This document shows positions 1-64,000 of a stretch of DNA of 64,000 bases, one piece after another (position 1 is the first letter of the stretch; every line of letters starts with the position of its first letter). Made by a program: the position numbers and the translations under genes. The notes beneath the pieces were generated by a model. It was not told the origin of the DNA. It did no database searches and worked only from the letters and a program-made list of their open reading frames with translations. The stretch is taken from the NCBI GenBank assembly GCA_003224055.1, contig QHYE01000072.1, positions 1 through 64,000 of the forward strand, in the 5' to 3' direction. This DNA is from Acidobacteriota bacterium. GTDB lineage: Bacteria > Acidobacteriota > Terriglobia > Acidiferrales > UBA7541.

Positions 1-691
1 CCGACTCGATTTTGATTTCCATCCCCGCGAACCCCGCGCCGGGTGAGGACTCTTGCAAGCGAGCCGACTGCGTGCGGTCCACCAGAACATTCGCGTGATG
101 GACCACGTGCTTGTCGCCGGGACGGATCTCCATGGCCTTCAGCCAGCGCGTCTGATTCACGGGCGTGTGGAAAATAAAATTCCAGTACTGATCGGTTCCC
201 TTGGCCGGAAGCAAGTAGGGCTTCTCAGCCTTGATGATCAAATCGGGCTTGCCAATCTGCCAGCCTTCCACAAAATTGGGCGCGGGTGGCAGGTCGGAAG
301 CTGCGCCTTCCATCGCGCCGCCTTCGACCCATTTCGCGATCAGCGCAATTTGCTGGTCCGTGAGATGAAGCTCATCGGCAAACTTGAATTCGCCGGGCTC
401 CGGCAGCCACGGCGGCATAAATTTGGTCTGTGTTACCGCGGCAATCTGCCTGGCATGAGACTTTGCATCTTTATAGGTGAGCAGCGGGAATGGTCCCGCT
501 TCGCCCGGCCGATGGCAGCCCGTGCAATTGCGAAAGAGAATGGGCGCGATATCACGGTTGAAAGTGACTTGCTGATTCGCTGCAGGAATTTGGTTCTGTG
601 GTTTGGGAGCCGGATGACTCTGCAAGACCAGAGCAATTGCCAGAAAAAAGAAAAACATGCTCGCGCCAAGAGCTTGTACCGAGCGTGTCAT
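1..691 (-). CDS. Heme c / type II copper monooxygenase-like secreted protein (3' part outside window)
   Basis: The frame is open from an ATG at 691 to the window edge, so 230 residues are visible and the C-terminus is missing. The N-terminus is a signal peptide (Phe/Leu-rich, residues 11-24). A cytochrome c heme site NCTGCH follows at residues 55-60, and MPPWLPEPG lies near 92-100. Further on, HVVHHANV (195-202) resembles the copper-ligand region of type II copper ascorbate-dependent monooxygenases. This heme-plus-copper arrangement is known from acidobacterial and planctomycete exported proteins of unproven substrate. The start codon overlaps the stop of the upstream redoxin as ATGA (688-691), so the pair is probably translationally coupled. 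The heme motif is directly seen; the monooxygenase assignment is an inference from the partial sequence. Confidence 0.75.
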   Translation of the reverse strand, partial: MTRSVQALGASMFFFFLAIALVLQSHPAPKPQNQIPAANQQVTFNRDIAPILFRNCTGCHRPGEAGPFPLLTYKDAKSHARQIAAVTQTKFMPPWLPEPGEFKFADELHLTDQQIALIAKWVEGGAMEGAASDLPPAPNFVEGWQIGKPDLIIKAEKPYLLPAKGTDQYWNFIFHTPVNQTRWLKAMEIRPGDKHVVHHANVLVDRTQSARLQESSPGAGFAGMEIKIES

Positions 692-1308
692 TTGAGGTCG
701 GAGATGAAACAGCCAACGCCCTCCGCAGCGGCTGACGGGGGGGCCACACCTTTGCTCGCGGCTTCTATGGCATCGGCCAATTCATGTGTCGTCGCCGCGC
801 GACGCGCTTTGCCAAACTCCCGATAGAGGTCGTCGATCCGCCCGTGATAGACGAGAGCACGCTTCGAATTGAAGACCGCGGCTTCAGGAGTCACCTTCGC
901 GCCGCTCTTCTTCACCAGGGAATGCTCCCTATCGCGCAAAGCCGGCAACTTGTAGTTGAATTCCTGCAAGTAGGAACGAATGCTTTCCGGCGATTCGTTT
1001 TTGTCTGGAAAGACCAGCCAAAAAGCGGCCTCGCTTCCGTATTTCACGCTCATTTCCTGAAGGAGCGGAGCATAACGATTCGAAATCGGACAATCCGTTC
1101 GAACGAAAACCAGCACAACGACCTTGCCGGGAGTTTGCTTGAGCGGATCCTTGGGCGAGCCACCGAGGTCGAGAGCTTGCTGCCCCGCAGCCATCGGAAA
1201 ACTAAGAACAAAAAGAACCAGGGCAGCAGTCATCGCTAGTGAAGCCATAGAGAGGCGCCGCAAAACGTGAGGATCCCTGCAATAGAAAATCCGCGCACGA
1301 CGTGGCAT
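688..1308 (-). CDS. Secreted redoxin (AhpC/TSA-like thioredoxin fold)
   Basis: A 206-residue protein with a hydrophobic export signal and a thioredoxin-like domain. The stretch VVLVFVRTDCPISNRYAP is typical of redoxin-domain proteins that keep a single active-site-like cysteine rather than a CxxC pair. Another ATG at 1248 starts MASLAMTAALVLF and gives a tidier signal peptide, so the true start may be there. Its stop overlaps the start of the heme/copper protein by 4 bp. Redoxin plus heme/copper protein is a recurring acidobacterial gene pair. It probably works in the periplasm in thiol or peroxide chemistry, but no partner or substrate can be read from the sequence. Confidence 0.75.
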   Translation of the reverse strand: MPRRARIFYCRDPHVLRRLSMASLAMTAALVLFVLSFPMAAGQQALDLGGSPKDPLKQTPGKVVVLVFVRTDCPISNRYAPLLQEMSVKYGSEAAFWLVFPDKNESPESIRSYLQEFNYKLPALRDREHSLVKKSGAKVTPEAAVFNSKRALVYHGRIDDLYREFGKARRAATTHELADAIEAASKGVAPPSAAAEGVGCFISDLK

Positions 1309-1341
1309 AAGCGCAGCTTACTCCTGCGGCCAGCCCCCCGT

Positions 1342-3051
1342 CTATTTCGTTATCTTCGCGATGAATGCAGAGTAAGGCTCCATCGGCAGTTCCGCGGCCA
1401 TCCCGGGTAGCGGCTTGTGAAAACTGGTCAGCAATACGCTGAGCTTCGGCGCGGCAAAGCCAAGTGGCGAAAGATCGAGTCCCACCTTCTGATCCGTCCC
1501 CGACATATTCAGAACCACGAGGATGGCTTCATCCTTATAGCGGCGGACGTAGGTCAGCACATTCGGGTCGTTTTCGTTGAGGGCAAGGTAATCCCCTTCA
1601 AGCAGCGCTGGTTCCTTGTGGCGCATCGCCAGCAATTGCCGGTAAAAGCTGAGCACGGAATTTTGATCTTTCATTTCACTTGCGACGTTGTGGGTTTTGG
1701 CGCTCGGCGGAACGGGCAACCACGGTTTGGCTTTGCTGAATCCAGCGTTCTGGCCATCGGTCCATTGCATTGGGGTACGCTCGCCGTCCCGGCCTTTTTC
1801 CAGCGGCCATCCCAGCTTCCCGATGGGGTCTTGCACTTCGTCTTTGCTCTTCGGGTCGTTGTTCTCCATCCCTATCTCTTCGCCGTAATACATGACCGCA
1901 GTGCCGCGCAGCGTCAGGTACAGTGCCGCCATCATCTTGGCGATGTCGTCATTGTGCGTGCCGTCGGCATAGCGCGTGTAGGAACGCACAATGTCGTGAT
2001 TGGAGATGACATAGACGGGCCAGTGTCCTGCGGCGTTCACGGCGGCAATATGCTTCCGGTATTCATCCGCGTGGAGTCCCCTGAATCCCGTCATCATCAG
2101 GTCCATCGGCAACTGTAGCTCATCGTTGTTCGCGCCGTAATAATCCTTCAGTTCCGAGACGTTGCTCGTCCAGGTCTCCCCGATCAGCACGGAACCATAC
2201 TCGTCCGCGGCTCCGCGCAATTTGCGCATCACGTCATGCACTTCCGGCAGCTTCTTGTCGTACTTCTCGTCCATGTTCGGCCGCCCGAATTTATCGGTGC
2301 CCGGCAAGACTGGATTGTCCGTGAGCTTCGGATCTTCGAATAGCGTATCCACGGCATCCAGGCGGAATCCGGAAACGCCGCGCTTGTACCAGAAGCGCGT
2401 CACGTCCAGCATAGCCTTTTCCACTGCCGGATTGCGCCAGTTCAAGTCCGGCTGCTCGGGATAAAAATAGTGGTAGTAATACTGATTCGTCTTCGGATCG
2501 AGCTTCCACGCGGACAGGCCGAACGTGGAAAGCCAATTATTAGGCGGCTGCCCCGGACCTTTGCCGTCGCGCCAGATGAACCAGTCGCGATGCTCGGAAG
2601 TTTTTGACGACTTCGAATCCTGAAACCACTTGTGCTGATCCGAAGTGTGATTCACAACAAAATCGAGAATGACTCGAACGTTGCGCCTCTTCCCTTCGCC
2701 TACCAATCGATCGAAATCTTTCATCGTTCCGTACATCGGGTCGATCGCCTCATAGTCGGAGACGTCGTATCCGAAATCCACCTGCGGCGATGGGAAGCAC
2801 GGCGTGACCCAGATGGCGTCCACGCCGAGATCCTTCAGATAATCCAATTTCGAAGTGATGCCGTTGAGATCCCCAATCCCATCGTTATTGCTGTCCGCAA
2901 AACTGCGTGGATAAATCTCATAAAACACCGCATGCTGCCACCACGGGTGCCCTTCCGCGTCCACCGCTTTCTGTTGCTGCGCCCCAGCCCATGAAGCGCA
3001 TACGCTCAGGCACAAAATCAATATGCCTAGTACAAAAGTTTTCCTGAACAC
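1342..3051 (-). CDS. Periplasmic GH13 alpha-glucosidase / oligo-1,6-glucosidase-like
   Basis: A 569-residue GH13 family enzyme with a Sec signal peptide (about residues 1-24). The conserved GH13 regions are all present: DFVVNH (130-135), GFRLDA with nucleophile Asp232, LIGETW with acid/base Glu292, and NHD with Asp353. The motif DSNNDGIGDL (53-62) is the calcium-site-like loop of the oligo-1,6-glucosidase/trehalose-synthase branch. It should hydrolyse alpha-glucosidic bonds in short oligosaccharides outside the cytoplasm. It is 16 bp downstream of the large glycosidase on the same strand, so the two probably form an operon. The exact linkage specificity is not decided by these motifs. Confidence 0.9.
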   Translation of the reverse strand: MFRKTFVLGILILCLSVCASWAGAQQQKAVDAEGHPWWQHAVFYEIYPRSFADSNNDGIGDLNGITSKLDYLKDLGVDAIWVTPCFPSPQVDFGYDVSDYEAIDPMYGTMKDFDRLVGEGKRRNVRVILDFVVNHTSDQHKWFQDSKSSKTSEHRDWFIWRDGKGPGQPPNNWLSTFGLSAWKLDPKTNQYYYHYFYPEQPDLNWRNPAVEKAMLDVTRFWYKRGVSGFRLDAVDTLFEDPKLTDNPVLPGTDKFGRPNMDEKYDKKLPEVHDVMRKLRGAADEYGSVLIGETWTSNVSELKDYYGANNDELQLPMDLMMTGFRGLHADEYRKHIAAVNAAGHWPVYVISNHDIVRSYTRYADGTHNDDIAKMMAALYLTLRGTAVMYYGEEIGMENNDPKSKDEVQDPIGKLGWPLEKGRDGERTPMQWTDGQNAGFSKAKPWLPVPPSAKTHNVASEMKDQNSVLSFYRQLLAMRHKEPALLEGDYLALNENDPNVLTYVRRYKDEAILVVLNMSGTDQKVGLDLSPLGFAAPKLSVLLTSFHKPLPGMAAELPMEPYSAFIAKITK

Positions 3052-3067
3052 GGCTCTTTCTCCCTCA

Positions 3068-5749
3068 CTATCTTTTCTCGCTCTTGCCTCGTGTGCTTGA
3101 AAAATGAATTACGACCTTCTTGTGGGGATACTGCTCCAATTCGCTTGGCGGTATCTGAATCCAGATTGTTGACCATCCAGGCCTATGCCCACCCTCTGCC
3201 CCCTCCAACTTTCCCATTTCCCAAAAACCCCAAGTGATCAGTTCGTATTCGCCGCCCGCGGCCCCAGAGACCTCCAACGTCAGTTGATCTCTCGATGCCG
3301 ACCACGACTCCGAAAGTACCCGCAGCCCGCTGCTCACGCTTCCCAGTTCTGGCAAAGCAGAATGATTGCTAAATCCAAATTCGTTCAGCAGCTGGATTCG
3401 CAGGAAATGCTTACCCGCGCCGACCGGAAACTTCACCACAACGTGCTGATCGCTTCCGCGCGTTTCCACTTGAAAAGGAACCGGCTTGCCATTCAGATCC
3501 GCCTTTTGCACTCTGGCTCGCAGGCTGATTGCCGGGCGAAATTCAAATGTGCACTCTTCGCTTCCTGAAGTTATCCCGGTCTCTAACACGATTCCCTCAT
3601 CGGTCTTCGAATAATTTATCAGCAATGTGTTTTTGCCGAGTCGCACGTTTTCGATGCTGAATCGGTCCCAATCCGCCGGAACATGCGGCGTCAATTTCAC
3701 AGTGTGATGGATTGCATCCGTCTCGAGCCCAAACATCCCCCGCAATAGCGGGCTCACCACCATCGCGGCGGACCAAATCTGGTGCGGCGAACTCGTCGAG
3801 AGCGGCTGGTAATAATCCCCGGAGAGAACTTCCGTCACGTGTCCCAGCGAGCCATCCAGCGCCAGCAGCGCGTTGGCCCGCAAATTGGCGTACGCCGGAA
3901 ACGTCTGGTGATACCGATACTCCGCCACCGACGCCCATCCCGTGAACAGCGGCCACACTGAACCGTAGTGATACCCGCCGCCGCTGAAGAGCGGCGAGCG
4001 ATTCGAAATGATCCGCATCCCCCAGTCCGTCTGATGATCGAAGTCCGCCAGTTGCTGGATCATCGGCACCGCATCCGACTCACTGGGCAGGCCAAACCAC
4101 ATCGGCACCGTGGCCAGCACGCTCGGCTCGTCCACTTTCTTGTCGTTTTTGTCCAAGGCAAACGCGAATCGTTTCTTGTCCGCGATCCAGAAGTTTTCGT
4201 TCACCAGCGACCGCTGCTTCTCAAAATCCTTCCCCAGCGCCTCGCTCAACTCCTTCTGACCCGTCACTCGCGCCAGATTCGCAAGTGCCCGCAGCGATTC
4301 CGCACCCAACCCGCTCTGGTAATACTCCGTCTTCACCGGCAGAAGCGGCCCGCCTTCCACCCAGCCGTGCCCCACGCCAAAATTCTGCGGCAATCCCCGC
4401 GCATCGTACGTGGATTTCAGGAACTCATACGCTTTCCAGAGACTCTCCCACTTCTCCTTTGCAAACGCCGAGTCGCCGCTCTCCACCACGTAGTCATTCA
4501 CCGCGATGATGTACAGAGGAGTCGCATCCGCGGAGGCGTACGGATAGGGATAATCCTTGAACCAATTCACAAAACTGGCGCCCTGCGAAATCTCATGCGA
4601 GATTTTGCCGTCCTCCCGCTGGAATTTGCTGATAAATTCCAGCGCCGTGCGCGAATTGGAAAAATCTCCCGAGGCGTTGAGCGCGAAGGAAGTCCAGAAC
4701 GAGTCGCGTCCGAAAAACCAGGCAAATCCCGGCCGCTGGCTTTCTCCTGAAGTCCGGTAACCCGCCACCAGCCCCGTCCCCAGCGAAGGATTGGTCACCA
4801 TTCCTTGCAGCATGCTCACGCGAGCCCAATCGTACGCCTGCTGGATTTGCGCATCGGGCAGTTTCACGCTCACGGTTTTTCCCAGGTACGTTCGATAGTA
4901 TTCCGCCGAATCTTTCAATAACTTCGCGTAGTCGGCGGTCAAATGCTGGTACGTCTTCTCCGCTGCTGCGCGCCCCTCCAGTGAGCCTGCAATGACAATC
5001 AACCTGGACTCTTTTCCTTTTGCCGTTGGGCCCAGCCGGAACGAACTCTCCTGCCTCTCGGAATAGTTGGTCTGAAATTCAGAACGCGGTTCCGCCGCTG
5101 TCGGCGAGCCCACCAGCGCCGAAAATTTCTTCTGCTCCTCGCCAAAATAAAACGCGCGCTGTTGTGAACTCCAATCCAGATACGTGGCGCCCAGCGCTGC
5201 CGGCCATTCCAATTGAAAGTCGCGATGAAAAAATGCTTCGATTTCCAGGGGCTGCTCGGTTTCCACCTCGAGAAGAATCACGGCTCCTTGTTCCTGCACG
5301 GGAACGAAAAAGGTTTCGCGCACCGTGAACGTGTCTCCTGCATAAAGAATCGTCGCGGACTCCGGCCGCACCGTAACCGTCCTCGCCAGCGACTCAGCCG
5401 CCAGGTCTCGTCCTTCGGTATGAAATTTCAGATGAAATTCGCGAAAGATTTTCAGCGGGTGCACCCACGCTTCCATCCGGCCGGATTCATTTCCCAGCAG
5501 GCCCGCGCGAGTTCCCGTAACGGGCAAAAATTCCCAGGGGCGCACCGCGCGCGAAAGCTGGAGACTGTGCGGCTTTTCCTGCATCTGCTGGCTCCAACCG
5601 GCGGGGACGCCGATTCCCAGGATCACCGCGGCCACGATGAACGCACCAAGAAATTTCAGCCGCATCCATTCGAATTGTTTTTGCGAGCGAACAGGCGTTC
5701 CCGGCGTGGTGTGCATTCTGGTGGCCCCCGCTGCGTCGCGTGCTTGCAT
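3068..5749 (-). CDS. Large exported (alpha/alpha)6 glycosidase, MGH1/glycogen-debranching type
   Basis: A protein of roughly 890 residues. A hydrophobic export segment (AFIVAAVILGIGVPAGWS) is followed by a beta-rich N-domain and an (alpha/alpha)6-type catalytic region containing WFFGRDSFWTSFAL. That signature resembles amylo-alpha-1,6-glucosidase, GH63 and MGH1-like domains. The start is uncertain: GTG 5794, ATG 5749 (AAGG upstream) and ATG 5665 (cleanest signal peptide, no visible ribosome binding site) are all possible. It lies upstream of the GH13 gene on the same strand, which suggests joint degradation of an alpha-glucan or related oligosaccharide in the periplasm. Substrate and catalytic acids are not assigned. 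Confidence 0.75.
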   Translation of the reverse strand: MQARDAAGATRMHTTPGTPVRSQKQFEWMRLKFLGAFIVAAVILGIGVPAGWSQQMQEKPHSLQLSRAVRPWEFLPVTGTRAGLLGNESGRMEAWVHPLKIFREFHLKFHTEGRDLAAESLARTVTVRPESATILYAGDTFTVRETFFVPVQEQGAVILLEVETEQPLEIEAFFHRDFQLEWPAALGATYLDWSSQQRAFYFGEEQKKFSALVGSPTAAEPRSEFQTNYSERQESSFRLGPTAKGKESRLIVIAGSLEGRAAAEKTYQHLTADYAKLLKDSAEYYRTYLGKTVSVKLPDAQIQQAYDWARVSMLQGMVTNPSLGTGLVAGYRTSGESQRPGFAWFFGRDSFWTSFALNASGDFSNSRTALEFISKFQREDGKISHEISQGASFVNWFKDYPYPYASADATPLYIIAVNDYVVESGDSAFAKEKWESLWKAYEFLKSTYDARGLPQNFGVGHGWVEGGPLLPVKTEYYQSGLGAESLRALANLARVTGQKELSEALGKDFEKQRSLVNENFWIADKKRFAFALDKNDKKVDEPSVLATVPMWFGLPSESDAVPMIQQLADFDHQTDWGMRIISNRSPLFSGGGYHYGSVWPLFTGWASVAEYRYHQTFPAYANLRANALLALDGSLGHVTEVLSGDYYQPLSTSSPHQIWSAAMVVSPLLRGMFGLETDAIHHTVKLTPHVPADWDRFSIENVRLGKNTLLINYSKTDEGIVLETGITSGSEECTFEFRPAISLRARVQKADLNGKPVPFQVETRGSDQHVVVKFPVGAGKHFLRIQLLNEFGFSNHSALPELGSVSSGLRVLSESWSASRDQLTLEVSGAAGGEYELITWGFWEMGKLEGAEGGHRPGWSTIWIQIPPSELEQYPHKKVVIHFSSTRGKSEKR

Positions 5750-5823
5750 TGCCTCGTTGGCCTTACTATAAGAGAAAGCGCCGGATTCTAGCACGGGGCT
5801 CGCAGGGAAAGGTATCGGTTCTT

Positions 5824-7662
5824 TTGTCCTTCACTCGCCGCGTATTTCTCCAATCGCTCAGCCGCTCCGCGCTCGTGCTCCCGCTCGAGAAAGTGCTTGC
5901 CCTGGCGCTCCCGAAAAAGTGGATGTCGGAATCTCTTTCTCAGGGAGCAGTTCCTCAACAATCCGCTGGTGCTGCTCCCGCGAACGATCTCGGCGTTTCC
6001 TTTCTTAACGTCGCGCGCGAATCCGGCCTGAACGCCAAAACCATTTACGGCGGCGAGCACAAGAACAAGTACCTTCTCGAAACGACCGGCTGCGGCGTCG
6101 CTTTCTACGATTACGACCACGACGGCTGGCTCGACATTTTTCTCGTCAACGGCTGGCGCCTCGAAGGTTTCCCCGCCGGACAGGAACCCACTTCACATCT
6201 CTTCAAAAACAATCGCGACGGCACTTTCACGGACGTCACCGCCAAGGCCGGCCTGCTCCATTCCGGCTGGGGGCAAGCCGTTTGCGTCGGCGACTACGAC
6301 AACGACGGCTTCGACGATCTCTTCGTTACCTACTTCGGAAAAAACGTTCTCTACCACAACAACGGCAACGGCACCTTCACGGACGTCAGCGAAAAAGCCG
6401 GCGTCGCCGGAAACGGCAAGCGCTGGAACACCGGCTGCGCTTTCGTGGACTACGATCGCGACGGCCATCTCGATCTCTTCGTCGCCAACTACATCGATCT
6501 CGACCTGAAAACCGCGCCGGTTCCCGAATCCGGTCCCTGCCTCTACAAAGGCATCATGGTCGCTTGCGGCCCGCCGGGACTCAACGGCGGCAAGAATATT
6601 CTCTATCACAACAACGGCGACGGCACCTTCACCGACGTCAGCGAAAAATCTGGCATCCTCAAGGCCAACGGCACCTTCGGCCTCGGCGTGCTCACCGCCG
6701 ATCTCGACAACGATGGCTGGCCGGACATTTACGTTGCCAACGACTCCACCGCCAGCGCGCTGTATCAAAACAAAAAGAACGGAACGTTTATCGACGTCGC
6801 CCTTGAAGCGGGCTGCGCACTCAGCGCCGACGGCAAGCCCCAGGCCGGCATGGGCATCTCCGCCGCCGATTACGATCTCGATGGCAATCTTGATCTCGTC
6901 AAAACAAATTTCGCCGGAGATACGCCCTCGCTCTACCACAATCTCGGCGGCGCGAATTTCGAGGACAGCACGTACCAGGGCGGTCTCGGCAAACACACGC
7001 AATATCTCGGCTGGGGCTGCGGCTTTTTCGACATGGACAACGACGGCTGGCCGGACATCCTCCTGTGCAACGGCCACGTCTATCCCGAAGTCGAGCAACT
7101 GAAGACCGAAGCCGGATACCCGCAGCGCAAACTGCTGTACAAAAACCTGCGTAACGGGCGCTTCGACGATGTTTCCAATGATGCCGGGGCCGGAATCTCC
7201 GTGCCCGTCGCCGCGCGCGGCTGCGCCTTCGGCGACTTCGACAACGACGGCGACCTCGACGTGGTCGTCAACACCGTCAACGATTTTCCCCAGCTGCTGC
7301 GCTGCGATTCACGCAGCGGCAACAATTGGATCAAGATCAAAGCCATCGGAACAAAATCCAATCGCAGCGGCATCGGTGCGCGCATCAAATGCGTCACGCA
7401 TCTCGCCGGCGAAAAAAATCCGCACGCGCAAATTGACGAAGTGCGCAGCGGCGGCGGATATTTTTCGCAGAACGATCTCCGCGTCCACTTCGGCATCGGC
7501 AAAGCGGACAGGGTTGACGTGCTCGAGATTCGCTGGCCCAGCGGGTTGGTGGAAACCTTGAAGGACATCAAGCCGAACCAGGTGATCATCGTCAAAGAAG
7601 GCGAAGGCATCGTCCGCACCATGCAATTCGACCCGCAAAAGGCTAACAAGCCCGCAAAGTGA
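5824..7662 (+). CDS. CRTAC1-type FG-GAP/VCBS repeat protein with ASPIC/UnbV C-terminus
   Basis: An exported beta-propeller protein of about 612 residues. Repeats of the form DYDNDGFDDLFVTYFGKN recur through the body; they are FG-GAP/VCBS calcium-binding blades with DxDxDG loops. The last 110 residues (IGARIKC...VHFGIGKADRVDVLEIRWPSG) are an ASPIC/UnbV domain. A TTG start at 5824 is preferred: AGGGAAAGG lies 11 nt upstream, it begins a twin-arginine-like signal (SFTRRVFLQSLSRSA), it avoids overlap with the divergent glycosidase, and its length matches the paralogue at 13087-14928. An upstream ATG at 5740 is also open. Such proteins are usually extracellular or surface-associated; the ligand is unknown. 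Confidence 0.85.
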   Translation: MSFTRRVFLQSLSRSALVLPLEKVLALALPKKWMSESLSQGAVPQQSAGAAPANDLGVSFLNVARESGLNAKTIYGGEHKNKYLLETTGCGVAFYDYDHDGWLDIFLVNGWRLEGFPAGQEPTSHLFKNNRDGTFTDVTAKAGLLHSGWGQAVCVGDYDNDGFDDLFVTYFGKNVLYHNNGNGTFTDVSEKAGVAGNGKRWNTGCAFVDYDRDGHLDLFVANYIDLDLKTAPVPESGPCLYKGIMVACGPPGLNGGKNILYHNNGDGTFTDVSEKSGILKANGTFGLGVLTADLDNDGWPDIYVANDSTASALYQNKKNGTFIDVALEAGCALSADGKPQAGMGISAADYDLDGNLDLVKTNFAGDTPSLYHNLGGANFEDSTYQGGLGKHTQYLGWGCGFFDMDNDGWPDILLCNGHVYPEVEQLKTEAGYPQRKLLYKNLRNGRFDDVSNDAGAGISVPVAARGCAFGDFDNDGDLDVVVNTVNDFPQLLRCDSRSGNNWIKIKAIGTKSNRSGIGARIKCVTHLAGEKNPHAQIDEVRSGGGYFSQNDLRVHFGIGKADRVDVLEIRWPSGLVETLKDIKPNQVIIVKEGEGIVRTMQFDPQKANKPAK

Positions 7663-7675
7663 GGAGTTGCTGATC

Positions 7676-8674
7676 ATGCATGTCCTAAAGCCCAAGAATC
7701 TCATTGTGCTGTTGCTCCTGGCTGCGTCGCTCGCGTTCGCCGCGCCGGCGACGGATTTGCCTTTTGGCGTATGGAAGCGTGCAACGAATGAGCCAATCCT
7801 TTCTCCGCAGGGCACCACCTGGGAATCCGCTGGAACGTTTAACCCTGCCGTGGTCCTTCACAACGGAAAATTCGTCATGCTCTACCGCGCCCAGGACGCT
7901 TCCGGCACCTCGCGTCTCGGTTACGCCGAAAGCACCGATGGTATCCACTTCACGCGCCGCCCGGAGCCGGTGCTCTTCCCCGAAACCGACTATGAAAAAG
8001 ACGGCGGTGTCGAAGATCCACGCCTGCAGAAAATCGGCGACACGTATTACGTCACTTACACCGGCTACAACAAAAAAGATGCGCAGCTCTGCCTCGCCAC
8101 TTCGCGCGACTTGATTCACTGGGAGCGCAAAGGAGTGATCCTTCCCGCGTACAAGGGAAATTGGAATGTCGCCTGGACGAAGTCCGGCGCCATCGTCCCG
8201 GAATAAATCGACGGCAAATATTGGATGTACTGGCTCGGCACGGCCGCCGACAAGACCGACCAGATGGGGCTCTCCTACTCCAGCGATCTCGTTCACTGGA
8301 CCGAAGCGACGCCCACGCCCGTTCTTCCGCGCCGCGCGGGAAAGTTTGACTCGCGCGTCGTCGAACCCGGCCCTTCGCCGATCCTGACCGAGCGCGGCAT
8401 CGTGCTCATTTATAACGGCGCCGACGATAAGCTTGTCTATCGCACTGCCGTTGCCGTCTTCGACCGCCACGATCCCCGCCAACTGCTCTCGCGGTCCGAG
8501 GCCCCCATCTTCGCCCCGGAAAAAGAATGGGAGAAGGTCGGCCAAGTGCCCAACGTTGTCTTCGTGGAGGGCATGGTCCGCCATGGCAACCGCTTCTTGT
8601 TTTACTACGGCGGCGCGGACAAGCATGTGGGGGTGGCCGAAGCCCCAGCGACTCCTGACGCGAACAAACGATAG
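7676..8674 (+). pseudogene. GH130-like glycosidase interrupted by one in-frame TAA
   Basis: ATG 7676 follows GAGGAG with 9-nt spacing and opens an exported protein (signal LIVLLLLAASLAFA). The five-bladed propeller sequence includes GGVEDPRLQKIGDTYYVTYT, the hallmark of GH130 beta-mannoside phosphorylases and related glycosidases. Translation stops at TAA 8204-8206 after AIVPE, and the same frame continues without loss as IDGKYWMYWL to TAG 8674. The two parts together give about 332 residues, a normal family length. A single base change (AAA or AAG to TAA) explains the break. It is either a recent nonsense mutation, a sequencing error or an unusual readthrough. The gene begins 13 bp after the FG-GAP gene and is probably cotranscribed. 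Confidence 0.75.
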
Positions 8675-8715
8675 GAAGTTCAAGAAAAACTTGAGATCTC
8701 TACTCAAAGAGACCA

Positions 8716-8920
8716 ACGACACCCAGCAGTTTTCGTAAAAGCACATTCTAAAAGACGTACAGGCGTCACAGTTTGTAAATGCGCATTCTAAAGGACTTGC
8801 AGTGACGGGATTCTCGTCAAGGTGACGGAAGTTCGCTCCGACGAGTTCCAGAATGGGAATTGTTGGTACACACCCGGCAGTTTTCGTATGAGTGGCAAAT
8901 ACAGGGGTTACAGGATACGG
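8716..8920 (-). repeat. Modular dispersed repeat, copy A
   Basis: Read on the minus strand this holds one module ending in CCCATTCTGGAACTC, then a palindrome CGTCA-N3-TGACG (8815-8827), then two related units of about 45 nt. Each unit has a core like TTTAGAATGCGCATTTAC followed by GAAAACTG or AAACTG. The same modules occur in the opposite orientation at 42661-42952, with the order of modules changed. No inverted ends, transposase or long frame is present. The two copies are clearly homologous by eye. Confidence 0.8.
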
Positions 8921-8997
8921 AAAATGAAAGAGTACGCAAGCGCGAGATAGAAAAGGGGTTGCGGGGGCACACTTTACAACACAAAGTGAAAATTGTG

Positions 8998-9063
8998 TAT
9001 CCCTCGACTGCGCTCGGGACAACTGAGAGGCCCGCCCCGGCGGGCAGGCCTGCCACGGCAGGC
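8998..9063. repeat. Palindromic repeats: GTCATCCCGAG-family copy plus two tandem hairpins
   Basis: 8998-9023 is a reverse-strand copy of the GTCATCCCGAGCG...GAGGGAT repeat also seen near 35.4 and 36.4 kb. It is followed by two perfect 7-bp hairpins: GCCCGCC/GGCGGGC (9030-9045) and GCCTGCC/GGCAGGC (9048-9063). No run of T follows, so this is not an intrinsic terminator. Confidence 0.75.
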
Positions 9064-9440
9064 AGGCAAAGAAAGGACTTAGAGGAATCGTGTGAAAGGA
9101 AATGGGCGCGGAGTGGGAACCGACCCGGGTGGCTGGCGTCCAGTTCATGTAAAAGCCTAGCACGATCCTGGCTAACTGTCAATAAATATTATAAGCTGGA
9201 TATCATTCGAATGGAGCGGGAAGGTGTTGAAAAGGCTGCGGTTTGAGGGCTTGATGAAAATCTTGCAGGTTGCGCACGCAAAGATCGGACCAGCCGCGCG
9301 GGCTCTCCTCTGGCGAAGGGACGAATGAGGGATTTAACCCTTTTTAGTCAACACTGACCGTCAGGCCAGTAGACTCTTCGCAGCGGACCTGACTAAATTA
9401 GATTAGTCCGTAGTCCACATTTCGCTGTGTAAGGATCCCC

Positions 9441-9944
9441 ATGAACTTCGGATTTGCGAAGGAAAGTGCCAAGGCCACGGCTGAGCTCGATCCTACGGCT
9501 GAGTTCAGGGAAGGTGTAAAGCTCCTCAAGGACCAATATCCCCAAAAAGCGCTGGTACGATTGCGCCGGGCGTTCGAATCCGACAAGCATAACCCCTACT
9601 ACCTTTCGTTTCTGGGATTGTCGATCGCGCGCGCACAACGGAAGTGGGATCAAGCGGCGGAGCTTTGCGAGATAGCGGTTCAATTGAGACCTGCGGAGCT
9701 CCAGTTCCACCTGAATCTAGGCGAGGTGTATGCCTTGGCAGGGCGGCGCGAGAAGGCGTTGGATTTCCTTGACGACGCTGTGAAATTATTCGGCGAAGAC
9801 GCGCGGCTAAAGCAGGCCCGCGGCAAAGTCCAGAAGCGCCGCAATCCCCTGGTGCCTTTTGTCGGACGCGAACATTTCTTGAATCGCGAACTCGGCAGAT
9901 TGCGGCATCGCGCGCTAAAACGGCTGGGGAAAGACGGCGTTTGA
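9441..9944 (+). CDS. Small cytoplasmic TPR protein
   Basis: 167 residues, no signal peptide, starting at ATG with AAGGA upstream. Tandem tetratricopeptide-like helix pairs cover residues 20-125 (for example PYYLSFLGLSIARAQRKWDQ and LQFHLNLGEVYALAGRREKA). A basic tail (about residues 130-167) is rich in Arg and Lys. TPR proteins serve as protein-binding scaffolds; no partner is suggested by the neighbours. It converges on the CadC-like gene with no obvious terminator between. Confidence 0.7.
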   Translation: MNFGFAKESAKATAELDPTAEFREGVKLLKDQYPQKALVRLRRAFESDKHNPYYLSFLGLSIARAQRKWDQAAELCEIAVQLRPAELQFHLNLGEVYALAGRREKALDFLDDAVKLFGEDARLKQARGKVQKRRNPLVPFVGREHFLNRELGRLRHRALKRLGKDGV

Positions 9945-10069
9945 GTTGCTTCGGCGGTCCAGACGAGGTTTCCAGCAAGTCTCCGTGCCGAGCGGTTCTT
10001 ATTCCTAATCATTAAGCGTTTTGATTGTGCCAGCCTCGCCATATTGCTGCGACAAAGGAAGGAGCGCGC

Positions 10070-12214
10070 TCAGAAGCCATCGAGGAGCCAGGCGTTGGAG
10101 CTGCTGCTGGCTTCCCACAGTGCCACGTGACGGCCGTCGGGAGAGGGGATGGCCCAGCCCAGGTATTTTTCGGGTTCCTGGAAGGCCGGCTTGGCTGCGC
10201 CGCGCAAGTCCACATGCAAGAGCGTCTGAATGCCGGTTGGCGACGAGGCGGTAACCCAGATACTGCGGCCATCGGCGGCCCAATCGAGGCTGGAGATTCC
10301 ATTCCAATCTTTCAACGTGAGAACACGCTCTTTGCCGCCGGTGATGCGGAGAAGCCGGATGTCCGCCGGCCCTGGAAGCCGTTGGTACTTGGCCAGGGCA
10401 AGCGTAGAGCCGTCGGGAGAGAGCGTCCAGTTGTACAAGTACCAATCCGAGCCTTCGAACCGCCTGAGCTGCCGTTTTTCGCCGTTCGCAGGATCAAAAA
10501 TAAACAGATCCAGGTGATTGGCAGAGAATTCGCTGACGATGCACACCTTGGAAGGCGACCGGGCGCATTGAAAATTATTGATGCCGGGTTCCGCGAAGAC
10601 CAATTGGGGAGTCCCGCCAGAGAGCGGCATGCGCATGAGCCGTACTCGCCGGTCCGTGTCGTGCAAGGCGGGACTGAGAGTGTAGAGAATCGCGGAGCTG
10701 TCCGCGTTCAAGCGGGCCAGCGTGACCGATTGATCGCCGCCCACGAGAAGGTCGGGGGCGGGTTGATCAATAGCCTGTTTGAAAAGATGGAAGACGCCGT
10801 CGCGGTCCGAAGTGAAAACTACAGATTTCCCGTCCGGTGTCCAGGTGTAGGGAAAATTCCTGCGTTCATCAAGACTTAAGCGTTTGAGCAAGGGCAAGCG
10901 GCCGCCTCCCGGCTCCACCTCAGACACATAGATGGCGGGGGATTCCGTCCAACGAAGAAAAGTCAGCCGTTTGCCGTCGCCGGAAAGACTCGCGCGCATT
11001 TTGCCGTCGGGACCGCTGGTGAGGCGGACCGGCTGGCCCCCCGCTTGATTGCCACGCGCGTCGACTTTGATGGCCCAAAGATTGGAGTCGTTCTGGTTGG
11101 GCGGGGGCTCGGCGAGGGAATAAATCAAGCGTCCATCGGGAGACCAAGCAAGAGCGGCTCGGAGTTGGCCGTTTGAGAGCAGATAGTTGGTCTTGCCACC
11201 GACGAGATCATAGATGCCTAGAGAGACATCGGCCTCTTCCCAGCCCTTGCGATAAGCAGATCGGACGAAAGCAATGCGATTCCCTCCGGGGGACCAAACG
11301 ACGGACTCGCAGTTTTCTCCCGGTTGGCCAAGGATCCTGCGCGCATGCTGTCCATCCGACTGCATCTGCCAGATTTCTTCATGGCCGTAGTCGCCGCGGA
11401 CAAAGACAATCTGAGCGCCATCGGGAGAGACGGCGCCGCGTTCGGCGGCGTCCATGAGCTTGCGGGATGCTCCACCGAAGACGGAGACGCTCCACAAGCT
11501 GGGTTTCTCTGTGGCAGATGAACTGCGCGTCGCCAGCACATGGCTGCCGTCAGGAAACCAACTGACAAGATGGGTCTTCCCGCCGTCCGGTATTGTGACG
11601 GGATGGGTTTCTCCCGTTTCCACTGCACGGAGAAAGATTCCCGTTCTGCCGGTAAAGGCGAGGTACTTGCCATCCGGTGAAATGGCCGCGCTGAAGACCG
11701 GGTCGTTTTCCGGGTTGGCGGTCAATCGGCGTTCCGTGAAGCGCACCGCGGCGGCGGAGCGATGTCCGGCATGCCAGCCAGCGATGATGCCTGCGAGCAA
11801 AAGAACGACCGCAGCCAGGCCGACCCGCCAAGAAGGGCCGGCATGCGGAAGGGGAGCGTTTTCACGGGCGGCTCCATTGACGAGCACGAGTAAGCGATAA
11901 CCGCGGCGCGCGAGGGTTTCGATAAAACGGGGGTTTTCGGCGGAATCCCCGAGGGCATCGCGCAAGCGCTTGACGGCGGCGTTCAGGCCATGATCGAAGT
12001 CTACAAAGGTATCAGCCGGCCAAAGACGGCAGTGCAATTCCTCCCGCGTAACGATTTCACCGGGGCGCTCGAGGAGCATGGCCAAAACCTGGAACGGTTG
12101 CTCCTGAAGCCGTATTTTGATGCCATTGCGGCGAAGCTCACCGGCGCGAAGGTCGGCTTCAAAGGTTCCGAAGCGGATGACATCCTTGATCGGATTCTCG
12201 GGCACTTGTAACAA
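10070..12214 (-). CDS. CadC-like winged-helix regulator with TolB/WD40-like beta-propeller
   Basis: 714 residues. Residues 12-110 form an OmpR/PhoB-type winged helix (EIVTREELHCRLWPADTFVD, then RFIETLARRGYRLL). A single membrane segment at about 129-147 follows, and the remainder is a long exported beta-propeller with TolB/PD40 blades (AISPDGKYLAFTGRTG, WSPDGRLIYSLAE). This architecture, common in Acidobacteria, suggests a membrane-bound transcription factor whose outer propeller senses a periplasmic ligand. The start may be TTG 12214 or GTG 12205, both behind GGAG. Its target genes are not evident. Confidence 0.85.
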   Translation of the reverse strand: MLQVPENPIKDVIRFGTFEADLRAGELRRNGIKIRLQEQPFQVLAMLLERPGEIVTREELHCRLWPADTFVDFDHGLNAAVKRLRDALGDSAENPRFIETLARRGYRLLVLVNGAARENAPLPHAGPSWRVGLAAVVLLLAGIIAGWHAGHRSAAAVRFTERRLTANPENDPVFSAAISPDGKYLAFTGRTGIFLRAVETGETHPVTIPDGGKTHLVSWFPDGSHVLATRSSSATEKPSLWSVSVFGGASRKLMDAAERGAVSPDGAQIVFVRGDYGHEEIWQMQSDGQHARRILGQPGENCESVVWSPGGNRIAFVRSAYRKGWEEADVSLGIYDLVGGKTNYLLSNGQLRAALAWSPDGRLIYSLAEPPPNQNDSNLWAIKVDARGNQAGGQPVRLTSGPDGKMRASLSGDGKRLTFLRWTESPAIYVSEVEPGGGRLPLLKRLSLDERRNFPYTWTPDGKSVVFTSDRDGVFHLFKQAIDQPAPDLLVGGDQSVTLARLNADSSAILYTLSPALHDTDRRVRLMRMPLSGGTPQLVFAEPGINNFQCARSPSKVCIVSEFSANHLDLFIFDPANGEKRQLRRFEGSDWYLYNWTLSPDGSTLALAKYQRLPGPADIRLLRITGGKERVLTLKDWNGISSLDWAADGRSIWVTASSPTGIQTLLHVDLRGAAKPAFQEPEKYLGWAIPSPDGRHVALWEASSSSNAWLLDGF

Positions 12215-12412
12215 TCTCCGGCGGCGGTCCCCATCTACTAAACGGTTCTAGTTGAGAATAAGTTTCGGGAAAATCTCCGTCGCCTGTTCTCCCATCTATT
12301 TGACGCACGGGCACTTATCTCGTCACCTGCAAATAGGCAGCTCGCCATACCGCCGACATTGAGGTACCTACCAAGCTGACCGATCCTCGGCGCCACCGTG
12401 GAGGTGCGCGCC

Positions 12413-13081
12413 GTGATAGACAAGACGCTGCGGAAGGGGCTTTCGTTAGTATTCGCTCTGGCCTTGCCAAGCTCTGCGGCTTGGTCCAAAGAGATCGCCG
12501 TGGCGGAGATGCTCGTAACGATCTCGGTGCACAACGATGCAGGCATTTCCGCAGGCACTCTGAGAGGGGCGGAAATGGAAGCCTCCCGCGTGTTCCGGCA
12601 ATCCGGAATTGAAGCGAAGTGGCTCAATTGTCCGCTGCCCGCGGATGGGCCAGAAGACCCGGCGCAGTGCCGGACCGCTGAGTTTCCGGCGCATCTTCAA
12701 TTGCGAATCGCACGGCGCCCGCGCAATTTGAGCGAAATCACCTTTGGAATTTCATACCTCTCGGCCGACGGAAGCGGATGCTATGCAAACCTTTTTTACC
12801 AGCGGGTCGAGCAGATGCACGAGCGGAGCCGTGTGAATCTGGCGAGCCTCTTGGGTGATGTTGCAGCGCATGAGATCGGGCATCTCTTGCTGGGCACGAA
12901 CTCGCACGCGGCGAACGGAATCATGCGCGCACGCTGGGAAAGCGAAGAGCTTGGAAGCATCAGCATGGGAACGCTTTTTTTTTCCGATGCCGAGTCCCGG
13001 CAAATGAGGAGCAAGCTGGCTACCTGGCTGGCGAAAAGAAAAGATGATTCTCGCGTTGCCTCAGCGCGACTGGGAGACTGA
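12413..13081 (+). CDS. Secreted HExxH metalloprotease-like protein
   Basis: About 222 residues from GTG 12413, chosen because GGAGG lies 8 nt upstream; GTG 12398 is also in frame but has no such site. A signal peptide (LSLVFALALPSSAAWS) is followed by an unrecognised domain. HEIGHLLLGTNSH (starting about residue 153) is a full HExxHxxGxxH zinc site of metzincin type, and NGIMRA nearby could be the Met-turn. The protein is shorter than most metzincins and has few other family marks. Zinc binding is strongly suggested; proteolysis is inferred. It stands alone, converging on the CRTAC1-type gene. Confidence 0.7.
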   Translation: MIDKTLRKGLSLVFALALPSSAAWSKEIAVAEMLVTISVHNDAGISAGTLRGAEMEASRVFRQSGIEAKWLNCPLPADGPEDPAQCRTAEFPAHLQLRIARRPRNLSEITFGISYLSADGSGCYANLFYQRVEQMHERSRVNLASLLGDVAAHEIGHLLLGTNSHAANGIMRARWESEELGSISMGTLFFSDAESRQMRSKLATWLAKRKDDSRVASARLGD

Positions 13082-13086
13082 GCAGG

Positions 13087-14928
13087 CTAATTTTTCTTCA
13101 CGGTGATTCCCACCGGCGTGCCGGAACCCTCTTTGAGCGTGTGGATGGAATCGACGGGCAAGTTTTCAAATCGTTCCAACAGGCCGCCGGGCCAGCGGAC
13201 CTGGACCCAATCGATCTTGGTGGCAGAGCCAAGGCCGAAGTGGACGCTGATGTCACTATTGGAGATGTAGCTGGAGCCGCTACGAACTTCGTCGACGAGC
13301 GTGCGCGAACCAGCTTTCACAGTGATCTTCGCGCCGATGCCGTCGCGGCTGGAGGCAAAGGAGGTGGCGTGGAGCGGGGAAAGAGGTGAGGCTTGAGCTA
13401 GCCCAGAAGATTTTTTGACCGGCGGCGCGGCGGGGGGAGCGCCAACGGTGCGAAACGCAATCCAATGATTGCCGTTGCGCAAATCGTTCACCAGCAGCTT
13501 GGGCGGCGCGTTCATGTTGCTGATGACCGCAGACATGCGGCCGTCATTCCACAAATCGCCGACGGCCAACCCGCGCGCCGAACTCACCGCCGTAATTCCC
13601 GGCCCGGCATTGGCGGAAATATCGGTGAACGTTCCGTTGCCGTTGTTGTGATACAGAATCTTCGGCTCTTTGAAATTGCTGCCGAGGTGCTGGCTGTCCA
13701 CTTCCGGATAAACGTGTCCATTCACCAGCAGCAGATCGGGCCAGCCGTCGTTGTCCACATCGGCGAACATCACGCCCCAGCCAAGATACTGCGTGTTCAA
13801 GCCGATTCCCGCGGGAAAAGTCTTGTCGTCAAACGTGCCGTCGCCCATGTTGCGGTAGAGCGTCGAAGTATCGTCGGAAAAATTCGTTTTGAAAAGATCC
13901 AGCCGGCCGTCGCCGTCATAGTCGCCGACCGTGGAGCCCATGCCGGCCTGCTCGCGCCCGTCATCATTGAACGCGGCGCCCGCAACAACGGCGACATCGG
14001 TAAACGTGCCGTCGTGATTGTTGTGATAGAGGATGCTGGCGGTGCTGTCACATGCGACGTAGATGTCCGGCCAGCCGTCGTCGTCAAAATCGAGAGTGGA
14101 AACGCTGAAGCTGTAATGCCCGTTGGTCTGATCGATGTGCGCTTTCGCCGTGACATCCTCAAACACACTATTGCCGAGATTGTGATAGAGGATGTTTTTC
14201 GTCCACGGCAAACCGCGCGGGCCGCACATGACGGGAATGCCTTTCCACATGCAGGAAGGCTGCTCGCCCGGCGCGAGAGCCGTGGCGGAATCAAAATCGA
14301 CGTAATTGGCTACGACTAAATCGAGTTTTCCGTCGCGATCGTAGTCGACGAAGGCGCAGCCGGTGCCCCAGGCTTTGCCGCTGCCCGCGACATGCGCTTT
14401 TTCACCGACCTCGGTGAAAGTGCCGTCGCCATTGTTGTGGTACAGAACATTTTTGCCGTAGTAGGTGACGTACAGATCTTCGAAGCCGTCGTTGTCGTAA
14501 TCACCGACGCACACGCCCTGGCCCCAACCGGTGTGAGTCAGACCGGCCTTTGCGGTGACGTCGGTGAACGTGCCGTCATGATTGTTGTGATAGAGATGGC
14601 TCGTCGGTCCTTTACCGGTTCGCGAGGCTTCGAGAGTCGTCCCATTCACAACGAAAATATCAGGCCAGCCGTCATTGTCGTAGTCGAAGATGGCGACGCC
14701 CGTGCCCGTGGTTTCGATGATGTACTTTTTCGTGTTTTCCCCGCCGAAGATGACCGGCGCGGTAAGCCCAGCTTGCTGCGCCACATCGGTGAAATGCGCA
14801 ACCGGCTTGGCGTTCGCGCTCTGGGAATTTCCGGTGCCAACACTTGGAGAACCGCCAGATTGTACGGAGAGCCAAGCGCATAGCCCGAGGAAGCAGAAAA
14901 GCCGGAACAAAGAGGAATGGAGAGTCAT
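13087..14928 (-). CDS. Second CRTAC1-type FG-GAP protein with ASPIC/UnbV domain
   Basis: 613 residues with a Sec signal (LFRLFCFLGLCAWLSVQS) and seven or more FG-GAP/VCBS blades such as DYDNDGFEDLYVTYYGKN. The C-terminal ASPIC/UnbV domain (GIGAKITVKAGSRTLVDEV...SVHFGLG) matches the paralogue at 5824-7662. A Ser/Pro-rich insertion (about residues 490-525) sits just before the ASPIC domain. It is divergent from the 15-TPR protein, and CRTAC1/TPR neighbours are common in Acidobacteria. It is likely exported and calcium-binding; its true role is unknown. Confidence 0.85.
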   Translation of the reverse strand: MTLHSSLFRLFCFLGLCAWLSVQSGGSPSVGTGNSQSANAKPVAHFTDVAQQAGLTAPVIFGGENTKKYIIETTGTGVAIFDYDNDGWPDIFVVNGTTLEASRTGKGPTSHLYHNNHDGTFTDVTAKAGLTHTGWGQGVCVGDYDNDGFEDLYVTYYGKNVLYHNNGDGTFTEVGEKAHVAGSGKAWGTGCAFVDYDRDGKLDLVVANYVDFDSATALAPGEQPSCMWKGIPVMCGPRGLPWTKNILYHNLGNSVFEDVTAKAHIDQTNGHYSFSVSTLDFDDDGWPDIYVACDSTASILYHNNHDGTFTDVAVVAGAAFNDDGREQAGMGSTVGDYDGDGRLDLFKTNFSDDTSTLYRNMGDGTFDDKTFPAGIGLNTQYLGWGVMFADVDNDGWPDLLLVNGHVYPEVDSQHLGSNFKEPKILYHNNGNGTFTDISANAGPGITAVSSARGLAVGDLWNDGRMSAVISNMNAPPKLLVNDLRNGNHWIAFRTVGAPPAAPPVKKSSGLAQASPLSPLHATSFASSRDGIGAKITVKAGSRTLVDEVRSGSSYISNSDISVHFGLGSATKIDWVQVRWPGGLLERFENLPVDSIHTLKEGSGTPVGITVKKN

Positions 14929-15089
14929 CCATCGCTAATGATAGCAAGGTCTGGTCCGAGAAGTTTCGGCATGTCACGGGATTCGAAGCGAACCGCATGT
15001 GAAGCGGTGGGCGGGCATGAACGTGCTAGTATTTTTGAGAACACTCTACTGGAATCTTTCGCGTGGAATTCATTCTCGTTCATTCCCGG

Positions 15090-16868
15090 ATGCTTTTGAT
15101 TCGACTTTGCGCGGCGCTGATTTTCTTCCACACTGCCGCGGCAATTTGCGCCGGACAATCTGCGGGTCCCGCGAAGGCGGATGCGGCTTCGCGGGCGAGC
15201 GCGACGTACCAGCAAGGATTGTCGGCGCTACGGCAGGGCGATTTGGCTTTCGCCCGCGCAGCCTTCGAAAGAGTTTTACGGCTCGTGCCGCAAAGCCCGG
15301 AGGGGCACAATTCTCTCGGCTGGGTGCTGCTCGCGCAGAATGAAGTCGATTCCGCGATTGCACATTTCCGGGCGGCGCTGCGATGGAAGCCTGAATTCGT
15401 TCAGGCGCACGTGAATCTGGCGAACGCGCTGGTTCGAAAAGGAGACCTGCCCGCCGCGTTGCGCGAGGCACGTGAGGCCGCGCGAGTGGCTCCGGACGAT
15501 TCCGAGGCTCATCGCACCGTGGGGCGGGTACTAGATTTCTCCGGGGATTTCGATGGCGCCATCCGCGAGATGGGGCGAGCCATCGAATTGGAGCCGCAAC
15601 GGGCTGAGTTGCATGACGATTTCGGGACGGTGCTGGTTCACAAATCCGATTCCCAAGAGGCTGCCGCGGAATTTTCCGAGGCCCTCCGGCTGCAGCCCAA
15701 TTTCGCTCAAGCGCACTTGCACCTCGGCGTCTTGCGCTATCAGTCGGGGGCGCTGGAGGAAGCGGCGGCTCATCTTCAAGCGGTGATGGAGCTGAATCCC
15801 GAGAGCGCGGACGGACATTTTTATTTGGCCCAGGTTCTGAGAAGCAAGGGGGATACGGATGCGGCGATCCGCGAAATGCGCGCTTGCATCGCGCTGCAAT
15901 CCGATTATCCGAATGCGCAGAACAGTCTGGGTTTGCTGCTGCAGCGCAAAGGCGATGTCGAGGCAGCGGTCACTGCATTTCGTCAGGCCATAAAATTTCA
16001 TCCCGATGATTCGGATGCACGCAATAATCTCGGCCTCGCCTTCATGCAGAGCGGAGACGGCCAGGGAGCCATCCGCGAGTTTCACGCAGCCATCCGGCTG
16101 CGTCCGCACGATAGTGGGTACATAGGGAATCTGGGGGTGGCTTATCTCCAAATTGCAGACTTCGATGCGGCCATGTCTCAGTTTCAAGAGGCGCTGAAAC
16201 TCTCACCGCAGGATGCCACCTTGCACTACGACCTTGGCCTGGCGCTGAAGTTGAAAGACAAGCTTCCCGAAGCGGTGGCGGAATTTCGCAAAGCGGCGGA
16301 ATTGGATCCCGGGCAAGCGGACGCGCACTACACGTTGGGCGTAACGCTCTGGCAGCAAGGAGACTTTGCGGCGGCGGCGATGGAGTTACGCGCAGCGATT
16401 CACGCCAAACCGGATTATGCGGAGGCCTATTACACGCTGGGGTCGGTGCTAAAGCAGGCGGGTGAATTGCCCGAGGCGGCAAACGCTTTGCGGGAAGCGA
16501 TTCGCCTTCAGCCGGAATTTGCCGGCGCACATACAACGCTAGCGGCGGTGCTGCGTCAACTCGGCGATACGGAAGGTGCGGCTGCCGAGAGCCGCGCAGG
16601 AATGGAAATCACGAAGCAGAAAACCAGCGAGCAGACCGCTCTCTTTGCTGCAAATTCGGGGCGGAGACTCCTGAACGCCGGGGACATCGAAGGCGCCATT
16701 TCACAATTTCGCGCCGCCATCAACTCTTCGCCAAACTATGCGGCCGCGCATTTTCACCTCGGGCTGGCGCTGCGTCAGCAGGGAAAATCCAAAGAAGCAC
16801 AAGAGGAGTTTCAGAAAGCGGCAAGGCTCGATCCCAGCTTGACGCCGCCAGCATCCAAAAAGAATTAG
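15090..16868 (+). CDS. Exported protein of about 15 tandem TPR repeats
   Basis: 592 residues from ATG 15090 (an in-frame GTG at 15063 would add nine residues). A signal peptide (LIRLCAALIFFHTAAAICAG) is followed by an almost uninterrupted array of 34-residue TPR units carrying the PEFVQAHVNLANALVRKGDL type of consensus. The repeats are regular and highly similar to one another, so the protein should form a long superhelix in the periplasm or on the cell surface. It is divergently arranged to the CRTAC1-type gene with about 160 bp between, which may hold promoters for both. Binding partner unknown. Confidence 0.85.
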   Translation: MLLIRLCAALIFFHTAAAICAGQSAGPAKADAASRASATYQQGLSALRQGDLAFARAAFERVLRLVPQSPEGHNSLGWVLLAQNEVDSAIAHFRAALRWKPEFVQAHVNLANALVRKGDLPAALREAREAARVAPDDSEAHRTVGRVLDFSGDFDGAIREMGRAIELEPQRAELHDDFGTVLVHKSDSQEAAAEFSEALRLQPNFAQAHLHLGVLRYQSGALEEAAAHLQAVMELNPESADGHFYLAQVLRSKGDTDAAIREMRACIALQSDYPNAQNSLGLLLQRKGDVEAAVTAFRQAIKFHPDDSDARNNLGLAFMQSGDGQGAIREFHAAIRLRPHDSGYIGNLGVAYLQIADFDAAMSQFQEALKLSPQDATLHYDLGLALKLKDKLPEAVAEFRKAAELDPGQADAHYTLGVTLWQQGDFAAAAMELRAAIHAKPDYAEAYYTLGSVLKQAGELPEAANALREAIRLQPEFAGAHTTLAAVLRQLGDTEGAAAESRAGMEITKQKTSEQTALFAANSGRRLLNAGDIEGAISQFRAAINSSPNYAAAHFHLGLALRQQGKSKEAQEEFQKAARLDPSLTPPASKKN

Positions 16869-16979
16869 GAATGCTGGAGGAGCTGAGAGCCTGGCTGGCG
16901 GCTGAACAGGGATTGAATTCGTGGCAAGTGAAGTGACCAAACCTGACTTGCATCGTCTATAGCTGCAGGGAGGGGCCTT

Positions 16980-17903
16980 ATGTCCAAGCGCAATCTCGCT
17001 TTTCTGATTTCCGCGTACGTTCTGCTAGCCCTCATAGTTCTGACGAGTGCCAAAGCAGCCTCGCACCGCCATTCCGTGAACATTTCCGGAGGCCACAAGC
17101 ACCCGATTACCGATTGCTCCGATCTTCGCATCCAGTTCGACGAACGGGACGCTGTGGTCCGGTCCGAAGAAAAGACGCTGACGAAGTCCGAAGCTGCCGT
17201 CCTGCAGGTGCATCCGCACGAGAACGGTGGCGTGCAGGTCGTCGGCTGGGACAAGGAAACATATTCGGTGACCGCGTGCAAAGCGGCAGCCGGATCGGGC
17301 GACGCGGCGGAGCGCATCCTCTCGCAGATCATCATGTCCACCGAGAACGGCAGAGTATCGACCAAGGGTCCGGCCGGTGACGACGATTGGACGGTGTACC
17401 TGCTGATTCGGACGCCGAAATCCGCTTCCATTGAGTTGGACACCATGAATGGCCCGATTTCCCTCTATGACGTGAACGGCAAACTCACGGCCCGCGCTCA
17501 CAACGGCCCGATCAGCCTAAAGAATTTCTCCGGCGAGGCGGACATTAAAGCCGTGAACGGCCCTATCAGTGTGGAGGACAGCAGTGGGGATGTTCGTGTC
17601 CACACGGAGAACGGACCGATCTCCGTTTCGCTCACCGGAAAAACATGGAGCGGCACGGGGCTATCGGCCGACGCGCAAAATGGCCCGCTGACCTTGATGG
17701 TGCCAAACGGATACCAGTCCGGTTTTGTGGTGGAATCGCGGAACTACGCGCCGATGAGCTGCCAGGCAAGCATTTGCGACAATGCCCGCAAGACCTGGGA
17801 CGATAACAATCGCCGGATCGAATACGGGGTCGGGCCGGCCATGATTCGCCTTTCCACCGTGAACGGTCCGGTTTCCGTCCGCGACCAAAGAGAAAAACTC
17901 TAG
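16980..17903 (+). CDS. Exported DUF4097-like protein with NGPIS repeats
   Basis: 307 residues with an N-terminal signal or anchor (LAFLISAYVLLALIVLTSA). From about residue 155 the motif NGPIS (or NGPLT, NGPVS) recurs six times at intervals of 18-40 residues, typical of the beta-solenoid fold of DUF4097 putative adhesins. Four cysteines (two near ITDCSDL and VTACKA, two in SCQASIC) could form disulfides. No neighbour is clearly connected, although it precedes the large fusion gene on the same strand by 90 bp. Function is not known. Confidence 0.75.
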   Translation: MSKRNLAFLISAYVLLALIVLTSAKAASHRHSVNISGGHKHPITDCSDLRIQFDERDAVVRSEEKTLTKSEAAVLQVHPHENGGVQVVGWDKETYSVTACKAAAGSGDAAERILSQIIMSTENGRVSTKGPAGDDDWTVYLLIRTPKSASIELDTMNGPISLYDVNGKLTARAHNGPISLKNFSGEADIKAVNGPISVEDSSGDVRVHTENGPISVSLTGKTWSGTGLSADAQNGPLTLMVPNGYQSGFVVESRNYAPMSCQASICDNARKTWDDNNRRIEYGVGPAMIRLSTVNGPVSVRDQREKL

Positions 17904-17993
17904 TAGCAAGACCGCCAGCCGGAAGAGCAGGCCTGCGATGCCGCAGCCGTCCGGGATGGACGCACTCCCGCGCTTGCAGATAGTATTTGTCGC

Positions 17994-20900
17994 ATGTCGC
18001 TTGAGGCCCGCGTTGGCCCATCCATCGCCGAAGCTGAAGCTGTCCGCATCGTGCGCGAGCTCTACGGTGTTGAGGCTTCGGCGCAGGCGCTGCCTGGCGA
18101 ATACGACGACAATTTCCATCTGACCGGCGCCGACGGACAAGCACTCGTCCTGAAGGTGATGCATCCGGCGCGAGAACACTCGTTTATTGACATGCAATGC
18201 CAGGCGCTGCGGCATCTGGCGCAGCAGGCGCCACATCTGAGTCTGCCGCGGGTCCTACCGGATCATGATGGCGAACTTTTTTCCACGGTCACAATCGCGG
18301 ATGGCTCGACTCGCCTCGTTTGGCTGCTTACTTTTGTGAAGGGAACAGTTCTCGCCAAGGTTCGCCCCCACGCGCCGGAACTGCTCGGCGATCTTGGCCG
18401 CTTTCTTGGCGAGATGGATGCCGCGCTGCGTTCCTTCTCGCATCCGGCCGCGCACCGGGAGTTGAAGTGGGACTCGACGCGCGCTGCCTGGATCAAGAAC
18501 TACGTTCAACACATCGCTGACGCGAAGGGCTGCGCCCTCGTCGAAAGATTCCTCGGGCTTTACGATTCGGATGTAGTTCTGGCGTTGCCGCGGCTGCGCC
18601 GCAGCGTCATCTACGGCGATGCCAATGATTACAACGTTCTCGTCAGCGATCCCTGGCCGCAGCCGCGCAAAGTTACCAGCGTGATCGATTTTGGTGACAT
18701 GCACCATGGACTGACCGTTTCTGAACCCGCCATCGCCGCTGCTTACGCCATTCTTGGAAAGAAAGATCCGCTGCAGGCTGCGACGGCGATCGTCGCCGGC
18801 TATCACAAAACGTTTCCGCTGGAGGAGACGGAGCTGGCAGTTCTATATGCGCTGATCGGCACGCGTCTCGCCGTCAGCGTAGTCAATTGCGCCTGCCGCA
18901 AGCTCTTGAAGCCGGACGATCCGTACGTCACGGTCAGCGAAGCGTCTGCCTGGGAAGCGCTCCAGCGGCTCGCGGAAATTCACCCGCGGCTTGCCCACTA
19001 CACGTTTCGCGCGGCTTGCGGGCTTTCGGCAGTTCCGCAAAGTGAAAAGGTGAGGGACTGGCTGCAGGCGAATGCTGGGTCCGCGGCCTCCATCCTTGAG
19101 ACGGAAGTACGGTCAGCGCCGAGCATGGTCTTTGATTTGAGCGTCGGAAGCACATTTCTTGGGGCTGACCCAGGCGCTGCCGAGCCCGGCAAACTCACGC
19201 AGAAGATATTTTCAGAAATAAAGCAGGCCGGGGCTAACTTCGCCGTGGGACGTTACGACGAGCCACGATCGCTCTATTCATCGCCGCTCTTCGGCGCAAG
19301 CGGCGATCCCACAGCCGAGCGGCGGACCATTCATCTTGGGATCGACCTGTTCGTGGAGCAGGGAACGCCGGTGCGAGCGCCGCTCGACGGCGTCGTTCAC
19401 ATCGTGGCGAATAACTCTGCTCCCATGGACTATGGGCCGCTCGCTATTCTTCAACACGAAACTGGCGACGGCGAAAAATTCTTCACGCTCTACGGGCATC
19501 TCGCCAAAGACTCGATCAGCAGCCTGAGTGCTGGCCAGCATGTGGCTCGCGGACAGCAATTTGCGCGCGTCGGCTCCTCCGATGAGAACGGTGCCTGGGC
19601 GCCACACGCACATTTTCAAATCATTCTGGATCTGTTGGAACTTGGCGCCGACTTTCCTGGGGTCGCGTACGCTTCGCAGCGCGCGGTTTGGACAAGCCTC
19701 TCGCCGGATGCAAATCTACTACTTGGAATTCCACCCGATCGCTTTCCAGCAGAAGAGCCGCGGTTCGTCGAGACACTTGCGGCGCGCCAAGCCTTGCTTG
19801 GCAAAAACCTGAGCATCTCTTACCGGCATCCACTCAAAATTGTGCGCGGTTGGATGCAGCATCTCTATGACGACACAGGCCGCGCCTATCTCGACATGTA
19901 CAACAACGTGCCGCTTGTCGGGCACAGTCATCCGCGCGTCGTCAAAGCCACGCAGGAGCAGCTTGCGCTGCTCAATACCAACACTCGCTATCTGCACGAT
20001 AACGTGAATCGCTACGCTGAGCGCCTGACGCGACTGCTCCCGGAACCGCTGCGCGTCTGCTTCTTCGTAAATTCCGGCAGCGAGGCCAATGAACTGGCGC
20101 TTCGGCTTGCCCGTGCCCATACCGGCCGCGAGGACGTTATCGTTCTGGAGCACGCCTACCACGGTCACACGAACACGTTGATTGACATCAGCCCCTATAA
20201 ATTTGATGGCCCCGGCGGGCATGGGAAGAAGCCGTGGGTGCACGTCGCGCCGCTCGCTGATGACTACCGCGGCTTGTATCGCCGCGATGACAACGAAGCA
20301 GGAACAAAGTACGCGCGGCATGTTGAGGAAATTCTTGCAGGCACAAAGGCCGAAGGACGCGGCGTCGCCGCATATATTGCGGAAACATTGCCCAGCGTCG
20401 GCGGGCAGATTGTATTTCCTCCTGGTTATTTCGCGGCGGTGTACAGTCACGTACGCGCAGCGGGCGGCGTCTGCATCGCCGATGAAGTTCAAGTGGGATT
20501 TGGACGCCTGGGCACGCACTTCTGGGGATTCGAAACGCAGAATGTGGTTCCCGACATCGTGGTTCTTGGCAAGCCTATCGGCAATGCGTTTCCGCTCGCG
20601 GCGGTTATCACCACGCGTGAGATCGCCGACTCCTTCAACAATGGGATGGAATTTTTCAGTACGTTTGGCGGCAATCCCGTCGCGTGCGCAGCGGGTCTCG
20701 CGGTTCTGGATGTTCTTGAAGAAGAAAAGTTGCAGAGGCAAGCTCTACGCGTTGGAACTCATCTCATCAGCGGTCTGAGGAAGTTGCAGGAGCTTCACGA
20801 TTTGATCGGTGACGTGCGCGGGTCCGGACTTTTCCTGGGAATTGATCTTGTGCTCGATCGCGAGACGCGAGAGGCGGCGCCTCTCCAGGCCTCCTACGTC

Positions 20901-21065
20901 GTCAATCGGCTGCGCGATTGCGGCATCCTCGCTGGCACGGACGGTCCGCACCACAACGTCATCAAGCTGCGCCCGCCGCTAGTCTTTTCGGAATCGGACG
21001 CAGATTTCTTCGCCAAGACCTTGGACGATGTTCTCGGGGAAGATGCCGCGCAACCAAAGCGCTGA
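17994..21065 (+). CDS. Kinase - M23 peptidase - class III aminotransferase fusion (phospho-lyase type)
   Basis: 1023 residues, cytoplasmic (no signal). Residues 10-330 are an aminoglycoside/choline-kinase-like domain with catalytic YGDANDYN (Asp209) and VIDFGD (Asp232). Residues 435-560 are an M23/LytM domain keeping HLGID (His447, Asp451) and PHAHF (His538, His540), so the zinc site looks intact. Residues 600-1015 are a class III aminotransferase with PLP lysine GKPIGN (Lys860). The two outer domains resemble hydroxylysine kinase and the ethanolamine-phosphate/phosphohydroxylysine phospho-lyases. The expected reaction is phosphorylation of an amino alcohol followed by beta-elimination to an aldehyde, ammonia and phosphate. 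The middle domain's role in the cytosol is unclear. The substrate is inferred, not shown. Confidence 0.85.
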
Positions 21066-21087
21066 GCCTGGCTTTCCACGCATTGCG

Positions 21088-21099
21088 ATCGTATACGAT
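21088..21099. promoter_or_regulatory. Perfect 12-bp palindrome ATCGTATACGAT upstream of dprA
   Basis: A perfect inverted repeat with core TCGTATACGA, 57 bp before the dprA start. The shape resembles operators of GntR-family repressors, but no such regulator is encoded nearby. The AT-rich run around it (TATTATTATCAC, TTGACA at 21118-21123) could hold a promoter. This is a positional inference only. Confidence 0.35.
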
Positions 21100-21155
21100 A
21101 TTATTATCACTTAATACTTGACAGGTGGATTATTCTCCGCGTAGGCTCGCCCGCG

Positions 21156-22280
21156 ATGGAGCTCGACGCTTCTCTCTCCTGGCTCGCGCTGGCGCTCACG
21201 CCCGGCCTGGGTTCCCGTTTGTCCGCCCGCGTCTTGCGCAGGTTTGGTTCGCCCGATGGCGTCTTTCGTGCGTCGCTGGCGGATCTGGAATCCTGCAATC
21301 TTCCCGCGCAAGCCGCGCAGGCCATGGTGAAGAAGGAGTCCTTCAAGCGCGCGGAAAAAGAACCGGATGGCGTTCGAAAGATTGCCAACTGCAGGCTTTT
21401 GAACTGGACGGAGCCGGAATATCCGCAAACACTCCTGCAAATCTACGACCTGCCAGTTCTTCTCTACGTCCGTGGCGACGTGCAAGTTCTCAATTTGCCT
21501 AGCCTCAGCATCGTCGGCACGCGCCGCCCGACGCTCTATGGCACGCAGATGGCGCGGCGCCTTGGCCGGGAACTTGCGGCACGCGGGCTTGTGATCGTCA
21601 GCGGCTGGCTCGCGGCATTGACGCCATCGGGCATCAAGGGGCTTTGGATGCGAATGGGCGCGCCATCGGAGTCCTCGGGACGGGCATTGATGTTTGCTAC
21701 CCGGAGGAAAACAAGAAGCTATATGAGAAAGTTCTCGAACGCGGAGCCATCATCACTGAATTCCCTTTGCGGACTCATCCCGCACCGGAGAATTTTCCCG
21801 TACGCAATCGCATCGTCGCAGGGATGCCGCTCGGAGTTCGTCATTGAAGGCGCACAGTACAGTGGTTCGCTGATTACCGCGCGTCTCGCGATGGAATTTG
21901 GCAGGGAGGTCTTCGGAGTGCCCGGCAACGTCACGCAACCTGTGAGTTTTGCCCCCAATCAGCTGGTCAAACAAGGAGCCAAGCTGGTCACCAACGCCGA
22001 TGACGTGATCGAAGAGCTGCCAACACCCGTCCGCGCGGCACTCGTCCAGGCCGAGCAACCGGAAGCCGAACAGCGAAACCTGCTGGCTGCTGCCTCGCTC
22101 AATGGCTCGGAGAAAAAGCTGTACGAACTGCTCAGCGCAGACGAACCGAAGCCCATTGACGACATCGTGGAACACTCGGGCTTGAACTCTTCCGAGGTTC
22201 TGGCTACGCTCTTTAACCTGGAGATGAAAGGCATTATCCGGCAATTGCCGGGCAAACAGTTCAGCAAAGTCTTGTTGTAG
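21156..22280 (+). CDS. dprA: DNA-processing protein DprA, with two compensating frameshifts
   Basis: DprA loads RecA onto incoming single-stranded DNA during natural transformation. The N-terminal SAM-like part, the Rossmann domain start (SIVGTRRPTLYG), the later part (IEGAQYSGSLITARLA) and the C-terminal winged helix (about residues 310-374) are all recognisable. Residues 151-228 do not fit. The expected sequence (GLARGIDA, GVLGTGIDVCYPEENKKLYE, NFPVRNRIVAG) is in another frame between about 21606 and 21838. One base seems lost at about 21605 (GGC-CTGG reads GGCTGG) and two at about 21838, so the overall frame stays open. As written, the core of the DNA-binding fold is destroyed. Sequencing error or true inactivation cannot be told apart here. 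It precedes topA. Confidence 0.85.
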   Translation: MELDASLSWLALALTPGLGSRLSARVLRRFGSPDGVFRASLADLESCNLPAQAAQAMVKKESFKRAEKEPDGVRKIANCRLLNWTEPEYPQTLLQIYDLPVLLYVRGDVQVLNLPSLSIVGTRRPTLYGTQMARRLGRELAARGLVIVSGWLAALTPSGIKGLWMRMGAPSESSGRALMFATRRKTRSYMRKFSNAEPSSLNSLCGLIPHRRIFPYAIASSQGCRSEFVIEGAQYSGSLITARLAMEFGREVFGVPGNVTQPVSFAPNQLVKQGAKLVTNADDVIEELPTPVRAALVQAEQPEAEQRNLLAAASLNGSEKKLYELLSADEPKPIDDIVEHSGLNSSEVLATLFNLEMKGIIRQLPGKQFSKVLL

Positions 22281-22470
22281 AAGCAGATAGGGGTTTGCAT
22301 CGCAGGCGAACAGCCCGGCATCAAATACCGGAAACGCATCCACAAGGGGCATTGCCGCATCAATAGGTAGACACCGGCGCGGCCGGAGTCGTACATCCAA
22401 GGTAGCGAGAAGGACACACGCCTGCGCGGTCAGCCCTTCCGGCGGAACATTACGGAGTTACAAAAGCAAG

Positions 22471-25173
22471 ATGGCACGTTCGCTCGTCATTGTCGAATCG
22501 CCTGCGAAGGCGAAAACGATCAACAAGTATTTAGGACGCAACTTCACCGTCAAAGCGTCCATCGGCCACGTCATGGACCTGCCGAAAAAGACGATCGGCA
22601 TTCGCCTGCCCGGCGAGGATCCCTCGGGCCGCAAGAAGAGAAAGAAGAAAAAGGGCGCGAAGAAAGGCGCTCAAGCGGAAGAGAAGAACACCAAGAAGCC
22701 GATTACGCTCGATGACGATAAGATTTTCGAGCCCACGCTGCAAATCATCGCCGGCAAGGGCAAGGTTATTAGCGATCTTCGCAAGGCGGCGCACTCGGCC
22801 GAGGCAGTCTATCTGGCGGGCGATCCCGATCGCGAGGGTGAGGCCATTTCGGCGCACCTGGCCATGGTTCTCTCCAAGCCTTCCAAGTACCCAGAGCAAG
22901 AAGCCAGCGTTTCCAGGTTCAAGAAGAAGGACGCGAAACCCGAAGAGCCTGCCAAGGCCGAAGCCGAGGACGCTCCCAAAAAAGAAGTAGTGGCCATCGA
23001 CCCCAAGAAAATTTTTCGCGTGACCTTTAATGAAATTACGCCCAAGGCTATTCGTGCGGCCTTCGACAAACCCAGGCAGGTCGATTCAAATCTAGTTGAT
23101 GCACAGCAGGCCCGCCGCGTGCTCGATCGCATTGTGGGCTACAAGATCTCTCCGATTTTGTGGGACAAGGTGCGCCGGGGCCTTTCCGCAGGTCGCGTGC
23201 AGACGGTGGCGCTGCGGCTGATTGTCGAACGTGAACTGGCAATCCGGGCTTTTGTGCCACAGGAATACTGGACCATTCACGCGATGCTGGATGCCGGGCA
23301 GCCGCCGCTCTTCGAAGCCAAGCTCTTCAAGCACAACGGCGAAGATATCGAAGTAAAAAACCAGGAAGCCGCGGACAAAATTGTTGCCGCCGTCAGCAAA
23401 GCCAAGTGGCAGGTTGCCAGCGTCGCGCAAAAAGAAAAGAAGCGCAATCCGCCGCCACCGTTCACAACTTCCAAGCTGCAGCAGGCTGCCTACAATCGCT
23501 TGCGCTACACGGCGAAACGAACCATGTCGCTCGCGCAGAAACTCTATGAGGGCGTCGAGCTCGGCGACGAAGGCTCTGTGGCGCTGATCACCTACATGCG
23601 CACGGATTCCGTGCACGTCTCCAACGACGCACTGGCGCAAGTCCGCGAGTTGATTCCCGAACGCTTTGGTGCGAACTATCTCCCGGAAAAACCCAACTTC
23701 TACAAATCGAAAAAGGACGCGCAGGAAGCCCATGAGGCGGTGCGCCCGACCGATGTCATGCGTGCGCCGGAAGACGTCCGCAAATATCTCGACGAGGACC
23801 TCTTCAAGCTCTACCAGTTGATCTGGCAGCGTTTTGTTGCGTCACAGATGCTCCCTGCGATTTTCGATCAGACCACCATCGACATCAATGCCGGAGACTA
23901 CACGTTCCGTGCCACCGGTTCGGTCCAGAAATTCGACGGCTACCTCCGCGTCTATCAATTGCCCGCGTCGAACGCCGACCGCGATGACGACGAGAAGGAT
24001 GACGAAGGAGAGGGCCGGGCGCTGCCTCAGGTTGTGGAAGGGCAGGTCCTCCGCTTGGACAAGATTCGTCCGGATCAGCATTTTACCGAGCCTCCGCCGC
24101 GGTTCAACGATGCCACCCTGGTCAAAGAGCTCGAAGAAGACGGCATCGGGCGGCCCTCGACTTATGCTTCGATCATTTCGACGATCGTTGAACGTGAATA
24201 CGTTACCAAGAATCAAGGACGCTTCTCCCCCACCATGCTTGGTGAACGCGTCAGCACCCTGCTGGTGAAGAGCTTTGAAGACATTTTCGACGTGACGTTC
24301 ACCGCGCGGCTCGAAGAAGAGCTCGACGAGATCGAGGAAGGCAAGCTGCCCTGGCGCGAAGCCGTCAAAGAATTCTGGGAGAAATTCGTCGTTGATCTCG
24401 ACAAGGCCGGCGACGAGATGCTCTCTTACAAAGCGGGCATCCCCACGGGTAAGAAGTGCGAAAAATGCGGCCAGGGCGAGTTGCTGGAGCGAATCAGCCG
24501 CCATGGCTTCTTCCTCGGCTGCTCGCGGTATCCCGACTGCGATTTCATTCAGGACCTTTCTCCGGAACTTCCGGAAGAAGCCAGCGGCGAACCCAAAACC
24601 GAATATTGCGACAATTGCGGCAAGGAGATGGCCATTAAGCGCGGCCGCTTCGGCACGTTCCTCGCTTGCACGGGTTACCCGGATTGCAAGACCACCCGCC
24701 GTTTGGTTCAGGGCACGCGCATCGCGCACCAGCCCGACGAGCCGCTGGACGAAAAGTGCGCGCTTTGCGGCAACGGTCTTGTGAAAAAACACGGCCGCTT
24801 CGGCGAGTTCATCGGCTGCTCCGGCTATCCGAAGTGCAAGTACACGCGGCCCATCACCATGGGCATCAAATGCCCGAAGTGCAATGAAGGCGAGTTCGTC
24901 CGCCGCGGCAGTGCCGGCAAGGGTGGCCGTGGACGCCCGCGCGTTTTTTACGGCTGCTCGCGCTATCCGGATTGCGATTTTACGTCGCCGCACATGCCCA
25001 TCGCCGAGCCGTGCCCAAAGTGCGGGGCACCGTTCATCGTCGAGAAGCGCACCAAGATCGGCACCGTACACGCCTGTCTCAAGGAAGGTTGCGACTGGGA
25101 AAAGCTGGTCCCTGAAGCACCGACGCAAGCGCCCTCCGAGGAAGTTCCCGTGCCCGTGGCAGCCAAGTCCTGA
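22471..25173 (+). CDS. topA: DNA topoisomerase I
   Basis: 900 residues, a type IA topoisomerase that relaxes negative supercoils. The Toprim domain begins SLVIVESPAKAKTINKYLG and includes the acidic GDPDREGEAI. The catalytic tyrosine is Tyr375 in ALITYMRTDS. The C-terminus carries at least four C4 zinc ribbons (CEKCGQGELLERISRHGFFLGC type) from about residue 660. Two lineage-specific insertions sit in Toprim: a Lys-rich stretch at about residues 53-75 and a Lys/Glu/Ala segment at about 147-175. It follows dprA and precedes xerC, the order known from other bacteria. Confidence 0.97.
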   Translation: MARSLVIVESPAKAKTINKYLGRNFTVKASIGHVMDLPKKTIGIRLPGEDPSGRKKRKKKKGAKKGAQAEEKNTKKPITLDDDKIFEPTLQIIAGKGKVISDLRKAAHSAEAVYLAGDPDREGEAISAHLAMVLSKPSKYPEQEASVSRFKKKDAKPEEPAKAEAEDAPKKEVVAIDPKKIFRVTFNEITPKAIRAAFDKPRQVDSNLVDAQQARRVLDRIVGYKISPILWDKVRRGLSAGRVQTVALRLIVERELAIRAFVPQEYWTIHAMLDAGQPPLFEAKLFKHNGEDIEVKNQEAADKIVAAVSKAKWQVASVAQKEKKRNPPPPFTTSKLQQAAYNRLRYTAKRTMSLAQKLYEGVELGDEGSVALITYMRTDSVHVSNDALAQVRELIPERFGANYLPEKPNFYKSKKDAQEAHEAVRPTDVMRAPEDVRKYLDEDLFKLYQLIWQRFVASQMLPAIFDQTTIDINAGDYTFRATGSVQKFDGYLRVYQLPASNADRDDDEKDDEGEGRALPQVVEGQVLRLDKIRPDQHFTEPPPRFNDATLVKELEEDGIGRPSTYASIISTIVEREYVTKNQGRFSPTMLGERVSTLLVKSFEDIFDVTFTARLEEELDEIEEGKLPWREAVKEFWEKFVVDLDKAGDEMLSYKAGIPTGKKCEKCGQGELLERISRHGFFLGCSRYPDCDFIQDLSPELPEEASGEPKTEYCDNCGKEMAIKRGRFGTFLACTGYPDCKTTRRLVQGTRIAHQPDEPLDEKCALCGNGLVKKHGRFGEFIGCSGYPKCKYTRPITMGIKCPKCNEGEFVRRGSAGKGGRGRPRVFYGCSRYPDCDFTSPHMPIAEPCPKCGAPFIVEKRTKIGTVHACLKEGCDWEKLVPEAPTQAPSEEVPVPVAAKS

Positions 25174-25275
25174 CCCACCTGCATTTATAGACAACACTCC
25201 CGTTGATTCTGAGTTCAGCGTGTTCGGGGTGCCTATACTGTACCTGCGCGTTTGCCACGGGAGATCCAGCGTCGA

Positions 25276-26319
25276 ATGAAAGCAGCGATTGCCAAGTATT
25301 TGGAATATCTGCGGTCGGTAAGAAATTCCTCGCCACATACCATTTCGAACTACGGAAGAGACCTCGACCAGTTTCTTGCGTATCTTTCGCCGCCGGGGAC
25401 CCAACCGCCCGCACTCCATGCGGTCTCCCATTCCATGATCCGTGAATTCGTCGGTCATTTGCACAACCATGGCCTCGAGAAGAGTTCCATCGCGCGAAAG
25501 CTTGCGGCGTTGCGTTCGTTTTTCAAATACTGCGTCCGCGAAGGCCATCTGAAGGAAAATCCCGCGCGGCTCGTCCCCACGCCGAAATTGCCGAAGCGGA
25601 TTCCTTCCGTACTCTCTGCGGAAGAAATGAATGGCTTTTTGAATCAACTCGTGGGAATGGGCACCGCCGATCCAGGCATTCGCCCTGTTTCAAGAAAGCG
25701 CTTGCAGCTTCCCGCGCTGGCGGGCGCGACGGCTCCCAAGCGCGGCAGGCCTGGGCAACCTGTCATCCCGGAAGAAGGCCTGCTGCTTCGCCGCGACCGC
25801 GCTCTACTCGAGCTTCTCTACGCCGCGGGACTCCGCGTGAGCGAGCTCACCGGCCTGAATCTCGCCGACATGGAACAAAAGGAGCGCGTCCTGCGCGTCC
25901 GCGGCAAGGGCAACAAAGAACGCATCGTTCCCTACGGAGCGAAAGCGCAGGATGCGCTGGAAAACTACTGGCCGCTTCGCGATGAGCTCCTTCTGCACAT
26001 GGCCGGAACGCGCGCCAGCCGCCGCTCCGCCGCCCCGCACACGGATGCGTTGTTCCTGAACTACTCCGGCCGCCGCCTCACGCAGCGTTCCGTCGGCCGC
26101 ATCGTCAAGAAATACGTCCGCCTGGTCAACGTGAATTGGGACCTTCACCCGCACTCGATGCGCCACGCGTTTGCCACGCATCTCCTCGCCGACGGCGCCG
26201 ACCTTCGCGCCATCCAGGAACTCCTCGGCCACCAGTCCCTGTCCACCACGCAGAAATACACCCACGCTTCGATCCGCCAGCTCATGGACATCTACGACAA
26301 AGCACACCCGCACGCCTGA
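25276..26319 (+). CDS. xerC: Tyrosine recombinase XerC-like
   Basis: 347 residues. An N-terminal SAM-like DNA-binding domain (1-105) precedes the catalytic domain with Arg187 (AGLRVSEL), Lys211 (GKGNKE), His293/Arg296 (HPHSMRHAFATHLL), His319 (LLGHQS) and Tyr328 (QKYTH). It resolves chromosome dimers at dif and is probably XerC rather than a phage integrase, since it follows topA. It is about 45 residues longer than usual because of a Pro/Arg/Gly-rich insert at 126-166. ATG 25276 is chosen over TTG 25252 because GGGAG lies about 12 nt upstream and the protein then begins like the family. Confidence 0.92.
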   Translation: MKAAIAKYLEYLRSVRNSSPHTISNYGRDLDQFLAYLSPPGTQPPALHAVSHSMIREFVGHLHNHGLEKSSIARKLAALRSFFKYCVREGHLKENPARLVPTPKLPKRIPSVLSAEEMNGFLNQLVGMGTADPGIRPVSRKRLQLPALAGATAPKRGRPGQPVIPEEGLLLRRDRALLELLYAAGLRVSELTGLNLADMEQKERVLRVRGKGNKERIVPYGAKAQDALENYWPLRDELLLHMAGTRASRRSAAPHTDALFLNYSGRRLTQRSVGRIVKKYVRLVNVNWDLHPHSMRHAFATHLLADGADLRAIQELLGHQSLSTTQKYTHASIRQLMDIYDKAHPHA

Positions 26320-26382
26320 CCCGCGCATCGATTCCCGTTTGCGAGGCTGAGAGGCTGAGATACTCTGGAGAGCCTTCAAGAA

Positions 26383-27171
26383 ATGAGAATAGCACTGCGC
26401 ATTGCGATTACGGCTGTGGCTGTTTTTCTTGGCGCGGTTCTATCTTCATCCGCAGGTGCGCAGGAAAACTACGAAATCCAGGTGTATCCGTACGAAACCG
26501 TCGAGCGCGGCCACACTATGGTTGAGCTCCACAGCAACTTCACGTTTCAGGGCTCCAAATCCACCACGGACGGAACGCTTCCCACTAATCATCAGTGGCA
26601 CGAAACCATCGAGATCACTCATGGCTTCAATGACTGGTTCGAAACCGGCTTCTACATTTTCACTTCCTTGCAGAAGGGCCAGGGTTGGGACTTCGTCGGC
26701 AGCCACATCCGTCCGCGCGTGCGCATCCCTCCCAAATGGCATTGGCCGGTCGGCGTCAGCCTCTCCAACGAAATCGGATGGCAGAGCCGCCGCTACTCCG
26801 CGGACACCTGGACCTGGGAAATGCGCCCCATTATTGATAAGCAGCTCGGCCGCCGGTATCTCTCCTTCAATCCGACTCTGGACCGCTCCTTCCACGGGCC
26901 GGGCGTCAAGCAAGGCGTGGTTTTTTCTCCCAACTTCAAATTCAGTTACGATTTCACCAAGAAAATCTCCGGTGGCATCGAATACTACGGCTCCCTCGGG
27001 CCGGTTACGGGCTTCGATCCCATCAGCCAGCAACAACACCAGATTTTTCCCACGATCGATCTGAAACTTTCTCCCAAATGGGAAGTCAATTTCGGCCTTG
27101 GAGTTGGTCTGACAGGATCCACTGATCACTTGATCGCCAAAATGATCCTCGGCTACCGCTTCAATTTCTGA
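26383..27171 (+). CDS. Putative outer-membrane beta-barrel protein
   Basis: 262 residues with a signal peptide (ITAVAVFLGAVLSSSAGAQ). The mature part alternates polar and aromatic residues in strand-length blocks (FSPNFKFSYDFTKKISGGIE, WEVNFGLGVGL) and ends in Phe (GYRFNF), the usual C-terminal residue of proteins inserted by the Bam machinery. No closer family is recognised. It lies 63 bp after xerC on the same strand but is not obviously related to it. Confidence 0.65.
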   Translation: MRIALRIAITAVAVFLGAVLSSSAGAQENYEIQVYPYETVERGHTMVELHSNFTFQGSKSTTDGTLPTNHQWHETIEITHGFNDWFETGFYIFTSLQKGQGWDFVGSHIRPRVRIPPKWHWPVGVSLSNEIGWQSRRYSADTWTWEMRPIIDKQLGRRYLSFNPTLDRSFHGPGVKQGVVFSPNFKFSYDFTKKISGGIEYYGSLGPVTGFDPISQQQHQIFPTIDLKLSPKWEVNFGLGVGLTGSTDHLIAKMILGYRFNF

Positions 27172-27198
27172 AGTTCCGCGCCGTGTTGTGTCGCCGAA

Positions 27199-28005
27199 TC
27201 AGCGGGCACTTCGCAGAAATTCTCCAGCGATCGCATTGCATTCCTGGAATGCATCCGCTTCGCTGTGCGGGCTATGCTTGCCGTTGCGCACGAATCGCAT
27301 TTCAGCTTGAGGAAGTTCATTATGCACGCGTTCCATCTCGCCGGGCTCGGTGCGAGGATCGAGACGCCCGTGAAGAAACAGCACCGGCACGCGAAGCTCG
27401 CCTAGTCGTCCGTCGTAAAGATCCTGATCCGGGCGATGAACCATGTCGGCGATCCGCAACCAGGCGCCGCAGTTTCGGCGCGGCACGTCTTGCCAATGGT
27501 CATCTCCATGGTCTTGCCGGAGCAGTTCGCGTGTTTCTTCTCCGAGGTCTTCCGGATGCGCTGTAAACCGTTCAAAAAAACTTCTTGAGTTTGGTTTGTT
27601 CCGGAAGAAGTGAAACGCCTCGAGAATCAACGACTCACATCGCTCCGCCGCCCGCATTCCGAGCATCGCGCCAATCACGGCGCCGTCACTGTGGCCCCAG
27701 AACGCGGCGCGCTCGATTTCGAGCGCATCCAGAAAGGCCATCATCTCTTGCGCGGCCCGCTGGTGAAAATCCATCGGCATCTCGCCGACCACGCGCGTCG
27801 AGCTCCCGTATCCAGTTCGGTCCGGAATAAGAATTCGAAACTGGCTCTTAAACGCTTCGATCTGCCGTTCGAATGGATACACTCCATATCCCCATCCGCC
27901 ATGAAGAAAAACGAGCGGTCTGCCGAGCCCGAATTTCCGGTAGTGAATTCGTATTGGACGGATTTCAGGCGCGTGCGGCGACTCTGCCAGCTCCACAAAA
28001 GGCAT
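27199..28005 (-). CDS. Alpha/beta-fold hydrolase
   Basis: 268 residues from ATG 28005, chosen for AGGAGA five nt upstream; the frame extends to 28062 without such a site. Oxyanion region FLHGGWG, nucleophile elbow GHSDG (Ser106), acid in HGRLDPRTE and His in GKHSPHSE make a complete Ser-Asp-His triad. No signal peptide, so cytoplasmic. Substrate is not predictable; esterase, lactonase and epoxide or haloalkane-type hydrolases all share this fold. It converges on the beta-barrel gene and is divergent from the DUF3291 gene. Confidence 0.85.
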   Translation of the reverse strand: MPFVELAESPHAPEIRPIRIHYRKFGLGRPLVFLHGGWGYGVYPFERQIEAFKSQFRILIPDRTGYGSSTRVVGEMPMDFHQRAAQEMMAFLDALEIERAAFWGHSDGAVIGAMLGMRAAERCESLILEAFHFFRNKPNSRSFFERFTAHPEDLGEETRELLRQDHGDDHWQDVPRRNCGAWLRIADMVHRPDQDLYDGRLGELRVPVLFLHGRLDPRTEPGEMERVHNELPQAEMRFVRNGKHSPHSEADAFQECNAIAGEFLRSAR

Positions 28006-28135
28006 CAGCTCTCCTTGTCTCGCGCGTACAGTACGCGAGACGCGCCTTCGGGACAAGTTCACGCCGCCATGTGACGGTTTCCCGTCTTGGTGCGTCTAAC
28101 AGATTTGCCTACAAATTTCGTTGATGGAGCCGCCC

Positions 28136-28600
28136 ATGACCTACCATCTCGCTCAAATCAACATCGCCCGTCTCGTGGCCCCGCTGGATGACCCCAGGAT
28201 CGCTGAGTTTGTGGCGCTGCTGGAGCCCATCAACGCGCTCGCTGATGAAGCTCCGGGTTTTGTCTGGCGGCTCAAGTCCGAATCCGGCAACGCCACGGAC
28301 ATTGCTTACAACGACGACCCGTTCGTCATCGTCAACATGTCGGTCTGGGAGTCCATCGAGCCGCTGCGCACCTACGCTTACAAGTCCGATCACGCAAAAG
28401 TGTTTCGCGACCGCGCCAAATGGTTTGAAAGGCTGGAGAAGCCCAGTTACTGCCTCTGGTGGATTCCACTCGGCCACATCCCGACGGTTGCCGAGGGTCG
28501 CGAGCGGCTGGAGCACTATCAGAAGAACGGCGCGACGCCGTATTCTTTCCGGTTTTCGCAACACTTCCCCCAGCCCGAGGGAGAAGGCGTCCGCGTCTAA
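28136..28600 (+). CDS. DUF3291 domain protein
   Basis: 154 residues from ATG 28136 (TGGAG six nt upstream). The whole protein matches the DUF3291 pattern: it begins YHLAQINIARLVAPLDDPR, has PGFVWRL and DDPFVIVNMSVWESIE in the middle, and LWWIPLGHIPTVAEG near the end. The family is a dimeric alpha/beta-barrel-like fold of unknown biochemical function. It is monocistronic by spacing, with rplU's own promoter just after it. Confidence 0.85.
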   Translation: MTYHLAQINIARLVAPLDDPRIAEFVALLEPINALADEAPGFVWRLKSESGNATDIAYNDDPFVIVNMSVWESIEPLRTYAYKSDHAKVFRDRAKWFERLEKPSYCLWWIPLGHIPTVAEGRERLEHYQKNGATPYSFRFSQHFPQPEGEGVRV

Positions 28601-28647
28601 TCCGACTTTCGCTGAGCGCAGTTTGAATTCTGGCTCTTTTTCCTGCG

Positions 28648-28677
28648 TTGACGATGCAGCCGACAAACCCGTATAAT
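28648..28677 (+). promoter_or_regulatory. Sigma-70-type promoter for rplU-rpmA
   Basis: TTGACG (28648-28653), an 18-nt spacer, and a perfect TATAAT (28672-28677), 31 bp before the L21 start. This is the best housekeeping promoter in the window, suiting a ribosomal protein operon. Confidence 0.75.
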
Positions 28678-28707
28678 TAACGTTTGTCTCTAGCTCTTGG
28701 AGGACTG

Positions 28708-29019
28708 ATGTACGCCGTTATCAAGACCGGGGGAAAGCAGTATCGCGTCGCGCCCGGCGACACCATCCGCATCGAGCGGGTTGATGGCAAAGTAGGGGAA
28801 AAGGTCAATTTTGGTTCCGTCCTGGCTGTTCACACCGACGACAAGAAGATCTTGCTGGGCGCTGACGCCGGCAAGGCCAGCGTCAGCGGCAAGATCGTCT
28901 CTCAAGGCCGCGCCAAGAAACTGACCGTGCTCAAGTTCAAGAAGGGCGGCCAGTACAAGATTTCTCGCGGTCACCGGCAGAACTACACGGCCGTCCAGGT
29001 CGGAGACATCAAGCTTTAG
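28708..29019 (+). CDS. rplU: 50S ribosomal protein L21
   Basis: 103 residues, normal length, starting MYAVIKTGGKQYRVAPGD and including the conserved GRAKKLTVLKFK and GHRQNYTAV. It binds 23S rRNA in the large subunit. ATG 28708 is fixed by GGAGG at 28699-28703. First gene of the rplU-rpmA pair behind a strong promoter. Confidence 0.97.
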   Translation: MYAVIKTGGKQYRVAPGDTIRIERVDGKVGEKVNFGSVLAVHTDDKKILLGADAGKASVSGKIVSQGRAKKLTVLKFKKGGQYKISRGHRQNYTAVQVGDIKL

Positions 29020-29073
29020 TTTCTTTCCAGCCAAAAGCTCAAGCTTTGGTTGTTCTGAAAAAAGGATTACGTC

Positions 29074-29352
29074 ATGGCACATAAGAAGGGCGGCGGCTCC
29101 TCAACAAACGGCCGCGATTCACACGGGCAGAGGCTGGGCGTAAAGCGCTTCGGCGGCCAGTTGGTCAACGCAGGCACGATTCTCGTGCGCCAGCGCGGGA
29201 CGAAGCACCAGGCCGGCGAAAACGTGGGCCAGGGCAAGGATGACACGCTCTTCGCGCTCGTCACTGGTTACGTAAAATTTCTCGACCGGGGGCGTCATGG
29301 CCGCTTCATCAGCGTTGAGCCCGCACAGCAAGCCAAGTCCGCCGCGAACTAA
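29074..29352 (+). CDS. rpmA: 50S ribosomal protein L27
   Basis: 92 residues beginning [20 protein letters not shown], the conserved N-terminus that reaches the peptidyl-transferase centre. There is no Firmicutes-type N-terminal extension. It lies 54 bp after rplU and has the ribosome binding site AAAGGA. The usual next gene, obgE, is displaced by an opposite-strand hydrolase and a terminator. Confidence 0.97.
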
Positions 29353-29360
29353 CTGCATTG

Positions 29361-29389
29361 TGTAGGGGCGGCTTCCGAGGCCGTCCGCT
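29361..29389 (+). repeat. TGTAGGGGCGGC-family palindromic repeat
   Basis: TGTAGGGGCGGCTTCCGAGG with a 7-bp imperfect stem (GGGCGGC/GCCGTCC). Related copies lie at 37857-37940 between folC and purE. Confidence 0.7.
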
Positions 29390-29396
29390 TTTTCCC

Positions 29397-29429
29397 GCGG
29401 TCCGGCTCCGCTGGACCGCACTTTTCTTT

Positions 29430-29430
<1 letters not shown>
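29397..29430. terminator. Intrinsic terminator between rpmA and the MBL gene
   Basis: Hairpin GCGGTCC/GGACCGC (29397-29403 with 29413-29419) with extra GC pairs inside, followed by ACTTTTCTTTT. It ends the rplU-rpmA transcript before the convergent hydrolase gene. Confidence 0.65.
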
Positions 29431-31595
<2,165 letters not shown>

Positions 31596-31647
31596 GAAAA
31601 TTAGTTCTGTTACCTCTAGTCCCGGCCACACGCTCTTGGGAGGCGCA

Positions 31648-32370
31648 TTGACCATAGCGCAGGCGCACCGCACCGCCGCCAAACACCAACCTCGCCGCAT
31701 CGCGCTCTTTGGCGGTTCCTTTGATCCCATTCACAACGGCCACCTATCCGTCGCCCGCGCTGCCGACCGCCGCTTCAATTTCGACGAAATCCATTTCATC
31801 GCCGCCAGCCGGCCGCCGCACAAGCTCAAGCAGCACCTCGCGCCCTTCCCGCACCGGTTCGCCATGGTCTCGCTCGCCTGTACCGAGCACCCACACTTCG
31901 TTCCGTCGCTCGCCGAAGCCGGAGAAGACTTCAGCGGCACCCAGCTTCATTATTCCGTGGACACCGTGCGCTACTTTCGTCACGTCTATCATGGCCACGG
32001 CGATCGCATTTTCTTCATAATTGGCGCCGACGCGTTTCTGGACATTCCCATGTGGAAAGAATACGAAACGCTCCTCGGTCTATGCGATTTCATCATTGCC
32101 AACCGCCCGGGGATCCGCAGCGAAGCCCTTCGACTGGTCATTCCTCCCGACCTCATCGCGCGGCCCGATGCCAAGAAAGAATCCGAAAACGGGAATCCTT
32201 CGCAGGTCGTCGCGCACCTGCAGCGCACCACCGTCTATCTTCTCGAAAACGTTTCGAACGAAATCTCCGCGACCGACATTCGCCGCCGCGCGCATCGAGG
32301 CCAGGCCATTCATGGACTTGTTTCCGCGCGCGTCGAGGAATACATTCTTAAACAGGGCCTATATCGGTGA
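31648..32370 (+). CDS. nadD: Nicotinate-nucleotide adenylyltransferase
   Basis: About 240 residues. It makes deamido-NAD from nicotinate mononucleotide and ATP. The nucleotidyltransferase signature GGSFDPIHNGHL comes near the N-terminus and the ISxTxIR-like motif (SATDIRRRAHRG) near the C-terminus. Starts are TTG 31648 or TTG 31636; neither spacing to GGGAGG (31638-31643) is ideal, so the first residues are uncertain. It follows obgE by about 50 bp and overlaps rsfS by 4 bp (GTGA). Confidence 0.94.
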   Translation: MTIAQAHRTAAKHQPRRIALFGGSFDPIHNGHLSVARAADRRFNFDEIHFIAASRPPHKLKQHLAPFPHRFAMVSLACTEHPHFVPSLAEAGEDFSGTQLHYSVDTVRYFRHVYHGHGDRIFFIIGADAFLDIPMWKEYETLLGLCDFIIANRPGIRSEALRLVIPPDLIARPDAKKESENGNPSQVVAHLQRTTVYLLENVSNEISATDIRRRAHRGQAIHGLVSARVEEYILKQGLYR

Positions 32371-32830
32371 AACTCGAATCCTTGCCACAGGGTGTCCGCC
32401 TCGCCGTCGAGGCCGCCAAAGAAAAAAAAGCCGCCGGGATTACCGTACTCGACTTGAGCGGCGCTTCCGCTTTCACGGAATTCTTCGTCATTTGCACCGG
32501 CTTCAGCACTCCACAGGTGCAGGCCATCTGCACGGAAATCGAGGAGCAACTCTACAAGCATCTCGGCCGCTCGCCTGAACACCGCGAGGGCCAGCGCTCC
32601 GCCGAATGGGCCTTGCTCGACTTCGGCGGCTTCGTCGTGCACGTTTTCGGCGAGCAGGCCCGCCGCTATTATGATCTCGAGCGGCTCTGGCGTTTGGCGC
32701 CCAAACTGGAAATCCCCGATGATGCCGAAACCCGATCCTCCGACCGAAGCATGTCGGATTCAACACTTAGCCAGGAGCCGCTCGACGATGAGGCGGTTTC
32801 CGGCCGGACGCTCGGCGGCCGTTCGCAACG

Positions 32831-32834
<4 letters not shown>
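32367..32834 (+). CDS. rsfS: Ribosomal silencing factor RsfS
   Basis: 155 residues beginning at GTG inside nadD's stop. Core motifs of the RsfS/Iojap family are present: ITVLDLSGASAFTEFFVICT, EGQRSAEWALLDFGGFVVHV and ARRYYDLERLW. It binds L14 and blocks subunit joining under starvation. The last 38 residues are a Ser/Asp-rich extension absent from short homologues. It overlaps the sigma54 activator gene by ATGA. Confidence 0.94.
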
Positions 32835-33795
<961 letters not shown>

Positions 33796-33799
<4 letters not shown>

Positions 33800-34224
33800 A
33801 GCTCCGTCTACTCATGCTGGGAAAAACGCGCCGCCCCGAACTGCGCGCCATCCTCGATGACTATGTAAAGCGCATCAGCCGTTCGTGCCCGATCGAAATT
33901 ACCGAAGTCCGCGACAGCACTGCCGCACTGAAGAAACTCGACACGGATCGCGCCGCTACCGTGGTCCTTCTCGACGCCGCCGGAAAAAGTCTCGATTCGA
34001 ACGCCCTCGCCAAATGGCTCGGTGAACTCCGCGACCGCGGCACGCGCGAACTGGTCTTCCTCTGCGGCGACGCCGACGGCTTCCCCGAAACTCTCTGCCG
34101 GCGCGCGCACCAGAAGCTTTCTCTCAGCTCCATGACTTTTTCCCACGAGCTCGCGCGCGTCATGCTCGCCGAACAGCTCTACCGCGCTTTCGCCATCCTA
34201 TCCGGCAGCCCCTACCCGAAATAG
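33796..34224 (+). CDS. rlmH: 23S rRNA (pseudouridine1915-N3)-methyltransferase
   Basis: 142 residues, SPOUT family. The knot region VFLCGDADGFP and the C-terminal LSSMTFSHELARVMLAEQLYRA are characteristic and place SAM and the A-site helix 69 target. GTG 33796 overlaps the previous stop. Last gene of the coupled obgE-nadD-rsfS-activator-rlmH run. Confidence 0.95.
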
Positions 34225-34251
34225 CGCGCGTAGTGTAAAACCATAAAGACC

Positions 34252-34695
34252 ATGTCCATCCGCATCTCGCCCGACGCCAATCGGCCGTCTGCCACCATCG
34301 AAATTCCTCTCGAGTGCCCTCTTCCCGACTACGACCTCCATCAACTCGAGCACCCCACACCTCGCGACGTGGACGCCGTCCTCGTCTCGCAAGGTTTCCG
34401 CGACCTCGTCGATGATGCCCGCGGCGTCCTCATGGATCTGCTCGCCCATCCGCCCTTCCAGGCGCACTCTCCGGAAAACGCCAATCTCGACTTCACTCAT
34501 TCGACGCCAATGCCTCTCGAGCTGACTCAACTCACCGGCGCCATCTGCCCCGGCGACGACGAGAGCTACCGCCCCGGGTTGTGGATCGTTCTCCAGGATC
34601 CGCATGCCAAGCCCGGTACGCCCCTCGCGCCAATGGCGCAAGAGTGCATCACCGCCATCGTGCACGAATTCGTCAGACGCCTCCAACTCGCGTAG
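34252..34695 (+). CDS. Hypothetical protein
   Basis: 147 residues, acidic, no signal or membrane segment, no family recognised. The middle has EHPTPRDVDAVLVSQGFRDL and the end has MAQECITAIVHEFVRRLQLA, a likely amphipathic helix. The sequence looks like a genuine gene by composition and position (27 bp after rlmH, codon use like its neighbours). No function can be proposed. Confidence 0.6.
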   Translation: MSIRISPDANRPSATIEIPLECPLPDYDLHQLEHPTPRDVDAVLVSQGFRDLVDDARGVLMDLLAHPPFQAHSPENANLDFTHSTPMPLELTQLTGAICPGDDESYRPGLWIVLQDPHAKPGTPLAPMAQECITAIVHEFVRRLQLA

Positions 34696-34807
34696 CAAAA
34701 TCCCTTCAGCAGTTTTAGATCACCCTCTCCAACTTGACGTTTGGCGGCCGAATCCGCAGACTCTAGTCTTTTCGCCGTACCTGAAAGCAGTCCGCAGCAC
34801 GAAACAC

Positions 34808-35344
34808 ATGCCGGAAGAAAAAGGACTCCTGATCGTTTACACCGGCCCCGGCAAGGGCAAGACCACCTGCGCTCTCGGCACAGCGTTTCGCGCCGTCGGC
34901 CAAGGGCTTCGCGTTCTCATGGTCCAGTTCATCAAAGGTTCCTGGCACTACGGCGAGCTCGACGCCGCCAAAATGCTCGGCGACGACAAGTTTGAAATTC
35001 GCCCCATGGGGCGCGGCTTCGTCAAAATCGGCGGCGCCGAAACCGATCCTGCAGACATCAAGCTCGCCCAAGAATGCTGGCAGACGGGCCGCGACGCCAT
35101 TTACAGCGGCAAATACGACCTCGTCGTCCTTGATGAAATCAATTACGTCATTAGCTACAAAATGCTCGACCCTGACGAAATCGTCGAAGCCCTGAAGAAC
35201 CGCCCCGAGCGCGTCCACGTCATCTGCACCGGCCGCAATGCCCATCCCAAGCTCGTCGAGCTCGCCGACCTGGTCACCGAGATGCGCGAGGTGAAACACC
35301 CCTACACCAAGGGTATACTGGCTCAACGGGGGATCGACTATTAG
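34808..35344 (+). CDS. cobO: Cob(I)alamin adenosyltransferase (CobA/CobO/BtuR family)
   Basis: 178 residues from ATG 34808. It transfers the adenosyl group of ATP to the corrinoid cobalt. The P-loop YTGPGKGKTTCALGTAFRA is near the N-terminus, VVLDEINYV is the Walker B-like strand, and the end (MREVKHPYTKGILAQRGIDY) matches the family. No other cobalamin gene is nearby, so it may serve salvage of imported corrinoids. It is followed by repeats rather than another gene of the operon. Confidence 0.93.
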   Translation: MPEEKGLLIVYTGPGKGKTTCALGTAFRAVGQGLRVLMVQFIKGSWHYGELDAAKMLGDDKFEIRPMGRGFVKIGGAETDPADIKLAQECWQTGRDAIYSGKYDLVVLDEINYVISYKMLDPDEIVEALKNRPERVHVICTGRNAHPKLVELADLVTEMREVKHPYTKGILAQRGIDY

Positions 35345-35446
35345 CACTGTGGAAGCAGCCTTCTTTCGCTGTCATCCTGAGGCAAACCGTCGACCGCTTG
35401 GCGGTCGCGCCGGGCACAGAGGTTCGGCGCAGGATCTCAACAGTGC
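35344..35446. repeat. GTCATCCTGAG-family element with inverted ends
   Basis: 7-bp inverted ends GCACTGT (35344-35350) and ACAGTGC (35440-35446) enclose a GTCATCCTGAGG...AGGATCT copy. Within it is a perfect hairpin CGACCGC-TTG-GCGGTCG (35391-35407). Related repeats are at 36401-36437 and 8998-9023. The first bases overlap the cobO stop region. Confidence 0.7.
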
Positions 35447-35472
35447 CTCTTGGCTGCCGACTCGCCGGTGCC

Positions 35473-35509
35473 TGACTTTCGACTTTGAACTTTTGACTTT
35501 CAACTTTCT
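35473..35509 (+). repeat. Degenerate polypyrimidine repeat (GACTTTC/AACTTT units)
   Basis: Tandem units GACTTTCGACTTTGAACTTT and so on, ending four bases before the accD start, with CTTTCTTCC taking the place of a normal ribosome binding site. Similar runs precede 43925 and surround 54616. Confidence 0.65.
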
Positions 35510-35512
35510 TCC

Positions 35513-36361
35513 ATGACCTGGTTCAAGCGCGACAAAAAATCGATCGAGCAAGCCACCCCGCCCGAAGAGCGCCGCGTGCGCACCGAAGGCCTGTGGGTCA
35601 AGTGCGAGTCCTGCAATGCCATCGTTTTTCGCAAGGATCTCGAAGCGAATCTATACGTCTGCCCCAAGTGCCAGTTCCATTTCAAAATGAACGCCAAGCA
35701 GCGCCTCGAAATGCTCCTCGACGGCCGCTGGACCGAGCACGACGCCGGCATGACCTCTACCGATCCGCTCAAATTCGTGGACACCAAGCCCTACGCCACG
35801 CGCCTCCGGGAAGCCAAGAAAAAACTCGGCATGAACGACGCCATCATCACCGCCGAGGGCCAGCTCAGCGGCCGCCCCGTCGTTCTCTGCACCATGGAGT
35901 TCGGCTTCATCGGTGGCTCCATGGGAGCGGTCGTCGGAGAAAAAGTCACCCGCGGCATCGAGCTAGCCATCGAAACGCGCCAGCCTTTCATCGCCGTTTC
36001 CTGTTCCGGCGGCGCGCGCATGATGGAAGGCACCATCAGCCTCATGCAACTCGCCAAAGTATCCGCCGCGCTCGCCAAGCTCGACGAGGAAAAACTCCCG
36101 TACATTTCTTTGCTCACCGATCCCACGACTGGCGGCGTCACCGCCAGCTTCGCCATGCTCGGCGACCTCAACATCGCGGAGCCCGGCGCGCTCATCGGCT
36201 TCGCCGGCCCCCGCGTCATCGAGCAAACCATTCGCCAAAAACTTCCCGAAGGATTCCAACGCTCCGAGTTCCTGCTCGAGCATGGTTTTCTCGACGCCGT
36301 CGTCCATCGCAAGGAATTGAAATCCTTCATCAGCAATTCCCTCGATCTTCTATTAACCTGA
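35513..36361 (+). CDS. accD: Acetyl-CoA carboxylase carboxyltransferase subunit beta
   Basis: 282 residues. It forms the carboxyltransferase of the first step of fatty acid synthesis together with AccA. The N-terminal zinc ribbon has Cys31, Cys34, Cys50 and Cys53; the crotonase-like core follows (GFIGGSMGAVVGEKVTRGIE, SCSGGARMMEG). No accA is in this window. It precedes folC, a pairing seen in many bacteria. Confidence 0.96.
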   Translation: MTWFKRDKKSIEQATPPEERRVRTEGLWVKCESCNAIVFRKDLEANLYVCPKCQFHFKMNAKQRLEMLLDGRWTEHDAGMTSTDPLKFVDTKPYATRLREAKKKLGMNDAIITAEGQLSGRPVVLCTMEFGFIGGSMGAVVGEKVTRGIELAIETRQPFIAVSCSGGARMMEGTISLMQLAKVSAALAKLDEEKLPYISLLTDPTTGGVTASFAMLGDLNIAEPGALIGFAGPRVIEQTIRQKLPEGFQRSEFLLEHGFLDAVVHRKELKSFISNSLDLLLT

Positions 36362-36400
36362 CCCCAACGAATGCCATGAAGCCTCCATCGCATCTGGACC

Positions 36401-36437
36401 GTCATCCCGAGCGGAGTCTGCGAACCGAGGGATCTGC
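36401..36437 (+). repeat. GTCATCCCGAG-family repeat
   Basis: GTCATCCCGAGCGGAGTC...GAGGGATCT between accD and folC, same family as 35344-35446 and 8998-9023. A T-rich run follows (TTTTGTTTTTTC), which may help end the accD transcript. Confidence 0.7.
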
Positions 36438-36470
36438 TTTTGTTTTTTCTTTCTGTACGGAATCCTGGCG

Positions 36471-37814
36471 ATGAATTACGACACAGCGGTCCGCTACCTT
36501 CTCACCCTCGGCCGCGAACTCGCCGCGCCCACGCAGGCGGCCGCTGCCAAATTCGATCTGGAAAATATCACCATCCTCGCCGACCGCCTCGGCCGCCCCC
36601 AACGCGCCTACCCCAGCGCTCACATCGCCGGCACCAATGGCAAAGGTTCGACGGCTGCCTTGCTCGAATCCATTCTTCGCTGCGTCGGTTTTCGAACCGG
36701 CCTCAACACTTCCCCCCATCTCGAAAGAATCAACGAGCGCATTCGCATCAATGGCCAGGAGATCAGCGACGATTCCTTCGCGAAAATCTTCACGCGCATT
36801 CACGTCTTGATCGAAGAACTCCTCGCCGATGGAAAACTCCGCGCGCATCCCACCTATTTCGAATGCGTCACCGCCATGGCATTCGAATCTTTCGCTCGTG
36901 AGCGCGTCGAATTTGGTGTCTTCGAAGTCGGCCTCGGCGGCCGCCTCGATGCCACTAACATTCTTCACCCTGTCATTTCCATCATCACCCGCGTCGATTT
37001 CGACCACGAAAATTTCCTGGGCCACTCCCTTCGCGAAATCGCAGCCGAAAAAGCTGGCATCTTGAAGCCCGCGGTTCCCGTCGTGCTCGCCGGGCAACAT
37101 CCGGAAGCACGAGAAGTCATCCTCGCTCGCGCAAAGGATCTCCAATGCCCCGTAATCGAGCCCGCCAGTCTCTTTCATGTCGAAGAGGAATCCTGGCAAG
37201 GTGGACTTATGCGCGCCCGCGTGACCGAAATCGCCTCAGGAACCGTATTCGATCTCGCCCCCAGTCTCCCCGGCAGTTTCCAATTGCAGAACGCTCTCAA
37301 CGCTCTCGCCGCGGCCCGTTTTCTCCAAAGCCGCGGCTTCCGAATCTCCGATGACACCATTACCCAGGGCATCGCCAACACTGTCTGGCCCGGCCGCCTC
37401 GAAAAACTTCAATCCCATCCAGAAATTTATCTCGACGGCGCGCACAATCCGTCCGCCGCGCACGAACTAGCCGCCTTCCTCGAACAAAATTTCGCCGGCC
37501 GCAGGATCTGGCTCATCTACGCCGCTCTCCGCGACAAAGCTGTCGACGAAGTTGCCGGCATTCTCTTTCCTCGCGCCGAAGAAGTCATTTTCACCGCGCC
37601 ACACACTTCCCGCGCCATCTCCGCTGCGCAACTCGCAGAAATCGCTGGCCACCACGCGCCGCATTTCTCCGTTATTCCCGATGCCGAAAAAGCTCTCGAC
37701 TACGCGCTCGCGAAGGCCGCCCCTGAAGACGTTGTTTTCATCACCGGCTCGCTCTATCTCATCGGCCAGCTTCGCCACTATTGGAAGCACCGCGCTCAGG
37801 TCGCCACGCGCTGA
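36471..37814 (+). CDS. folC: Bifunctional dihydrofolate/folylpolyglutamate synthase
   Basis: 447 residues, Mur-ligase-like. It adds glutamate to dihydropteroate and to folates. The P-loop AGTNGKGSTAAL is near residue 48; SPHLERINERI, then EVGLGGRLDATN and the C-terminal YLDGAHNPSA follow the family order. Length is usual. ATG 36471 has no strong ribosome binding site; the upstream gap is a repeat. Confidence 0.95.
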   Translation: MNYDTAVRYLLTLGRELAAPTQAAAAKFDLENITILADRLGRPQRAYPSAHIAGTNGKGSTAALLESILRCVGFRTGLNTSPHLERINERIRINGQEISDDSFAKIFTRIHVLIEELLADGKLRAHPTYFECVTAMAFESFARERVEFGVFEVGLGGRLDATNILHPVISIITRVDFDHENFLGHSLREIAAEKAGILKPAVPVVLAGQHPEAREVILARAKDLQCPVIEPASLFHVEEESWQGGLMRARVTEIASGTVFDLAPSLPGSFQLQNALNALAAARFLQSRGFRISDDTITQGIANTVWPGRLEKLQSHPEIYLDGAHNPSAAHELAAFLEQNFAGRRIWLIYAALRDKAVDEVAGILFPRAEEVIFTAPHTSRAISAAQLAEIAGHHAPHFSVIPDAEKALDYALAKAAPEDVVFITGSLYLIGQLRHYWKHRAQVATR

Positions 37815-37856
37815 AAAAAACCGTAGAATACCGCCCTCGGGATTGGTAGGAGTCTT

Positions 37857-37940
37857 TGTAGCGCCGGCTTCCCAGCCGGCATTCTTTGTTCTGAGCGTTG
37901 CGTCCTGTAGGGGCGGCCTTGCATTGGCAGCCTCGCCTTG
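37857..37940 (+). repeat. Two TGTAG-type palindromic repeats in tandem
   Basis: 37857-37883 is TGTAGCGCCGGCTTCCCAGC plus CGGCATTC, with a perfect stem GCCGGCT/AGCCGGC. 37905-37940 is a TGTAGGGGCGGCC copy like the one at 29361. They fill most of the folC-purE gap. Confidence 0.7.
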
Positions 37941-37954
37941 AGCGGCAAACGACT

Positions 37955-38527
37955 ATGGCGAAAACACCTCCGAAGCGGCGCGCGACCGACGGCAAGCGGG
38001 AAATCTCCAATCCTCTCGTTGGCATCATCATGGGTTCCGGCTCCGACTGGGACACCATGAAGTTTGCCTCCAAGACGCTCGCCGAGCTCCATGTTCCACA
38101 TGAAACGCGCGTCGTCTCCGCCCACCGCACCCCCGATTTGCTCTTCGAATATGCGGGGACCGCCGAAAAGCGCGGCATCGAAGTCATCATCGCCGGCGCG
38201 GGCGGCGCCGCTCATCTTGCCGGCATGACCGCTTCGAAAACCGTTCTCCCCGTCCTCGGCGTCCCTGTCGAATCGAAAGCCCTCAAGGGACTGGACTCCC
38301 TCCTCTCCATCGCGCAAATGCCCAGCGGCATCCCTGTCGGCGCGCTCGCCATCGGCAGATCCGGCGCCGTCAACGCCGCGCTCCTCGCCGCCGCCATCCT
38401 TGGCGCAAAGCACCCCGCCATTCGGGAAGCCGTTCGAAAGTTCCGCGCCGATCAAACCGGCCGCGTCCTCGCCCACCCTGATCCCTCCGGGGATTCGCCA
38501 CCGATCAAGAAAGGCAAGAGCAAGTGA
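37955..38527 (+). CDS. purE: N5-carboxyaminoimidazole ribonucleotide mutase
   Basis: 190 residues from ATG 37955. The class I PurE signature [14 protein letters not shown] and SAHRTPDLL are intact, with [11 protein letters not shown] and PVGALAIG in order. It moves the carboxyl group from N5-CAIR to give CAIR in purine synthesis. It works with PurK, whose GTG start overlaps its stop. A basic N-terminal tail and a Pro/Lys-rich C-terminal tail are extras. Confidence 0.96.
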
Positions 38528-39666
38528 CCATCGGCATCCTCGGCGGCGGTCAGTTGGGCTACATGCTCGCTCTCGCGGGCTATCCGCTGGGCCTGCACTT
38601 CCGTTTTCTCGATCCCTCGCCGGAAGCTCCCGTGGGCCGCATCGCCCAGCGCGTTACCGCGGACTTCAGCGATCAAGCCGCGCTCGAAAAATTCTCGAGC
38701 GGCCTTGAGCTGGTCACCTATGAATTTGAAAACGTCCCCGTCGAAGCCGCTGAATTTCTCGCCGCCCGCGTTCCCGTCTATCCGCCTCCGGTCGCGCTCG
38801 AAACTGCCCAGGATCGCCTTAAAGAAAAGCAGCTCTTTCAGAAACTCGGCATCGCCACCACCGAGTTTGCTCCCGTGTCAAAACCGAATGAACTCGACGC
38901 CGCCGTGAAAAAGATCGGCCTTCCCGCCGTGCTGAAAACCTGCCGCATGGGCTACGACGGCAAAGGCCAATGGATTCTTCGCACGGCAGAAGATGTCGCC
39001 AAAGCGAAGTCCGAACTGCCTGCGGTTCCTCTCATCCTCGAACGCTTCGTGCCTTTCGCGCGCGAGCTTTCCATCCTCGCCGTTCGCTCCAGCGATGGCG
39101 AAACGGCTATCTATCCGCTCGTCGAGAACCACCATCGCGGCGGCATTCTCCGTCTTTCTCTGGCGCCCGCTCCGCGCCTCGAACCTCCCATTCAGCGTGC
39201 CGCCGAAAACGCCGCCCGCCAAGTCCTCGAATCACTGAAATATGTCGGCGTTCTGGCCATCGAATTCTTCGAACACGATGGCCGCCTGCTCGCCAATGAA
39301 ATGGCCCCGCGCGTCCACAATTCCGGCCACTGGACCATCGAAGGCGCCGTCACCAGCCAGTTCGAAAATCATCTCCGCGCCGTCCTCGGCTTACCGCTTG
39401 GCTCCACAGGGCCGGCAGGCCACTGCGCCATGCTCAACCTAATCGGCGAACTCCCCGAATCCGCCGAAGTCTTCGCCGTCCCCGACACTCATCTCCATCT
39501 CTACGGCAAATCCCCCCGCCCCGGCCGCAAATTAGGCCACGTCACCCTCCGTGCCGCTTCCCCCGAGCGCCTCGCCCTCCGTCTCTCCGAACTCCCCGCC
39601 TTCTTCCACCGCCCCGACTTCTGCCTCGACTCCGCCCTCACCCATTCCGCCTCCCTCCGCGCCTGA
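38524..39666 (+). CDS. purK: N5-carboxyaminoimidazole ribonucleotide synthase
   Basis: 380 residues, ATP-grasp. It makes N5-CAIR from AIR, bicarbonate and [20 protein letters not shown] begins the protein, [12 protein letters not shown] and [13 protein letters not shown] are in the ATP-grasp core, and [14 protein letters not shown] is the late signature. It overlaps purE by 4 bp. Its final 60 bp have a diverged second copy at 42338-42423, beyond the permease gene. Confidence 0.96.
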
Positions 39667-39799
39667 GTTGTGACGTGCGATCCGTAAGAATGGACTCGAA
39701 GTGCAGCAGTCGGCGAGCATTTGGTGTCCGAATTTGCGACATAGGCATCCTGAAAACGAGCATCCCGGACGAACACATCGCATACTAAGTGATTTACAA

Positions 39800-39830
39800 T
39801 GTGGTGCTTAGCATTGGCACGTGTGGTGCT
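39800..39830 (+). promoter_or_regulatory. Direct repeat TGTGGTGCT with 22-bp period upstream of the ADOP gene
   Basis: TGTGGTGCT occurs at 39800-39808 and 39822-39830, two helical turns apart, 30 bp before the permease start. This is the spacing of a dimeric or tandem activator site, but no regulator is known. Confidence 0.3.
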
Positions 39831-39859
39831 CTTTCCACCCGCAAGATGGGGTCAACAAC

Positions 39860-42325
39860 ATGTCATTTCTTCGCGTTCTGAGAGTTGCCTTCCACTCGCT
39901 CATGCGGACGCAAGGGCTTGCGCTCATCGTGATCCTGACGCTTGCGCTGGGCATCGGCGCCAACGCCGCTATCTTCACGCTGGTTCGCGGCGTGCTCCTC
40001 AAGCCTCTCGTCAACCGCGACGAGGACCGGCTGATCTACATCCGCCAGAGCGCCCCGGGCGCCGGCGACGACAATTCAACGTTCTCCGTGCCCGAAATTC
40101 ACGATTTGCGTGCCAGCGTGAAAACCCTGAGCGCGTTCGGTGAGTTCTCGACCATCGAGTTCACCATGATCGGCTTGGGTGAGCCTCGTGTAGTTCAAGC
40201 TGGCGTTGTCGACGGCCCCTTCTTCGAAGTCATGGGCCTCCACCCGGTCCTCGGTCGTCTCGTCGGCCGTCAAGACGACGGTCCCAAGGCTGCCGGCGTC
40301 GTCGTTCTCACCTATCGTTTCTGGACGACGACTCTTATGAAAGATCCTTCCGTCCTCGGCAAAACCGTCCGGCTTGGCAGCGGGCCCATGGGTGATCGCT
40401 CTGCCACCATCATCGGCGTTCTGGAACCCTCCGTCCCCTATCCCCAAGATACGGAAATCATCGCCAACGTCGTCACCAGCCCGCATCACCTTTCCGCCAC
40501 CATGGTCACCGACCGGCTCCACCGTATGACCGAGCTCTTTGGCCGTCTCGCTCCCGGTGTCACCCTCGACCAAGCCCGCGTCGACTTGCGCACCGTCTAC
40601 GGAGCCATGACCAAAGAACATCCCCGCGACTATTCGCCAAAAGCGAACTACCAGATCGGAGCCAAGCTGCTTCGCGACCAGATTACCTCAGGGGCCCGGA
40701 CCGTGCTGCTGGTCCTGCTCGCAGCATCAGCGCTGGTCTTCATCATCGCGTGTTCCAACGTCGCCAACCTGATTCTCACACGCACGGTTCGCCGCGAAGG
40801 CGAGCTGGCCATCCGCGCGGCGCTCGGCGCAAGCACAGGCGCGCTACGGCGCATGCTCCTGGCCGAAAGCCTTCTGCTCTGCGGCGCCGGCGCCGCGGTC
40901 GGTGTATGGAGCGCCCAGCCGCTGGTGGCCATCCTGGCTCGCTACGCCTCACGCTTCTCGGTCCGTGCGCTCGATTTGACTGTCGATTCCAGCCTGCTCT
41001 GGGTCGGAGCGGCGCTGGCCATCGTGGCCGCGGTGATTTTGGCGTTTGTCCCCCGCTTGCCGTCGGCCGGCACGTCCAATGGCCTCAACCTGTCGAGCGG
41101 CAGCGTCCGGATCACCGGCAGCACCAGCCGCCGCCAGCGCGTCTTCGCGGTGATACAAATCGCTGCATCCTTCGTGCTGCTGGCCGGCGCAAGTACCGTG
41201 ATCACTACGCTGATCGCGCTGCAAACGGCGCAGACCGGTCTCGACACGCGCCACGTCCTCACGGTCAACGTTCCCGTTATGTCCTACGGAAAAACACCTC
41301 AGCAAGTGGTCGATTTCTACAAGGAATCGATTCGTCGCATTGATGCGCTGCCCGGCGTGAACAAGACCGCTTTCGGCATGTCTGTTCCATGGCGCGATGG
41401 CGGCTTCGCTCTCCAATTCTCCGCCGACGGTCATGTTCATGCCGCCGGCGAAGAGGATCCTCGCGCGCAGTGGCGCGTCATTTCTCCCGGCTTCTTTGCC
41501 TCGGTTGGCGTTCCCATCATCGCCGGCCGTGATTTCGACGGTCTCGACGGTCAAAAAGGGAAAGAGCCCGTGGTTATCGTCAGTGAGACTCTCGCACGGC
41601 GCATGTTCCCCAATCAGGATGCCGTCAATCGCCATGTCTATTGGACCGATCCCGTGCTAAGATTCGCCGCCGGGATTAACGCCGCGCCGCACCGCATCAT
41701 CGGCGTCACTGCCGATATCGACGACGAACACCTCATTCCTGGGCCCGTCGTCACTATCTATAGCCCCTTTGAGGAGGGTCCCATCTTTGGCGGCCGCCTT
41801 TTCATCCACACCGGTGCAAATCCTTATTCGCTCGTCACGCCGGTCACGCGCCTTATCCGCGACATGTCCGCCGATCAGCCCATTGAGCACGCCGCCACTC
41901 TCGAAGACGTCCGCGCGGAGGTGCTCACGCCGGACCGTTTGAACTCGCTGGTGTTCGGCGTGTTTGCAGCGGTCGCGTTGACGATTGCGTTGGTTGGCGT
42001 CGCAGGCGTGCTGGCATTTTCGGTCAGCGCGCGGACACGCGAATTCGGTATCCGGCTGGCGCTGGGATCGCAGCCGCAGCATCTCCTGAAAGGCGTCGTC
42101 GCGGAAGGCGCCGTGATGGCTATGGCGGGCGTCCTCGCAGGCGCGGCATTCGGGTACGTCGCGGCGCGTTTGGCGGGCAGCTATTTCTTCGAAGTGAAAA
42201 TGCCGGGCGCCTTGCCCGTAATCCTCTCTGCGTTCGTGCTGCTCGCGGCCGCAGTCGTTGCGTCCTGGCTCCCGGCCGCACGCGCCGCACGCATCGATGT
42301 TATACAAGCGCTGCGCTCGGAGTGA
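39860..42325 (+). CDS. ADOP-type orphan ABC transporter permease (MacB/FtsX-like)
   Basis: 821 residues from ATG 39860. It has two FtsX-like permease halves: a first membrane segment at about residues 20-45, a periplasmic MacB-type domain (55-270), three more helices, then a second periplasmic domain (about 460-680) and three final helices (LTIALVGVAGVLAFSV near 705). The length and duplicated layout match the acidobacterial duplicated orphan permease family. No ATPase gene is next to it, as expected for orphans. The substrate is unknown. It lies between two copies of the purK 3' end, see 42338-42423. Confidence 0.9.
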   Translation: MSFLRVLRVAFHSLMRTQGLALIVILTLALGIGANAAIFTLVRGVLLKPLVNRDEDRLIYIRQSAPGAGDDNSTFSVPEIHDLRASVKTLSAFGEFSTIEFTMIGLGEPRVVQAGVVDGPFFEVMGLHPVLGRLVGRQDDGPKAAGVVVLTYRFWTTTLMKDPSVLGKTVRLGSGPMGDRSATIIGVLEPSVPYPQDTEIIANVVTSPHHLSATMVTDRLHRMTELFGRLAPGVTLDQARVDLRTVYGAMTKEHPRDYSPKANYQIGAKLLRDQITSGARTVLLVLLAASALVFIIACSNVANLILTRTVRREGELAIRAALGASTGALRRMLLAESLLLCGAGAAVGVWSAQPLVAILARYASRFSVRALDLTVDSSLLWVGAALAIVAAVILAFVPRLPSAGTSNGLNLSSGSVRITGSTSRRQRVFAVIQIAASFVLLAGASTVITTLIALQTAQTGLDTRHVLTVNVPVMSYGKTPQQVVDFYKESIRRIDALPGVNKTAFGMSVPWRDGGFALQFSADGHVHAAGEEDPRAQWRVISPGFFASVGVPIIAGRDFDGLDGQKGKEPVVIVSETLARRMFPNQDAVNRHVYWTDPVLRFAAGINAAPHRIIGVTADIDDEHLIPGPVVTIYSPFEEGPIFGGRLFIHTGANPYSLVTPVTRLIRDMSADQPIEHAATLEDVRAEVLTPDRLNSLVFGVFAAVALTIALVGVAGVLAFSVSARTREFGIRLALGSQPQHLLKGVVAEGAVMAMAGVLAGAAFGYVAARLAGSYFFEVKMPGALPVILSAFVLLAAAVVASWLPAARAARIDVIQALRSE

Positions 42326-42337
42326 CCGTTGATGGGC

Positions 42338-42423
42338 GGGTCAGGCTTTGCGATCTTCCGCCTTCTCTCAACCGCCCCGAATTCTCCCTCAACGCCGCCT
42401 CCTCCGCCTCTCTCCGCGCCTGA
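42338..42423 (+). pseudogene. Remnant of a second purK 3' end
   Basis: In one frame this reads RVRLCDLPPSLNRPEF, then SLNAASSASLRA and a stop at TGA 42421-42423. The purK C-terminus at 39577-39666 reads [15 protein letters not shown], then [14 protein letters not shown] and a stop. Over the last 51 alignable bases I count six mismatches and one 6-base gap. No upstream purK coding remains. It starts 13 bp after the permease stop. Confidence 0.75.
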
Positions 42424-43066
42424 TCCTTGCGCAGACGGTGCAGCCCCTTCGACTCGACCTATTTCTTCTTGTGCAGCGCGCTCTGTGTTAATTCTTTCCA
42501 CTCTTGCACTTACGCCGCGTTTCTCATTCGAAAGTACCATAAATTTCATTCGAATCTAGTACCACATCGTAATAGTATTTGACATACTAACCTTCCCGTG
42601 CTACCGTGCATTGTGAACTCGGGATCCCAACCCTATCGCGTCCCTCGAACGCTCCACTTCCGTCACCGTGACGAAAAACCCGTCACCGCAACTCCTTTAG
42701 ATCCCACACTTACAAACTGTGACGCCCGTAACCCCTTTAGAATGCGCATTTACGAAAATTGCCGGGTGTCGTCCCCCGCACCCTTCATTTTTGTTTCTCC
42801 GCCCACTTTTTCGCGCAAAAAGCCATTTTGCAAATCCATTATTTTCTGTGCGTTGCGCACTCTCCCAAGTTCCGTATCCCGTAACTCCTTTGCTTGCCAC
42901 TCTTACGAAAACTGCCGGGCGTGTATCAACAATTCCCATTCTGGAACTCTGCGCCCTCTGATCGCTCCTCTAACTCCAAGCCCTTCTCTTTCACCTGATC
43001 ACCGATCACAGGTTACTTTTCCTCTGGTTGCCGCCCTCCTGCCCGGATGCTACGATTTGGTGTTCC
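42424..43066. other. Intergenic region, repeat copy B and little else
   Basis: Holds the modular repeat at 42661-42952. The parts before (42424-42600) and after it contain no gene I can support. TTGACA at 42577-42582 is a possible -35 box without a convincing -10. Confidence 0.6.
42661..42952 (+). repeat. Modular dispersed repeat, copy B
   Basis: Begins with palindrome CGTCACCGTGACG (42661-42673). Two units follow from 42679 and 42725 with the core CTTTAGAATGCGCATTTACG, then about 100 bp of unrelated T-rich sequence. A module with TTACGAAAACTGCCGGGCGT and CCCATTCTGGAACTC follows at 42878-42950. In copy A (8716-8920) that last module comes first. Orientation is opposite to copy A. Confidence 0.8.
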
Positions 43067-43861
43067 ATGACCCCCGCTGACACTCATCTGAGCGCTGCTC
43101 CCCGGCCACGTGTGGGCATCCCCTGGCGCACCACGCAGGAACAGCGCGAAGGCAAACGCGATAAGCTGGACTTCTACTTCAACGCTGTCAGGAAGGCAGG
43201 TGCAGAACCGCTGGAAGTATCTCTTGAGCAGTCGCCGGAACAGCTTGCAAGCCAGCTGGAGAAACTGGACGCCTTCGTTCTGCCGGGCAGCCCGGCGGAT
43301 GTGGACCCCGGTCGCTATGGTGCATCCAGGCACCCCAAGACAGCGACCCTCGATCCCAACCGAGACGCAACCGATGACGCAATTCTCACCCACGCGTTTC
43401 ACTCGTCAAAGCCGGTCCTGGCCATCTGTTATGGCTGCCAAATTCTCAACGTTCATCTCCATGGCTCCTTGATTCAAGACATCCCGGAGGTGCGACCCGA
43501 TCGCCCGCTCGCCGTTCCTCATGGAACTACTGATCTCGCAGCAGGAGCAATTGGTGGCGATCAAAACCACGATGCCGTGCTGACCGCAGGGAGCCTTCTC
43601 GCGAAGCTTGCCGGTTCCACTGCGGCCCATATCAACAGCAGCCATCACCAGGCCATCGACCAACCTGGAGAAAAACTCGGCGTCGTAGCGTACGCCCCGG
43701 ATGGCACGATCGAAGCCGTGGAATGGACCGGCGATTCCAACTGGGTCGTCGGCGTTCAGTGGCATCCCGAGCGCATGCCGGAGGATCCACTTGCGCAGCG
43801 TCTTTTCCAGGATTTCGTGGCTGCCGCTCGCGCCCGTGAGGCCGTCGCTCAGAAGGCTTAG
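43067..43861 (+). CDS. Class I glutamine amidotransferase-like hydrolase (PuuD/peptidase C26)
   Basis: 264 residues from ATG 43067. The triad is complete: Cys121 in LAICYGCQ, His233 and Glu235 in GVQWHPER. PGSPADVDPGRYG near residue 73 is typical of gamma-glutamyl-GABA hydrolases. Such enzymes cleave gamma-glutamyl amides, for example in polyamine breakdown. No other puu gene is nearby, so the substrate is a guess. Cytoplasmic. Confidence 0.88.
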   Translation: MTPADTHLSAAPRPRVGIPWRTTQEQREGKRDKLDFYFNAVRKAGAEPLEVSLEQSPEQLASQLEKLDAFVLPGSPADVDPGRYGASRHPKTATLDPNRDATDDAILTHAFHSSKPVLAICYGCQILNVHLHGSLIQDIPEVRPDRPLAVPHGTTDLAAGAIGGDQNHDAVLTAGSLLAKLAGSTAAHINSSHHQAIDQPGEKLGVVAYAPDGTIEAVEWTGDSNWVVGVQWHPERMPEDPLAQRLFQDFVAAARAREAVAQKA

Positions 43862-43880
43862 GCGGTTGTTGGCTGGTTGC

Positions 43881-43915
43881 TTTTTTCAATTTTCTGGTTT
43901 CTAGTTTCCAATTTC
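43881..43915 (+). repeat. Degenerate T/C-rich repeat before the SDR gene
   Basis: Run of TTTTCAATTTTC/TTTCTAGTTTCC/AATTTC units, similar to 35473-35509 and the arms at 54605-54706. It is followed by GGGGG, which may serve as the ribosome binding site for ATG 43925. Confidence 0.6.
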
Positions 43916-43924
43916 GGGGGTCTC

Positions 43925-44689
43925 ATGATTTCGCTCGCAGGCAAGGCGGCACTCATCACCGGAGGTTCGCGCGGCATCGGCGCTGCCGCCGTCAAACTCT
44001 TCGCGCAAGCCGGCGCAGACGTTGTCTTCAACTACGTCAAAGCCAAGGACGCCGCGATGCAAGTCCAGCAGGAAGCCGGCAAGCACGGGACGCGCGTCGA
44101 AGCATTCAAGGCGGACGTCAGCAAACATGCCGACAACAAGAAACTCGTGGATGATTGCATTGCGCGGCTCGGTCGTCTGGACATTCTTGTGGCCAACGCC
44201 GGCGTCTGGAACCAGGAAGATGCTCCCATCGAGAAGATGACCGAAAAACAGTGGGACGATATGATCCGCACGAACCTCAAGAGTGTCTACTCCGTCATCC
44301 ACTTCGCTGTTCCGCAAATGATCAAGCAAAAATCCGGCAAGATTATTCCCATCAGCTCTACCGCCGGACAGCGCGGCGAATCCTTTCACACCCATTACGG
44401 CGCCAGCAAAGGCGGCATCATCAGCCTCACGAAAGGCCTCGCCACCGAGCTCGCACGCCACAATATTCTCGTTAATTGCGTGGCACCCGGCTGGGTTGAC
44501 ACAGACATGTCCAAGCCCGTTCTGCAAACGAAAGCCGGGCAGAAAATGGCTTCCACCGTGATTCCTCTCGGCCGCGCCGCCACTGCGGAAGAAATCGCGG
44601 GGCCAATTCTGTTTGTTGCTTCGGACCTGGCCAACTTCATGACCGGAGAGGTCATCAATGTAAATGGAGGAGCGGTCTTGTGCGGCTGA
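43925..44689 (+). CDS. Short-chain dehydrogenase/reductase (FabG-like)
   Basis: 254 residues, classical SDR. Cofactor motif TGGSRGIG (12-19), NAG (91-93), and catalytic Ser144/145, Tyr158 and Lys162 (YGASK) are all present. The C-terminal GEVINVNGG is typical of 3-oxoacyl-ACP reductase relatives, but no fatty acid genes are beside it, so it is probably a general ketoreductase. Its last 10 bp overlap the next gene's GTG start. Confidence 0.9.
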   Translation: MISLAGKAALITGGSRGIGAAAVKLFAQAGADVVFNYVKAKDAAMQVQQEAGKHGTRVEAFKADVSKHADNKKLVDDCIARLGRLDILVANAGVWNQEDAPIEKMTEKQWDDMIRTNLKSVYSVIHFAVPQMIKQKSGKIIPISSTAGQRGESFHTHYGASKGGIISLTKGLATELARHNILVNCVAPGWVDTDMSKPVLQTKAGQKMASTVIPLGRAATAEEIAGPILFVASDLANFMTGEVINVNGGAVLCG

Positions 44690-45567
44690 CGCTTTTCAAA
44701 TTTGCAGCGGTGATTCTCATCGCTGGCGCGCTCATCGTGCCGTCCGCGTCATCGCAACGCGCCGATATGTTGATGCCCGAACAGAGCACCGCGAAAGGGA
44801 AGCAAATTCTCAGCGATCTGATCAATGCCCTCGGCGGAGCCGGATACTCCCAGGTCCGCGAAAGCCAATGCCAGGGCCGCCGCGCGCTGTTTGGTCACAA
44901 TGGCGCGCTTACCGGCTACATCGACTTTATAGATTACCGCCGCTACCCGGACACCGACCGCACGGAGTATATCGGCAAGGGCCGGAACACGATTCTTCAA
45001 TCCTTAATCGGCATTGATGGGCTGGACTTTGCTCACGGCGGTATTGTCATCACGCTCTTCCATCGCGATCAGGGCTGGACCTATGACCGCAGCGGAGTGA
45101 GTGAAGTTCCCGCCACGGCTGTCACCGATTTCCAGGAACAGGTGAAGCGCAACGTCGACAATCTTTTGCGCCTGCGCCTCAACGAAGAAGGCATGTCCGT
45201 TCGCTTTGGCGGCAGCGACACGGTGGATTTGAAACAAGTGGATTGGGTGGAGCTGACCGATCGCGAGCAGCGCACTTTCCGTCTGGCCGTCGATCGTTCC
45301 ACGCACCTCCTGGTCCGCGGCGTGGTCATCACGAAGAATGAAGAAACGCAGGAGATTGACGAGGACGTCGCTATCTATACGAACTATCAGTTGCGCGACA
45401 GCGTCTGGGTGCCGCTTCAAATCTCCCGGGAACGTAACGGCCGCCGCACTTCTCAATATTTCTACGATACCTGCAAGTTCAATCCTGGCTTTCCCGATTC
45501 TCTTTTCTCGAAGGACTCACTGAAGAAGGGCGCTTCCGAAGAACTGATCAAGAGAAGCAAGAACTGA
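44680..45567 (+). CDS. Exported LolA-like protein of unknown function
   Basis: 295 residues from GTG 44680, with signal peptide (LFKFAAVILIAGALIVPSAS). The mature part contains alternating strands like the half-barrel of LolA/LolB proteins (WVELTDREQRTFRLAVDRST, then VWVPLQISRERNGRRTSQYF), common in Acidobacteria near oxidoreductases. No lipobox. It overlaps the SDR gene and precedes a GMC oxidoreductase, so the three may be cotranscribed. The fold call is by pattern only. Confidence 0.65.
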   Translation: MRLTLFKFAAVILIAGALIVPSASSQRADMLMPEQSTAKGKQILSDLINALGGAGYSQVRESQCQGRRALFGHNGALTGYIDFIDYRRYPDTDRTEYIGKGRNTILQSLIGIDGLDFAHGGIVITLFHRDQGWTYDRSGVSEVPATAVTDFQEQVKRNVDNLLRLRLNEEGMSVRFGGSDTVDLKQVDWVELTDREQRTFRLAVDRSTHLLVRGVVITKNEETQEIDEDVAIYTNYQLRDSVWVPLQISRERNGRRTSQYFYDTCKFNPGFPDSLFSKDSLKKGASEELIKRSKN

Positions 45568-45599
45568 AAACTGAAACTTGTGCACTCTAGTGCGGACCT

Positions 45600-47552
45600 T
45601 TGAATCTCACTCTTCGACAGCAGCGCGCGCTCGAATCCATTTGCGAAACATTTCTGCCGCCCGCGGACGGCTGGCCCTCCGCTCTGGAATTAGGCATCCC
45701 CGAAGCCATCGCCGCCGCGATGGATTTCAACCCGCGCCCAAAAGATCGCGCGCAGCTTCTTCAGCTTCTTGACCTCTGGGATTCAAGCCTTCATGGCCTC
45801 TTCACCATCGGCCACCTGAAATCGTTCTCCCATCTTTCCCAGGAAGATCGCGCTCGCGTCCTGCTTTCGTGGGCCGACAGCGGCATCGGCAAGCGCCGCG
45901 CCGCATTTCAAGCGCTGCGAAAAGCGGTTGGCTTTCTCCACGTCATGCTGCCCGCGAAGAATGGCGGGCGCAGCAAAGTCTGGGAAAACCTCAACTATCC
46001 CGGCCCTCTTCGCGCGCCACAAACTTCTTCGTCCCGTCCGCTCCAAGTAGTCGTGCCGGATCGCGAGATGAATTTGTCCTGCGACGTTTGCATCGTGGGT
46101 TCCGGAGCCGGCGGCGGCACTGCCGCTGCGGTTCTCGCCGCAGCAGGGAAAGATGTGATCGTTCTCGAGGCTGGAAGTTATTACGATGATGAAGATTTCG
46201 ACGGCGCGGAGCTCGGCGGTTTTCAGCGGCTGTACAGCGAAGCGGGTTTCGCCGCCACCGAAGATCACAGCGTCAGCCTGCTCGCCGGCGAATGTTTCGG
46301 CGGCACGACGGTCATTAATTACTGCACGTCGTTTCGAACGCCCGACGACATTCGAACGGAATGGGCCGCGGCGGGAGTGCCGTGGTTCACGAGCGACGAA
46401 TACACGCGCAGCCTCGACGCGGTGTGCGAAAGATTGCACGTCAATCGCGATCACAATCGCGTCTCGCACCGCGAACAAATTCTGGATCGCGGCCTGCGCG
46501 CACTGGGATGGCACGTCGACGCCATGCCCCGCAATGTGGCCGGCTGCGACCAGGGAAAAGTTTGCGGTTATTGCGGCTACGGCTGCATTCTCGGCGCCAA
46601 GCAATCTTCGACGAAAACGTGGCTCGCGGATGCGCAACAGCATGGCGCTCGATTCGTCGTTGATACGCGCGCCCTGCGCGTTCGAATCAAGGCCGGTTCC
46701 GCGACTGGCGTAGAAGCGCGTTCGAAACGGGGCCACCGTGTACGCATTCGCTGCAAAGCGGTCATCAGCGCTTGCGGCTCTCTCCACACACCGGCGCTGT
46801 TCCTTCGTTCCGGACTGCGCAATGAAAACATCGGCCGGCATCTCCACCTCCATCCCGTTTCGAACGTTTGCGGCGTATTCGAAGAAGAGATTCGTCCATG
46901 GGAAGGGACCATGCAGGCGATCTACTCCGACGAGCACCGCTTCCTCACTGGGAATTTCGGAGTGAAGTATGAAACCACGGCGCTCCAACCCGTCATCGGC
47001 GTTGCCGTTCTTCCGTGGCGCGATCCGGCACAGTACCGTTCCCTGCTCGCGAAGCTTTCGCACATTTCGGCAATCGGTGTACTTTTGCGCGATCGCGACG
47101 CCGGCCGTGTCACGATCGATGCCGAGGGCCATCCCGTTTCCCACTACTCACTTTCGAATTTCGATCGCGCGCATCTTCGTAGCGGTTTCATCGGCGCAGC
47201 ACGCATCCTGGAAGCGGCCGGCGCGCGCCAGATTTTCTCGCCGCATGCGAAGTGGTGCAGTTACGAGCCCGGCCGCACCGGCTCACTCGATACTTTCACG
47301 CAGACCATGGATTTAGCGGGTTGGGATTCCGGGCGACTGGCGCTCTTTTCATTTCATATCCAAGGCACCGCACGGCTAGGGGGCTCGGTGAAAACCTCCG
47401 CCACCAATCCGGACGGCGAAGCCTGGGAAGCGCACAACCTGTACGCGATGGACGGTTCTACTTTCCCCTCGGCTTCCGGCGTCAATCCCATGATATCGAT
47501 CGAAGCTATCGCCCACCGAAACGCCACCGCGCTCGCAGCGCGAATGAACTGA
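45600..47552 (+). CDS. GMC-family FAD oxidoreductase (long-chain alcohol oxidase type)
   Basis: 650 residues. An N-terminal helical domain of about 130 residues precedes the FAD-binding motif CIVGSGAGGGTAAAVLAAAG near 163 and the C-terminal signature MDGSTFPSASGVNPM. A Cys-rich stretch (CDQGKVCGYCGYGC) and the helical N-domain are typical of long-chain fatty alcohol oxidases. It should oxidise an alcohol with FAD. TTG 45600 is the apparent start without a strong ribosome binding site; residue 1 is uncertain. A hairpin terminator follows. Confidence 0.85.
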   Translation: MNLTLRQQRALESICETFLPPADGWPSALELGIPEAIAAAMDFNPRPKDRAQLLQLLDLWDSSLHGLFTIGHLKSFSHLSQEDRARVLLSWADSGIGKRRAAFQALRKAVGFLHVMLPAKNGGRSKVWENLNYPGPLRAPQTSSSRPLQVVVPDREMNLSCDVCIVGSGAGGGTAAAVLAAAGKDVIVLEAGSYYDDEDFDGAELGGFQRLYSEAGFAATEDHSVSLLAGECFGGTTVINYCTSFRTPDDIRTEWAAAGVPWFTSDEYTRSLDAVCERLHVNRDHNRVSHREQILDRGLRALGWHVDAMPRNVAGCDQGKVCGYCGYGCILGAKQSSTKTWLADAQQHGARFVVDTRALRVRIKAGSATGVEARSKRGHRVRIRCKAVISACGSLHTPALFLRSGLRNENIGRHLHLHPVSNVCGVFEEEIRPWEGTMQAIYSDEHRFLTGNFGVKYETTALQPVIGVAVLPWRDPAQYRSLLAKLSHISAIGVLLRDRDAGRVTIDAEGHPVSHYSLSNFDRAHLRSGFIGAARILEAAGARQIFSPHAKWCSYEPGRTGSLDTFTQTMDLAGWDSGRLALFSFHIQGTARLGGSVKTSATNPDGEAWEAHNLYAMDGSTFPSASGVNPMISIEAIAHRNATALAARMN

Positions 47553-47566
47553 AGGCGTACGACGGC

Positions 47567-47588
47567 CGGCGCTACCGCCGTTCTTTTC
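47567..47588 (+). terminator. Intrinsic terminator after the GMC gene
   Basis: Stem CGGCG-CTAC-CGCCG (47567-47580) followed by TTCTTTTC, 15 bp after the stop codon. It separates the oxidoreductase run from the pilin leader. Confidence 0.6.
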
Positions 47589-47688
47589 TGAAAATGGTGA
47601 AGAATTACCAAGGACTTAATAGCTTTGGAATTCTGTTTGCGCCCAAATTTGTTTCGATTTGTTACAATTCTTTCCCGTCGCTACCGCT

Positions 47689-47855
47689 TATAATAAGAGG
47701 TGGCGCTTTACTGTATGAAAGCAATATGTTTAGCGGTGCCTGTGAGGAGCCGTCCCCGGCCCCGCACCTGCACTGAATTAGGGTTCGGACCTCCCGCATA
47801 GGCCGGGTCGCCGGTTCTGCGTCCGAACGAGGAAACTACCTTGGGACGGAGTGCA
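47689..47855 (+). promoter_or_regulatory. Promoter -10 and long structured leader of the pilin operon
   Basis: TATAAT at 47689-47694 (no clear -35) is followed by a leader of about 140 nt. A perfect 8-bp stem pairs GTTCGGAC (47783-47790) with GTCCGAAC (47821-47828), ending one base before the ribosome binding site GAGGA. An outer 6-bp pairing TGCACT (47769-47774) with AGTGCA (47850-47855) reaches codons 4-5 of the first gene. GGTGC/GCACC forms another hairpin upstream. The layout could control translation. I do not recognise a known riboswitch class. Confidence 0.5.
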
Positions 47856-48440
47856 ACACTTTCGGACACTCATCGAAGACGCAGCCGTGGTTTCAGCATG
47901 GTGGAGCTTGCGGTTTCGCTGAGCGTGGCTTTGATTCTGACGGCCGTCGCCATCCCTTCGATTACGCGCTCGTTGCGCACCTACCAGCTCAACGATGCGG
48001 CTGCCCGCCTGTCCGACGAGCTGAAATTTACACGATTTGAAGCTGTTCGCCGGAACACGCAGATCAATTGCCAGATCAAACAATTTGGCACCGACTGGAT
48101 CGTTTGGACGGACTCAATCAGTAACGGGACGGTCGATCCGACCGAGAAACAGATCTTAATCAGCGGGTTTGTGACCCTTCTTCCAGCGGGAGCGCCGCCA
48201 AATTCGTCCACGATTACGTCGAAGCTGGGCGCCAACAGCACTCTGACCACACTATCCGGCACCAACAGCTCCGTCACTTTTGATGCGCGTGGCGCGGTTT
48301 TGTCTTTGACCGCCGACGTGTTCTACCTTGGCAGCGCAGCCAACCCCGAGTTCGGCTATCGCGCTGTGATTTTGCTGCCCTCCGGTGCCGTACAGATTTG
48401 GACCGCTCCTGCCGGCGGCACCTGGCAACGGATTGGCTAG
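47841..48440 (+). CDS. GspH/FimT-type minor pseudopilin
   Basis: 199 residues from TTG 47841 (GAGGA seven nt upstream); an ATG start is excluded because the first in-frame ATG lies inside the mature pilin helix. The prepilin peptidase site is RSRG|FSMVELAVSL, with Glu5. A hydrophobic helix and a GspH-like beta domain follow. It belongs to the initiating complex of type IV pili or a type II-like machine, at the inner membrane. First of four genes in the operon. Confidence 0.85.
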   Translation: MGRSATLSDTHRRRSRGFSMVELAVSLSVALILTAVAIPSITRSLRTYQLNDAAARLSDELKFTRFEAVRRNTQINCQIKQFGTDWIVWTDSISNGTVDPTEKQILISGFVTLLPAGAPPNSSTITSKLGANSTLTTLSGTNSSVTFDARGAVLSLTADVFYLGSAANPEFGYRAVILLPSGAVQIWTAPAGGTWQRIG

Positions 48441-48467
48441 TTGAAAGACGAGAGAAAAGAAACAGGA

Positions 48468-49010
48468 ATGCCATTCGCACTCACAAAGCGCCGCAGCCGC
48501 GAAAGGGGTTTCAGTGTCCTTGAGATGATGTTCGCGACCATCATCTTGCTCGTGGGTCTTGTGGCCATCGCGCAGCTCGTGCCGGCCACCATCCTTATGA
48601 ACTACCGGAATCGCAACGATTCGTCCGCTCTCGTATTTGCGCAACGCGAACTGGATCAGTTTTTGGACCAGCAGCTCTCCTTGTCAGTTCCCTTTACCGA
48701 TGCGCTTGGAAACACGTGCTCGCTTGGCGATCCAGCGAGTCCGAACACAATCCAGCCGGATAATTCTTCGGTAGTTGTTATCAACAATCAGACCCTTATC
48801 AATTTTGGCGTAGCCCCGGTCGCCAACTATAGTTTTACCTATCAGGACCTTACGGATCCCAGCGGCATAACGTATGACATTCGCTGGGCGGTGATCCTTA
48901 CCGGCAACGGCACCAAGGTTTACAGCAAGCGTTTCATCCTGGGCGTGCGGCAACAGGGCGGGAACGGCTATTTTCAGCCCATCACGCTCGATACCATGGT
49001 GCAGAAATGA
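48468..49010 (+). CDS. PilV-type minor pilin
   Basis: 180 residues from ATG 48468 (TTG 48441 is the alternative). Prepilin site RERG|FSVLEMMFATIIL with Glu5. The rest is a small globular domain with repeated Asn/Gln/Thr, typical of minor pilins. It follows the FimT-like gene closely and overlaps the next as ATGA. Located in the pilus tip or priming complex by family inference. Confidence 0.8.
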   Translation: MPFALTKRRSRERGFSVLEMMFATIILLVGLVAIAQLVPATILMNYRNRNDSSALVFAQRELDQFLDQQLSLSVPFTDALGNTCSLGDPASPNTIQPDNSSVVVINNQTLINFGVAPVANYSFTYQDLTDPSGITYDIRWAVILTGNGTKVYSKRFILGVRQQGGNGYFQPITLDTMVQK

Positions 49011-49813
49011 ATCGGCGCCAGGGCAGGCGGCAGCAGGCGGGTTTTACGCTCATCGAGTTACTGACCGCTCTCGGAATCTTTCTTATTGTGTGCGGGGCGG
49101 CGTTCACCCTGCTAGCCTCTTCGCAACAACGGGCAAGGACGGAATCCCAATTACTGACTTCTTTCCAGGAAGCCAGGCTCGCGCTGGATCAGATCGTGCG
49201 TGATGTGAATGACGCCGGATATCCACCGCCATCCTACAGCGATGGTGTTCCCTCTCATTCCGCAAGCACTCCCTTTGCCTGGTATCCCAACTATACGATC
49301 CCGACTCCCTGCGCGGTCGGCATCAACTGCGATCCGCCGAGCGATTTTGACATCATCATCGAGACCAACCCCAATCGGCAGGATCCTTCGAGCAAGGTTC
49401 AGTGGATTCGTTACAAATTGGACCCAACGACGTCAACTCTGATGCGTGGGGCAGCAGACAAGACGAGCGGTGGTGAACCGACCGTGGAAACGGCAGACAA
49501 GCTTGCACCCCTTGTGCAAAATGTTGTAAATAACTCTTCCCCCGCGCAGATCGCACAATACCAGGCAATCTATCCGGGCATGTTCCCGAGCGGCAATCCC
49601 GTGCCAATCTTTTCCTATACATGCGACAAAACGTCTGGGTCCGTGACGCAGATAGTCTCGTGTCCCTTGGCGGGAGCCGATAACATTCCGGCAAACATTC
49701 GGGACGTTACGGTGACCCTTATCGTTGCTTCTCCGCTTCCGGATGCCACGACCGGACAGCCCCGTCTCGTACAATTAGTTGGGCGCGGCCGCCGTATCAA
49801 TCCCAATCAATGA
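49007..49813 (+). CDS. PilW-type minor pilin
   Basis: 268 residues. Prepilin site RQQAG|FTLIELLTALG with Glu5. The middle holds two cysteines (PCAVGINC) and the end two more (SYTCDKTSG, IVSCPLAG), probably disulfides. The ARLALDQIVRDVNDAGY segment is typical of PilW/GspJ-like proteins. ATGA overlap with the PilV-type gene. Confidence 0.85.
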   Translation: MNRRQGRRQQAGFTLIELLTALGIFLIVCGAAFTLLASSQQRARTESQLLTSFQEARLALDQIVRDVNDAGYPPPSYSDGVPSHSASTPFAWYPNYTIPTPCAVGINCDPPSDFDIIIETNPNRQDPSSKVQWIRYKLDPTTSTLMRGAADKTSGGEPTVETADKLAPLVQNVVNNSSPAQIAQYQAIYPGMFPSGNPVPIFSYTCDKTSGSVTQIVSCPLAGADNIPANIRDVTVTLIVASPLPDATTGQPRLVQLVGRGRRINPNQ

Positions 49814-49829
49814 GGTCGAGGGAATCGAA

Positions 49830-51350
49830 GTGTGGGCGCGAAACACAATTCGAAAGCGGCGGAGGGAAGCAGGGATCGCCCTGCTCATTTCCATTTTTGT
49901 TTTGCTCTTGATCAGCGTGGTGGCGATTGCCTTGATCGTTTCTTCCGGAACGGAATCGGCTCTCGCCGGTAACTATCGTTCCTCAGCAGGCGTGTACTAC
50001 GCGGCCCTATCGGGACTGGAAGAAGCACGCGGGCGGCTCCTGGCGAGGAACCCCAACGCTTTCAAGATCACCAATCCGACCGGATTCTTGCCGGCGCCGG
50101 GAACTCCACTCAACATAGGGGATGCCTATTATGTGATTAATCCCGTGCCGGGAGAAACCGTAGCGCCCTGGGACGTCGGCACAAGCACTACTTATCCGGA
50201 TCTCGAATTTGGGGTAGAGTTCGCCAGCAGCGGCTATTCGCAGCCACCCAACTCTTCACCGTCAGCCAACTCGGTCTGGAACAGGAGCCCACTGAACTCT
50301 TTGAACGTCCCGGGCCCTCTTTACAAGTGGGTGCGCATCAACGCAGTTTCGGAAAAATCGCTGAATCTCGATGTCGATCATGACAATCTTGCGAACTCGA
50401 CCACTCCGCTGTACTACGACGGGACTCTCTCTCGTTTCAGCAATAGCTCGTTGGCGGGCCCGCAAGTCCTGGAGATCACGTCGCTTGCAACTCTGCCGAA
50501 CGGCAGCCAGAAGCTCGTTCAATACCTTGTTGTGCCCTTCCCGGTCGCGCTGCCCCCTTTTCTCGGGGCACTTACGCTCTCTGGTAGCCCAGGTGCAGAC
50601 CCAGTTTTTCATGCTCCAGCCAATAACAATGGGTACGCAGTGAAGGGGGATGGCTGGGATTGCAACGGCAATCCTGCTGGACCGCCAGTTAGTGCGATCA
50701 ATATTTACGGCGATTACCCGGGTAGCAGCTCCGGGAGCGCCGTCAACGGCGTTGTCGGCGGCATTCGGCCCCCTTCAACTTCCCCCCCTCGAACGAATTA
50801 CACGGGCCAGGGTGGCGCGCCGGATGTCGAGTACCTGAACGCGTTCCAAACGCCAAGTCAACTCAACGCCCTTGCTCAGACGATTATTCAATCCGCAGAT
50901 GCCGTCGTTCCAGCAGGTTCCGCGGCAACCCAGACTTCCTTTATGAATTCCCTGAACATGTCTCCATCCAACATGCTGACTGTGGTTTCGAACGGTGATC
51001 TGGATTTGAGCCACTGGGGCAACACAGGATACGGACTTCTTCTGGTGACAGGAAATTTCACCATGGACCCGGACAATGGCTGGCGGGGAGTTATTCTGGT
51101 GATCGGGCAAGGCAAAATTAATAACACAGATAATAACGGAAGCCGTGAAATTGACGGCGCGGTTTTCGTTGCCAAAACGAACGACACGTCAGGAGTTGCG
51201 TTACCCGACCCGAATTTGGAGGAGGCGTCCGTAATATTCGACGACATTATGGAAGGTACCGGCATCAGGTACAGCAGCTGCTGGATCCAAAAGGCGCAAC
51301 CCATCGACAGTTACAGAGTTCTCTCCTTCCACGAAATCCCCCAGCCATAG
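49830..51350 (+). CDS. PilX-type pilus assembly protein, unusually long
   Basis: 506 residues from GTG 49830 (GAGGGA six nt upstream). The N-terminus (REAGIALLISIFVLLLISVV) and the following ALSGLEEARGRLLAR are the PilX pattern, with no Glu5 in the helix. Beyond residue 100 there is a long Ser/Gly/Asn/Pro-rich domain with the repeated form seen in exported surface proteins (GSPGADPVFHAPANNNGYAV). PilX of other bacteria is usually under 200 residues. A large C-terminal domain may replace the missing PilY1-like adhesin; that is an inference. Confidence 0.75.
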   Translation: MWARNTIRKRRREAGIALLISIFVLLLISVVAIALIVSSGTESALAGNYRSSAGVYYAALSGLEEARGRLLARNPNAFKITNPTGFLPAPGTPLNIGDAYYVINPVPGETVAPWDVGTSTTYPDLEFGVEFASSGYSQPPNSSPSANSVWNRSPLNSLNVPGPLYKWVRINAVSEKSLNLDVDHDNLANSTTPLYYDGTLSRFSNSSLAGPQVLEITSLATLPNGSQKLVQYLVVPFPVALPPFLGALTLSGSPGADPVFHAPANNNGYAVKGDGWDCNGNPAGPPVSAINIYGDYPGSSSGSAVNGVVGGIRPPSTSPPRTNYTGQGGAPDVEYLNAFQTPSQLNALAQTIIQSADAVVPAGSAATQTSFMNSLNMSPSNMLTVVSNGDLDLSHWGNTGYGLLLVTGNFTMDPDNGWRGVILVIGQGKINNTDNNGSREIDGAVFVAKTNDTSGVALPDPNLEEASVIFDDIMEGTGIRYSSCWIQKAQPIDSYRVLSFHEIPQP

Positions 51351-51479
51351 ATTCTTCACCCAGGACCCTGTCCCATAGACTCAAAATGTTTCTCAATTCG
51401 ATAAACGGAATTTTTGATTCCTCAGCAATCGCATATTGCCGCGTAGAGTGAATAAAGGGATATCTCTCCGGAGATCCGC

Positions 51480-52493
51480 ATGAAAATGCATCTCTTCATC
51501 GTTCTGGTTCTTCTATCTCTCTGGAGTCGCGCGGCCAGGGCACAAGACGCCCCCGCCTCCGCCAAGTCTGATGTGTGGCTCCCCGGAAAGCCCTGGGCGC
51601 TAGAGCTGGATGGCACGGGCTTCACAGCGCGGGCCAACGAAATCCAGCCCGACGGCCGGCGCTACTTTCGCGCGGAAAATACCAAGACCCGCGCCGTGGT
51701 TTCTGTTTATCTGGAAGCTTCGAAAGCGCTTGTGCAGCCCGGCGAATGCAAACATTCACTCGAAGAGAAATTGAAGCGCAATTCATCGCTGGCCTCAGGC
51801 TCATTGAGAGGAGTCGTCACTCGCGAGAGCGGCGAAATGCAGATACTGGAATTCACGCTGCCGGAACTCGATGGCGTGCCGACCAGTCAGAAGAATATCT
51901 TTGGCTGCCTGATCAAAGACGACGTTTTCGTGGACCTCCACATTTCCAAAGTTTTCTTCAAACCCACCGATCAGCCCCTCTTCGATGCTCTTCTGCAATC
52001 GGTCCACTTCGTGCCCAGGGAAGCCGGCGATACATCCGTTCCCGCGGGGAACAGCCTGAAACTCTTTCAGGAAGGCAGCCGCTACTTCATCGCGCATCAA
52101 TATCGCGAGGCCATACCGTTCTATCGGAAAGCCTTCGAAATCGAGAAGAGTACGCCCACGCTGGACAAGAACCTCTGGCGCGTGCTGATCGACAATCTCA
52201 GCACCGCCTATGGGATCACGCATGACTTGAGCAACGCCCGCGAGGCCCTCACCTACGGTGTTACGAAAGACCCGGACTATCCGCGCTTTTACTACAACCT
52301 CGCCCGCATCACGGCCGAGAAGGGTGACCTCCCGGACACGGAAAATTATTTGAAATTGGCGTTCGAACGCCGCGAGAATCTTATCCCCGGAGAAACTTTT
52401 CCGGATGCCCGCGTCGACGACTCCTTCCAGACACTCCTCCTGCAAAAGGAATTTCGTCAATTCCTTGCCTCGCTCTACAGTCCGCCGGAATAG
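51480..52493 (+). CDS. Exported protein with C-terminal TPR region
   Basis: 337 residues, signal peptide ([18 protein letters not shown]). Residues 25-185 are an unrecognised beta-rich domain. Three TPR-like helix pairs follow ([40 protein letters not shown]). The small hairpin ATCTC-TCCG-GAGAT (51462-51475) directly before the start may shield the ribosome binding site. It lies between the pilin operon and hslV without clear link to either. Confidence 0.65.
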
Positions 52494-52513
52494 TCCTGCG
52501 CTTTTACGGGATT

Positions 52514-52543
52514 TTGGCGCTCGGACTCCCTGGGCGGTATAAT
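52514..52543 (+). promoter_or_regulatory. Promoter for hslVU
   Basis: TTGGCG (52514-52519), 18-nt spacer, TATAAT (52538-52543). The start site near 52550 supports ATG 52577 rather than ATG 52550 as the hslV start. No heat-shock (CIRCE-like) repeat is seen. Confidence 0.6.
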
Positions 52544-52576
52544 GGCCGGATGCGGAATAGCCAGGGAAGCGCGCAG

Positions 52577-53101
52577 ATGCACGGCACTACGGTGCTGTGC
52601 GTGCGCCGGGACAATAAGGTTGTGCTCATCGCCGACGGACAGGTGACCATGGGCGATCACGTGATGAAGCACACCGCGCGCAAAACGCGGCGCCTCTTCA
52701 ATGACAAAGTCGTCGCCGGCTTCGCCGGTTCGACTGCCGATGCAATTACGCTTTTTGAACGCTTCGAAGGGAAACTTCAGGAGTTCTCCGGCAATCTGCA
52801 AAAGGCAGCCGTGGAACTGGCCAAGGAATGGCGCAAAGACCGCGCGCTGCGGCACCTCGAAGCATTGCTCATCGTGGCTGACACCAAAGGGACATTCATA
52901 CTTTCCGGCAACGGGGACGTCATCGAGCCGGATGACGGCCTGGTGGCCATCGGGTCCGGCGGAACGTACGCTCTGGCCGCGGCGCGCGCGCTTCTGAAGC
53001 ATTCCAGGCTCAGCGCCAAAGATTTAGCCATGGAAGCCATGCGCATTGCCAGCGAGATTTGCATTTTCACCAACGCGAACTTTACAGTGGAAGAGCTCTA
53101 G
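52577..53101 (+). CDS. hslV: ATP-dependent protease proteolytic subunit HslV
   Basis: 174 residues from ATG 52577 (AGGGAAG eight nt upstream). The catalytic Thr is the first T of [11 protein letters not shown], two residues later than in E. coli, so Met-His-Gly must be removed. [17 protein letters not shown] and [20 protein letters not shown] are conserved. Forms a double ring with HslU. It pairs with hslU 59 bp downstream. Confidence 0.95.
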
Positions 53102-53159
53102 GGGTCAGACGTGAAAACACAGCAGACTGTTTTTGCGCAGCAAAGGAATTGAGCAACTC

Positions 53160-54599
53160 ATGCCCACCAAGTCTGAAAAAGAATTGATCATCGCGCCCGG
53201 CGGCAATGGCGCGCCGCCCGTCGAGGGAGAAGAACTCCTTCCCGCGCTCGACGACATGACGCCGCGCGAGATCGTTCTGGAGCTTGACAAGTACATCGTG
53301 GGGCAAGCCGCGGCCAAGCGGGCCGTAGCGGTGGCGTTGCGCAATCGCGTCCGCCGCCAAAAGCTTCCGCCGGAAATCGCGGAAGATGTTTTGCCGAAGA
53401 ACATTCTCATGATCGGGCCCACCGGCGTCGGAAAGACGGAGATTGCCCGGCGTCTGGCGCGCCTTGCGGGCTGCCCGTTTGTTAAAGTCGAAGCTTCAAA
53501 ATATACGGAAGTTGGTTACGTCGGGCGCGATGTGGAATCCATGGTCCGCGATCTCGTGGAAACCTCCATCGACATGATCCGCGAGGAAAAGCTCGATGAA
53601 GTCGCCGACCGCGCCGAAGAGGCTGCGGAAGAACGCGTGCTCGATCTCCTGCTTCCGCCGCCGCCGCCCCCTGCGCCCGGCACTCCGGAAGCCGAAGCCG
53701 CCGCGCAGCGCGAGCAGAACCAGCGCACGAGAGAGAAACTTCGCGCGCAGCTTCGCGAAGGCAAGCTGGATCAGCGCATGGTGGATATCGAAGTCCGCGA
53801 ACGCGCCATGCCCTCGTTCGAAATCATCTCCAACCAGGGCGTCGAGGAGATGGATGTCAATATCAAGGACATGCTCTCCGGCATGTTCGGCCAGCAAAAG
53901 AAGAAGCGGAAAATGAGCGTGGCCGACGCGTTTGAGTATTTGATCCAGGAAGAGGAGAACAAACTCCTCGACATGGATCAAGTCACGCGGGTGGCCGTGG
54001 AGCGCGCCGAGCAGATGGGAATTATTTTCATCGACGAGATCGATAAGGTTGCCGGCCGCGAATCCGGCCATGGGCCCGATGTATCGCGCGAAGGCGTGCA
54101 ACGCGACATTTTGCCGATCATCGAAGGCACGACTGTGAACACCCGCTACGGGATGATTCGAACCGACCATATTCTTTTTATCGCTGCGGGCGCGTTCCAT
54201 GTGTCGAAGCCGTCCGATCTGATCCCGGAACTGCAGGGCCGCCTGCCCATTCGCGTCGAATTGCAATCGCTAAAGGAAGAAGATTTCATTCGCATTCTCA
54301 CCGAGCCGAAGAACGCGCTCATTAAGCAATACGTGGCCCTCCTGGAGACCGAAGGCGTCAAGCTGAACATTACCGAAGATGCCGTCGCCGCCGTCGCGAG
54401 GTTCGCCACAAGCGTGAACGAGCAGACGGAAAATATCGGCGCGCGGCGCCTGCACACCATCCTCGAAAAAGTTCTCGATGAAATTTCGTTCGAAGCGCCC
54501 GACCTGAAGAAGAAGAACGTAAAAGTGGACGCCGCCTACGTTACCAAGCAGCTCGCGGATATCGTCAAGAACCAGGATCTGAGCCGCTACATTCTGTAG
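53160..54599 (+). CDS. hslU: ATP-dependent protease ATPase subunit HslU
   Basis: 479 residues from ATG 53160. AAA+ unfoldase with Walker A GPTGVGKT (86-93), intermediate I domain (about 135-250, rich in Pro, Ala and Glu), Walker [10 protein letters not shown] and the C-terminal activating tail LSRYIL that docks into HslV. The N-terminus is about 30 residues longer than in E. coli. Works with HslV. Confidence 0.96.
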
Positions 54600-54604
54600 T
54601 TCCT

Positions 54605-54706
54605 GAAATTGGAAAATGGAAAATAGAAACGGGACGCGGCTGTCTATCACAAAACTCCCTGCGCAACTTTTTCCCGTTTTCCATTTTCTTTTTTCCATTT
54701 TCTCCT
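54605..54706. repeat. Inverted polypurine/polypyrimidine repeat around a start codon
   Basis: Arm 54605-54633 (GAAATTGGAAAATGGAAAAT...ACGGG) is an imperfect inverted copy of 54673-54706 (CCCGTTTTCCATTTTC...). The loop of about 39 nt and the second arm lie in the start of the lipoprotein gene and encode its signal peptide. Units match the T/C-rich repeats near 35.5 and 43.9 kb. Confidence 0.65.
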
Positions 54707-55794
54707 TATCCGCTGGTTGCGGCGCTCCAGGTGAGCCGGTTCCTCCTTCGCCGCCGGTACCCGCAGCCATTACGGATCTTGCCGCCCGTCAGCTTGGCGA
54801 TGGCGTTCTCCTGTCCTTCACGCTTCCCACGAACTCCGCTTCAGGGAGCCGGCTTCCCGAACCACCCGCCGTCGAAATTCTCCGCGGCATCACCCGGCGC
54901 GACGGTACGCCCGATCCAAAGTCGTTCCGAGCCGTCGACACAATTCCAAGCACGCTCGTGACTACCTACGTCACCCAAAAGCGCGTGGAGTTCATCGACA
55001 CGCTCTCCCCGCAAGATCCCCAAGCGAGTTCGGGTACAACTCTTGCGTATCGAGTGCGCACACGAACTTCCAGGAAACGCGCGTCCGCTGATTCAAACAC
55101 CGTTTTGGTCCAAGTCTTTCCTGTTCCGCAGAAGATTGCTCCTGTCGAAACTCAAGTGACGGAGTCCGCCATCGAATTACGCTGGGCGGCGCCGGCAAGC
55201 ACATCGGCGGGGGCCAACCTCTCTGGGGCTCTGATGTATCACGTCTATCGCGCTGAAGTAGATCCGGCCTTCCTCAAGGCCGCCGAGGAAAGAGGCTCGC
55301 TTTTGGAAACTAAATCGGGGCTTGCGCTTCTCGCTACGTCGGCCGCGCCCAGTTACCAGGACACATCGTTCGAGTTCGGCAAGTCGTACCTCTATATCGT
55401 CCGAAGCGTCTTAACCGCGAACGGACTTTCACTCGAATCCGACGATTCGCAACACGTCATCGTCACTCCTCGCGACATTTTTCCGCCTGCAGCGCCTCAA
55501 GGGCTGGTCGCTGCTTTGCTCCCAGGCGCTACTCCAGAAAGTTTCGTTGTCGAACTGTCCTGGTCCATCAGCCTTGAAACCGATTTGGCAGGCTACCGCG
55601 TCTATAGAAGTGAGCAGGAGAACGTAAGGGGTCAGCTGCTTACTGCTGAATTGTTGCTCGCGCCTGCGTATCGTGATACGTCTGTAGAGCCTGGCCATCA
55701 CTACTGGTACACGGTGACAGCGGTCGATCACGCGGGAAATGAAAGTGCGCCCAGCGCGGCCGTCGCCATTGACATCACGCAACTATTGCCGTAG
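54616..55794 (+). CDS. Lipoprotein with fibronectin type III-like domains
   Basis: 392 residues. Signal peptide with lipobox LSAGC (Cys35), so probably anchored in the membrane. Three domains of about 90-100 residues resemble fibronectin III modules (GVLLSFTLPTNS; IELRWAAPAST; YRVYRSEQENVRGQ, then YWYTVTAVDHAGNES). A Pro-rich linker follows the lipid Cys. No catalytic motif. ATG 54616 is the only start giving a signal peptide, but lacks a strong ribosome binding site. Binding role is likely; ligand unknown. Confidence 0.75.
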   Translation: MENRNGTRLSITKLPAQLFPVFHFLFSIFSLSAGCGAPGEPVPPSPPVPAAITDLAARQLGDGVLLSFTLPTNSASGSRLPEPPAVEILRGITRRDGTPDPKSFRAVDTIPSTLVTTYVTQKRVEFIDTLSPQDPQASSGTTLAYRVRTRTSRKRASADSNTVLVQVFPVPQKIAPVETQVTESAIELRWAAPASTSAGANLSGALMYHVYRAEVDPAFLKAAEERGSLLETKSGLALLATSAAPSYQDTSFEFGKSYLYIVRSVLTANGLSLESDDSQHVIVTPRDIFPPAAPQGLVAALLPGATPESFVVELSWSISLETDLAGYRVYRSEQENVRGQLLTAELLLAPAYRDTSVEPGHHYWYTVTAVDHAGNESAPSAAVAIDITQLLP

Positions 55795-55838
55795 ATACGG
55801 GTTACACAATCGTTCGCATCTTGGGAGCCCAGCCTCGG

Positions 55839-56297
55839 ATGTCAGTTCGCGCACATCTACCGGGTTACCGTTGGTTCCAGGTTTTCCCCAACGCGACCAT
55901 TCGAATTGGCATCTACGCCGCTTTCGGTCTGATTCTGGCGTTCACCACCTGGTTGTTTCTGGCCAATCGCGTCTCGTTCCTCGACCGTGTCGCGTTGGAA
56001 CGCAACATAGCGGCCGGCCTGCTACTTTGCCTGTTCGCGCTGATTCCCATCCTTCGATTCTTGCGCATGCCCGGGCATTTGCTGGCTTCCGGGTTGGTCG
56101 CGTGGCTGATCTTCAGCTTGTATTATCGCTTCCTGTGTTTGTTTTTCCGGAAACTCGGCGATTGGCATGGCACGATGGAGATTTTCATGTATGGAGCCGT
56201 CGTCTACCTGATCATTGCGACACTGTCCTGGATTGGCGTGGCCATCTGGAGAGTTCGCGAAGCACACTTTTCTCATCACAACAATCATGCGAGCTGA
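55839..56297 (+). CDS. Four-helix membrane protein, unknown
   Basis: 152 residues from ATG 55839 with four hydrophobic segments (for example IYAAFGLILAFTTWLFLA, then LLLCLFALIPIL, VAWLIFSLYYRFLCLFF and VYLIIATLSWIGVAIW). His-rich C-terminus (HFSHHNNHAS). Family not recognised. It is seven bp upstream of the FAH gene, so likely cotranscribed with it. Confidence 0.6.
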   Translation: MSVRAHLPGYRWFQVFPNATIRIGIYAAFGLILAFTTWLFLANRVSFLDRVALERNIAAGLLLCLFALIPILRFLRMPGHLLASGLVAWLIFSLYYRFLCLFFRKLGDWHGTMEIFMYGAVVYLIIATLSWIGVAIWRVREAHFSHHNNHAS

Positions 56298-56303
56298 TCA
56301 ACG

Positions 56304-57092
56304 ATGAAATTCTGCCGCTTTGCGATGCGCGACGCTTCCTCGCTGACCTCTGACGCGCCGCCATACGGCCTGATAGAAGGCGACAGCATTCTCGAAATCG
56401 CCGGCGTCCCTTGGGGACAGTGGTCTCGCGGCTCACGCTCCGTGCGTCTCGCCGATGCCCGCTTGCTCGCCCCGGTGGCGCCGTCAAAAATTGTTTGCGT
56501 CGGCCGTAACTACGCGGCGCACGCCGCCGAGTTCGGCAACGAATTACCGAAGGAGCCGCTCATCTTTCTTAAGCCCCCTTCTTCGATCATCGGTCCTCAA
56601 GAAGCGATTGTTCTGACAAAGTATTCGAATCGTGTTGAGCACGAGGGCGAACTGGCAATCGTAATTGGCCGCCGATGCTCGAATCTGCCCGATTCCGACG
56701 ATTCACTTTCCTTCGTGATGGGCTATACGTGCCTCAACGACGTCACCGCGCGCGATCTCCAGAAGAGTGATGTTCAATTCACTCGAGCAAAAGGCTTCGA
56801 TACGTTTTGTCCTGTTGGCCCGCACATCGAAACCGAGCTCGACCCAACCAATGTTCTTGTCGAGACGCGCGTCAACGGCTCGCTCCGCCAGTCCAGCAGC
56901 ACATCCCTGATGATTTGCGCGCCCGCATTCCTCGTCCGCTGGATCTCCCGCATGATGAGGCTGAACCCCGGCGACATCATCGCCACGGGCACACCCGCAG
57001 GCGTCGGCTCGCTCCTGGCCGGGGACGTCGTCGAGGTCAGCGTCGCCGGTGTTGGCGTGTTGCGCAATCCGGTGCGCGCTCCGCGAGCGTAG
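56304..57092 (+). CDS. Fumarylacetoacetate hydrolase-family protein
   Basis: 262 residues. The metal-binding core VEHEGELAIVIG (two Glu) with the later Asp in LNDVTARDLQ is typical of FAH-type hydrolases, decarboxylases and isomerases. KIVCVGRNYAAHAAEFG and IATGTPAGVGSLLAGD are conserved. Likely acts on an acylpyruvate or a related C-C bond of aromatic or carbon catabolism; exact substrate cannot be read. Cytoplasmic. Confidence 0.88.
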   Translation: MKFCRFAMRDASSLTSDAPPYGLIEGDSILEIAGVPWGQWSRGSRSVRLADARLLAPVAPSKIVCVGRNYAAHAAEFGNELPKEPLIFLKPPSSIIGPQEAIVLTKYSNRVEHEGELAIVIGRRCSNLPDSDDSLSFVMGYTCLNDVTARDLQKSDVQFTRAKGFDTFCPVGPHIETELDPTNVLVETRVNGSLRQSSSTSLMICAPAFLVRWISRMMRLNPGDIIATGTPAGVGSLLAGDVVEVSVAGVGVLRNPVRAPRA

Positions 57093-57236
57093 TTACACCC
57101 AAGCCGCGTGGATTAGGTAAAATACGCAGCAGTGGGGCCACCGGTAGCACAGAGACTTTTCTTGCTCCAGGGCATGCGCGAGTCTCTCCGCGCACGATCT
57201 CAGAGCCCCCTCATTTGACACTACGGAGCCTGTTCC

Positions 57237-57689
57237 TTGAAGGCCTTGCTCGCTGACTGGAAACTGGTGCTGGCCATGGGTGGCGCCGCGATCGCCGCGC
57301 TGGCCATGATCGCTTACGCATTCTTCCGCCCGGCGGTGGACCCTGAAGAAGCGGAACGCAAGCGCCGTCTTCATCTGAACCAAATTGGGCGAATTGCGGA
57401 AGGCCAGGTGGTCGAACTTGTTGAGCACCCTCCGGAAGCGAAAGAAGCACGCAAGCGTTTGTTTGGCGGGAGCGCCCGCCCGCTCGAAGCGAGACGGCCT
57501 CGCCACCTCGTCTCCTACAGCTATTCGATTTCCGGCGTTACTTATCACACCGCGCAGGACATCACCGGCCTGGAAGGACAAATTCGCTTCGAGCGGCTCG
57601 TTGCCGGCCAGCCCGCCAGCGTCAAGTACGACACCGCCAATCCAACCGATTCCATCATCGTGGCCGATGACTGGTCTGGCTTGCGCTGA
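57237..57689 (+). CDS. DUF3592-like membrane protein
   Basis: 150 residues from TTG 57237 (GGAG about nine nt upstream). One N-terminal membrane helix (LVLAMGGAAIAALAMIAYAFF) and a small beta domain (HLVSYSYSISGVTYHTAQDI, QPASVKYDTANPTDSII) matching DUF3592. No known function. Confidence 0.65.
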   Translation: MKALLADWKLVLAMGGAAIAALAMIAYAFFRPAVDPEEAERKRRLHLNQIGRIAEGQVVELVEHPPEAKEARKRLFGGSARPLEARRPRHLVSYSYSISGVTYHTAQDITGLEGQIRFERLVAGQPASVKYDTANPTDSIIVADDWSGLR

Positions 57690-57822
57690 GTTTCGAGGCT
57701 GCGCTAAACCCTTCACGGTCGCTGATGCCGTTGCCGGCAATTGCGAGCCTTCCACGTTCTGATTTCTGCCCTATTGCGCTATCCTTCTCCTTGCCGCGCT
57801 AGAGCGGCCATAACCAACTCAC

Positions 57823-58077
57823 ATGAAAATGATCATCGCTTCCTTCCTGACAACCGTTCTCATCGTGGCGATGACTCTCGGCGCAATGTTCATTCTGGTG
57901 CAGGCGACTGAATACGTGACTTCGCTCGAATCTCCCCTGCGCCGCGCCTCCGCCATGGGTGCGGAGTTGCTCCTTGGCGTCGTCCTTCTACTCGGCACCG
58001 TCTGGCTCGCCACGCATCTTGCTGTACGCATCTTCGCTACCGAGGAACCGCCTTCCGCGGGAGGTTCCGTTGTCTGA
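57823..58077 (+). CDS. Small two-helix membrane protein before the carboxylase cluster
   Basis: 84 residues with two hydrophobic segments ([40 protein letters not shown]). No family recognised. Its last 8 bp overlap the TTG start of the carboxyltransferase gene, suggesting coupling. Role unclear. Confidence 0.6.
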
Positions 58078-59659
58078 AACTAAGCGCGGCTTGTCCTCTG
58101 AAGCAAGGCATCGCGACCGCATGGAAGAGCTCCACCGTATTTCGGCGGAAGCGGAGGCAGGTGGCGGCTCTGAGCGCCGCGAGCGCGAACACAAAGCCGG
58201 CAAGCTCACTGCGCGCGAGCGCATTCATCTTCTGCTGGATGAAGGAACCTTCGAGGAACTGGACAAATTTGTACGCCATCGCTGCGTGGATTTCGGCATG
58301 CAGGAGCAGCGACCTGCCGGCGACGGTTTTGTTACCGGCTTCGGCCGCATCGATGGCCGCCTGGTCTATGTGTTCGCGCAGGATTTCACCGTCTTCGGCG
58401 GTTCGCTCTCGGAGACCAACGCGTTGAAAATCTGCAAGATCATGGACCTGGCGATGCGCGCCGGCGCTCCCGTTATCGGCCTGAACGATTCGGGCGGCGC
58501 GCGCATCCAGGAGGGCGTCGCTTCGCTCGCCGGCTACGCCGATATTTTCCTGCGCAATACGCTGGCCAGTGGCGTCATTCCGCAAGTCAGCGCCATCATG
58601 GGCCCGTGCGCGGGCGGCGCGGTCTATTCGCCGGCCATCACCGATTTCATATTCATGACGCGCGAGACTTCGTACATGTTCGTCACCGGCCCCGACGTCA
58701 TCAAGACCGTCACGCACGAGGAAGTCACCAAGCAGGAGCTCGGCGGGGCCAGGACGCACAACGAGAAGAGCGGCGTCGCCCATTTTGTTTCCCGGGACGA
58801 TGCCGATTGCCTCGCCATGATCCGCGAGCTGATGAGTTTTCTTCCTTCGAACAATGTCGAAGATGCGCCGCGCCGCGCAACCTCGGACTCGCCGGCTCGT
58901 CGCGATGAATCTCTTAACACCCTCGTTCCCGCCGATCCCCAGAAGCCCTACGACATGAAGGATGTCGTTCATGCCATCGTTGACGACGGCTACTTCTTCG
59001 AGGTCCACGAGCACTACGCGAAAAACATCGTTGTGGGCTTTGCCCGTCTCGACGGCCGCCCCGTCGGCATCGTCGGCAATCAACCTGCGTTCCTCGCCGG
59101 TGTTCTCGATATCAATGCTTCCGTCAAGGGCGCGCGCTTCGTCCGTTTCTGCGATGCATTTAACATTCCGCTGATCACGTTTGAAGACGTTCCCGGGTTT
59201 CTTCCCGGCACGCAGCAGGAATTCGGCGGCATCATTAAACACGGCGCAAAGCTGCTTTTTGCATTTGCCGAAGCCACCGTCCCGAAAATCACCGTCATCA
59301 CGCGCAAAGCGTACGGAGGGGCCTACTGCGTTATGGCTTCGAAGCACATCCGCACGGACGCCAACTTCGCCTGGCCTACCGCCGAGATTGCCGTCATGGG
59401 CCCCGAAGGCGCGGTGAATATCGTCTATAGACGCGAACTGGACAAAGCTCCTGAATCCGAACGCGAGATCCTACGCCAGGAAAAAATCGCCGAATTCCGC
59501 GACCGCTTCGCCAATCCCTTCGTTGCCGCGGAGCGCGGCTACATCGATGCCGTCATTGAACCCGCCGACACTCGTGCCAGGATCATCACCGCTCTCCGCG
59601 CCCTTGAAAACAAGCGAGATACGAATCCGAAGAAAAAGCACGGCAACATTCCTCTATGA
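58070..59659 (+). CDS. Acyl-CoA carboxylase carboxyltransferase subunit (PccB/MccB type)
   Basis: 529 residues from TTG 58070 (GGGAGG five nt upstream); the frame extends further but family similarity begins here. Fused N and C carboxyltransferase halves: [33 protein letters not shown], then [14 protein letters not shown] and [13 protein letters not shown]. Transfers CO2 from biotin to propionyl-, acetyl- or methylcrotonyl-CoA; the sequence alone does not choose. Works with the biotin carboxylase and carrier genes 1-3 kb downstream. Confidence 0.93.
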
Positions 59660-60624
59660 AATGGTGGTTCATTCCCATTTCCCGACCGGGGCTTCTTATG
59701 CCTTTGTGTAAAGGTGGGGCCGTAATTGTGCTTCTGCTCATCGTGGCGGCAAGCACGGGAGCGCAAACCAAGACCGTCGCGGAGCGCTTGGGCTACGCTG
59801 CGGATGCGAAACTTCTCATCGTGCACGCCGATGATCTTGCCGTTGCGCATTCCGTGGACGCAGCTAGCTTCGATGCACTGGATAAGAACGCGGTCACGTC
59901 CGCCAGCATCATGGTGCCATGTCCTTGGCTGACGGAGGTCGCGGCATACGCAAAAAATCATCCGGATGCCGATCTGGGTTTGCACCTCACCCTCACAAGC
60001 GAATGGAAAATCTATCGTTGGGGCCCGGTGGAATCCAAAGACAAGGTCAGGAGCCTGCTGGATCCTTCCGGATATTTATGGTCGGAAAGTGCCCCGGCGG
60101 CGGCCCATATCAAGCCTGAAGAAGCAGAACGTGAAATCCGCGCGCAAGTCGAACGTGCCGTGGCAGCGGGTATTCACCCGACGCATCTTGACACGCACAT
60201 GGGAACGCTGATTGCCACTCCCGAGCTTTTCGCAGTACTTGTCAAAATCGCTCACCAATACAATTTGCCACTTTTGGCGCCCAGACTCCTCGGCGAGCGG
60301 GGCAAGCTGCTCTCGCTACTGAACGAGAAAGACATCCTTCTGGATTCGGTTGTGATGGCGAATCCCTCGGTTCACGCAGATGCATGGAAGGATTTCTACT
60401 CAGAGGCCATCAAGAACCTAAAGCCAGGCCTTACCGAAATGATAGTGCACCTCGGCCACGACGATGCAGAGCTGCAAGCCGTTATGGTGGATCATCCTGA
60501 TTTCGGATCCGCGTGGCGCCAGCGCGACTATGATTTTGTAACCAGCTCGGAATTCAGGAAAGTTCTTCAGGAGAACAACGTTATCCTCGTTAAGTGGAAG
60601 GATCTGCAAAAGCTGCTGAAGTAG
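59656..60624 (+). CDS. ChbG/HpnK-type carbohydrate deacetylase, exported
   Basis: 322 residues with a signal peptide ([14 protein letters not shown]). The YdjC/ChbG fold has HADDLA and HLDTHMG as metal-ligand motifs, with LGLHLTLT and MIVHLGHDD. Family members remove acetyl groups from chitooligosaccharides or hopanoid intermediates. ATGA overlap with the carboxyltransferase gene, although the function seems unrelated. Confidence 0.85.
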
Positions 60625-60703
60625 CTGGCAGGAACATGGAATGCGCGGACCCGCGCGGGCGCGTTTCTCTCCATGCTAAACTTTTCCCTCACTTAGCTGT
60701 TCT

Positions 60704-62242
60704 ATGTTCAAGAAAATCCTGATTGCCAATCGCGGTGAGATCGCCGTGCGCATCTTGCGCGCCTGCCGCGAGCTTGGCATCCGGTCGGTCGCCGTCTTCA
60801 GCGAGGTCGACCGCAAATCGCTTCACGTGCGCCTCGCCGATGAAGCGTATCCCATCGGTCCTGCGCCTTCGCGCGAAAGCTATCTGCGCATTGACAAATT
60901 GATGGACGTCGCGCGCCGCGCGGGCTGCGACGCAGTGCATCCCGGCTACGGATTTCTCGCGGAAAACGCCGCGCTCCCCCGCGCCTGCGCGGACGCGGGC
61001 CTCACTTTTATCGGGCCACCGCCGGAAGCCATGGAAGCCCTCGGCTCCAAGACCGCCGGCCGCCAGCTCGCCCGCCGTTCCGATGTTCCCATCGTTCCCG
61101 GCACGAACGACCCAATTGAAAAACCTGAGGATGCAAAACCTCTCGCGCTGGACATGGGCTACCCCGTCCTGCTCAAAGCCGTCGCCGGTGGCGGCGGCAA
61201 GGGTATGCGCATCGTTTACAGCGATGCCGAATTCGACTCTGCCTTCCGCGACGCTTCCTCCGAAGCGATGAACGCGTTCGGGGACGCGCGCCTGTACCTA
61301 GAAAAATATCTGGAGCGTCCTCGCCACGTGGAGATTCAGATTTTTGCGGACTCTCACGGCCGAGTGGTGTCTCTCGGCGAACGAGAGTGTTCCGTTCAGC
61401 GCCGCCATCAAAAAGTCATCGAGGAAGCGCCTTCGCCGATTGTCACGCCCGACCTGCGCAAGAAAATGGGCGATGCGGCCGTCCGCCTGGCGCGCGCCGG
61501 AGGTTACGTGAATGCCGGCACAGTCGAATTCCTCATAGATGCCCATCTCAATTTCTATTTTCTGGAAGTGAACACGCGCCTGCAAGTGGAGCATCCGGTC
61601 ACCGAGCAGGTCACCGGCCTCGATCTCGTCAAACTCCAGATCGCCATCGCTGCGGGGCATCGTCTCCCATTCGCATGGGAATCCATTACGCCGCGCGGCC
61701 ACGCCATGGAAGTCCGCCTGTACGCCGAAGATCCGGACAACAATTTCTTTCCCTCGCCCGGCAAAATTCTTTCCTGCCACGTGCCCAGCGGCCCGGGAAT
61801 TCGCCTGGATGATAGCGTCTACGAAGGCTGGACTGTGCCCAACGATTATGATCCTCTCCTCAGCAAACTGATCGCCTGGGGCAACAGCCGCGAGGAAACC
61901 ATCGCACGCCTTCGCCGTGCCCTCGAGGAATACGTCGTTACCGGCATTAAGACCAACACTGGGCTCTTCCGCCGCATTCTTGCCGAACCCGATTTTCTGC
62001 GCGGCGAAATTCATACGAAGTGGCTCGATGAACTGCTTGGCCGCCCAGGCTCCGCTGCGTCTCCATCGTGCGTAGAGACAAGCGGCACGGCGGCCTCAGA
62101 CGCGGCCGCGATTGCCGCCGCCCTCTGGCAAACAAACCAGTGGGACAGAAATTCCTGTCTGTCCTCTTCCTCCGCGGATTCCGTCCAGCCTTCCCGCTGG
62201 AAACTCGAAGGCCGACGCGCCCAACTGGACCCTGAATCGTGA
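60704..62242 (+). CDS. Biotin carboxylase subunit
   Basis: 512 residues. ATP-grasp biotin carboxylase: KKILIANRGEIAVRILRACR at the N-terminus, KAVAGGGGKGMRIV in the ATP site, RHVEIQIFADSHG, and EVNTRLQVEHPVTE. The tail from about residue 447 is Ser/Ala-rich with a final SRWKLEGRRAQL, as in subunits of acyl-CoA carboxylases. Carboxylates biotin with ATP and bicarbonate. GTGA overlap with the carrier gene. Confidence 0.94.
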   Translation: MFKKILIANRGEIAVRILRACRELGIRSVAVFSEVDRKSLHVRLADEAYPIGPAPSRESYLRIDKLMDVARRAGCDAVHPGYGFLAENAALPRACADAGLTFIGPPPEAMEALGSKTAGRQLARRSDVPIVPGTNDPIEKPEDAKPLALDMGYPVLLKAVAGGGGKGMRIVYSDAEFDSAFRDASSEAMNAFGDARLYLEKYLERPRHVEIQIFADSHGRVVSLGERECSVQRRHQKVIEEAPSPIVTPDLRKKMGDAAVRLARAGGYVNAGTVEFLIDAHLNFYFLEVNTRLQVEHPVTEQVTGLDLVKLQIAIAAGHRLPFAWESITPRGHAMEVRLYAEDPDNNFFPSPGKILSCHVPSGPGIRLDDSVYEGWTVPNDYDPLLSKLIAWGNSREETIARLRRALEEYVVTGIKTNTGLFRRILAEPDFLRGEIHTKWLDELLGRPGSAASPSCVETSGTAASDAAAIAAALWQTNQWDRNSCLSSSSADSVQPSRWKLEGRRAQLDPES

Positions 62243-62751
62243 AATGCGAAGTCCAGCTCGAAGATTTGTCTGGAAGGAAATCGCGCATTGTCGAGCTTGA
62301 ACGCAACGGCGGCGGTTGGCGCGTTCATCTTGATGGTCAGCCCATTGAGGCCGACGCCGTCGAGATCGCTCCTTACACTTTCTCGATCCTACTGAACGGT
62401 CGATCCTATGAAATTCGGGTGACCCCTGCTCCCGATGGGAAGCTGAAACTCCAAACCGGTACGCACGAGTTCACCGCCGAAGTCATCGATCCTCGCTCCT
62501 GGAGCGGTCGCCGCCACGGCCACGTCGAAGCGGAAGGCCGCCAGCAGATCGTCGCGCCCATGCCTGGAAAAGTCGTGCGTCTGCTCGTGAAAGCCGGCGA
62601 CCGCGTGGAAGCGGGGCAGGGACTCTTCGTCGTCGAAGCCATGAAAATGCAGAACGAAATCCGCTCGCCCAAGAGCGGCACCGTCGAGCGCGTCCTCGCC
62701 AAAGAGGGCCAGGCCGTCAACGCCGGCGAAGTACTCGCCTGGGTCGAATAA
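62239..62751 (+). CDS. Biotin carboxyl carrier protein
   Basis: 170 residues, from GTG 62239. The biotinyl domain at 103-170 has the acceptor VEAMKMQNE (Lys136). The N-terminal domain (1-85) is a beta-rich BT-like docking region. It carries CO2 between the biotin carboxylase and the carboxyltransferase. Last gene of the cluster; converges on the parvulin gene. Confidence 0.92.
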   Translation: MKCEVQLEDLSGRKSRIVELERNGGGWRVHLDGQPIEADAVEIAPYTFSILLNGRSYEIRVTPAPDGKLKLQTGTHEFTAEVIDPRSWSGRRHGHVEAEGRQQIVAPMPGKVVRLLVKAGDRVEAGQGLFVVEAMKMQNEIRSPKSGTVERVLAKEGQAVNAGEVLAWVE

Positions 62752-62798
62752 GCAGGAACTCACTAGTTACGGATTCTTCTTAGGACGGAAAGACTGGT

Positions 62799-63896
62799 CT
62801 AGTGCCCGATGGGCTTGGGAGGCAGCGTCGTTTTCGCCGCATCTGGCAGCTTGCCCGCCGATTCGATTACCCGTTGAGCGAGGTAATTCGTCGTCCGCGC
62901 CTCATCCCGCGCGATCGCCAGATACGCCGCCTTCAACAGTTGTTCTTTCCGGTTCCGCAGTGTGTCGCGAATCGTCTGCTGTACCTGGGGATCACTGATA
63001 CCGCGCAGTCCGGGCGACTCGCGCGTGATCAATTTAAGGATCCGGTATCCTTCCTTCAATTGGATCGGCGGGCTCACCTGGCCGGGCTTCAATCCAACGA
63101 CCATCTTTTTTAGTGCGGGGTCGGACTGATTCAATGCGGACTCCGGCAAATAACCCAGGTCGCCGCCGGTTGCCGCCGAATTCATGTCCTCGGAATAGTC
63201 CATCGCCAGTTGCGCAAAATCCGCGCCGCTGTTCAGCCGGTCCATCAACATTTTCACTTTGCGCTGCGCTTCCGGTTCGTTGGTCGCGTCGTCGTTTTTG
63301 CGGTTGCGAATCTGCTGTTCTTTCTTCGGTGTTACGACGATCTGCGCGATCCGGTATTGCGGCTCCGCCACGTTGAACTGCGCCTTGTTTGTGTTGTAAA
63401 ACTCCGCGACGTCTTGATCCGTGATGGCAATCTTCGCCACCACCTCGCGGTTCATCAACTTCGTGATGGAAAGCTGCCGTCGCAGGTCGCGCTTCAAGTC
63501 GTCTACTGAAACGCCCCCGCTTTTCAATTGCCGCTGAAACTCATCTTCGGTGTAGGGGCTCTTCAGCTCCGTGAATTTATCTTCCACTTCCCCGTCACTG
63601 GCCTCGAGGTTCAGTTTCTTCGCGCGTTCGAGCAATATCTCGTTGTTGATCAGCTCTTCCAGCACGTTCAACTTCAGCGACAGCGCCTCTTCCTGGGAAG
63701 GCTCCTGCCCCTCGGGGTTCACCCGCGTGCGGTAATACTTCTCCACTTCATCCCGCTTGACCTCTTTCCCGTTCACTACCGCCCACACGTCGGGCGCGTG
63801 CTGCGTCTGCTTGTTGCAGCCCGCCACGACGGCAAACAGCACCGCTACCAGCGGTAGCAAGGCTCCAGCGCGCTTCACTCCTTTTAACCGCTCCAT
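62799..63896 (-). CDS. Parvulin-type peptidyl-prolyl isomerase lipoprotein (SurA/PrsA-like)
   Basis: 365 residues from ATG 63896 (TTG 63938 is an alternative). Lipobox VVAGC places it on a membrane as a lipoprotein. SurA-like N-domain helices (about 20-170) are followed by a parvulin domain with YRIAQIVVTPKKEQQ, FAQLAMDYSEDMNSAATGGD and LGYLPESAL. It helps folding of exported proteins. It lies downstream of the L28-like gene, about 50 bp away. Confidence 0.9.
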   Translation of the reverse strand: MERLKGVKRAGALLPLVAVLFAVVAGCNKQTQHAPDVWAVVNGKEVKRDEVEKYYRTRVNPEGQEPSQEEALSLKLNVLEELINNEILLERAKKLNLEASDGEVEDKFTELKSPYTEDEFQRQLKSGGVSVDDLKRDLRRQLSITKLMNREVVAKIAITDQDVAEFYNTNKAQFNVAEPQYRIAQIVVTPKKEQQIRNRKNDDATNEPEAQRKVKMLMDRLNSGADFAQLAMDYSEDMNSAATGGDLGYLPESALNQSDPALKKMVVGLKPGQVSPPIQLKEGYRILKLITRESPGLRGISDPQVQQTIRDTLRNRKEQLLKAAYLAIARDEARTTNYLAQRVIESAGKLPDAAKTTLPPKPIGH

Positions 63897-63948
63897 CGAG
63901 CGCCCCACGAAAGTATGGTTTGCAACGGATGAGTTCAAGGTTGGAGGC

Positions 63949-64000
63949 TCAGGCCGCTTTCTTCACGCGCCCCCCACGGATGCACTCCGTGCAGGCACGC
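63949..64000 (-). CDS. C-terminal end of ribosomal protein L28-like gene (partial)
   Basis: The last 16 codons before the window edge read RACTECIRGGRVKKAA and stop at TGA. The CxxC and basic end match the zinc-ribbon tail of L28 (rpmB) of non-Proteobacteria. Too little is in the window for certainty. Confidence 0.5.
   Translation of the reverse strand, partial: RACTECIRGGRVKKAA

Follow-up and report, generated by a model that had tools for sequence, protein, structure and literature searches.

The 64,000-nucleotide stretch of acidobacterial DNA analyzed here (the window) carries two inverted copies, A and B, of a repeat whose modules stand in different order, and the question is what kind of element this repeat represents. 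A first-pass annotation described it as a modular dispersed repeat that is neither an IS, a CRISPR, nor a MITE with ends. That description still holds: no terminal inverted repeats of at least 9 nt were found in copy A or B, and one internal palindrome was seen in another copy (L045). Our analysis suggests, at a probability that we put at roughly 0.6, that the repeat consists of dispersed, recombining promoter-plus-leader cassettes upstream of unrelated genes, with translation of the leader coupled to the gene. Two features had escaped the first-pass annotation, namely a long open frame, which is under selection, and a predicted promoter of its own heading each unit. The sequence data establish the cassette architecture, selection for an open frame, the reach of this frame to the gene start, the unconserved amino acids, the copy number, and the module shuffling.

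Two permuted copies and their relatives

Copies were oriented by reading the unit as GTAAnnCCTTT...TTAC on the sense strand, which is minus for copy A and plus for copy B (Table 1). Two blocks match between the copies in inverted orientation, 8716–8832 with 42656–42772 at 84% and 8843–8962 with 42830–42949 at 80%, at the places first noted for the modules. After re-orientation the blocks are permuted (X-Y in one copy, Y-X in the other), as had been proposed. Within the window, the 20-mer GTAAATGCGCATTCTAAAGG has three matches at up to three mismatches (shuffles, 0.00), and ACACCCGGCAGTTTTCGTAA has four (expected, 0.01). The palindrome CGTCA-N3-TGACG, for which a constraint had been suspected, is indeed present in both copies. 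Its strict conservation is unsupported, since in other copies (six sequences) the spacer-free core TCACGTGA is kept and the outer base pairs are often broken. The limits first given for the copies proved too narrow, because the promoters extend them to about 8716–9212 and 42548–42949.

Table 1. Features of copies A and B in the window, with the gene that follows copy B.
Feature	Position	Strand	Remarks
Copy A including promoter	about 8716-9212	-	
ATTCGAAT box upstream of copy A promoter	9205-9212	-	comparably spaced in other copies with A- or B-type promoters
Copy A promoter: TTGACA (9182-9177), 17 nt, TAGGCT (9159-9154)	9154-9182	-	
Copy A leader open frame: ATG 5 nt past -10, 487 codons without stop	7685-9148	-	
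Copy A unit K (GTAACCCCTGTATTTGCCACTCATAC), then GAAAACTGCCGGGTGT	8886-8911	-	
Copy A module V (CCAACAATTCCCATTCTGGAACTC)	8843-8873	-	sharp 3' edge in most copies
Copy A palindrome CGTCA-N3-TGACG (CGTCA-AGG-TGACG)	8815-8827	.	
Copy A unit M2 (GCAAGTCCTTTAGAATGCGCATTTAC)	8775-8800	-	
Copy A unit M (GTACGTCTTTTAGAATGTGCTTTTAC)	8735-8760	-	
Copy B including promoter	about 42548-42949	+	
ATTCGAAT box upstream of copy B promoter	42548-42555	+	
Copy B promoter: TTGACA, 17 nt, TACCGT	42579-42607	+	
Copy B leader open frame: GTG 5 nt past -10, 155 codons	42613-43080	+	TGA 43078-43080
Copy B palindrome CGTCAC-C-GTGACG	42661-42673	.	
Copy B unit M2	42688-42713	+	
Copy B unit M	42728-42753	+	
Copy B unit K	42881-42906	+	
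Copy B module V	42919-42949	+	element's 3' edge
Peptidase_C26 / class I glutamine amidotransferase gene after copy B, 264 aa	43067-43861	+	Pfam

A search of the 4.5 Mb genome, as the first-pass annotation had proposed, gave 43 BLASTN matches (query 8700–8970) and 46 matches to a sequence profile of the K-V module, and a private segmental duplication of two copies, the annotation's own alternative, is thereby excluded. The profile matched 35 times in one related species and 15 times in another, and copies are present in 24 of the 36 members of the genus for which genomes were searched. Elsewhere in the order, three of 59 genomes gave a single profile match apiece, one of the three being strong, and the sole named record containing the exact 20-mer is an acidobacterial MAG. 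Upstream of glyA, the element occurs in the host species alone among the 30 species inspected; it is absent from this region in the others, which are too diverged there for clean insertion joints. At larC, module-like matches were found in four species. None of the relatives inspected offered an empty site with clean insertion joints.

Past the promoter, the copies contain a palindrome-M2-M block and a K-V block, whose order varies. Units K and M are variants of a single 26-nt unit (GTAA...TTAC) that have diverged from each other, and each is followed by GAAAACtGCCGGGTGT. Comparisons between copies showed that these parts are combined in different ways. L050 and L053 have 312 nt in common at 92.6%, and the match begins only at +69 and +174 of their respective start codons, so that the preceding stretches differ. 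Copy B shares 300 nt of modules with the A-type copies L043 and L045 at 85–87%, despite its other promoter type. Pairwise alignments of copies stop at the end of V in 63 of 133 cases, and on the other side a large group stops about 110 nt upstream of the start codon. In some pairs the modules are common and the upstream part is not, and in others the reverse is found, so that the permuted order reflects module shuffling; the modules recombine.

Further sequence types accompany the modules in some copies. In several copies from relatives (L244, L249, L251), K comes after an extra leader module, TTTTCAATCACTTACGAATTGCAAATTCTGTAACTCCTTTGTTTTGATATTCATACAAAATGCCGGGGGGTGTACCCCCC, which has a G/C hairpin. 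Five loci (L047, L055, L059, L253, L254) contain units GTAAGTCCTTTAGNTGCAACACTTAC arranged in inverted pairs that could fold into a long hairpin, with AAAAACAGGGGGGGTGGGG behind them. The leader of copy A includes a palindromic GC-rich segment (gcccgccccggcgggcaggcctgccacggcaggcaggc) at 9027–9066. A 16-mer that resembles it, TGCCCGCCGTGGCGGG, splits unit K of L055 and looks like a second, very short inserted repeat.

Promoters and the open leader frame

Upstream of the modules, most copies contain ATTCGAAT followed by TTGACA-N17/18-TAnnnT, a sigma70-like promoter. Two promoter types predominate, AAGTAATTGACACGCAGTGTACTT..GTGCTATTCT and AGTAGTTGACAGTCGGTATA..GTGCTACCAT; a third type is marked by a GGCACG..CGTGCC hairpin past the start. 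Simple patterns captured these types poorly: a search for ATTCGAAT plus TTGACA was too strict, with two matches only, and the regular expression written for the third class matched so loosely that it returned mostly noise. Within one genome, homologous A- and B-type promoters precede glyA, yceH, der, cyaY, larC, an aldo/keto reductase gene, the Peptidase_C26 gene, and other non-homologous genes. The third class is found upstream of fumC in several species (L143–L147), where the hairpin, GGCACG-N7-CGTGCC, lies just after the start and the leader begins with M-x-x-x-x-AVLLTPSES.

The distance from the −10 box to an ATG or GTG is exactly 5 nt in 23 of the 25 copies of the host genome that have a promoter. 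A TANNNT motif about 12 bp before the start is a mark of leaderless genes, and Acidobacteria are among the groups in which it has been reported (PMC3160421). The 5-nt gap is thus a predicted signature of leaderless mRNA. Both copies in the window start a frame at this position, of 487 aa in copy A (9148 to 7685) and 155 aa in copy B (42613–43080), and the initial statement that the repeat contains no long frame was therefore incorrect.

Openness was scored for the frame of the assigned start codon (frame 0) as far as the element extends, and the two remaining frames served as controls; copies from relatives were chosen by promoter and start codon, not by openness. In a first set of 23 copies from the host genome, frame 0 was open in 19, compared with 1 and 4 for the controls. 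When the relatives were added (43 copies), it was open in 37 against 1 and 8 and contained 17 stops against 105 and 111; a first-order Markov model predicted 99.8 stops (sd 9.6) and 6.1 open copies, with a maximum of 12. All 16 copies from relatives were open, with 0 stops in frame 0 versus 35 and 32. Thinning to 22 copies below 80% identity left 21 open, versus 0 and 5. Six of 27 own copies are closed from the assigned start (L041, L053, L056, L057, L058, L060), and one of them, L060, belongs to the class with a downstream ATG. Antisense coding was considered and rejected, as the antisense frames contain 107–141 stops and are open in only one or two of the 43 copies.

A held-out test used 40 places that had not been used before, with the promoter rule fixed in advance. 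A promoter and start could be assigned in just 15 of the 40, of which 9 had an open frame 0, compared with 4 and 3 for the other frames; among places with a gap of 5 nt and ATG or GTG, 9 of 11 were open. Among the exceptions are three third-class promoters whose start position holds a TTG and where another frame is open. Scored independently of the promoter rule, 39 held-out modules had a spanning sense frame of 379 nt on average (within −420 to +60), compared with 280.5 nt (sd 16.4) for randomized flanks, where the largest of 200 simulations reached 334 nt, and 169 nt for antisense. Openness also continues beyond the element, with frame 0 extending a median of 218 nt past the end of V, versus 96 and 113 nt (Wilcoxon p 0.005 and 0.08). 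Taken together, these results point to selection for an open leader frame.

A frame that is kept open from a start codon at the predicted transcription start could simply encode a true small protein, leaderless and repeat-rich, that is itself selected. Shared N-termini fit such proteins, since A-type copies have VFANQNP in common and third-class copies start with sequences resembling M-x-x-x-x-AVLLTPSES. The coding pattern speaks against them. In open copies, the 26-nt unit falls in phase 1 35 times and in phase 2 24 times; it never places TAA in frame, which openness itself demands. V occurs in all three phases. Between copies, a given module thus uses two or three reading frames. Within the unit, pN/pS is 0.71 and 0.80, with no excess of third-position change. 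In addition, the frame tends to leave the element and to run through unrelated sequence to the next gene. We therefore consider selection on the protein improbable, and the use of the modules in two to three frames together with unconserved amino acids indicates that openness itself is selected.

Leader ends and downstream genes

About 26 of 33 own copies point into a gene on the same strand (manual tally). These genes, which were named by inspecting their translations (for copy B, by Pfam), are unrelated and include glyA, fumC, der, larC, yceH, cyaY, a mqnA-like gene, ppa, sthA, and genes for a sigma factor and a thioredoxin-like protein. The end of the frame was compared with the gene start for 26 copies with a same-strand downstream gene, whose starts were set by recognizable protein beginnings in 14 and by codon score in 12. 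The first stop in frame 0 lies no more than 30 nt before the gene start, or beyond it, in 18 of the 26, over distances of 197–640 nt, compared with 1 and 4 for the other frames. The leaders stop at +1 of the larC and aldo/keto reductase starts, forming an ATGA overlap, and elsewhere at +5, +10, +11, −7, −11, and −13. At fumC, leaders from three of four tested species, all with third-class promoters, are 322–388 nt long and contain different modules, and all end at +5 of the ATG; none of their other frames comes closer to it than 167 nt. The frame of the leader relative to that of the gene is mixed (0, 1, and 2), which shows that the leaders are not N-terminal extensions. One further group was noted at L203 (G000:C136:728-1078) and its relatives, where a small protein of about 117 aa lies downstream of a B-type element; this is a multicopy family in the genus, found behind such elements in several species.

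In the window, copy B fits the promoter-leader architecture fully, its leader overlapping the Peptidase_C26 gene by 14 nt in a different frame. Copy A is an orphan, one of about 7 of the 33 copies that lack a same-strand gene ahead; it and others of these are still open. It points convergently at the 3′ end of a plus-strand GH130 gene (7667–8674), and beyond about 8716 its 487-codon frame runs antisense to this gene. Perhaps the gene of copy A was lost; alternatively, this copy could give rise to an antisense transcript or be inert. The GH130 gene (beta-1,4-mannooligosaccharide phosphorylase) seems to be split into two frames, 7667–8206 and 8225–8674, which match profile positions 29–163 and 180–310.

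The elements could also be multicopy small RNAs or RNA-binding motifs, for example with anti-Shine-Dalgarno CCTTT loops, with translation incidental. The strong promoter, the nucleotide-level conservation, and the recurrence in the units of (A)CTCCTTT, which is complementary to Shine-Dalgarno sequences, fit this view. RNAalifold on 35 K-V modules gave only a 5-bp stem, CACTC/GGGTG, at −2.8 kcal/mol, weak and with no compensatory change in any of its five pairs, so the covarying stems hinted at in the first-pass annotation did not materialize. That the modules might belong to an Rfam family had likewise been raised; at gathering and E-value thresholds, Rfam returned nothing but isrK, at E 0.33 and far below its cut-off. 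With no conserved fold, covariation, or family, and with a frame open up to the next gene that a free small RNA leaves unexplained, this interpretation seems unlikely.

The elements might instead be selfish repeats of the REP/BIME or MITE kind, served by a transposase in trans, with the promoter and frame as by-products. Their 46 dispersed copies, genus-restricted and patchy, the GTAA/TTAC ends of the units, and copies about 90% identical at different genes (L069, L070) all fit such an origin. It accounts poorly for the lack of terminal inverted repeats, the orientation bias towards downstream genes, and the open frame kept by divergent copies. Mobilization by RAYT proteins was rejected: the genome has two Y1 (RAYT-like, PF01797) genes (L277, L278), with no units in their 1.5-kb flanks. 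We give a purely selfish repeat little credence. Each of the three alternatives fails a test, though not for every copy, and promoter-plus-leader cassettes remain the preferred reading.

At glyA and larC, a conserved promoter adjoins the gene in species with and without the element, and fumC apparently also has its own conserved promoter, between element and gene. At glyA and larC the cassette is therefore a further promoter, distal to the one next to the gene, and the retention of the genes' own promoters at these two loci, and apparently at fumC, implies that the distal transcript is dispensable for basal expression. We propose that a sigma70-like promoter produces a transcript starting at, or one to two bases from, the ATG or GTG, leading to leaderless initiation; in the third class, a short 5′ UTR with a hairpin and an internal ATG would be used instead. 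Ribosomes would translate the 26-nt GTAA...TTAC units and V as a throw-away leader, to or near the downstream start codon. They would stay close behind the polymerase, preventing Rho termination, and arrive at the gene start, and translation of the gene, or transcription past Rho, would be coupled to that of the leader. Such coupling, through reinitiation or Rho protection, may be the reason why the frame must stay open. On this model, the promoter is presumably in use and initiation leaderless, the cassette would be mobile as one unit, and the downstream gene would have gained a second, distal promoter beside its own. The cell seems obliged to translate the leader stop-free to the next gene, and the encoded protein seems irrelevant.

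Significance and comparison with known systems

More broadly, we give even odds to the view that these elements are genus-specific mobile regulatory DNA, in which a promoter and a translated leader have spread together, the frame rather than the peptide is selected, and any set of modules in any frame must carry ribosomes stop-free into the next gene. Across dozens of loci, the comparative data show that translatability is selected and the peptide is not, a pattern that transcription–translation coupling predicts for long leaders but that is rarely so cleanly visible. A natural promoter-leader cassette set before housekeeping genes (glyA, fumC, der, larC, and others) may help to explain how long leaders escape termination, and allows one to ask how dispersed DNA may rewire expression in Acidobacteria. 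There is also a practical warning, as gene callers will list the leader frames as hypothetical proteins or attach them falsely as N-terminal extensions. Our literature search found no paper on dispersed leaders in Acidobacteria, and the closest parallels come from four other kinds of system.

Leaderless genes share the −10 box located 5 nt ahead of ATG or GTG (PMC3160421), but here the frame has no conserved product and stands ahead of a second gene. REP elements and REPINs, and GTAG- or CGTC-tagged palindromic repeats, are likewise short tagged units dispersed between genes, and RAYT-type genes are present in Acidobacteria (PMC3733652). Unlike REPs and REPINs, the present units are not palindromic hairpins, have no adjoining Y1 transposase, and belong to a leader several hundred bases long that is headed by a promoter. 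Putative mobile promoters (Matus-Garcia, Nijveen and van Passel 2012; van Passel 2014), as cited in PMC8049555, resemble the elements in that repeated promoter sequences precede unrelated genes in one genome. The repeat studied here differs in continuing 200–400 nt beyond the promoter, where it forms a shuffled leader that is translated.

The leader function itself is best compared with coupled upstream ORFs. In CruR/bp2923, a regulatory upstream ORF acts through Rho-dependent termination (PMC9426467), and in iraD, which is controlled with CsrA, a regulatory upstream ORF is coupled to the downstream gene (PMC5574718). As far as these sources describe the two systems, both have a leader frame that precedes a gene and ends near its start, as here, and in both the translation of the leader decides downstream expression, whereas for the present elements coupling is deduced from sequence. 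CruR and iraD are presented there as single loci, the CruR peptide being conserved; the leaders described here encode an unconserved peptide within a dispersed repeat found at dozens of unrelated genes.
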